Assembly (NCBI GenBank): GCA_016201205.1
Contig: JACQDF010000235.1
Location: 1-34,415, forward strand
Length of the DNA: 34,415 nt
Origin: Acidobacteriota bacterium
GTDB taxonomy: Bacteria > Acidobacteriota > Terriglobia > Bryobacterales > Bryobacteraceae
Direction of reading: 5' to 3'
The translations under genes were made by a program, and so were the position numbers. The notes below the pieces were generated by a model. It was given only the letters and a program-made list of their open reading frames with translations, ran no database searches and was not told where the DNA came from. Positions 1 through 34,415 of the stretch are shown piece by piece (the first letter of the stretch is position 1; every line of letters begins with the position of its first letter).

Positions 1-171
1 CTTCTTGGCCGCACGCGCAGCCTTGAGCCACGCCTTCTTTGCCTTCAGCACCTCGGCCAAAGCCTTGTCTGGAGTTCCGCCAAAGCCCGAGCAATAGCGG
101 AGGTCAGGACTGTCCGCGATGTAACCACCGTCTTGGTCGCTGTAGAAGATGTTGATATGGTAATCTTTCAT
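1..171 (-). CDS. HicB-like antitoxin domain protein (partial, C-terminus off window)
   Basis: The 57 visible codons start MKDYHINIFYSDQDGGYIAD and continue through a P-D-L-x-Y-C-S-G-F-G-x-T-P-D-K-A-L segment into a lysine/alanine-rich helix. This is the RNase-H-like HicB N-terminal fold pattern (strand, strand, GYIAD, then an amphipathic helix). HicB proteins neutralise the HicA mRNA interferase and often bind their own promoter through a C-terminal DNA-binding domain, which would lie beyond the left edge. No HicA gene lies in the 84 bp upstream (172-255), so this is either an orphan HicB-like protein or a hicBA-ordered pair. The ATG at 171 is preceded by a weak AAGAG ribosome site. The family assignment is fairly secure; an active toxin-antitoxin role is not shown. 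Confidence 0.75.
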   Translation of the reverse strand, partial: MKDYHINIFYSDQDGGYIADSPDLRYCSGFGGTPDKALAEVLKAKKAWLKAARAAKK

Positions 172-197
172 GTCTCTTGATCCAACTGGTTGGCCGT

Positions 198-209
198 CGC
201 CTGCAGGCG
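198..209. promoter_or_regulatory. 12-bp perfect palindrome upstream of the HicB-like gene
   Basis: CGCCTGCAGGCG lies 26 bp upstream of the hicB-like start codon, between that gene and the end of the esterase gene. HicB antitoxins commonly autoregulate through short palindromes, so this is a possible operator. A 12-bp GC-rich palindrome can also arise by chance in this genome. Confidence 0.3.
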
Positions 210-255
210 CCCGCGTTAGGAACTGCCCGCGACTGGCCAGGCAGGCCCGTGATTC

Positions 256-1053
256 TCATTGGCTCTTCAGCAACCCCTGCGCCTTGAGCCACTCCGCGAA
301 TCGCTCGGTCCAGGTGTCCGACGGGGCGTTCTTTCTGTTCATGCCGAATCCATGCCCGCCCCTGTGGAAGGCATGCAATTCAGCCGGGATCTTCGCTTTC
401 TTCCATTCGACCAGGAGCCTGGCGCCGTTTTCCACCACGTCCAGCCGGTCGTCATGCGCGTAGGCGATGAACAGGGGGGGCGCGTCGGCGGGCACTTTGA
501 ACTCGCGTGGAACGGCCGCGTAGATCGGGGCGGCAAAGTCAGGCCGGCTCGAGGCGTCATACTCGAGAGCGGCGCCCACGGCTACGTACCCGCCGGCCGA
601 GAAGCCGAGAATGCCGATCCGCTTGGGATCAAGCTTCCATTCGCCGGCTCGGGTGCGCACCAGTTTCAGCGCCGCCAGGCCGTCTTCCACAGCGGCCCTT
701 CGTCCCGCGTCGCGGTCTTCCATGGTGACGCGATACTTCAGCACCATCGCTGTCACGCCCAGTTGATTCAGCCACTTCGCCACCTCATAGCCTTCATGGT
801 GAATGGCCAGGAATTGGAAAGCTCCGCCGGGAGCGATAATCACCGCGGTCCCGTTCGGCCGGTCCGGCTGCGAAATCGTCAGCGTCGGCCGCGTGATCTT
901 GCGAACCCACTGCTTGCCGCCGTTCGGCGGGTCGTACCACTCTTCTCCGGCGGGCAAATCCGTTCGGACGGGGATCTCGACCGGCTCCCCTGCAAATGCA
1001 AATCGAGAGGCGCCAAGCAGAGCCAGAATGAGCGATCGATATGGTTTGGACAT
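256..1053 (-). CDS. Secreted alpha/beta-hydrolase (acetyl-esterase / BD-FAE type)
   Basis: A 265-residue serine hydrolase likely to deacylate carbohydrate esters or similar small esters outside the cytoplasm. The chosen start (ATG at 1053) gives the signal peptide MSKPYRSLILALLGASRFAF ending in an AFA-G cleavage site. Codons further upstream encode no signal and would reach into the divergent promoter region. An oxyanion-loop motif APGGAF is near residue 75, the nucleophile elbow G-F-S-A-G-G places Ser142, the acid is probably Asp191 or Asp192 in AHDD, and the catalytic His224 sits in GGHGFGMN. This matches the BD-FAE/xylan-esterase-like group. It is transcribed divergently from the rhamnose isomerase 84 bp away, which suggests a plant-polysaccharide context but does not prove the substrate. 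Confidence 0.85.
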   Translation of the reverse strand: MSKPYRSLILALLGASRFAFAGEPVEIPVRTDLPAGEEWYDPPNGGKQWVRKITRPTLTISQPDRPNGTAVIIAPGGAFQFLAIHHEGYEVAKWLNQLGVTAMVLKYRVTMEDRDAGRRAAVEDGLAALKLVRTRAGEWKLDPKRIGILGFSAGGYVAVGAALEYDASSRPDFAAPIYAAVPREFKVPADAPPLFIAYAHDDRLDVVENGARLLVEWKKAKIPAELHAFHRGGHGFGMNRKNAPSDTWTERFAEWLKAQGLLKSQ

Positions 1054-1137
1054 AGCGGCACCGCTCATTCTATTACTTTTGATCGCTTGTGTTGCGGACA
1101 TCACTGGTCTTACGCTTTCTGAAGGGAAGTTCACGCC

Positions 1138-2331
1138 GTGCTCAAGACAAAGCAGATCGAAAACATCTTCGCCGCCCTCGATGGCCTTCGGATCGAAATC
1201 CCCTCCTGGGGGTTCGCCAACACGGGGACGCGGTTTGGGAAGTTTCTACAGGCGGCGGCGGCCGTCACCATCGAAGATAAATTCAGCGATGCCGGGCAGG
1301 TGCACGCGCTGACCGGATTGTGCCCGACGCTGGCGCTGCACGTGCGATGGGACTTGCCCAGCGGGCTCGACAGCGCCCCGGAAGTGGAAGCACTGGCCGC
1401 CCGATATGGCGTCCGCCCCGGCTCGATCAATCCGAATCTGTTCGAAGACCAGATCTACAAGTACGGCTCGCTGGGCAATCCGGATCCGGACGTGCGGCGC
1501 GCGGCTGTGCGCCACATCCTGGAGAGCATCGAAATCGGGCGGCGGCTCGCCAGCCGTGACCTCTCGCTGTGGTTCGCCGACGGATCCAATTATCCCGGAA
1601 CGCAGAACATCCGCCGCCGCCGGCAATGGTTCCAGGAAGGGCTCGAGCAAGCGCACGCCGCCCTTTCCGAAAGCCAGCGAATGCTGGTCGAGTACAAACC
1701 CTTTGAGCCCGCTTTCTATCACACCGACATTGCGGATTGGGGGATGGCCAGCCTGCTGGCAAAAGCCGCCGGCTCGAAAGCCAGGGTGCTGGTCGACACC
1801 GGCCATCACTACCAGTCGCAAAACATCGAGCAGATCGTGGCATGGCTGCTCGACGACGGCATGCTCGGCGGATTCCATTTCAACGACCGCCGCTACGCCG
1901 ACGACGACCTGACGCTGGGCTCCATCGATCCTTACCAGGTCTTCCGCATTTTCCACGAGATCCGCTATTTCGAGTGGGAGACGGGGCAGCGGGCGGACAT
2001 CGCCTGCATGATCGACCAGAGCCACAACCTGAAGGGGAAGATTGAGGCGATGATCCAGACGGTGATGATGGCCCGGGAGCTTTACGCCAGGGCGGCCATT
2101 GTGGATCACGAAAAGCTGGCTGGATCGCAAGCCCGATGCGAGCTGATTGACGCCGAGAACTGCCTGAAGGAAGCCTTCTTTGCCGATGTGGCGCCGGCCA
2201 TTCGCGAGTGGACGGGCGTCCGGGGATTGCCGGAGGATCCGCTGCAGGCGTTTCGCGGCAGCGGTTATCTGGAGCGGATCACAGCCCAGCGTCGCGAGAG
2301 AAACCAGGCGGCGGTGTCGAGCTACGCGTGA
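1138..2331 (+). CDS. rhaI: L-rhamnose isomerase, Pseudomonas stutzeri type
   Basis: A 397-residue TIM-barrel metal-dependent ketol isomerase that interconverts L-rhamnose and L-rhamnulose, and in the stutzeri-type family also other aldoses such as allose. Metal-ligand segments are visible in order: Glu185 in VEYKPFEPAF, Asp220 in LVDTGHHY, His247 in GGFHFND and the acidic run ADDD near 254-257. Downstream SIDPYQVFRIF and IDQSHNLKGK are typical of this group rather than of the E. coli RhaA group. The start is GTG at 1138, with a GAAGGGAAG ribosome site about 12 bp upstream. No rhamnulose kinase or aldolase is adjacent, so pathway partners must lie elsewhere. Broad-specificity sugar isomerase is an equally acceptable name. 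Confidence 0.85.
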   Translation: MLKTKQIENIFAALDGLRIEIPSWGFANTGTRFGKFLQAAAAVTIEDKFSDAGQVHALTGLCPTLALHVRWDLPSGLDSAPEVEALAARYGVRPGSINPNLFEDQIYKYGSLGNPDPDVRRAAVRHILESIEIGRRLASRDLSLWFADGSNYPGTQNIRRRRQWFQEGLEQAHAALSESQRMLVEYKPFEPAFYHTDIADWGMASLLAKAAGSKARVLVDTGHHYQSQNIEQIVAWLLDDGMLGGFHFNDRRYADDDLTLGSIDPYQVFRIFHEIRYFEWETGQRADIACMIDQSHNLKGKIEAMIQTVMMARELYARAAIVDHEKLAGSQARCELIDAENCLKEAFFADVAPAIREWTGVRGLPEDPLQAFRGSGYLERITAQRRERNQAAVSSYA

Positions 2332-2359
2332 ACCAGGCAGGCTGTTAGAATACCCGGTA

Positions 2360-3253
2360 GTGCTTGTTTCCATCGAGCGGCCGCCGAAGCGGCCCGAGTG
2401 GCTTCGCGCTCCCGCGCCCGCAGGCGACAACTACCGGGAGCTGAAATCCCTCATCGAACGGCTGGGGCTGCACACGGTCTGCGAAAGCGCCGCCTGCCCC
2501 AACACCGGCGAATGCTGGAACCGGCGCACGGCCACGTTCATGATTCTGGGCAACGTGTGCACGCGGCGGTGCGGCTTCTGCGCGGTGCAAAAGGGCGCCC
2601 AGCTCGAAGTTGATTACGGCGAGCCGCACCGGGTGGCCGAAGCCGTCGCCTCGATGGGGCTTCGCTACGCCGTCATCACCAGCGTCAACCGCGACGACCG
2701 CAAGGACGGCGGAGCGTTGCTGTTCCGAATGACGATCCAGGCTATTCGCGAGCGAGTGCCGGGATGCAAAGTGGAGGTGCTTGTGCCCGATTTCCAGGGC
2801 TCTCATGCGGCCATGGACCTGGTGATGGACGGAGAGCCTGACGTGCTCAATCACAACACGGAAACGGCGCCGCGCCTCTACCGCCAGGTTCGGCCAGGCG
2901 CCCGTTATGAGCGGTCGCTCGATATGCTGGCTTACGCCAAGCGGCGCTCCCCGCATATCCCGTCGAAGTCCGGCCTGATGCTGGGTCTGGGAGAAACGCA
3001 GGAAGAAGTGCTGGCAGTGATGCGCGATCTGCGCGCTCATCACGTGGACATCCTCACCCTGGGGCAGTACCTGCGCCCTTCCCCGAAGCATCTGCCCGTT
3101 CTGCGCTATGTGACGCCGGCGGAATTCGGCGAATACCGGCGGCTCGGGCTCGAGATGGGCTTCGCGCATGTGGAATCCGGGCCCCTGGTGCGCAGCTCCT
3201 ATCACGCGGAGCACAGCCATGAATCCGCCACTCTCCAGCCGGCCCGATGCTGA
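2360..3253 (+). CDS. lipA: Lipoyl synthase
   Basis: A 297-residue radical-SAM enzyme that inserts two sulfurs into protein-bound octanoyl groups to form lipoyl cofactor on 2-oxoacid dehydrogenases and the glycine cleavage H protein. All hallmarks are visible: the N-terminal auxiliary-cluster motif C-x4-C-x5-C (CESAACPNTGEC), the radical-SAM motif C-x3-C-x2-C (CTRRCGFC) and the C-terminal RSSYHAE, whose serine ligates the sacrificial auxiliary cluster. The open frame extends upstream into rhaI, so GTG at 2360 was chosen because it lies just after the rhaI stop and gives the normal family length and N-terminus (MLVSIERPPKRPEWLR). No lipB is next to it. The last 7 bases overlap the next gene. 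Confidence 0.95.
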   Translation: MLVSIERPPKRPEWLRAPAPAGDNYRELKSLIERLGLHTVCESAACPNTGECWNRRTATFMILGNVCTRRCGFCAVQKGAQLEVDYGEPHRVAEAVASMGLRYAVITSVNRDDRKDGGALLFRMTIQAIRERVPGCKVEVLVPDFQGSHAAMDLVMDGEPDVLNHNTETAPRLYRQVRPGARYERSLDMLAYAKRRSPHIPSKSGLMLGLGETQEEVLAVMRDLRAHHVDILTLGQYLRPSPKHLPVLRYVTPAEFGEYRRLGLEMGFAHVESGPLVRSSYHAEHSHESATLQPARC

Positions 3254-4212
3254 ACACGCCACGCCAGGTGCTGCCCGGCGCCTGGCAGATCACCCTGCCG
3301 CTGCCGTTCGAGCTTTCCTCGGTCAACGTGTATCTGGTCCGCCTCCGCGACGGGTGGCTGCTGATCGACTGCGGGCTGGGCGCCGAAGAGTCCTTCGAGT
3401 CGCTGCGCAGCCAGTCGGCTTCGCTGGGAGTGCCGCTCGAGGCGATCACCGAGATCCTGCTGACACATACGCATCCCGATCATGTCGGGCAGGCGCGGCG
3501 GCTGCTCGAGCTCACCGGAGCCCGGCTCTCGATCTCGCGAGATGAGCTCGAGCAACTGCTGCGGCTGGCCGGCAGCGATCGAAGCCCGGTGTGGCTCGAC
3601 CGTACGCTGCACCAGGCCGGCGTTCCGCCCGAACTGGTGACGCGCATCGAGGTGAGCTTTGACAAAATCCGCCGCAACTTCCAGGAATTGACGCCGGACC
3701 GCATTCTCGAAGCCGGCGACGTGATGGAAACCGCGGCTGGTCCGCTGGAAGTAATTCTGACCCCCGGCCATTCTCCCGGTCACGTGTGCCTTTACAGCAG
3801 CGAGCACCGCGCCCTGTTTTCCGGCGATCATATTCTCGAGACCATCACGCCCAACATCGGGTGGCTGCCGGAGCGTGACGCGCTGGGCGAGTTTCTGTCT
3901 TCCATGGATCGGGTGACGCCCCGCGAGATCAGCCGCCTGCTGCCGGGGCACGGCCTGCCGTTCACCGGTCACCGCGAGTGGATTGTGGCCACCAGGCGGC
4001 ATCACGATGAGCGCTGCGGCCAGATCGTCACTTCCTTGCGTGGCGGCCCGCGGACCGCGCACGAGCTGGTCGGCGACCTTTGGGCCCGGCCACTGGCTCC
4101 CTTCCATCACCGCTTTGCCGTCTTCGAGGTGATGGCCCACCTCGAGTATCTGCGGCGGCTCGGGCGGGTGAAGCTCGAAGGGGACCGCGGCTTCGATCTG
4201 TGGCGCGTTTGA
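3247..4212 (+). CDS. Metallo-beta-lactamase-fold hydrolase with C-terminal winged helix (LACTB2-like)
   Basis: A 321-residue protein with the full metal-binding set of the MBL fold: H-T-H-P-D-H near residue 77, the later histidine in PGHSPGH, the bridging aspartate in FSGDH and the last histidine in PGHG. After about residue 250 a short helical domain (TAHELVGDLW ... FEVMAHLEYLRRLGRV) resembles the winged-helix tail of LACTB2/GloB-like hydrolases. The substrate cannot be read from sequence; nucleic acid or thioester are both known in related groups. The ATG overlaps the end of lipA by 7 bp, so the two are probably co-transcribed and translationally coupled. Confidence 0.88.
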   Translation: MLNTPRQVLPGAWQITLPLPFELSSVNVYLVRLRDGWLLIDCGLGAEESFESLRSQSASLGVPLEAITEILLTHTHPDHVGQARRLLELTGARLSISRDELEQLLRLAGSDRSPVWLDRTLHQAGVPPELVTRIEVSFDKIRRNFQELTPDRILEAGDVMETAAGPLEVILTPGHSPGHVCLYSSEHRALFSGDHILETITPNIGWLPERDALGEFLSSMDRVTPREISRLLPGHGLPFTGHREWIVATRRHHDERCGQIVTSLRGGPRTAHELVGDLWARPLAPFHHRFAVFEVMAHLEYLRRLGRVKLEGDRGFDLWRV

Positions 4213-4331
4213 GCCACGGTCAAGTGTTTTCAGACGACGGTTCATTCGAGGAGGGTCGCGAAAAGCGAACCAACGCAGGAGAATTTTTGCACTCACCGAC
4301 ACTCTATCTTATGAACAGATGGGCGCGCTCG

Positions 4332-4350
4332 ATTACTGTGAAACAGTAAT
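4332..4350. promoter_or_regulatory. Operator-like palindrome upstream of the respiratory operon
   Basis: ATTACTG-tgaaa-CAGTAAT is a perfect inverted repeat with 7-bp arms and a 5-bp spacer. It ends 9 bp before the -35 box of the promoter at 4360 and is centred about 55 bp upstream of the predicted transcription start. That position suits a dimeric activator, or a repressor that blocks polymerase. The binding protein is unknown; the half-site is not an obvious CRP/FNR or LexA box. Confidence 0.55.
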
Positions 4351-4359
4351 GATTTTGGT

Positions 4360-4389
4360 TTGACAATAGATTCGACTCATCCATATAAT
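4360..4389 (+). promoter_or_regulatory. Sigma70 promoter of the act-cox operon
   Basis: TTGACA (4360-4365) and TATAAT (4384-4389) are both perfect consensus hexamers separated by 18 bp. Transcription would start near 4396, leaving an 80-nt leader before the actA ATG at 4478. The surrounding 100 bp is AT-rich compared with the genes. It is the only strong promoter I see for the 12.3-kb operon. Confidence 0.8.
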
Positions 4390-4477
4390 TAGGGTTTCTG
4401 TCTGGGACGGCACACCCTTAACATCACGTAAGAGTCAGGTATCGCCGGGGGACTCGGAACCCGCGTGCAGATAGCTT

Positions 4478-5128
4478 ATGTCACAGATTTTTCGGCCTAG
4501 CAGCAACGCGGTCTCCAAGATCAGCCTCCTCGTCGTCGTGCTCACCGTCGGCTTTCTTGGCTGGGCGCTATGGGGGCTCGCCTATTCGCCCTTCGCCACC
4601 CGCTCGAAAATCCCGTTTGACCAGCCGGTGCCCTTTTCGCACAAGCATCATGTCGGCGGTCTCGGGATCGACTGCCGGTATTGCCACCCTGTGGTGGAGC
4701 GCACCGCGTTCGCCGGCATGCCGGCGACGGAGACCTGCATGAGCTGCCACACGATGATCTGGACCAACGCTCCCATGCTCGAGCCGGTCCGGCAAAGCTG
4801 GGCGACGGGGAAATCGCTCGAATGGAATCGCGTCCACGACCTGCCCGGGTTTGTCTACTTCAACCACAGCATCCATGTGAACAAAGGCATCGGCTGCCAG
4901 TCCTGTCACGGCCGCGTGGATCAGATGCCGCTCATGTATCAGGTGAACACGCTGTACATGGACTGGTGTTTGGAGTGCCACCGCAATCCGGAAAAGTACG
5001 TCCGGCCTCGCGACAAGGTATACCAGATGGATTACGAGTATCCCGCCAACCAGGCGGAAGTGGGCGCCAGGCTCGTGGCCGAGTACAAGATTCAGAAGTT
5101 TACCGACTGCTACACATGCCACCGATGA
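4478..5128 (+). CDS. actA: Alternative complex III subunit A, pentahaem cytochrome c
   Basis: A 216-residue membrane-anchored multihaem cytochrome c of quinol-oxidising alternative complex III. One N-terminal transmembrane helix (about residues 16-36) is followed by five CxxCH motifs in order: CRYCH, CMSCH, CQSCH, CLECH and CYTCH at the extreme C-terminus. Five haems is the family number for ActA. It lies on the periplasmic side and passes electrons from the ActB iron-sulfur clusters towards ActE or the oxidase. It is the first gene of the operon, with no clear ribosome site near the ATG. Its stop codon overlaps the actB start (ATGA). Confidence 0.95.
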   Translation: MSQIFRPSSNAVSKISLLVVVLTVGFLGWALWGLAYSPFATRSKIPFDQPVPFSHKHHVGGLGIDCRYCHPVVERTAFAGMPATETCMSCHTMIWTNAPMLEPVRQSWATGKSLEWNRVHDLPGFVYFNHSIHVNKGIGCQSCHGRVDQMPLMYQVNTLYMDWCLECHRNPEKYVRPRDKVYQMDYEYPANQAEVGARLVAEYKIQKFTDCYTCHR

Positions 5129-8100
5129 GAGGGAATCAAGCGAAATTCAATATCCTGGGGCAAGCGCCCCGTCTGGACCTGGCGTTGATCCGCGGGCGGC
5201 TCGAGGGCAAGAGCGGTCAGCAATACTGGCGCAGCCTCGAGGAGCTGGCGGACACAGTCGAGTTCCAGGCTTACATCGAAGATGAATTTCCGCATCGGGA
5301 GGGCCTCGACCGACTCGACCGCCGGAACTGGCTGAAGTTCCTGGGAGCTTCGCTGGGACTGGCGGGCCTGACAGCCTGTACGCGCCAGCCGCTCGAGAAG
5401 ATCGTCCCCTACGTGAAGATTCCGGAGGAATTCTCCGGCAACCGGCCGCTGTTCTACGCCACCGCGCACATGCTGGGCGGCTATGCCAGCGGGATTCTGG
5501 CGGAGAGCCACTACGGCCGGCCGACGAAGGCGGAGGGGAATCCGGAGCATCCCTCGAGTCTCGGCTCGACGGACATCTTCGCACAGGCCTCGCTGCTGGC
5601 GATGTACGATCCGGACCGCTCGCAGGCGGTGTTCCACGAAGGCAGAATCAGCAACACGGCATCCTTCTGGGCAGCGCTGACGGTGATTCGGGAAAAGCAC
5701 GCGGCCGCCAAGGGCGCGGGCCTGCGCATGCTGACGGAGACCATCACTTCGCCGAGCCTCATCGATACGATGAAGCTGCTGCTCGAGCAGATGCCGCAGG
5801 CCAGGTGGCACGTTTGGGATGCGGTGACGTCGGACGGAGCGCGCGCCGGCGCAAAGCTCGCTTTCGGCGAGCCCGTTTCGCATCACTACAGGCTGGAAAG
5901 CGCGAACGCCATCCTGTCGCTTGATTCCGATTTCCTGTACCTGGGGCCGGGCGCCGTTCGCTACGCGCGCGATTTCGCGGGGCGTCGCAAGCCGGAAACA
6001 GGCAAAGCCCGGATGAGCCGCTTCTACGTTGCCGAAGTGCATCCGACGGTCACCAGCTCGCTGGCGGACCACCGCCTGGCTGTTCGATCGAGCGAGGTCG
6101 AGGCGATCGCCCGGTCGCTGGCGGCCAAGCTGGGCGTGGCGGTCGAGACGAGCGGCACTTCGCCCTACGACGCCTGGATCGCGACCGTGGCCAAGGACCT
6201 CGAAGCGCACAAGGGAGCCAGCCTGGTGGTGGCTGGCGATCAGCAGCCCGCGATCGTGCATGCGCTGGCGCATGCCATCAACGAGAAGCTGGGCAACGCC
6301 GGCAAAACGGTGGTGTACACCGAGCCGCTCGAGGGGAACCCCACACCGCACCTCGACAGCTTGCGAGAATTGGCCGAGGACATCAACGCCGGCAAGGTGG
6401 AAACGCTGATCGTCCTCAGCGCCAACCCGGTCTTCACGGCGCCCCCGGACCTGAAGATCCAGGACGCTTACATGAAGGTGAAGAACCGCATTCACCTTGG
6501 CCTTTACAGGGATGAAACAGGGAACATCTCCCACTGGCACGTGCCGCAGGCGCATCCGCTCGAAACATGGGGCGATGCCCGCGCCCATGACGGCACAATC
6601 ACGACGATCCAGCCGCTGATCGAGCCGCTGTACGGCGGCAAGACGGAGCTCGAAATGCTTGCCGCGCTCACGGGCAAACAGGGCACAAATCAAGCCCTCT
6701 GGAAGCGCTACTGGCGCAACCGCATCAAGTCGCCGGATTTCGAGAACCAATTGCAGAAGACGCTGCACGACGGTTTCTGGGCAAACTCGGCGGCGGCGGC
6801 CAGGCAGATGCCGGTGAAAGGCGACTTGAAGAGCGTCGCGCCGGCGCCGCCGGCATCCGGCATCGAGATCACCTTCCGGCCCGACCCGACCGTGCTCGAC
6901 GGCCGCTTCGCCAACAACGGCTGGCTTCAGGAGCTGCCCAAGCCGATCACCAAGATCACCTGGGACAACGCCGCCCACATCGCGCCTTCCACTGCCGAGA
7001 AGCTGGGCGTCACCACCGATGACGTGATCAGGCTGAAGCTCGGCGACCGGACGGTGAAAGCGCCGGTCTGGGTGACTCCAGGACAAGCCCGGGACACCGT
7101 GACGGTGCACCTGGGCTATGGCCGCAAGCGCGCCGGCAATGTGGGCGACGAGATCGGCTTTGACGCGAATATCCTGCGCAGTTGGCGGAATCCGTGGGCA
7201 GCCGATGGCGCCGACATCGGCAAGACGGGCAACAACTACAAGCTGGTCTCGACGCAGACACACAACGGCATCCAGCAGATCCGCGAAGCCGACGCGGGAG
7301 CGCGCCAGCGCCATCTGGTGCGGGTGGCGACCGAAGAAGAATTCCTCAAGGAGCCCGATTTCGCGCGGCATATGAGCGAGGATCCCCCGGCGGGCTTCAG
7401 CATGTACCCTGGCTTTGAATACAAAGGCTACTCCTGGGGCATGGCGATTGATCTGAACGCCTGCACGGGCTGCGGCGCCTGCACGATCGCCTGCCAGGCG
7501 GAGAACAACATCTCGGTGGTCGGCAAGGACCAGGTGCTGCGCGGCCGCGAAATGCATTGGATTCGCGTGGACCGCTATCACCAGGGCGATCTCGACAACC
7601 CGGCTGCTTATTCGCAGCCGGTGACCTGCATGCACTGCGAGAACGCTTCCTGCGAGCCGGTCTGCCCGGTAGCAGCCACCACTCACAGCGAGGAAGGCCT
7701 CAATCAGATGGTTTACAACCGCTGCATCGGGACGCGCTATTGCTCGAACAACTGCCCGTACAAAGTGCGCCGCTTCAACTTCTACCTCTATGCCGATTGG
7801 GACACCCAAAGCTACCATCCGCTGCGCAATCCCGATGTCACCGTGCGCAGCCGCGGCGTAATGGAGAAGTGCACGTACTGCATCCAGCGGATCAATTACG
7901 CCAAGATCGAAGCGGAAAAGGAAGACCGGCGCGTGCGTGATGGCGAAATCGTCACCGCCTGCCAGCAGGTCTGCCCCACCGAAGCCATCCAGTTCGGAGA
8001 CATCAATGACAAATCGAGCAAGGCGGCGCGGTGGAAGGCCGATTCGCGCAACTACGGCATGCTCACCGACCTCCAGATGAGGCCGCGGACAACCTATCTG

Positions 8101-8142
8101 GCGCGCCTCCAGAACCCGAACCCCGAACTGGAAAAAGGATAA
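5125..8142 (+). CDS. actB: Alternative complex III subunit B, molybdopterin-oxidoreductase-like / iron-sulfur fusion
   Basis: A 1005-residue fusion of a molybdopterin-oxidoreductase-like half (which holds no molybdenum in characterised ACIII) and a four-cluster ferredoxin-like half. Near the N-terminus RRNWLKFLGASLGLAGLTAC looks like a twin-arginine signal followed by a lipobox cysteine. The C-terminal third has C-T-G-C-G-A-C-x3-C, CMHCENASCEPVCP, CIGTRYCSNNCPYKVRRFNF and CTYC ... CQQVCP, enough cysteines for three 4Fe-4S and one 3Fe-4S cluster. The ATG at 5125 overlaps the actA stop. An in-frame ATG at 5116 is the alternative, and the much longer open frame upstream is antisense-type read-through inside actA. 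Confidence 0.95.
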   Translation: MRGNQAKFNILGQAPRLDLALIRGRLEGKSGQQYWRSLEELADTVEFQAYIEDEFPHREGLDRLDRRNWLKFLGASLGLAGLTACTRQPLEKIVPYVKIPEEFSGNRPLFYATAHMLGGYASGILAESHYGRPTKAEGNPEHPSSLGSTDIFAQASLLAMYDPDRSQAVFHEGRISNTASFWAALTVIREKHAAAKGAGLRMLTETITSPSLIDTMKLLLEQMPQARWHVWDAVTSDGARAGAKLAFGEPVSHHYRLESANAILSLDSDFLYLGPGAVRYARDFAGRRKPETGKARMSRFYVAEVHPTVTSSLADHRLAVRSSEVEAIARSLAAKLGVAVETSGTSPYDAWIATVAKDLEAHKGASLVVAGDQQPAIVHALAHAINEKLGNAGKTVVYTEPLEGNPTPHLDSLRELAEDINAGKVETLIVLSANPVFTAPPDLKIQDAYMKVKNRIHLGLYRDETGNISHWHVPQAHPLETWGDARAHDGTITTIQPLIEPLYGGKTELEMLAALTGKQGTNQALWKRYWRNRIKSPDFENQLQKTLHDGFWANSAAAARQMPVKGDLKSVAPAPPASGIEITFRPDPTVLDGRFANNGWLQELPKPITKITWDNAAHIAPSTAEKLGVTTDDVIRLKLGDRTVKAPVWVTPGQARDTVTVHLGYGRKRAGNVGDEIGFDANILRSWRNPWAADGADIGKTGNNYKLVSTQTHNGIQQIREADAGARQRHLVRVATEEEFLKEPDFARHMSEDPPAGFSMYPGFEYKGYSWGMAIDLNACTGCGACTIACQAENNISVVGKDQVLRGREMHWIRVDRYHQGDLDNPAAYSQPVTCMHCENASCEPVCPVAATTHSEEGLNQMVYNRCIGTRYCSNNCPYKVRRFNFYLYADWDTQSYHPLRNPDVTVRSRGVMEKCTYCIQRINYAKIEAEKEDRRVRDGEIVTACQQVCPTEAIQFGDINDKSSKAARWKADSRNYGMLTDLQMRPRTTYLARLQNPNPELEKG

Positions 8143-8145
8143 GAA

Positions 8146-9537
8146 ATGCCACCGGAGAAACTGGGCTCAGAAACAACGACGGTCGCAGCCGGCCCGGAGC
8201 CGGTACTGGCGCCGGGCCACAACTACGCCACCATCTCCGACAAGATCGCGGCGGTTCCTCTCGAAGTCGGCTGGCCACGGTTCTGGATCGTCGGCTTCAC
8301 GATCACGTTCTCTATCGTGATGATGCTGCTGGCGACCATCACCTGGCTGCTGGCGCGCGGCGTCGGCATCTGGGGAATCAACATTCCGGTCGGCTGGGGC
8401 TTTGACATCATCAACTTCGTCTGGTGGATCGGCATCGGCCACGCCGGGACGCTGATTTCCGCGATTCTGCTGCTGCTCAAGCAGCAATGGCGCATGTCCA
8501 TTTCGCGCTCCGCCGAAGCGATGACGCTGTTCGCGGTCGCCTGCGCGGGCATTTTTCCCCTGCTCCATACCGGGCGTCCCTGGCTGGCGTACTGGATGCT
8601 GCCGATTCCGACGGTGATGTCGATGTGGCCGCAACCGCGCAGCCCGCTGCTGTGGGACGTGTTCGCGGTGTCCACGTACGGAATCATCTCGCTGGTTTTC
8701 TGGTACGTCGGCCTGATTCCTGATCTGGCCACGATGCGCGACAAAGCCAGGAGCCGCTTCGGCCAGGTCGCCTACGGCGCGCTGGCGCTCGGCTGGCGAG
8801 GCTCGGCACGGCACTGGAACCACTATGAGATGGCGACGCTGATTCTGGCCGGGATGTCGACGCCGCTGGTGCTCTCCGTCCACACGGTGGTGAGCTTCGA
8901 CTTCGCCATCAGCCTGATTCCCGGCTGGCACACCACCATCTTCCCGCCCTACTTTGTCGCCGGCGCCATCTACTCCGGCTTCGCCATGGTGCTGACGCTG
9001 GCCATCCCGTTGCGCGCCTGGTACAAGATGCAGGACTTCATCACCATGAAGCACATCGACAACATGTGCAAGGTGATGCTGGCCACCGGCTGGATCGTCG
9101 CCTACGGCTACCTGATGGAAGCCTTCATGAGCTGGTACAGCGGCAACTTCTGGGAGCTGTTCATGATGAAGAACCGCGCCACCGGCCCCTACGGCTGGAG
9201 CTACTGGATGCTGATCCTGTTCAACGTGCTCATCCCGCAGGTGCTGTGGCTGAAGAAGGCGCGCCGGAACGTGGCGCTGGTCTTCATCACCGCGATCATC
9301 ATCAACATCGGCATGTGGCTGGAGCGCTTCGTGATCATCGTCACCAGCCTGGCGCGCGACTTCGTGCCTTCCAGTTGGGGAATGTACTACCCGACCAAGT
9401 ACGACTGGAGCATGTTCATCGGCACCATCGGCTTTTTCCTGTGCCTGATGTACGTATTCGTCCGGCTGCTGCCGGCGCTGTCGATCTTCGAAATCCGCAC
9501 CATTGTCCCGCGAGCGGAGAAAGGAGGCAGCCACTAA
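8146..9537 (+). CDS. actC: Alternative complex III subunit C, NrfD/PsrC-like quinol-binding membrane protein
   Basis: A 463-residue integral membrane protein with about ten hydrophobic helices, the NrfD/PolyS reductase fold that carries the quinol site of ACIII. The helices start at about residue 45 after a soluble N-terminus. Conserved-looking stretches include WWIGIGHAGTLISA, LHTGRPWLAYWMLPIP, LSVHTVVSFDFA and YPTKYDWSMFIGTIGF. It begins 3 bp after the actB stop behind an AAGGATAAG ribosome site. It is a paralogue of ActF further down the operon, as in known ACIII clusters. Confidence 0.95.
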   Translation: MPPEKLGSETTTVAAGPEPVLAPGHNYATISDKIAAVPLEVGWPRFWIVGFTITFSIVMMLLATITWLLARGVGIWGINIPVGWGFDIINFVWWIGIGHAGTLISAILLLLKQQWRMSISRSAEAMTLFAVACAGIFPLLHTGRPWLAYWMLPIPTVMSMWPQPRSPLLWDVFAVSTYGIISLVFWYVGLIPDLATMRDKARSRFGQVAYGALALGWRGSARHWNHYEMATLILAGMSTPLVLSVHTVVSFDFAISLIPGWHTTIFPPYFVAGAIYSGFAMVLTLAIPLRAWYKMQDFITMKHIDNMCKVMLATGWIVAYGYLMEAFMSWYSGNFWELFMMKNRATGPYGWSYWMLILFNVLIPQVLWLKKARRNVALVFITAIIINIGMWLERFVIIVTSLARDFVPSSWGMYYPTKYDWSMFIGTIGFFLCLMYVFVRLLPALSIFEIRTIVPRAEKGGSH

Positions 9538-9538
9538 C

Positions 9539-10072
9539 ATGCGCAAGCCGTTGTACGGATTGATAGCGGAGTTCGCCGCGCCCGAACAACTGGTGTATGC
9601 GGCCGGGGAAGCGCACTCGGAGGGCTATCGGAAGATGGATGCCTATTCCCCGCTGCCCATCGAGGAATTGCATCACGTCATGCACATCCCGGATACCAAG
9701 CTGCCGCGTTTCGTGCTGGCCGCCGGCCTGCTGGGGTCCATCGGCGGCTTCGGGCTGCTCTACTGGATCACGGTGATCAACTACCCTCACAACGTGGGGG
9801 GACGGCCGCTCAATAGCTGGCCCCAGTACATTCCGATCACGTTTGAAACGACGGTGCTGCTGGCGGGTCTGACGACGCTGGTCACCATGATCGCGCTGTG
9901 CGGTCTTCCGATGCCGTACCATCCGGTGTTCAATGTGCCGCGATTCAGGCTCGCGTCGCGAGACCGGTTTTTCCTCTGCATCGAAGCCGAGGATCCCAGA
10001 TTCGACCTGCAGCGGACCAGGCAGTTTCTGGAATCGCTGCACCCGCACGAAGTGACGGAGGTGGAGATTTGA
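9539..10072 (+). CDS. actD: Alternative complex III subunit D (DUF3341)
   Basis: A 177-residue protein with a soluble N-terminal part (MRKPLYGLIAEFAAPEQLVYA) and two transmembrane hairpin helices around residues 60-85 and 100-120, followed by a conserved tail ending HPHEVTEVEI. This is the DUF3341 family found as ActD in ACIII, where it clasps the membrane subunits. The start ATG at 9539 is fixed by a perfect AGGAGG at 9522-9527, although the frame is open further upstream inside actC. The stop TGA (10070-10072) overlaps the TTG start of actE. Confidence 0.92.
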   Translation: MRKPLYGLIAEFAAPEQLVYAAGEAHSEGYRKMDAYSPLPIEELHHVMHIPDTKLPRFVLAAGLLGSIGGFGLLYWITVINYPHNVGGRPLNSWPQYIPITFETTVLLAGLTTLVTMIALCGLPMPYHPVFNVPRFRLASRDRFFLCIEAEDPRFDLQRTRQFLESLHPHEVTEVEI

Positions 10073-10764
10073 GGATCCCATTTCTGCTTCTTCTGAGGAA
10101 CACGCGCAAAACGGACCGCGCCCGCGGCAGCGACACTCCGGTGTTCCTCAAGGCTATGGCGCCGCGGGGCGCGGCCTTTGCGCTATTGGGCGCACTGGCG
10201 CTGACAGGCTGCCGCCAGGACATGCACGACCAGCCGCGCTACCGTCCCTTTGCGGCCACGGACTTCTTCGGTGACCGGCGCGCGTCGAGGCCGGCCATCC
10301 CGGGCACGGTCGCCCGAGGCATGCTCAAGACCGACACCGGTTACTGGACGGGCAAGGCGGCGGGCAAGGAAGTCGAGCGGTATCCCCTCCCGCTGACAAG
10401 AGAAGTTCTGGAGCGCGGCCGCGACCGGTTCAACATTTATTGCCAGCCGTGCCACGGCGCCGCCGGTTACGGCAACGGCATTATCGTCACACGCGGGCTG
10501 AAGAATCCGCCGTCCTACCACACCGATGCCCTGAGGGAAGCGCCTATCGGCCACTTCGTGGACGTCATGACCAACGGCAGCGGCTCGATGCTCAGTTACG
10601 CCTCGCGCGTTCCCGTGCGCGACCGCTGGGCGATCGCGGCCTATATTCGCGTGCTGCAACAAAGCCAGAACGTCAAAGCCGGCGATCTGTCAGCCGAAGA
10701 GCGGCAGAAAGTGAACGCTCCGGAAGCGAGAGCCGCCGAACCGAAGAAGGAGGCTGCCCACTGA
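10069..10764 (+). CDS. actE: Alternative complex III subunit E, monohaem cytochrome c lipoprotein with repeat-interrupted signal peptide
   Basis: A monohaem cytochrome c of ACIII with one CQPCH motif followed by GAAGYGNG, and a distal methionine probably in the NGSGSMLSY segment. The best start is TTG at 10069, because GGAGGTGGAG lies 7 bp upstream and TTGA overlaps the actD stop. It would begin MRIPFLLLL, but a 90-bp dispersed repeat (10095-10184) then adds 30 charged residues before the hydrophobic stretch ALLGALALTGC, whose last cysteine is a lipobox. An ATG at 10156, inside the repeat, would give MAPRGAAFALLGALALTGC, also a plausible lipoprotein signal but without a good ribosome site. 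The mature cytochrome looks intact on either start. The stop overlaps the actF ATG by one base. Confidence 0.88.
   Translation: MRIPFLLLLRNTRKTDRARGSDTPVFLKAMAPRGAAFALLGALALTGCRQDMHDQPRYRPFAATDFFGDRRASRPAIPGTVARGMLKTDTGYWTGKAAGKEVERYPLPLTREVLERGRDRFNIYCQPCHGAAGYGNGIIVTRGLKNPPSYHTDALREAPIGHFVDVMTNGSGSMLSYASRVPVRDRWAIAAYIRVLQQSQNVKAGDLSAEERQKVNAPEARAAEPKKEAAH
10095..10184 (+). repeat. In-frame copy of the 93-bp dispersed repeat, inside the actE signal peptide
   Basis: This 90-bp segment matches, on the opposite strand, the tandem units at 34248-34415 (about 83 of 90 positions by hand alignment). It contains the inverted repeat GAGGAACAC (10095-10103) and GTGTTCCTC (10141-10149), then a second GC-rich hairpin with arms AAGGC and GCCTT. 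It adds exactly 30 codons. Flanking bases read CTTCTTCT before and ATTGGGCGCA after, and fusing them gives an uninterrupted signal peptide. No transposase and no clear target-site duplication are visible. Confidence 0.85.
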
Positions 10765-11933
10765 TGAGCACCGCTGAAGCGATGCGGCCGCATCTGGACC
10801 GCTTGCAGACTCGAGCTTTCATGGTCGGCGTCATCGGCGTCGCCGCTTTGGGCGCGGGTCTGGTTTCGAATTCCGAGCAGTTTTATCGCTCTTACCTGAT
10901 GGGCTTTGTCTACTGGATGGGCGTGGCCCTGGGGAGCCTGGGGCTGCTGATGCTCCACCACATGGTCGGCGGCAACTGGGGGGTCGCCATTCGCCGGGGT
11001 CTCGAGGCAGGCACCCGCACGCTCCCCTTGATGGTGCTGCTGGCGATTCCCGTGTTCCTCGGCGCCCATTCGCTCTACGAATGGACCCATGCGGACGTGG
11101 TCGAAAACGATCCGGTCCTCCGGCACAAGTCGCTCTACCTGAACATGACCGGGTTCACCCTGCGCGCCGTCTTCTATTTCCTGATCTGGTTCGGACTCTC
11201 GACGCTGTTGAACAGGTACTCGAAGGCGCAGGAAAGCGAGGGCTACTGGGCCGTGCGGCCGCGGTTGCAGCGCGTGAGCGCTCCGGGCCTCATCCTGCAC
11301 TGCCTGACGGTGACGTTTTTTGCCGTCGACTTCGTCATGTCGGTCGAGCCGCACTGGTTCTCGACCATTTACGGCGCCATCTTCATCGCCGGCCAGGTGC
11401 TTTCCACCTTTGCGTTCATGGTCGTGCTGATGCGCTCGCTGACTCTGCGGGAGCCGATGAAAAACGCCGTTTCGGCGCAGACCTTTCATGATCTGGGCAA
11501 CCTGATGTTCGCCTTCAACATGTTCTGGGCCTACGTCTCGTTCTCCCAGTTGCTGATCATCTGGTCGGCGAATTTCCCCGAAGAGACCATCTGGTATCTG
11601 AAGCGCACGAAGGGCGGCTGGGAGTACGTCGGGTTGTCCCTGTTCGTGTTCCACTTCTCGCTGATCTTTCTGCTGCTGCTGATCCGCAAATTCAAGCGAC
11701 AGCCGGCAATCCTGTCGAAGATCGCGGTGTGGGTGATTCTGATGCGGCTGGTGGATCTGTTCTGGATCATCCAGCCGGCGTTCAGCCATGGCAGCCAAGG
11801 AGGCGTTCCAGCGCCGCAGTTCCATGTTCACTGGCTGGATATCGTTGCGCCGGTGGCGATCGGCGGGCTGTGGGTGGCGTTCTTCGCGTTCCAGTTGAAG
11901 AAGCGGCCGCTCGATCCGCTGCCGCTGGCTTAA
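10764..11933 (+). CDS. actF: Alternative complex III subunit F, NrfD-like membrane protein
   Basis: A 389-residue polytopic membrane protein with about ten helices, homologous in layout to ActC and forming the second membrane arm of ACIII, where proton translocation is proposed. Recognisable segments are LMLHHMVGGNWG near residue 60, FAVDFVMSVEPHWFSTIYG near residue 190 and NMFWAYVSFSQLLIIW near residue 250. The ATG at 10764 is preceded by AAGGAGG and overlaps the actE stop by one base. The frame is open upstream inside actE, but that part has no family similarity. Confidence 0.94.
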   Translation: MSTAEAMRPHLDRLQTRAFMVGVIGVAALGAGLVSNSEQFYRSYLMGFVYWMGVALGSLGLLMLHHMVGGNWGVAIRRGLEAGTRTLPLMVLLAIPVFLGAHSLYEWTHADVVENDPVLRHKSLYLNMTGFTLRAVFYFLIWFGLSTLLNRYSKAQESEGYWAVRPRLQRVSAPGLILHCLTVTFFAVDFVMSVEPHWFSTIYGAIFIAGQVLSTFAFMVVLMRSLTLREPMKNAVSAQTFHDLGNLMFAFNMFWAYVSFSQLLIIWSANFPEETIWYLKRTKGGWEYVGLSLFVFHFSLIFLLLLIRKFKRQPAILSKIAVWVILMRLVDLFWIIQPAFSHGSQGGVPAPQFHVHWLDIVAPVAIGGLWVAFFAFQLKKRPLDPLPLA

Positions 11934-11948
11934 AGGGAGTTTGCACCC

Positions 11949-12359
11949 ATGGATTCGCCTAAACACACACATGATGAGCACGGTGAAGTCCCGCGAGGCC
12001 CCGAGATGCGGGATGCCAACATCCCGCTGGTGGTCTGGACGGGCATCGGCATTCTGGCGACGCTGTTCCTGTGCATGTGGATCGCGGCGATGCAGTTCCG
12101 CTGGGAGGAAAACAACTCTCCGAAGACCGCGGATTCGCCCTTCTCGCAGGAGGGCAGGATGCCTCCCGAGCCGCGCCTGCAAGTGTTCCCCGCGAACGAC
12201 CTGGGGACGTTCAAGGAAATACAGCGCAAGCAGGTGGATAGCTACGGCTGGGTGGATCGGGAATCCGGCGTGGCACGCGTGCCGGTGGATCGGGCGATGG
12301 AAATGGTGCTTCAAAAGGGCCTGCCGGTAGTGGCAGCCCCCAAAGCCGCCGGCAAGTAA
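11949..12359 (+). CDS. Small single-helix membrane protein of the ACIII-caa3 operon
   Basis: A 136-residue protein with a histidine-rich N-terminus (HTHDEHGE), one transmembrane helix at about residues 25-47, and a periplasmic tail with the conserved-looking pattern PEPRLQVFP ... YGWVDRESGVARVPVDRAM ... GLP. I know this YGWVD / RVPVDRAM pattern only as a hypothetical protein that recurs beside bacterial act, sco and cox genes. It sits between actF and sco with a GGGAG ribosome site. It could be an extra ACIII subunit (an ActG-like single-helix subunit exists in Rhodothermus) or a bridge or assembly factor. Function is not established. Confidence 0.75.
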   Translation: MDSPKHTHDEHGEVPRGPEMRDANIPLVVWTGIGILATLFLCMWIAAMQFRWEENNSPKTADSPFSQEGRMPPEPRLQVFPANDLGTFKEIQRKQVDSYGWVDRESGVARVPVDRAMEMVLQKGLPVVAAPKAAGK

Positions 12360-12367
12360 GGAGTTGT

Positions 12368-13171
12368 ATGGGCAGCCGTTTGTTCGTCGCGTTGAGTCTG
12401 ATGCCGCTGGCGGCGCTGGCGCAGTCGTCCAGACAGCCGCCGGGCGGCCAACTCGAGATTCTCAAGCAGGTCGCCTTCGAGCAGAAGCTGAATGCGCAGC
12501 TTCCGCTCGATCTCGATTTCCGCGACCAGACGGGCAGCACGGTTCCATTGCGGCGGTACTTCGGCGACAAGCCGGTGGTGCTGGTTCCCGTTTACTACGA
12601 CTGCCCGATGCTGTGCAACCTCACGATGAACGGGCTGGTGAAGACGATGCGGGCGCTGAGCCTCGACGTGGGCAAGGATTTCCACGTCGTCATGTTCAGC
12701 ATCGACCCGAAGGAAACGCCGCAACTGGCGGCCGAGCGGCGCGAAGTTTACTTGAAGCGTTATGATCGCCGCGGCGCCGAAACAGGCTGGCACTTCCTGA
12801 CCGGCGACCAGCCGTCGATTCAATCGCTCACGGACGCGATCGGATTCCGCTATGCCTACGACCCCACGATCAGGCAATACGCTCACGCCGCCGGGTTCCT
12901 GGTGGCCACGCCGCAGGGCCGCGTTTCTCGTTACCTGTTCGGCATCGAGTACTCGATCAAGGATCTCCGGCTTGGCCTGATCGAATCCTCCGAAGGCAGA
13001 ATCGGCGATCCGGTGGGCCAGCTTCTGCTGCTGTGCTTCCATTACGATCCAACCAGCGGCAAGTACACCATGGGAGTGCTCACCGCGGTTCGCGCCGCCG
13101 GTGTGCTGACGCTGTCTTTGATTGGCGGGTTCCTCATCGTGAGTTTTCGAAGGGAGCGCCACAGGATCTGA
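12368..13171 (+). CDS. sco: SCO1/SenC copper-delivery protein
   Basis: A 267-residue thioredoxin-fold copper chaperone for the CuA centre of cytochrome c oxidase. The cleavable signal MGSRLFVALSLMPLAALAQ is followed by the copper motif C-P-M-L-C near residue 78 and the ligand histidine in YAHAAGF near residue 175. A C-terminal transmembrane helix (VLTLSLIGGFLIVSF) anchors it. It starts behind TAAGGAG and lies directly ahead of coxB, whose product is its expected client. Confidence 0.93.
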   Translation: MGSRLFVALSLMPLAALAQSSRQPPGGQLEILKQVAFEQKLNAQLPLDLDFRDQTGSTVPLRRYFGDKPVVLVPVYYDCPMLCNLTMNGLVKTMRALSLDVGKDFHVVMFSIDPKETPQLAAERREVYLKRYDRRGAETGWHFLTGDQPSIQSLTDAIGFRYAYDPTIRQYAHAAGFLVATPQGRVSRYLFGIEYSIKDLRLGLIESSEGRIGDPVGQLLLLCFHYDPTSGKYTMGVLTAVRAAGVLTLSLIGGFLIVSFRRERHRI

Positions 13172-13174
13172 GTC

Positions 13175-14115
13175 ATGAACAAAGCAATGCCATTATTGCC
13201 GGATTCGGCAAGCCAATTCGCCCCGGAGATCGACAGGCTGATGGGCGCGGAGATCATTTTTTCCGTTTTCTTCACGACGCTCATTTTCCTCAGCATCGGC
13301 GTGCTGGCGCTCAAGTACCGGCGCAAGTCGGAAGAGGATGCGCCGCCGCACATTCACGGCTCTCTGATCCTGGAGCTGGCCTGGACCCTCATTCCGTTTG
13401 CCATCACCTTGGTCTTCTTCGTCTGGGGCGTGCACCTCTACTTCCGGGTCTACACCCCGGACCCGAGCGCGATGGAGATCTTTGTCACCGGCAAGCAGTG
13501 GATGTGGAAGATACAGCACCCGGAAGGACCGCGTGAGATCAATGAATTGCATGTGCCGGTAGGACGGCCGGTGAAATTCACCATGATCTCCGAGGATGTC
13601 ATTCACAGCTTTTTCGTCCCCGCGTTTCGCGTCAAGAATGACGTGCTGCCCGGCCGCTACACCAACTTCTGGGTCACGCCCACCCAGGTGGGCAAGTACC
13701 ACTTGTTCTGCGCCGAGTACTGCGGCACCCAGCACTCCGGCATGATCGGCACCACCTACGTGATGGAGCAGTCCGACTATGAGAAATGGGTAAGCGGGGG
13801 CGAAGAATCGATGACGCTGCGCGGCGAGCAGCTCTTTTCTCAGTACGGCTGCGCCACCTGCCACCTGCCGGACGGCAAAGGTCGCGGGCCGTCGCTGGTG
13901 GGTCTCTTCAACAGCATGGTGAAGCTGCAAACCGGCGCCGTGGTGAAGGCCGATGAAGCCTACATCCGGGAATCCATTCTGAACCCGCGCGCCAAAGTCG
14001 TCGAGAAATTCCAACCCGTGATGCCCACGTTTCAGGGCCTGATCAGCGAAGAAGGTCTGTTGCAGATCATCGCCTACGTCAAGAGTCTGGAGAAGGAAGA
14101 GGGAGGCGCCCAACA

Positions 14116-14119
<4 letters not shown>
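13175..14119 (+). CDS. coxB: Cytochrome c oxidase subunit II fused to cytochrome c (caa3 type)
   Basis: A 314-residue subunit II. Two transmembrane helices (about 25-45 and 65-85) precede the cupredoxin domain with the CuA ligands H in VIHSFF and [12 protein letters not shown] near residues 178-189. A cytochrome c domain with CATCH near residue 227 is fused at the C-terminus, the caa3 arrangement that removes the need for soluble cytochrome c. The distal methionine is probably in QPVMPTFQG. The ATG follows the sco stop after 3 bp. The end overlaps coxA in an ATGA. Confidence 0.96.
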
Positions 14120-15739
<1,620 letters not shown>

Positions 15740-15747
<8 letters not shown>

Positions 15748-16408
15748 CGCGCACGTTGGCACGCTCGAACATACCCACGACGAAGAGCACGTAGCCCACC
15801 AGTTCGACAACGCCCAGCAGCAGTACGAGTCCGGCAACCTCGGCATGTGGCTTTTCCTGCTGACCGAAGTGATGTTCTTCGGCGGCATGTTCGGCGCCTA
15901 CGCCGTGTACCGCACCTGGTACCCGGATGCGTTCGAAATCGCCAGCCGGACGACGAACATCCCGCTGGGCGCGATGAACACACTCGTCCTGATCGTCTCC
16001 AGCCTGACGATGGCGCTGGGAGTCCAAAGCGCCCAGCTCGGCAAGCGGAAACGGCTGGCGTGGATGATCGCTCTGACCATGTTCTTTGGGCTGGTGTTCC
16101 TGGGCGTCAAGGCGGCTGAGTACAGCGAGAAGTGGCATCACCAGCACGTCCCCGGCCTGAACTGGAATTGGACGGAAGGCGAAGGCGGGCGCGAAGTGCA
16201 GATCCTGTTCTGCCTTTATTTCGCCATGACCGGGATGCACGCCATGCACATGGTGGTCGGCGTCGGCATCATGACGTGGCTGCTGATCACCGCCCTCAAG
16301 GGCCGCTACTCGCCGGCCTACTACAATCCGGTCGAGATCTCGGGCCTCTACTGGCACTTTGTCGATATTGTCTGGATATTCCTGTTCCCGCTGTTGTACC
16401 TGATTTGA
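15740..16408 (+). CDS. coxC: Cytochrome c oxidase subunit III
   Basis: A 222-residue membrane protein with about five helices in the subunit III family, with the typical [17 protein letters not shown] near residue 35, the HAMHMVVG helix near 170, and the C-terminal [20 protein letters not shown]. The start is TTG at 15740, inside the coxA end, fixed by AGGAGG at 15726-15731. The N-terminus is histidine- and acid-rich ([17 protein letters not shown]). It stabilises the oxidase core. Confidence 0.94.
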
Positions 16409-16426
16409 CGGAGGAACGCACCGCAA

Positions 16427-16747
16427 ATGCAACATCATATCGCTCCCACCCGGATGTACATCGGTGTCTTTCTCGCGCTGGCGGTGTTCACCGCCCTGAC
16501 CGTCTTTGTGCGCCTGGGCCTCGAGATCCGAAGCTTCACCATTGCGATCAGCATCGCCGTTGTCAAGGCTACCCTTGTCATTCTGTACTTCATGCACGTC
16601 AAGTGGAGCGGCGTGCTGACGAAGATGGCAGTGGTGCTGGCGGTGGTGTTCCTGGGGATTCTGCTGCTGCTGACGCTGACCGATTACGGCTCACGCAGTT
16701 GGCAGCCAAAGATTCCGGGGTGGGAGAAGCACCAGGTGGTGCAATAA
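16427..16747 (+). CDS. coxD: Cytochrome c oxidase subunit IV (prokaryotic COX4 type)
   Basis: A 106-residue protein with three hydrophobic helices and the diagnostic VVKATLVILYFMHVKWS segment of the bacterial subunit IV family. It starts behind GACGGAGGAAC, 19 bp after coxC. It is the last gene of the operon; a half-REP hairpin follows 5 bp after its stop and the next gene is convergent. Confidence 0.9.
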   Translation: MQHHIAPTRMYIGVFLALAVFTALTVFVRLGLEIRSFTIAISIAVVKATLVILYFMHVKWSGVLTKMAVVLAVVFLGILLLLTLTDYGSRSWQPKIPGWEKHQVVQ

Positions 16748-16752
16748 CCGGG

Positions 16753-16781
16753 TGCTGAGCCGCGCGCGTCAGCAAGCGGTC
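16753..16781. repeat. Single arm of a REP-like repeat between convergent genes
   Basis: This 29-bp segment is identical to 30926-30954. Its TGCTGA / TCAGCA arms with a 10-base GC loop would fold as a hairpin. It fills the 39-bp gap between the ends of coxD and the TonB receptor, where it could serve as a bidirectional terminator. No U-tract follows on either strand. Confidence 0.75.
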
Positions 16782-16786
16782 CCGGG

Positions 16787-19132
16787 CTAAAAGGCGACCT
16801 CGAGCCGCAGGGCGAAAGAGCGGCGCGGCTCCAGCGCCGTCCCCGAGAACAGACCGGTGAAGTTGATCACATTCAGCCGGTTGGTCAGATTCAGCGCATC
16901 GAACTGCAACCGCACCGCTCGCGCCTCCTTGTTCCACACATCCCATCCAGCGGAAGCATCCAGGGAGAAGGAAGGCCGCACGCGGCCGCGGGAAAAGTTG
17001 ACCCGGTTGAGGATCTGCTCTCCGTACTGCGACTCGAGCAGAGCATGATCCGCGACGCCTTCCATCTCGACCGGCAGCCCGCTGTTATAGCCGCCGCCCC
17101 AGGCTGTCCACAGGCGCCGGTGCAACTCGGCGCGAACGCGCGCGCGGGCGGTGTTGCGCTGATCCTGCGTGATGGCGAAGCTTCCCTGTGCCAGCAGCCG
17201 GTCCGCATCTTCGCCCAGGAACATTCCGCCTCCGACCGGCAGATAGCCGTGGCCTGTCATGTTGGAGTAGCTGGCGTAGCCGGAAACGCGGCCCCAGCGC
17301 GGTATCTCCAGCTTCGCCTCGTAACCCCGGATGACGGCGCGGTCAAAAGCGATCGGAAAGCTGACCCCCGTATTGAACAGCAGGCTGTCGTCGGCGAAGT
17401 TGCGAAACTGACGCCGGTACCACACGCCGTCCATTCGAAGCTTCGAGAAGATGCTCTTGGAGAAGCCGGCTTCATAGAAGTGCCCGCGCGAAGGCCTCAA
17501 CGGAAAAAAGAACCCTTCTCCGCCGAGATTGCGGACCAGGTTTGAGCTGGCCAGCAGCACATTCTCGACCGCGGGCGGCTGAAAGGCGCGGTCATAGCAG
17601 GCGCGGATCAGCAAGCCGGCGGACGGGACATGCCATGCCGCTGCCAGACGCGGGCTCAGGCCGTGCTCGTTGACGCGCAACTGATAATGATCCCAGCGCA
17701 GGCCGGCGCTCAGCGTCAGCCGCCCAAGGCGGATCAGATCCTGCACAAACGCGGACTGCTCCCGGCTGTGGCCCTGGTCCTGGAAGCGGAAGGTCGCGGG
17801 CACATTTTCGTCAAAGATGGGCTTTCCTTCGATCTCATACTCCGTGATCCGAAAGGCGAACCGCTCGCGAATCGATGTGCGGATCGCCTCGACGCCCGCT
17901 TTCCATTCGTGCCGCCCGCGATTCCACAAGAGGCTCCCCAGACCATAGAACTCCCGGAAGCCGCGATTTTGAACCGGCTGAATCGGCGTGGACAGCGAAT
18001 TGGACCACAGCAGGGCCGACGTGTCGCGTCCCATCAGCCGGAAATGGCCGACCACGGACGGCGACAACACCTGCTGGTGAGAAACCAGCCCCATGGTCTC
18101 CATCGCTGCCCTGTCTTGTCTTTGGCCGGCGGTTTGTTGGAGGTTCTCATTGGGGACCAGGAATCCAGCCTGGCGGTGATGCATATAGAAACGTGTGCGG
18201 CTGGATCCGGTCCAGTCGCGCTCGAGGCGGCCGGAAAATCCCGCGCCCGAGCCATGATTGGTGAAGTTCTCCTCGACTGGCGGATCCAGGTATCGTGCGG
18301 TGAGAAAACCTTCCGCGCTCAGGCCGGCAGTTGTCCGGCCTTGGGTGTACTGGCCGGAGACGAACGCTTTCCGCGCTTCAAAGCTCCCCGCTTCCAGGGC
18401 CGCCTTTGCATGAAACCCCGGGCGCGACTCCCGGTTGGTGACCACTTCGATGACCCCGCCCAGCCTCCGGCCAAATTCGGCCGGGTACCCCCCGGTCATG
18501 ATCTTCATGGATTGGAACTCCTCGATACCGAGGGACTGGGCGAAGCCAGGCGAGCGGTTGTCGTACAGCGGGACGCCGTCGATCACGTATTGAACATCGT
18601 ACTCCGAGCCGCGCGGATGCAGGACCCCGTTGGCTTCCAGCAACCAGCCGGGCTGCGTGTTCACCATCTCGAGCACGCCGCGCCCGGGCGCGGCCGACCG
18701 GCGCTGGCTCAACAGCTCCGAGCCGGCCTGCTGGAGGCTGCCGGTGCGCTGCGGATCGAGCAGCGTATCTTCATCCCGCACCACAATGGTCGTCTCGACA
18801 GCGGCGACCCCGAGAGTGATTCGGAGCGTGCGCGGAATCTCGGACTGGATCTCGACCAGAGAGGACGCAGCCGAGAATCCCGGACGCTCGCAATGCAAAT
18901 GGAATGGGCCGAAGGGAAGCGGCTTGGCCGTGTAGCGTCCCGCCGGGCTGGTTCGGAAGGCCAGTTTGACGCCGGCGGACTGGCTGGTGAGAGCACACCC
19001 GGCCTGGAGGCCGGCGCCGGTCGAGTCCACCACCTCCAGTCGCAACTCCCCGCTGGCGCGCTGCGCCCGCAAAGGCCATTCGACCGCCGCAAGCGCGAAC
19101 AATGAATAAACGAAGTGCCGCACGCCGCCCAC
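16787..19132 (-). CDS. TonB-dependent outer-membrane receptor with N-terminal CarboxypepD-regulatory-like domain
   Basis: A 781-residue outer-membrane protein. A signal peptide (FVYSLFALAAVEWPLRAQ) leads into a small beta-sandwich (about 28-105), a plug domain with DVQYVIDGVPLYDNRSPGF and MTGGYPAEFGRRLGGVIEV (about 120-240), and a long beta-barrel ending in aromatic-terminated LRLEVAF. The substrate is unknown. The start is GTG at 19132 or GTG at 19123; neither has a clear ribosome site. Its 3' end faces coxD, and the 20 bp upstream separate it from the STAS gene, so it may be transcribed with the partner-switch pair. Confidence 0.88.
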   Translation of the reverse strand: MGGVRHFVYSLFALAAVEWPLRAQRASGELRLEVVDSTGAGLQAGCALTSQSAGVKLAFRTSPAGRYTAKPLPFGPFHLHCERPGFSAASSLVEIQSEIPRTLRITLGVAAVETTIVVRDEDTLLDPQRTGSLQQAGSELLSQRRSAAPGRGVLEMVNTQPGWLLEANGVLHPRGSEYDVQYVIDGVPLYDNRSPGFAQSLGIEEFQSMKIMTGGYPAEFGRRLGGVIEVVTNRESRPGFHAKAALEAGSFEARKAFVSGQYTQGRTTAGLSAEGFLTARYLDPPVEENFTNHGSGAGFSGRLERDWTGSSRTRFYMHHRQAGFLVPNENLQQTAGQRQDRAAMETMGLVSHQQVLSPSVVGHFRLMGRDTSALLWSNSLSTPIQPVQNRGFREFYGLGSLLWNRGRHEWKAGVEAIRTSIRERFAFRITEYEIEGKPIFDENVPATFRFQDQGHSREQSAFVQDLIRLGRLTLSAGLRWDHYQLRVNEHGLSPRLAAAWHVPSAGLLIRACYDRAFQPPAVENVLLASSNLVRNLGGEGFFFPLRPSRGHFYEAGFSKSIFSKLRMDGVWYRRQFRNFADDSLLFNTGVSFPIAFDRAVIRGYEAKLEIPRWGRVSGYASYSNMTGHGYLPVGGGMFLGEDADRLLAQGSFAITQDQRNTARARVRAELHRRLWTAWGGGYNSGLPVEMEGVADHALLESQYGEQILNRVNFSRGRVRPSFSLDASAGWDVWNKEARAVRLQFDALNLTNRLNVINFTGLFSGTALEPRRSFALRLEVAF

Positions 19133-19152
19133 GCTGGCGCAACAGACCTGGG

Positions 19153-19494
19153 TCAGAAGCTGCGGACCGCCGCGGCTTCGTCGTCGTGGACTTCGAAGAC
19201 CGTGTACAGCTTCGTGATCTGCAACAGATCCTGAATCCGTTTGTTCAGGTGGAGCAGCTTCAATTGGCCCCCCTGGTTCGTGACGGTCGTGAAGGCCGAT
19301 ACCAATTCCCCGATTCCGGAGCTGTCGATGTAGTTGACTTCCCCCAGATTCAGCAGCACCTTCCTTTGACCTGCGCCCACCGCATTCCGAATCGTCTCCC
19401 GCAGGCTGCTGGTGCCTTCACCAAGGGTGATGCGTCCGGCAGCGTCAATCACCGTCACGTCGCCGACCTGGCGGCTCGTCAGTTTTGCGCTCAC
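19153..19494 (-). CDS. STAS-domain anti-sigma factor antagonist (SpoIIAA/RsbV family)
   Basis: A 113-residue single STAS domain. Ser58 or Ser59 in NYIDSSGIGEL is the position phosphorylated by the cognate kinase in this family. The unphosphorylated form would bind the anti-sigma kinase encoded just upstream and release its target. The start is GTG at 19494 with AGGAGGA upstream. It lies 47 bp after the kinase gene on the same strand. Confidence 0.92.
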   Translation of the reverse strand: MSAKLTSRQVGDVTVIDAAGRITLGEGTSSLRETIRNAVGAGQRKVLLNLGEVNYIDSSGIGELVSAFTTVTNQGGQLKLLHLNKRIQDLLQITKLYTVFEVHDDEAAAVRSF

Positions 19495-19541
19495 AGTCTT
19501 CTGTCCTCCTAGCTAAGAAAACAAAGAAAAACCACTCCGGC

Positions 19542-19994
19542 TCATCCCTGAGCCCGATACTTCACCAAGGTGACTTCCGTCCCGGCGGGATAAAGCCGGC
19601 GCACTTGAAACTCATCCACAAATGCCTGAATCAGCAGGATACCGCGGCCGGACTCGCGCAGCAGGTTGGCGTCCGCCAGCGGATCCGGCACCCCGGACAA
19701 ATCAAACCCGTTGCCTTCGTCTGCGACCACGATATGCAGACCTTGGACATCGGTCCAGGCCTTCAGGCGCACCTTTTTCTGGGCGCTGTATTTGTTGCCG
19801 TGAACGACGGCATTCACCATGGCTTCGCGCAAGGCGATGCTGATTTTGTGCAACTCCTCTTCCAGGAAACCGGCCTGCTGGGCGATCTCCAGGACCTCCA
19901 TCTCCGCGGTGTCCACGCTCCCCAATTGCGATTCGTAGGTGGCGTCCACCCTTTTTGTGGCGCCATCTTGCTGCTCAGAGCCCCGATTGGCCAT
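19542..19994 (-). CDS. Anti-sigma factor serine kinase (RsbW/SpoIIAB-like HATPase)
   Basis: A 150-residue GHKL ATPase with an N-box REAMVNAVVHGNK, G1-box DEGNGFD and G2-box GRGILLIQAF. It would phosphorylate the neighbouring STAS protein and sequester a sigma factor or other partner. The start at ATG 19994 was chosen because a promoter -10 box (20035-20040) overlaps the earlier possible GTG at 20036. Neither a sigma factor nor a PP2C phosphatase gene lies nearby, so the regulated target is not visible in this window. Confidence 0.9.
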   Translation of the reverse strand: MANRGSEQQDGATKRVDATYESQLGSVDTAEMEVLEIAQQAGFLEEELHKISIALREAMVNAVVHGNKYSAQKKVRLKAWTDVQGLHIVVADEGNGFDLSGVPDPLADANLLRESGRGILLIQAFVDEFQVRRLYPAGTEVTLVKYRAQG

Positions 19995-20665
19995 GCATTT
20001 CCCGCGGCTTCGTCCTCTCGAAAGTCGAATCTGCACAATAGAATAGGTCGGCCAAAAAAGTCAAGCGCGCAAGGCGCCGCCGGCGCACCCTTCAGATCGT
20101 GCCCCGCTCCAGCAACCTCGAGCAGTCGCACCGGCGTCCCGATGAGCGCAAGGGCCGCGCGCATCTCCTCGATGGAGCCGAACGGGTCCGCCGTGCCGTG
20201 CACAAACAGGCAGGGTGTCCTCAGCGAGGAAAAGTGCGCCGTGCGGAGATCGTGCGGTTTGCGCGGCGGATGCAGAGGATAGGAGAGCAGCAGAAGGCCA
20301 TCGGCGACCGAGGAATCTTCCGCGGCAAGCATCGAAGCCTGACGCCCGCCGTAGCTGTGTCCACCGAGGATGACGCGCTGCGCGCCCAGCGCACGCACGC
20401 AGCCGGCAGCCTGGCGTAGTCCTTCACGGTCGCGCGCAGCCATGGCGGGAAACGGCGGCCCAAAGGGGCGCTGCCGGCGGAACGGCAGATCGATGCGCAG
20501 TGCGAGACAGCCGCTGTCAGCCAAAACATCGCACAGCGCCACCAACAGCGGGGCGTTTGCATTCGAGCCGGCGCCGTGCGAGAGCACCACCGCATCCTGG
20601 AAAGCGCCGGAAGGGCGGTGCAGAAAGCCGCGCACACCCTCCCCGGCAAACGGCTCCGGCGTCAT
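19814..20665 (-). CDS. Alpha/beta-hydrolase of the KANL3/Tex30 (dienelactone-hydrolase-like) type, with suspect C-terminal extension
   Basis: A 283-residue frame whose first 205 or so residues form a small alpha/beta hydrolase: LSHGAGSNAN near residue 30, the nucleophile elbow G-G-H-S-Y-G-G near 105, Asp in HGTADPFG and His in AGAGHDLKG near 205. ATG at 20665 overlaps the amidohydrolase stop (ATGA), so it is the last gene of that operon. Family members end shortly after the catalytic histidine. Here the frame runs on for about 75 residues of low-quality sequence through a promoter and 181 bp into the kinase gene. A one-base shift would end it at a TGA just after GHDLKG, so a frameshift or lost stop is likely. 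Confidence 0.75.
   Translation of the reverse strand: MTPEPFAGEGVRGFLHRPSGAFQDAVVLSHGAGSNANAPLLVALCDVLADSGCLALRIDLPFRRQRPFGPPFPAMAARDREGLRQAAGCVRALGAQRVILGGHSYGGRQASMLAAEDSSVADGLLLLSYPLHPPRKPHDLRTAHFSSLRTPCLFVHGTADPFGSIEEMRAALALIGTPVRLLEVAGAGHDLKGAPAAPCALDFFGRPILLCRFDFREDEAAGNAWPIGALSSKMAPQKGWTPPTNRNWGAWTPRRWRSWRSPSRPVSWKRSCTKSASPCAKPW
20035..20064 (-). promoter_or_regulatory. Promoter of the RsbW/RsbV-like pair
   Basis: On the minus strand TTGACT (20059-20064) and TATTGT (20035-20040) are separated by 18 bp, giving a start near 20028 and a leader of about 34 nt before the ATG at 19994. It lies inside the open frame that extends the upstream hydrolase gene. Confidence 0.6.
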
Positions 20666-21546
20666 GCGGAGAACGGCCACACACGCTCGATCGTCTTCGA
20701 CAGAATCCAGCTCTTGTCTTCCTCGTTGAGGAACTTCATGTCGTCGCGGACGACGGCGAGGGTCTTGTCATAGGCGGTGTGGCGTCCGGAGACCGGCCAG
20801 TCGGTGCCCCACATCAGGCGTCTGGGACCGAACGCCTCGTAAAGACGCTTCACGTGCTCCTGCGCGTCGAGCCAGGGATACTGTTGTTTGGAAAGCGACC
20901 AGGTGTGCGAGATCTTGACGAACACTTTGGGGTAGCGCTTGAGCGCGATCAGCTTCTCGAGTTCTTTCGGCTGATCGACCGGGCAGTCGGCCATATGGTC
21001 GATGACGACGGTCAGATCCGGGAACTTCTCGATGAGCGCGGCCGCGTCCGGCATGCGCGTGGTCGGCGCCAGCAGCGTCATCGGCGTCTTCAGCTCCTGG
21101 CACCGCTTCCATAAAGGCGGCATCAGCGGTCCCTTGATCCAATCGCCCAAAGCGTTGCCGGCGGGGCTCAGACGCACGCCGCGAAAGCGTTGCTCCTTCA
21201 CAAGACGCGAAAGATGATCCGGCGCGGCCGGGTCCTCCGGATTCACCCGCGCGACGCCGCGGAATTCCTTCGGATACTGCTTCAGGACATCGGCCAGATA
21301 GCTGTTATCCCAGCGGTAGTAAATGACCTGGATAATGACCGTGCGTGCGACGCCGGTTCTCTTCATCAAGTCGAGCAGCATCTCGGCGGTCGCGTCTTTG
21401 TCCGGCGGATTTGTTGTCTCCTTGGCCCAGGGGTAGCGGGTGTCCTTTTTCCACACGTGAACGTGCGAATCAATGATGCGGTACTTGGTCGCGGCGGTGG
21501 TGGCAGCGGATGAAAGCATAGTGGCGGCGAAATCCCGTCTACGCAT
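20662..21546 (-). CDS. Amidohydrolase-2 family metal-dependent hydrolase with Tat-like signal
   Basis: A 294-residue TIM-barrel hydrolase of the amidohydrolase-2 (lactonase/decarboxylase-like) group. The N-terminus MRRRDFAATML resembles a twin-arginine signal. Metal- and active-site segments are DSHVHVW near residue 26, the barrel histidine in VVIDHMAD near 175, and the catalytic aspartate in MWGTDWP near 250. Sugar lactone hydrolysis is a common role for relatives next to sugar isomerases, but the substrate is unknown. It overlaps the isomerase gene by 8 bp and the hydrolase gene by 4 bp, indicating one transcript. Confidence 0.85.
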   Translation of the reverse strand: MRRRDFAATMLSSAATTAATKYRIIDSHVHVWKKDTRYPWAKETTNPPDKDATAEMLLDLMKRTGVARTVIIQVIYYRWDNSYLADVLKQYPKEFRGVARVNPEDPAAPDHLSRLVKEQRFRGVRLSPAGNALGDWIKGPLMPPLWKRCQELKTPMTLLAPTTRMPDAAALIEKFPDLTVVIDHMADCPVDQPKELEKLIALKRYPKVFVKISHTWSLSKQQYPWLDAQEHVKRLYEAFGPRRLMWGTDWPVSGRHTAYDKTLAVVRDDMKFLNEEDKSWILSKTIERVWPFSA

Positions 21547-22486
21547 AGATGGGCTCCAGTTTGTTCACAACATAGGCGCCGCAGCGTTCATACGATGTTC
21601 GAGGGCCGTTGCGCGCCGTATCCAGATCCACGCAGATCCAGCCTTTATAGTCGATCTCCTTCAACACGCGGTGGCAGGCGGGAAAATCGATCTCGCCGTC
21701 GCCGAGATCATAAATGCTGTTATGGAACTTCGCCTGGCGTGAATCCTTGGGATAGATCCTGCCATTGTCCGACACCCAATCGCCGGCCGGCGTGGTCCAG
21801 CGCGCGTCCTTGTAATCCATGAAGCCAAGCCGGCGCCTGTAGCGCTGGTACATCTGGACGACGTTGCTGCCTCCCAGATGCAGGTGCGCGGTGTCCGGGA
21901 AGAAGCCGAACAGCCTGGGATCCGTCATCGCCATGCATTGGTGGACTTCTTCAGGCGTCTCGACCATCTCATCCAGATGATTGTGCAGACCGGCGCGGAA
22001 GCCCATCTCGCCAGCCACTTCGCCGATCTTGTTGAAGGTGTCGCACATGGTCTTGAATGCAGGCTTCAGGTCGGCGTTCTTCGGGAGGCGGGCCGGTGGG
22101 AAGACGACAAGATGCCCGGCGCCGAAGTTCTTGAGAAAGTTCATGGCCGTGCGGGCGTCATCGAGCACCTTTGTTTGCCGCGCCGGATCGTGCGTGGGGC
22201 CGCCGAAGCTGATGGTGGCGATCTGAACGTTGCGTTTCGCCGCTTCCTTCTCCATTTGCGCGGCGGTGATGTTGTACGTCTTGAGGATGCCGGGAAAGCC
22301 CGTGAGCCGGATACCGATGAAGCCCGTGTCGCGCATCACGTCGAGGATGTCCGTGAAAGCGACCGGCTTGAAGTGGCCCCACAGACCGGCGCTGACAGCC
22401 CATCGGATATTCTTGTTGGCGGGCAGGCGGCCGGCGGCAGAAGCCAGGGAAGCGGAAACAGAGGCGAGGAAAGCGCGGCGGTTCAT
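21539..22486 (-). CDS. Xylose-isomerase-like TIM-barrel protein (sugar phosphate isomerase/epimerase) with Tat signal
   Basis: A 315-residue member of the AP-endonuclease-2 / xylose-isomerase-like barrel family. The ATG at 22486 gives MNRRAFLASVSASLASAAG, a convincing twin-arginine signal; codons further upstream would overlap hrpB. Metal-site residues include HNH in GLHNHLDEM, D-T-A-H-L in FFPDTAHLHLGG and acidic residues in DLGDGEIDF. The fold and signal are clear; the sugar is not. It is the first gene of a three-gene operon and is divergent from hrpB with only 31 bp between the start codons, so both promoters must overlap the genes or each other. Confidence 0.85.
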   Translation of the reverse strand: MNRRAFLASVSASLASAAGRLPANKNIRWAVSAGLWGHFKPVAFTDILDVMRDTGFIGIRLTGFPGILKTYNITAAQMEKEAAKRNVQIATISFGGPTHDPARQTKVLDDARTAMNFLKNFGAGHLVVFPPARLPKNADLKPAFKTMCDTFNKIGEVAGEMGFRAGLHNHLDEMVETPEEVHQCMAMTDPRLFGFFPDTAHLHLGGSNVVQMYQRYRRRLGFMDYKDARWTTPAGDWVSDNGRIYPKDSRQAKFHNSIYDLGDGEIDFPACHRVLKEIDYKGWICVDLDTARNGPRTSYERCGAYVVNKLEPIYA

Positions 22487-22517
22487 GGCATCGGTCCTGG
22501 AACAGTCATAATACATC

Positions 22518-25043
22518 TTGCGCCCGCTGCCTGTAGACACCCTGCTGCCGCAGATTCTGGAAACGCTGCGCAACGAGAGGAACCTGGTGCTGGAAGCGCC
22601 TCCCGGCACGGGCAAGACAACGCGCGTGCCGCCGGCGCTGCTATCGTCCGGCGGGAAGCAAGTCTGGGTACTCGAGCCGCGCCGGCTGGCGGCGCGGCTG
22701 GCCGCACGGCGCGTAGCGTTCGAGATGGGCGAGCCGCTGGGCGAAACAGTCGGCTACCAGGTGCGCTTCGAGCAGGTGGCAAGCCGCAGAACGCGCTTAC
22801 GCTATCTGACCGAAGGCGTGCTGACGAGGCGGATTCTCTCTGATCCCGAGTTGCGGTCCGCGGGCGTCGTCGTGCTCGACGAGTTCCACGAGCGGCATCT
22901 TGATACAGACCTGGCGCTGGCGCTGCTGCGGCGGCTGCAACAGACGACGCGGCCGGATCTGCGGCTCGTCATCATGTCGGCGACGCTTGAAGCGCAGCCG
23001 ATCGCGCAATTCCTGCATGGATGTCCCACGCTGCGCAGCGAAGGACGGCTGTTCGAAATGAGCGTGAGCTACCGGCCGTACTCGGCTGAGCCGCTCGAAG
23101 AGCAGGTGCGGCAGGCGGTGGAAACATTGCTCGGCGATCGCAATGGCGGCGATGTGCTGGTCTTTTTGCCGGGGGCCGCGGAGATTCGGCGTGCGCAACG
23201 CGCTTTGGAGCCGGTGGCGGAGCGTCTTGACTTGCTGGTGACGCCGCTTTATGGAGACCTGCCACCGCAGGAGCAGGATCGCGCCCTGCAGCCGGCGGCG
23301 AAGCGGAAGGTGATTCTCTCGACGAATGTCGCCGAGAGCTCGATCACGATTGAGGGCGTCACCGCAGTGGTGGACAGCGGGCTGGCGCGGATCGCCTCGC
23401 ATTCGCCATGGAGTGGGCTGCCGGTGCTCAAAACCGGCCGCATCAGCCAGTCGTCCGCAATCCAGCGGGCGGCGCGAGCGGCACGCACCGCGCCAGGGCG
23501 CGTCATCCGCTTGTATCCGGAGGAGGATTTTCTGCGCCGTCCGGCGCGTGACGCGCCCGAGATTCAACGGATGGATTTGTCGGAAATCGCTTTGTTGCTG
23601 AATGCTCTTGGCTTTGGGGGCTTTGAGGATCTCGAATGGCTGGATCCACCGCCGGCCGAAGCGGTGAAAGCTGCCCGGACATTACTCGAGCGGCTGGGCG
23701 CGCGCGGGGAGATGGCCCGGCGGATGGCGGCTTGCCCGCTGACTCCTCGGCTGGCCCGGCTGGTGATCGAAGCGGATCGCCGCGATATCGGTCAGGACGG
23801 CGCGCTGGCGGCGGCGCTGCTCAGTCTGGATGCACGGCTGCCTTCCGAGCCCACGCACAAAACGCATTCCGACGTGATCGCGTTGATGGAAGCAGAGCGC
23901 CCGCCGATGACCGCGAAGCTGGCCGCCTCGATTGCCAGTGCGATCGGCATCCGCAAACAGACGCTTCACGATGAAAACGCGCCCCAGGACCGGGGCCCGC
24001 CCCAGGACCGGAGCCTGCCCCAGGACCGGAGCCTGCCCCAGGACCGGGGCGCCTTGCAAATCGCCGTGCTGGCTGCGTTCCCGGATCGTGTTGCGAAACG
24101 ACGCCAGGGAAACGAGCTGCTGCTGGCCGGCGGCGGCTCGGCTCTGCTGGCTTCCTCGAGCACCGTCGCCGGGAGCGAATTCCTTGTCGCCATCGATGTC
24201 GAGGAGCGCAAAGACCGGCCCCGGTCCTGGGGCGAGCCCCGGTCCTGGAGCGAACCCCGCTCGCGGGGCGGGCCCCGGTCCTGGGGCGAGCTCCCTCTGG
24301 TGCGGCTGGCGAGCGCGATCGACCCCGGCTGGCTGATCGATCTGTTTCCCGAGCGCATCACCACGCGCAATGCCGTCGAGTGGAACCGCGTAGCCGAGCG
24401 CGTGGAAGAGGCGAGCGCCCTGCTGTACGACGATCTGGTCATCGAGGAGAGCCGCCACGGCAGCGTGGATCCGGAGCTGGCTGCGCGGATGCTCGCACAG
24501 AAAGCGCGCGCGGCCGGCCTCGAGCGTTTTGCGGATCCGGAACAATGGCTGGCATTTCAGGCGCGCCTGGAATTCGCCGCCCAGCACTCGACACTCCGAT
24601 CGCTGACCGAAGATGATCTGTGGAGCGCCATCGGAGAGCTGTGCCAAGGCAAGCGCAGCTTTGCCGAATTGGAGACCGAGACACGTAGTGGAGAGCTCAT
24701 CCGTCATCTGGAAAGCAGACTTTCGCCGGACCAGCGTAAGACACTGGAGGAGGTCGCACCGGCGCGCCTGCGCCTGTCCAGCGGGCGCACCGCACGCATC
24801 GAGTACGTCAGCGGGCAGGCGCCTCGCGTGGCCGCCCGGCTTCAGGAGTTTTTCGGGCTGCGCGAGACGCCGCGCATCGGGCGAGGCAAAGTGCCTCTAG
24901 TGCTGCTGTTACTCGCACCGAATCAACGGCCTGTACAGACGACAACCGACTTGGCCGGGTTCTGGGAACGGTGGTATCCCCAGGTGCGCAAAGAGCTCAT
25001 GCGACGCTATCCCAAACATGCCTGGCCGGAGAGTCCGGGATAG
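22518..25043 (+). CDS. hrpB: ATP-dependent RNA helicase HrpB with two in-frame repeat insertions
   Basis: An 841-residue DEAH-box helicase. Walker A is GTGKTT near residue 31, the DExH box is LDEFHERHLD near residue 120, SAT follows (IMSATLE), and motif VI-like [13 protein letters not shown] is near 315. The HrpB-specific C-terminal region runs to YPKHAWPE. The start is TTG at 22518 with no ribosome site, so it may be a near-leaderless message. The unusual features are two 72-bp insertions (23982-24053 and 24219-24290) encoding low-complexity PQDRG- and PRSWGE-type hexapeptides between otherwise normal C-terminal blocks. HrpB is non-essential in E. coli, which may explain tolerance. Confidence 0.93.
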   Translation: MRPLPVDTLLPQILETLRNERNLVLEAPPGTGKTTRVPPALLSSGGKQVWVLEPRRLAARLAARRVAFEMGEPLGETVGYQVRFEQVASRRTRLRYLTEGVLTRRILSDPELRSAGVVVLDEFHERHLDTDLALALLRRLQQTTRPDLRLVIMSATLEAQPIAQFLHGCPTLRSEGRLFEMSVSYRPYSAEPLEEQVRQAVETLLGDRNGGDVLVFLPGAAEIRRAQRALEPVAERLDLLVTPLYGDLPPQEQDRALQPAAKRKVILSTNVAESSITIEGVTAVVDSGLARIASHSPWSGLPVLKTGRISQSSAIQRAARAARTAPGRVIRLYPEEDFLRRPARDAPEIQRMDLSEIALLLNALGFGGFEDLEWLDPPPAEAVKAARTLLERLGARGEMARRMAACPLTPRLARLVIEADRRDIGQDGALAAALLSLDARLPSEPTHKTHSDVIALMEAERPPMTAKLAASIASAIGIRKQTLHDENAPQDRGPPQDRSLPQDRSLPQDRGALQIAVLAAFPDRVAKRRQGNELLLAGGGSALLASSSTVAGSEFLVAIDVEERKDRPRSWGEPRSWSEPRSRGGPRSWGELPLVRLASAIDPGWLIDLFPERITTRNAVEWNRVAERVEEASALLYDDLVIEESRHGSVDPELAARMLAQKARAAGLERFADPEQWLAFQARLEFAAQHSTLRSLTEDDLWSAIGELCQGKRSFAELETETRSGELIRHLESRLSPDQRKTLEEVAPARLRLSSGRTARIEYVSGQAPRVAARLQEFFGLRETPRIGRGKVPLVLLLLAPNQRPVQTTTDLAGFWERWYPQVRKELMRRYPKHAWPESPG
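23982..24053 (+). repeat. Four tandem 18-bp hairpin units inside hrpB (forward orientation)
   Basis: Units start at 23982, 24000, 24018 and 24036. The core CCCCAGGACCGGGGC folds as CCCC-AGGACC-GGGG; units 2 and 3 are identical. They are in frame and encode PQDRGP, PQDRSL, PQDRSL, PQDRGA. There are no spacers, so this is not a CRISPR. Confidence 0.9.
24219..24290 (-). repeat. Four tandem 18-bp hairpin units inside hrpB (inverted orientation)
   Basis: Units start at 24219, 24237, 24255 and 24273. Their core CCCCGGTCCTGGGGC is the reverse complement of the first array's core; the third unit has diverged to CCCCGCTCGCGGGGC but keeps a perfect stem through paired changes. They are in frame and encode PRSWGE-type hexapeptides. 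The array is the same length (72 bp) as the first and lies 165 bp downstream. Confidence 0.9.
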
Positions 25044-25130
25044 GCAGACACACTTTGGTTCCTGGTACAAAGCCGCAGCAAATAACCGCATCTCTGGCTG
25101 CCATTTACGCTGATAATCGGGCTGTCAGAT

Positions 25131-25559
25131 ATGTGCAAAACATCCGTCATCGCATTGTCCCTCCTGCTGCTGTCGCCGGCAGCCTACCCGGAAACAACCG
25201 TCACCAAACAGACCGAGGCCCGCGGCGGGCACGGCCGGTGGTGGAAGATCAGCGTGGTCGTGCTGGCCGCGGCCACCTCCGTCGACGCCTATTCGTCCTG
25301 GGGAAGCCTGGAAGCAAATCCGGTTCTGCGCAATGGCAACGGCCGGTTCGGTTCTCAGGGCGTCGCGCTAAAGGCGCTGATCTTCGGAGGCACGGTGGGC
25401 GCGCAATACCTGCTGCTCAAGAGCCATCCGAAATCCGAGAAATACGGAACGCTGACAAACTTTGCGTTGGCGGGAGTTCTGGGAGCGGCGGCTGCTTCGA
25501 ATTTCCAACGAGGGGCGCCGCAAGCGCTCAATCCACCCAGTCCGCCACAAAGATATTGA
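25131..25559 (+). CDS. Small uncharacterised membrane protein
   Basis: A 142-residue protein I do not recognise. A signal peptide or first helix (VIALSLLLLSPAAYPE) is followed by a helix near 41-58 (ISVVVLAAATSVDAYSSW), one near 75-92 (VALKALIFGGTVGAQYLLL) and one near 105-120. The pattern VDAYSSWG.LEANPVL ... NGRFGSQGVALKAL looks like a small conserved family with an N-P-V-L / N-G-R-F signature rather than random sequence. Its last 32 bp overlap the convergent TolB-like gene. Confidence 0.65.
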   Translation: MCKTSVIALSLLLLSPAAYPETTVTKQTEARGGHGRWWKISVVVLAAATSVDAYSSWGSLEANPVLRNGNGRFGSQGVALKALIFGGTVGAQYLLLKSHPKSEKYGTLTNFALAGVLGAAAASNFQRGAPQALNPPSPPQRY

Positions 25560-26523
25560 ACTCGAAACGCGACCTGGCGTCTTTGTCCGAGGCGAAGACC
25601 AGCTTCTTGCCGTCGGGTGAGAACTCGGGGAAGGAGGCAAAGCTGCCGAAGCTGGTCACCTGCTCGAGACCGCTGCCATCCGGGCTCATCAGGTATAGCT
25701 CGAACTTGCGGCCGTCGCAGTCGTGCTTGTTGGAAGCGAAGATGATCTTCCTGCCGTCCGGGGTGAACACTGGAGCAAAACTGGCGCAGCCGAAGGTGGT
25801 GATCTGGCTGGCGTTCTTTCCATCCGCATCAGCCAGGAAGATCTCCATCTTCATGGGCGAGGTAAGGTTGTCTTTCAGCAGCGCGGTATAGCGCGTGATG
25901 GCATCGCCCTGGGGGTGGTTGGCGCGCCAGATGATCTTCTTGCCGTCCCGGGAAAAGAAGGCGCCGCCGTCGTAGCCGTTCTCCCTGGTGATCTGCGCCT
26001 TTTTCGAGCCATCCAGGTTCATCGTCCAAAGATCCAGGTCTCCGGAAGCCAGGGAAGTATAGAGAATCTTGCGGGTTTTCCAGTTGATGGTGGCTTCGGC
26101 GTCGTAGCCGGCCGAGTCTGTCAGCTTCTTGAGGATCTTGCCCTGATCGGTGGCGAGGTAGATGTCGTAAGAGGGATAGACCGCCCAGACATATCCCTTG
26201 CTGCGATCCGGCGATGGCGGACAGGCATCGCCGGATTGGTGCGTCGAGGAGTAGACGATGCGCTGGTTGTCTGGAAGGAAATAGCCGCAAGTGGTGCGGC
26301 CTTTGCCGGTCGAGACCATGCGCTGATTGGAGCCGTCGGCATTCATGATGAAGATCTGGTCGCACTGCAACTGGTCTCGTGTCGATTGAAAGATGATGCG
26401 CTTGCCGTCGGGCGACCAGTAGGCTTCGGCGTTCTGCCCGCCGAAGGTGAGCTGCTTCAGGTTTTCCAGATGCTCGCCGGCGCAGAGCGGGCCGGCACAG
26501 GCAAGCAGAATAGCCAAACGCAT
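25528..26523 (-). CDS. TolB-like PD40 beta-propeller protein, exported
   Basis: A 331-residue protein with a signal peptide (MRLAILLACAGPLCAG) and five or six WD40-like PD40 repeats, seen as SPDGKRIIFQS, LPDNQRIVYSS, SRDGKKIIWRA, TPDGRKIIFAS and SPDGKKLVFAS. It is a periplasmic propeller, possibly a binding or peptidase-accessory protein, but it lacks any catalytic domain. It begins 3 bp after the methyltransferase gene on the same strand, so the two form an operon. Confidence 0.87.
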   Translation of the reverse strand: MRLAILLACAGPLCAGEHLENLKQLTFGGQNAEAYWSPDGKRIIFQSTRDQLQCDQIFIMNADGSNQRMVSTGKGRTTCGYFLPDNQRIVYSSTHQSGDACPPSPDRSKGYVWAVYPSYDIYLATDQGKILKKLTDSAGYDAEATINWKTRKILYTSLASGDLDLWTMNLDGSKKAQITRENGYDGGAFFSRDGKKIIWRANHPQGDAITRYTALLKDNLTSPMKMEIFLADADGKNASQITTFGCASFAPVFTPDGRKIIFASNKHDCDGRKFELYLMSPDGSGLEQVTSFGSFASFPEFSPDGKKLVFASDKDARSRFEFNIFVADWVD

Positions 26524-26526
26524 GAT

Positions 26527-27525
26527 TCAGTTCCGTCCTTCATAGAGATCGCGCCCGGCGACCAGCGCACGCATCTTCCCATCAGCGACGCTGCGCTGAA
26601 GCATCCAGAAGCCGCAATCGGGGTGGATGTATTGCACGCGGCCTTCTCCAAGGACCTTGGCGGCGTGATCGAGCCGCTGGGCGATCAGCTCCGGGGATTC
26701 GATGACGTTGTCCTTGATGTCGATGACGCCGAGGCCCAGGCCGATATTGGGGTCGAGCTCGCGGAATGCTTCCAACTCCTGATAGCCGCGACGGGCGAAT
26801 TCGAGAACCAGATGATCCGCTTTGAGGCCGTTCAGGAACGGCATCAGGTCTTTCCAGAAACCCTTCTGGACGGTCTGGCCGCCGTAGTTGCCAAAGCAGA
26901 TATGCACGGCGCGGACGCCGCGGATGCCTTCCAGGACATGGTTGATGGCGGCCAGCCCCCAGTCGCGATCCTCCGGATGGCCGCTGATATTGGCTTCATC
27001 GATTTGGACAACAGCGGCATCGATGCGCTCCATCTGGGCGCTGAGGACAGTGGCGATCGACATGGCAAGCTTCTCGTGGCTTCCGTAATAGCGGTCGGTG
27101 AGCACCTTGGTCAGCATGTGCGGGCCGGTGCAGGTGAACTTGAGCGGTTTGTGCGTCAGCGAACGCGTGAATTCGTAGTCGCGCGGAAGATTCAGCACGC
27201 CTTCGCCGATGGGCCCGGTGACGAGGCCGGCCGGGTCGGTCCGATAGCTCATACCTGCATGCCGGCGAAACTGGTCGATGTCGGAAACCGTGAAGCGCGA
27301 GCGGATGCCGTCCATGCGGGTAACGAAGTAGTCGATCATGCCGTTGGTTTCCGGATGGGACGGATCGAAGCGGTTGAGCTCGCCGTCAGCGACAACGTCG
27401 ATGCCGGCGAGTTCCTGCGTCTTCAGCACCACCATGACGGCGTCCCGCAGCGCGGCGCGACTGGTGTTTCCGAGCAGCCAGTGCGGCGTGGGATAGCTGC
27501 CGACGACGGTGGTTTGAATGGGCAT
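26527..27525 (-). CDS. MetE C-terminal-like cobalamin-independent methyltransferase
   Basis: A 332-residue single-domain relative of the catalytic half of MetE. It opens with the family's TTVVGSYP, and the zinc ligands are visible in HICFGNYGG (His and Cys), VLEFARRG (Glu) and HPDCGF (Cys). Such stand-alone proteins transfer methyl groups to or from thiols; the substrate may be homocysteine from a corrinoid protein or a methylated xenobiotic. The ATG at 27525 is chosen because it sits just before the conserved core; an ATG at 27567 would add 14 residues. It is divergent from the Oar-like receptor. Confidence 0.85.
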   Translation of the reverse strand: MPIQTTVVGSYPTPHWLLGNTSRAALRDAVMVVLKTQELAGIDVVADGELNRFDPSHPETNGMIDYFVTRMDGIRSRFTVSDIDQFRRHAGMSYRTDPAGLVTGPIGEGVLNLPRDYEFTRSLTHKPLKFTCTGPHMLTKVLTDRYYGSHEKLAMSIATVLSAQMERIDAAVVQIDEANISGHPEDRDWGLAAINHVLEGIRGVRAVHICFGNYGGQTVQKGFWKDLMPFLNGLKADHLVLEFARRGYQELEAFRELDPNIGLGLGVIDIKDNVIESPELIAQRLDHAAKVLGEGRVQYIHPDCGFWMLQRSVADGKMRALVAGRDLYEGRN

Positions 27526-27660
27526 AAAGGTTCTGAACGTGTCGCGGTGAGAGCCGGTTACGTTCATTCTGCCATCCGGACGGGGCTGCCGACAAGCGGC
27601 GCCTCTCACGCCTGCCTTGATACAGGTAAGATGAGAGACAAGGGTGAAAGAGGGGGAAGT

Positions 27661-30132
27661 GTGGCGGCAAGCCGCATCATCCTGACGCTGGTCTTATGGA
27701 TCCCGGCACTGGCGGGGGAAGTTCGTCTCACGGGGCGGATTGTCAGTGAGACGGGCACGCCGGTGGCCGGTGCGAGAATCACCTTGCGGCAACCTTCCGG
27801 CGGAGCGGCGGTCAACACCGCTTCGGATCCGACCGGCGCCTTCGCCTGCACCCTGCCGGAGGCGGGCGTCTATGAGCTGGAAGCCGACCGCGAAGGATAC
27901 TTCCGCCTGCTCGGCAGGGCGCTCGAGATGCGCGAAGGCGCCAATGAAGCGCAACTGGTGCTGAACCGCGTGCGGGAGGTGGTTGCATCGGTGGATGTGA
28001 TCGCGAATCCGGGCGCCGTCGATATGGACCGCACCACGCCGCAGATGGCACTCACCGGAGCGGAGCTGCTGAAGGTGCCGTACCCCTCGACGAACACGCT
28101 GCGCAACGCGCTCCGCATCATGCCAGGCGTCGTACAAGACGGCCGCGGCGGCGTCCACCTGCACGGCGGAGCCGAGGAGCAGACGCAGTACACGTTGGAA
28201 GGCTTTCAGATCAATGATCCGCTGACCGGACGCTTCGAGGCGCGGATCGGAGTCGAGGCGGTGCAGTCGATGGATGCGACGGCCGGCCGGCCGGGCGCGG
28301 AATTTGGCAAAGGATCGAGCGGCGTGCTGGCGTTCCACTCGCGTACGGGCGACGACAAGCTGCGCTACTCGGCCACCAACTTCATTCCGGGACTCGAGTA
28401 TCGGAAGGGATTGACGGTAGGCGGGTGGACGCCACGGGCCAATCTTTCCGGGCCGTGGCGGCGCGGGAAAGCGTGGTTTTCCGACAGCTTCGATGTGCAA
28501 TACGTGGTCAGTGTCGTACGGGATCTGCCGAAAGGAGACGATCGCACGACAAGCTGGCGCTTTGGCAACCTCCTGCACAACCAGGTGAATCTGACAAATT
28601 CCAACATCCTCACCATCGGATCGCTGGTGAATCTCTGGTACGCGCCGCGCACCGGTCTGAGCGTGCTCGATCCATTGGAGACGACCGTGGACCGTCGCTC
28701 CCGGCAGTATTTCACCTACATCAAGGATCAGATCTTCTTCTCCCGGGGAGCGCTGCTGGAACTTGGCTACGCCAACAACCGCACCTTCGGCCGGGAGATT
28801 CCACAAGGCGACGCGGTGTACATCATCACGCCGTGGGGCAAGCGGGGAAATTATTTTGTCAACGCCAGCCGCAAGGCGGGCAGGGATCAGTGGCTGGCGA
28901 ACGTGTTCCTGCCTGGCTTTCGCTTCCAGGGCGAGCACCGGCTCAAAGCCGGCGTGGATCTGGACCGGCTGAGTTACTGGCAGAACGTGAGTCGAAGCGG
29001 AATCGAGTACGCCACGCTCGATTATGTCCCGGTGCGGCGCACGATCTACCACGGCAACGGCCAGTTGCATCGCGTCAATCTTGAGATGGCCGGCTATCTG
29101 CAAGATTCCTGGCGCCTGCGGCCGCGGCTGTTGATCGAAGCGGGCGTTCGCATCGATTGGGACCGGATTCTGAGAAACTGGAACCTCTCGCCACGGCTGG
29201 GTTTCGCCTGGTCGCCCTTCGGACTCGAAGGGACGAAAGTGTTCGGAGGCTTCGCGCGGATCTTCGATGCCACCAGCTTGCGGATCTTCACGCGACCCTA
29301 TGATCAATACTCGCTGTCCACCTACTTTGCTCCGGACGGAACGCCGATCCGAGGGCCGGCGCTTTCGATTTATCGCATCGACAATCCAAGCCTGGCGAGT
29401 CCCCGCTATCACAACTGGAATCTGGGGGTCGAGCATCAACTGCCGCGTCTGATCCAGGCGCGGGTCAACTTTGTACACCGCCGCGGCAGCCGCGGGTTCA
29501 CGTACCTCAATGGGCTGGGCTGCGAATGCATCGAGCCGCCGGACATGTTCGACGGCATCCGCAATCCGGTTTTCGACGCCATCTACCGGCTCAGCACCGA
29601 GCGGGCGGACCGCTACGATGCCGTCGAGATCACGCTGCGCCAGCCGATCCGGCAGCAGTACGAATGGCTGTTCAGCTACACGCGCTCGAAGGCCCAGTCG
29701 AACGCAGTGATCGATCAGAGCATCGATGAGCCGCTGCTGATAGATGACAACGCGGGCGCGCTGCCCTGGGACACGCCGAACCGCTGGCTGAGCTGGGGCT
29801 ACCTGCCAACCCGATGGAAGAGCTTGGCGGTGGCGTACCTGATGGAATGGCGGTCCGGCTTTCCGTTTTCGATTCAGGACGGCAACGGTCAGGTGGCCGG
29901 CACATTGAATTCGCACCGCTTCGCGGCGTTCTTCGAGTTGAATCTGCACGTCGAGCGAAAGGTGGCCTTCCGGGGCCAGTGGTGGGGCGTGCGCTTCGGA
30001 TTCAACAACATCACCAATCACCGGAACGCCAACGTCGTGAACAATGTGATAGGATCACCGAATTTCCTGTATGTGTACGGCGGCCAAGGCCGTTCGTTCA
30101 ACGTGAGACTCCGGTGGCTGGGCAAACAATGA
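27661..30132 (+). CDS. Oar-like TonB-dependent receptor with carboxypeptidase-regulatory-like domain
   Basis: An 823-residue outer-membrane protein. GTG at 27661 has an AGGGGGAAG ribosome site and gives the signal MAASRIILTLVLWIPALAG; an ATG at 27631 is less likely and the open frame before it is antisense to the two upstream genes. A CarboxypepD-reg domain (VRLTGRIVSETGTPVAGARI, about 20-100) is followed by a plug (YTLEGFQINDPL) and a barrel. The C-terminus is NVRLRWLGKQ rather than an aromatic residue. The stop overlaps the ATG at 30129 of the decayed FG-GAP gene, so the two formed an operon. Confidence 0.88.
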   Translation: MAASRIILTLVLWIPALAGEVRLTGRIVSETGTPVAGARITLRQPSGGAAVNTASDPTGAFACTLPEAGVYELEADREGYFRLLGRALEMREGANEAQLVLNRVREVVASVDVIANPGAVDMDRTTPQMALTGAELLKVPYPSTNTLRNALRIMPGVVQDGRGGVHLHGGAEEQTQYTLEGFQINDPLTGRFEARIGVEAVQSMDATAGRPGAEFGKGSSGVLAFHSRTGDDKLRYSATNFIPGLEYRKGLTVGGWTPRANLSGPWRRGKAWFSDSFDVQYVVSVVRDLPKGDDRTTSWRFGNLLHNQVNLTNSNILTIGSLVNLWYAPRTGLSVLDPLETTVDRRSRQYFTYIKDQIFFSRGALLELGYANNRTFGREIPQGDAVYIITPWGKRGNYFVNASRKAGRDQWLANVFLPGFRFQGEHRLKAGVDLDRLSYWQNVSRSGIEYATLDYVPVRRTIYHGNGQLHRVNLEMAGYLQDSWRLRPRLLIEAGVRIDWDRILRNWNLSPRLGFAWSPFGLEGTKVFGGFARIFDATSLRIFTRPYDQYSLSTYFAPDGTPIRGPALSIYRIDNPSLASPRYHNWNLGVEHQLPRLIQARVNFVHRRGSRGFTYLNGLGCECIEPPDMFDGIRNPVFDAIYRLSTERADRYDAVEITLRQPIRQQYEWLFSYTRSKAQSNAVIDQSIDEPLLIDDNAGALPWDTPNRWLSWGYLPTRWKSLAVAYLMEWRSGFPFSIQDGNGQVAGTLNSHRFAAFFELNLHVERKVAFRGQWWGVRFGFNNITNHRNANVVNNVIGSPNFLYVYGGQGRSFNVRLRWLGKQ

Positions 30133-30865
30133 TCCCCGTTCTGGTTTTCCTGCTGGGTGGTCCGGCCGGCCGGATCTGGTGGCGCTGGCCAGCGGGATGA
30201 AGGAACTGGTGTGGTTCGAGAATCCGGCGTGGGAGCAGCATGTGATTGCCGGCGGTTTCTCGCGCATGATCAACGTCGCGCCGATCGATGCCAACGGCGA
30301 CGGGATCCCGGAGCTGGTGCTGGCGCATGAATTCGCCAATGTCGCCAGCAAAAGCGTGGGGAGACGTCGGCAGGCGGTCAATCTCCCGCGCACGCCACCT
30401 CTGGCGCGGATCGCTGCGCCTCTCACCGCCTCCGAGGCCGGGCCGCCGGATTACCGCGGTGCAGTGCCCGTGGTGATGTACCGCCCGCCGAATTGGAAGC
30501 GCGAGCTGATCAACGAGTCGATTCATGGAGTGATGCATGGCATTTTCGTGGGGAGCTGGAACGGCGACGGGGTCGAGGAACTGCTTACGGCGAGCTTCGA
30601 GGGGCTGCGCCGTGGCCCAACAGCGGATCGAGCGAAGTGGTTGCGGGGCATCTGGGCAACGGCCGGTTTCTGGCGAGCATCGATCCCTGGCATGGCAATC
30701 AGGTGGCCGTGTATCGGGAAAGCGGAACCGGGTGTCGACAAAGGCGGCATCGCGGCTTCCGGTTGCGCGGTGGCGGATTTCGATGGCGACAAGCGTCCGG
30801 ATGTGGCGTGCATCGGCTCGGCAACCGCGAATCTGAAAGTGTATCGTAATCTTGGCAGCCGCTAA
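30129..30865 (+). pseudogene. Decayed FG-GAP/VCBS-repeat secreted protein gene
   Basis: Fragments of one protein are spread over two or three frames. ATG at 30129 gives a signal start (MIPVLVFLLGG). The next recognisable part, DLVALASGMKELVWFENPAW, is in another frame, followed by the FG-GAP calcium loop DANGDGIPELV and SWNGDGVEELLTASFEG. The frame then shifts: SGSSEVVAGHLGNGRFLASI and DPWHGNQVAVYRESG are in a second frame, and KGGIAASGCAVADFDGDKRP and DVACIGSATANLKVYRNLG return to the first. Small internal deletions at four junctions explain this. The coding similarity within fragments is good, so decay or an assembly error is recent. Intact relatives are secreted beta-propellers. Confidence 0.75.
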
Positions 30866-30892
30866 GCGCCTGTCATTAAGTAACCCTTTCCA

Positions 30893-30953
30893 ACCGCTTC
30901 CTCACGGTCGCGGCTCGGAAGCCCTTGCTGAGCCGCGCGCGTCAGCAAGCGGT
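30893..30953. repeat. REP-like imperfect palindrome (two arms)
   Basis: A 61-bp element: the left arm ACCGCTTCCTCACGG... (30893-30919) and the reverse complement of the right arm (30927-30953) match at about 21 of 27 positions around a short centre. The right arm is the same sequence as the single arm at 16753. It lies in the 235-bp gap between the decayed FG-GAP gene and the RRM gene. I see no other gene in that gap and no convincing promoter. Confidence 0.75.
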
Positions 30954-31100
30954 CGGGCGATTCTTTTCTACTTTGCTTCGACAATCCTGGTCTAGCCTCT
31001 GGCGGTTCCCCGATAGCTGTGATACGATGAAGGTGCTTCGATGGATCCGTCCCTCGGACGCCCACCAAAGAGCCCCCTACGGAGTGATGAACGCCGCTGA

Positions 31101-31502
31101 ATGAGTTTCACCGTATTTCTCGGAAATCTGCCTGCCTGGGTCACGAAGGATGACATCCTCTCGTGGTTGCGCGCGGAGAACCTGGTCGCTGACGAGGTCA
31201 AAGTGATCCGCAATCCCGAGACCCAGGAATCCAAGGGTTTTGCCTTCATCGACGCGCCGAACCGCGACGAGATGGATTCGATCATCCGCCGCTTCGATCG
31301 CGCGCCGCTGGAAGACCGCATCCTGCGTGCGAACCCTGCCCTACCCCCCCGACCGAAAGGGGCAAGGCCGGCGGCCGTCGCCGGTCCCAGCATCGCCGGT
31401 CCCAGCATGGAGAGACCCAGGCGCGGAGGCAAGAAGCACCGAAAGCCCCGGCAGGTTTCTCCGCAAAGCGCGTTTGCCGAGGAACTAGCCAAAGCTCTGT
31501 AA
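31101..31502 (+). CDS. RRM-type RNA-binding protein
   Basis: A 133-residue protein with one RNA-recognition motif at about residues 3-78. RNP2 is VFLGNLP and RNP1 is KGFAFIDA, with the two aromatic positions F-x-F available to stack on RNA. The tail (80-133) is basic and proline-rich with RRGGKKHRKPR and probably disordered. Bacterial single-RRM proteins bind U/G-rich RNA and often respond to cold. A five-codon frame (31087-31104) ends by overlapping the ATG. The assignment is secure; target RNAs are unknown. Confidence 0.88.
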   Translation: MSFTVFLGNLPAWVTKDDILSWLRAENLVADEVKVIRNPETQESKGFAFIDAPNRDEMDSIIRRFDRAPLEDRILRANPALPPRPKGARPAAVAGPSIAGPSMERPRRGGKKHRKPRQVSPQSAFAEELAKAL

Positions 31503-31512
31503 CATAACACAG

Positions 31513-31545
31513 TCCTTCTCCTCTTCTTCCCCTTCTTCCCTTCCC
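31513..31545. other. 33-nt homopyrimidine tract
   Basis: An unbroken C/T run 11 bp after the RRM gene, on the coding strand, in an otherwise mixed GC-rich sequence. It could form a triplex in supercoiled DNA or bind protein in RNA. No function is shown. A TATACT at 31570 lies just downstream but has no -35 box at normal spacing. Confidence 0.45.
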
Positions 31546-31637
31546 ACGCCGGTCTTTGACTCGAGGTGTTATACTCAAGGCCGTATCAACACGCACGATT
31601 TCCGTGCTTGTTCTCCATCCTAAGGGGGGATGGGAAT

Positions 31638-32726
31638 GTGAACGACCTTTTGTTCATACGCCTCTTTTTCATAGCCCTCATCACCGTTTCCGCTTACTAC
31701 TTGCAGCCTTTTGCTTTGCCCGGACCGCTGGCGGGTTTGCTGGGTCTGACGTCCGGGGTGGTGATTGTGCTGTTTGAAGTGCGGGTGAAGCAGGTGAGTC
31801 TGAAACGTCTCATAGGCGCGGCGATCGGCAGCGTGTTGGGCATCCTCGGGGCCTACCTGATCTCGCTGGTTGTGCGGCAGGCGCTCCCCACCGACACGAC
31901 GACGATACCCTTTCTACAGCTTGGCGTGCTTTTCCTGATGACGTATGTCGGCCTGGTTGTCGGGGCCAGTAAAGGGGACATGCTGAACCTGGCGGCGTTC
32001 GGCGGGGTGTTCGGCGGCGAGAAGCTCACCAAGCACTCGTTCAAGATCCTGGACACCAGCGTCATTATTGACGGCCGCATCGCGGACATCGCCGAGACGG
32101 GCTTTCTGGACGGCGCGCTGGTGATTCCGCAGTTCGTGCTGCGCGAGCTGCAACTGGTGGCGGATTCCGCCGATTCGATGAAGCGAAACCGCGGGCGCCG
32201 CGGTCTGGACATCCTCCAACGCATTCAGAAGATGCCGGAGCTGAACGTGCAGCTCGTCGAGGACGACTTCCCGCAGATCCGCGATGTGGACATGAAACTG
32301 ATCGAGCTGGCCAAACTGTACGTTTGCAAGATTGTCACCAACGACTTCAATCTGAACAAAGTCGCCCAGCTCCACGGGGTGGATGTGTTGAACATCAACG
32401 AACTTGCCAATGCGCTGAAGCCGGTGGTGCTGCCCGGCGAGACGATGCGCGTCTTTATCCTGAAGGAGGGCAAGGAGTATAACCAGGGAGTCGCCTACCT
32501 GGACGACGGGACGATGGTGGTGGTGGACAACGCCAAGCGGGTGATTTCCAAGACGATCGACATCACGGTAACGAGCGTGTTGCAGACGACAGCCGGCAAA
32601 ATGATCTTTGGCCGCTACGACGACCGCGTCCACGCGGTGCACGAAAAGCCGGCACAGCCGGAGCGGTACGACAAGCAGCAGCGCGAACAGCATCCGTCTC
32701 CGGCGGCCGCGCCGCCGCAGAGTTAA
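31638..32726 (+). CDS. Membrane PIN-TRAM protein (YacL-like)
   Basis: A 362-residue protein with four N-terminal transmembrane helices (about 5-110), a PIN nuclease-fold domain ([15 protein letters not shown] near 137, acidic residues around [10 protein letters not shown] and [11 protein letters not shown] near 225), and a TRAM RNA-binding domain (about 265-330), then a Q/P-rich tail. It matches Bacillus YacL in order and length. The PIN acidic residues are present, so RNA cleavage is possible, although activity is not established for the family. The start is GTG at 31638 behind AAGGGGGGA. It leads into ispD and ispF, as yacL does in Bacillus. Confidence 0.92.
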
Positions 32727-32741
32727 CGTGGTGCGTTGACC

Positions 32742-33455
32742 ATGAATGTCGCTGTCATCATTCCGGCCGCCGGGCTGGGGACGAGGATGAGCCGGCCACA
32801 GCCGGAGAAATCGGGGATCAGCCGCAAGCAGTTCATGCTGCTCGAAGGATCCCCTATCCTGGTGCACACACTCCGCAAATTCGTGGACTGCCGGAGCGTG
32901 ACCGGAATCGTGGTCGCCTTGCGCGGCGAGGACATCGATTGGGTGCGCAAGAGCATTGAGTACGAGCGCTTCTCCAAGCCGGTGCGCTTCGTGGAGGGGG
33001 GCGACACGAGGCAGCAGTCGGTCGAGAACGCGCTCGATTCGCTTTCCTCGGACACCGCGCTGGTGGCGGTGCATGACGCGGTGCGTCCGTTCATCGATGT
33101 GAAGACCATCGAGGAAGTGATTCAGGAAGCCGCGTCCACCGGCGCGGCCATTGTCGGCATCGTTCCGGTGGACACGGTCAAGCAGGTGCGCCGCAACAAA
33201 ATCCGGGCAACGATCCCGCGCGACCGGCTGGCGCTGGCCCAGACGCCCCAGGTGTTCCGCTTTGATCTGCTCAGGCAGGCTTTTGACCGCGCGCGCCAGG
33301 ACAGCTTCACCGGAACCGACGAAGCCAGCCTGGTGGAACGGCTCGAGCAGGTGGAAGTGAGCGTTGTCGCCGGCTCGGACCGCAACATCAAGATCACCAA
33401 ACCTTCGGACATGGACCTGGCGCGCCTGTTCCTGGCTCAGGAGCGGGCGCGGTGA
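32742..33455 (+). CDS. ispD: 2-C-methyl-D-erythritol 4-phosphate cytidylyltransferase
   Basis: A 237-residue enzyme of the non-mevalonate isoprenoid pathway that joins CTP and MEP to give CDP-ME. The CTP-binding loop is PAAGLGTRM followed by K in SRKQF, with GGDTRQQSVENAL, VAVHDAVRPF, the VPVDTVKQV segment and TQPQ-like AQTPQVFR all in family order, ending ITKPSDMDLA. ATG at 32742 is preferred to TTG at 32736. Its last bases overlap ispF (GTGA). Confidence 0.96.
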   Translation: MNVAVIIPAAGLGTRMSRPQPEKSGISRKQFMLLEGSPILVHTLRKFVDCRSVTGIVVALRGEDIDWVRKSIEYERFSKPVRFVEGGDTRQQSVENALDSLSSDTALVAVHDAVRPFIDVKTIEEVIQEAASTGAAIVGIVPVDTVKQVRRNKIRATIPRDRLALAQTPQVFRFDLLRQAFDRARQDSFTGTDEASLVERLEQVEVSVVAGSDRNIKITKPSDMDLARLFLAQERAR

Positions 33456-33937
33456 GCGATCACCGCGCCGGGATCGGCTGGGACGTGCATCGCATCGCGG
33501 CCGGACGCCCGCTGATCCTGGGAGGCGTCCCGATCGCGAGCGACTTCGGCCTGGAGGGGCACTCGGATGCCGACGTGCTGGCGCACGCAATCACCGACGC
33601 GATTCTCGGCGCGGCCTGTCTGGGCGACATCGGGATGCACTTTCCGGACACGGATCCGGTCTGGAAGGACGCCGACAGCATGAAGCTGCTGCGGCACGCG
33701 AGCGAGCTGGCGCGCCGTGCCGGCTTCGAGATCTCGCACGTGGACTCGACGGTGATTCTGGAGCGGCCGAAACTCAAGGAGTACCGGCTGCCGATCCGGC
33801 AGCGGCTGGCAGATTGCCTGTCCATTGAAGTCGATCGCGTTTCGGTGAAGTTCAAGACCGCCGAGCAGGTGGGGCCGGTGGGAGAAGGACGCGCGGCGGA
33901 AGCGCAGGCGGTGGTGACGTTGCGCGGGGGAGGCTGA
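33452..33937 (+). CDS. ispF: 2-C-methyl-D-erythritol 2,4-cyclodiphosphate synthase
   Basis: A 161-residue trimeric zinc enzyme forming MEcPP from CDP-ME2P. Zinc ligands are in GWDVHRI (Asp, His) and the following GHSDADVLAHAITDAILGA; DIGMHFPDTD and the C-terminal KFKTAEQVGPVGEG are family signatures. The start is GTG at 33452, overlapping the ispD stop. The coupling of ispD and ispF reflects consecutive roles in the pathway (IspE intervenes and is not here). Confidence 0.97.
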   Translation: MSDHRAGIGWDVHRIAAGRPLILGGVPIASDFGLEGHSDADVLAHAITDAILGAACLGDIGMHFPDTDPVWKDADSMKLLRHASELARRAGFEISHVDSTVILERPKLKEYRLPIRQRLADCLSIEVDRVSVKFKTAEQVGPVGEGRAAEAQAVVTLRGGG

Positions 33938-33941
33938 GAAA

Positions 33942-33967
33942 GAAAAAAGCCCCGATTGCTCGGGGCT
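33942..33967 (-). terminator. Intrinsic terminator of the lysine-rich mini-gene
   Basis: A perfect 8-bp stem AGCCCCGA / TCGGGGCT with a 4-base loop (33948-33967) is followed on the minus strand by a T6 run. It lies 28 bp after the stop of the mini-gene. On the plus strand the same hairpin follows ispF but lacks a U-tract. Confidence 0.85.
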
Positions 33968-33995
33968 GTTGTGGACAAACTTTGATCCGCCAGGC

Positions 33996-34064
33996 TTACT
34001 TTTTCTTCTTAGCAGCCTTCTTGGCGGGTGCCTTCTTAGCGGCCTTCTTGGTTGCGTTCTTCAT
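33996..34064 (-). CDS. 22-residue lysine/alanine-rich peptide (histone H1-tail-like)
   Basis: ATG at 34064 encodes a 22-residue peptide with 11 lysines and 7 alanines; it starts MKNATKKAAKKAP and ends KKKK. AAKKAPAKKAAKK-type repeats occur in bacterial histone-H1-like and extended HU proteins, which bind DNA. Here only the tail exists. It has an AGGGAG ribosome site 9 bp upstream, a promoter at 34124-34152, a leader hairpin and a strong terminator, so it is a complete independent gene rather than a chance frame. A nucleoid-binding or ribosome-binding role is an inference from charge only. Confidence 0.75.
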   Translation of the reverse strand: MKNATKKAAKKAPAKKAAKKKK

Positions 34065-34091
34065 CGATTGATTCTCCCTAACATCAAAATT

Positions 34092-34113
34092 CGCGATCCT
34101 CGAAAGAATCGCG
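34092..34113 (-). promoter_or_regulatory. Leader hairpin of the lysine-rich mini-gene
   Basis: In the transcript, CGCGAUUC and GGAUCGCG pair over 8 positions (one G-U) around a 6-base loop. It lies between the promoter and the ribosome site, ending 12 nt before the latter. It could stabilise the short message or control translation. Confidence 0.5.
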
Positions 34114-34123
34114 GCGTGATTCA

Positions 34124-34152
34124 TATATAAGGTTGTTTGAAGCGAAAGTCAA
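34124..34152 (-). promoter_or_regulatory. Promoter of the lysine-rich mini-gene
   Basis: Minus strand TTGACT (34147-34152), 17-bp spacer, TATATA (34124-34129) in an AT-rich patch. The predicted start near 34117 gives a 53-nt leader. Confidence 0.75.
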
Positions 34153-34247
34153 GAAAAAAATGACGTTGGGTCCCCCGGACGGCCCGGAGAAGCAAAAAAC
34201 GTTTCAAGGTAGAATTGTTTGAACGCATTTTTCATGCCGGGTCTCCA

Positions 34248-34415
34248 GTTCCTCCAAAGCGCAAAGGCCGCGGCCCGCGGCGCCAAGCCGTTGAGGAACA
34301 CCGGAGTGTCCCTGTCGCGGGCGCGGTCCGTTTTGCGCGTGTTCCTCCAAAGCGCAAAGGCCGCGCCACGCGGCGCCAGGCCCTTGAGGAACACCGGAGT
34401 GTTCCTGCCGCGGGC
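34248..34415 (-). repeat. Tandem 93-bp repeat array running off the right edge
   Basis: GTTCCTCCAAAGCGCAAAGG recurs at 34248 and 34341, a period of 93 bp; the second unit is cut by the window end. Each unit holds the inverted repeat GAGGAACAC/GTGTTCCTC and a GC hairpin with AAGGC-type arms. The minus strand corresponds to the coding sense of the actE copy (10095-10184). Both strands have a long open frame through the array because 93 is a multiple of three and stops are absent. The stretch 34153-34247 before it holds nothing else I can identify. Confidence 0.88.

Follow-up and report, generated by a model that had tools for sequence, protein, structure and literature searches.

A dispersed palindromic element that probably inserted in frame into the signal peptide of an acidobacterial actE-like gene

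Described palindromic elements and the unit in the host genome

Short repeated units that lie in or beside genes are known from several bacterial groups. In mycobacteria, MIRUs occur as tandem arrays and as scattered units, close to the points in operons where one gene stops and the next starts, and the RU-1 unit of enterobacteria is also named ERIC. In the available portion of one report, RU-2 and RU-1 are described as maintaining open frames in annotated genes (PMC2759123), and in that of another, YPAL is described as not A+T-rich, with internal inverted repeats and target duplications of 3-26 bp (PMC2229807). Closest to the case studied here are two further systems. The accessible parts of three papers present the Rickettsia palindromic elements (RPE) as dispersed palindromes that lie in frame in unrelated genes and add a peptide to their products (PMC10969869, PMC2229807, PMC3733652). 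The intragenic REPs (GTAG/CGTC) of Opitutus, Thauera and Rickettsia are, in the text available to us, palindromes located in ORFs, singly or grouped, which add amino acids, and REP termini often give stop codons to flanking ORFs (PMC3733652).

We analyzed a stretch of DNA from an Acidobacteriota bacterium of the Bryobacteraceae (contig JACQDF010000235.1 of assembly GCA_016201205.1; 34,415 nt, hereafter the window), in which the first-pass annotation had described a 90-bp unit at 10095-10184, shared with the right end of the window and inserted as a palindromic element into a signal peptide. The repeat is real, with different limits: the body of the element is 88 bp (10095..10182, plus strand), and it is flanked by the target-repeat copies CTTCT (10090..10094, plus strand) and CTATT (10183..10187, plus strand), which match at three of five positions. 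An 88-bp body and a 5-bp duplication give a net insertion of 93 bp, i.e., 31 codons, and with its duplicated target this is the net insertion in actE. The right end of the window is, as proposed, made of the same repeat, and forms a tandem array with a complete second copy (34260..34347, minus strand) and, 93 bp from it, a third copy cut by the contig end (34353..34415, minus strand).

Using a core 24-mer with up to three mismatches, we found 76 copies in the 7.0-Mb host genome, 56 of them exact, which divide into 38 forward and 38 reverse; the reversed-pattern control gave 0 and 0, and the repeat number is far beyond chance. When all 76 places were examined, the right end was found in 69, where the body measures 88 bp in 63, 87 bp in 3, 89 bp in 2 and 98 bp in 1, and it was not found in the other 7. 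Tandem neighbours are spaced 93 bp apart in all five pairs of this genome. Contigs C143, C160, C175 and C72, as well as the window at 34353-34415, end inside or near element repeats; the repeats break the assembly, and because contigs end there the copy number is probably underestimated. At one locus (L091), copies near 2530 and 5034, 2.5 kb apart, have flanks that are alike on both sides, as if a segment carrying the element had been duplicated. Short forms of approximately 41-51 bp, in which the outer stem is kept and the middle is absent, are present at L258, L262, L260, L263 and L109 (minus strand). Target-primed copying, which would account for 5'-truncated copies with a constant right end, was considered and set aside, since 3'-truncated copies exist too and the searches were not symmetrical.

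The bases upstream of the copies are CTTYT-like, and those downstream are CT(T). Among 100 non-tandem sites from the host and related genomes, 22 have the same pentamer on the left and on the right (expected 10; 0 of 5000 shuffles), and 17 are flanked by repeats of at least 7 nt (expected 5.5; 0 of 300 shuffles). With the 20 sites that adjoin a repeat of a second family (family B, see below) removed, identical pentamers are present in 19 of 80 sites (expected 6.8) and repeats of at least 7 nt in 13 of 80 (expected 2.8), each with 0 of 500 shuffles. A column-by-column test for a 5-bp duplication at 56 sites of the host genome gave one clear column (10 of 2000 shuffles), the others being weak. 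Since the pentamers differ in 78 of the 100 sites, and since the repeat in actE is imperfect, the target duplications are short, variable or decayed. For both of the insertions that we tried in congener G003 (L217 and L215), the corresponding site is empty in each of G009, G010 and G011, and the overlap is 5 bp. For example, the empty sites of G010 read aattCTTCTAAGGTCAC and aaaCTTCGAAGCAAC, and in G003 the same two sequences are interrupted by the element, which is flanked on either side by CTTCT or CTTCG. As judged from these aligned sites, the element has inserted at both G003 positions with a 5-bp duplication.

The copy in actE and copies in other genes

The copy described above lies in an actE-like monoheme cytochrome c gene (10069..10764, plus strand; PF13442), which we presume to be actE from gene order and weak NCBIfam matches. 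Its reading frame is open from 10069 to 10764 and passes from a TTG start through the insertion, with a lipobox, LTGC, after the insert. The ribosome site and start reported in the first-pass annotation (10058..10071, plus strand) are present: GGAGGTGGAG stands just before TTG 10069, and this TTG overlaps the actD stop TGA at 10070-10072. The actD/actE junction of G003 (locus L125) has the same GGAGGTGGAGATTTGAGG, with ribosome site and TTG kept, and therefore the TTG start of actE is probably ancestral. Read from this TTG, the protein begins with MRIPFLLLL, continues with approximately 30 foreign charged residues and then with LGALALTGC, with the left target copy falling inside Leu codons of the signal peptide and frame 0 of the element giving a hydrophilic peptide that ends in AAFA. 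The insert-bearing product keeps a hydrophobic stretch and lipobox (RGAAFALLGALALTGC), in that the run AAFALLGALAL and LTGC remain, the first four residues of this run coming from the 3' end of the element. The claim that removal of the insert restores a lipoprotein signal held in kind and failed in detail: removing the 31 codons gives MRIPFLLLLGALALTGC, not MRIPFLLLLLGALALTGC, and both peptides are lipoprotein-like by eye.

ActE homologues from named organisms place the host probably in the Bryobacterales (Acidobacteriota). We searched 11 congeners for ActE; 3 gave no close ActE, and all 8 in which the N-terminus was read (G001, G003, G005 and G007-G011) lack the insert, with, e.g., (L)RYVFLIAGGLTLLGCRQDMHD in G003. 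These empty sites in close relatives, together with the dispersal of the repeat, bear out the proposal that a palindromic element inserted here in frame. Neither observation that the first-pass annotation had named as contrary to it, the same 30 residues in relatives from distant genera or a repeat confined to actE and the right-end array, was made. In the available text of the ACIII structure paper, an ActE lipobox is placed at Leu21-Cys24 and a lipoprotein is suggested (PMC5928083), and the putative lipobox of the insert-bearing ActE agrees with this. Insertion may also have led to loss of ActE function. The element supplies an in-frame ATG (10156..10158, plus strand), as had been noted; it is typical of one element sequence type (GGCTATGG), the other common type having GGCTTGG. 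That this ATG rescues the insertion is a possibility that appears unneeded, because read-through from the native TTG would keep the hydrophobic stretch and lipobox, and upstream of the ATG there is only AAGG, two bases away.

In an alignment of 46 of 53 thinned copies, the element has a conserved imperfect hairpin of 17 pairs with two doubly compensated pairs, and its 5' and 3' arms lie in the actE copy at 10104..10127 and 10162..10183 (both plus strand). Cells changed on both sides number 39 against 16.9 in shuffles, and the covariation score is likewise above shuffles (0 of 500 for both); counted by pairs, two-sided changes do not exceed the shuffled level (113 of 500 shuffles attain the observed count), and the two compensated pairs mostly set the copies of the host genome apart from the rest. 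The 5' tail AGGAACAC (10096..10103, plus strand) is complementary to an internal GTGTTCCT (10141..10148, plus strand) that is well conserved in aligned copies, and the two are paired in 89% of cells; some copies of the second family have GAGGAACTC/GAGTTCCTC. When 29 covariance-match loci were scanned, the tail pattern was present in 18, one of them the host's own, and both sides were present in 8 of the other 17 (5 T-A, 2 A-A and 1 A-G), which is too thin a support to claim a pseudoknot of tail, stem and internal segment. Rfam 15 gave no match above the gathering score in 10 sources. The host consensus is without a stop in frame 0 and in frame 2, and of 16 representative units, which are related sequences and not independent trials, 14 are open in frame 0 and 13 are open in frame 2. 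Because the minus frames of these units are often stop-free too, the open frames may just reflect G+C-rich DNA.

Copies also lie in frame inside other genes, among them a LysE transporter and a CoA-transferase. In the LysE gene of the host, two in-frame units are present where all four congeners with a match show a gap of 63 residues, which we read as two units plus one extra codon. In a CoA-transferase III of the host, the copy is in frame 2, and matches to the homologues (26-39% identical) leave a gap that opens at query residues 162-173 and closes at 201-204. Further host candidates are an FG-GAP/ASPIC protein, a multihaem cytochrome (with the copy in reverse orientation), a PQQ dehydrogenase with three units at its N-terminus (and a contig end just upstream) and a membrane protein with a weak glycosyltransferase match below cut-off. 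In other species the candidates are an EamA transporter of G002, an NHL-repeat protein of G006 and, from G004, a pair of ORFs: no family matches one of these significantly, and the family match of the other falls elsewhere in the ORF. These in-ORF candidates were filtered with Pfam and a codon model trained on 334 kb of loci from the host genome, and for many other copies no coding frame runs consistently through the element. Taken together, our comparisons show, at the level of sequence, dispersal, empty sites, target duplication and preservation of the frame in actE and LysE.

The element also meets gene ends: at 17 of 105 sites a stop codon spans the junction after a coding-like ORF, and 14 of these 17 ORFs end in Phe. 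This is because the target CTTYTRA is read in frame 1, and such genes stay intact; for example, the gamma-glutamyltranspeptidase before one junction stop is complete (2-512 of 512), and several Phe-stop ends resemble the ends of outer-membrane barrels (FALKLVF-stop). At L078 (24-214), at the right end of L082 and at the start of L356, copies run, by eye, into Leu-rich, signal-peptide-like starts. Signal peptides may be a favoured target through their Leu-Leu codons, CTTCT.

Relatives, candidate enzymes and competing explanations

Congeners G002, G003, G004, G006, G009 and G010 contain subfamilies of their own, with approximately 74-79% identity, and relatives of the element are present in G025 and G027, of other genera; congeners G001, G005, G007, G008 and G011 gave no match at E 0.01. 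A covariance model, run with strict filters and at most 16 candidates scored per genome, matched in at least 16 genomes, counting the host, among 250 of the class, and 15 of those belong to the same bacterial family. The body is 88 bp in 44 of the 60 copies of relatives with a right end, and the 10 tandem pairs of relatives closer than 200 bp are spaced by 93 bp in 7 cases and by 94, 95 (the second member being of family B) and 148 bp in the rest. G265 and G274 again show steps of 93 bp, and the steps are 77 in G186 and 81 in G078. Among the matches listed outside the host, 70 of 134 have the 98-nt length (an 88-bp body together with its repeats). Genus g25 has this length in only 3 of the 37 matches listed, most being shorter, and 19 of these 37 would have a net insertion divisible by three. 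The matches in the g25 genomes (G137, G145, G186, G242 and G289), mostly approximately 80-87 nt with repeats, make up a separate length class. The 93-bp insertion is common, not universal. At one apparently orthologous site (L257, L261 and L220), two units are present in G010 and one in G009 and G003, apparently a change in copy number. The second family, family B, has the same plan with another stem (CTCGCACA and TGTGCGAG) and is often directly beside the 93-bp element, at L066, L069, L077, L088 and L095 in the host genome and at L156 and L221 in congeners; L359 and L369 look like a second-family body with a first-family right end.

No gene mobilising the element was found in the Y1 loci and right-end places that we examined. 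Y1_Tnp matches are present in 13 of the 15 genomes searched, three of them, all weak, in the host. We examined 30 loci from 39 matches listed (the weakest host match, C202, was left out), with flanks of up to 1.5 kb on each side, and none has the element core beside the Y1 gene, i.e., none shows the Y1 gene flanked by the repeat that characterizes REP/RAYT; the flanks contain just two 11-base look-alikes, each with one mismatch. In G002, a class-3-like Y1 HUH protein (NHVH and YVVEEQ; L213, 1314-1821) is flanked on both sides, by eye, by a repeat of another kind, and a script found no perfect stems of at least 8 around this gene; a shortened, HVH-bearing relative is present in the host genome (L193, 1299-1710). 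A right-end pattern search for an autonomous partner gave 104 matches against 28 in the reversed control, so that approximately a quarter may be chance, and 20 right-end places proved to be chance matches or copies that were full but diverged, truncated or chimeric, with no transposon recognized by eye. The inverted repeats of the element are subterminal and offset.

Our preferred reading, to which we give a probability of roughly 0.85, is that the actE segment is one copy of a mobile element that is non-autonomous, forms a hairpin, is dispersed in the host and several relatives, and is frame-tolerant by its usual length and target. Such an element would insert at CTTYT/RAG-like sites and duplicate approximately 5 bp, an 88-bp copy adding 93 bp. 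In frame 0, with Leu-Leu codons at the target, or in frame 2, a gene would gain 31 residues, or 62 or 93 if the insertion is in tandem; in frame 1 the target TTY-TRA would be a codon followed by a stop, and insertion at a gene end would leave the stop in place. In actE, the element would have struck the Leu-rich signal peptide at CTTCT, and translation of ActE would start at the native TTG and give the protein a long, charged n-region, with AAFALLGALALTGC still directing export and lipidation. If translation passes through the element, ActE peptides would be expected from NTRKTDRARGSDTPVFLK. The element was presumably moved in trans by some enzyme.

Several other readings of the same data were weighed. 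The actE copy may be untranslated, with a start at ATG 10156 giving MAPRGAAFALLGALALTGC and the element forming a new leader between actD and actE; this ATG yields a compact, lipoprotein-like signal in the correct frame, and many N-terminal REPs may, in the available part of that study, fall outside the translated part (Di Nocera et al. 2013, PMC3733652). We consider such a leader rather unlikely, given that the native TTG and its ribosome site are preserved and match those of G003, that the ATG is preceded only by AAGG, two bases away, and that other copies are in gene interiors, as in LysE, where only read-through works. A REP-type element moved as single-stranded DNA by a Y1 (HUH) transposase would fit the hairpin with its 5' tail, the one-sided architecture, the many copies and the wide occurrence of Y1_Tnp matches; one study (Quentin et al. 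2018, PMC6006769) also reports, for Solibacter usitatus, approximately 600 copies of structures that are associated with class 3 and have a CnGA foot. CTGA is present in CTTCTGAGG-type junctions, though 7 nt before the stem. This explanation is unlikely, a little more so than the leader, in view of the examined Y1 loci, the different repeat around the class-3-like gene of G002, and the presence of a target duplication, which IS200/IS605-type insertion is not known to make.

An old, immobile tandem repeat spread by recombination and gene conversion would account for the arrays with exact 93-bp spacing and for the site at which G010 has two units where G009 and G003 have one; it is already disfavoured by the empty sites, and the single copies at unrelated sites, with target duplication, make it very improbable. 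Mis-assembly, with a repeat wrongly joined into actE, is if anything less probable still: the assembly is a draft in 392 contigs, and element repeats lie at or close to the ends of several, but the actE copy is internal, with both flanks belonging to the right gene and in frame, and related elements are present inside ORFs of separately assembled congeners.

Comparison with described elements

The element is short, non-coding, present in many copies and associated with target-site duplication, features that it shares with MITEs. The foot of REPs and REPINs (GTAG/CGTC or CnGA) is absent at the stem, where GCGCAAA is preceded by the tail RAGGAACAC, with CTGA 7 nt off in some junctions. Like the intragenic REPs, as far as the portions of text available describe them, the element places palindromes in ORFs, adds residues and forms stops at junctions; unlike REPs, which are 20-40 bp with a GTAG or CGTC tag, it is 88 bp long, has a tail of 9 nt ahead of the stem and duplicates its target. 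It also differs from YPAL, RU-2 and RU-1, as described in the available text, in length, sequence, the usual 93-bp insertion, target and hosts.

In the accessible parts of the literature on palindromic or interspersed elements in Acidobacteria, Solibacter and Bryobacter, and on RPE-type insertions, we did not recognize the element. Repeat finding in S. usitatus is mentioned in the available portion of one paper (PMC3174227), and an earlier partial sighting among the class-3-linked structures of that species is possible (PMC6006769, from the part available). In-frame RPEs and REPs are already known, and the acidobacterial unit, target and hosts appear to be undescribed in the available text of the literature searched.

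A more tentative idea, and one that we regard as rather unlikely, is that selection has made the element innocuous to genes whichever frame it enters; we rate it lower because lengths vary in genus g25 and the minus frames are often open. If true, the 31-codon insertion (in several genera), the stop-free frames and the CTTYTRAG-like target would allow entry into signal peptides, membrane proteins and gene ends, with proteins staying functional and the element donating 31-residue peptides across a bacterial family. Its copies affect the annotation of signal peptides and gene starts in the Acidobacteriota group that carries it.

The best-known in-frame palindromic insertions are those of intracellular Rickettsia, and whether such insertions serve generally as a source of new protein sequence is a standing question. 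Here we describe a family in the Acidobacteriota with a defined unit and target, empty sites and in-gene tandem multiples, so that frame tolerance, rate and fitness cost become measurable by comparing close genomes. The likeness to Rickettsia elements drawn by the first-pass annotation holds at the level of action, in-frame peptide insertions in unrelated genes. As with RPE, the acidobacterial element lies in frame within protein-coding genes, as seen for actE and LysE against empty congeners and for the CoA-transferase against homologues. Unlike RPE, it is found in another phylum, is G+C-rich, has a 93-bp unit and exact tandem multiples in genes, and it has a CTTYT-like target with empty sites.
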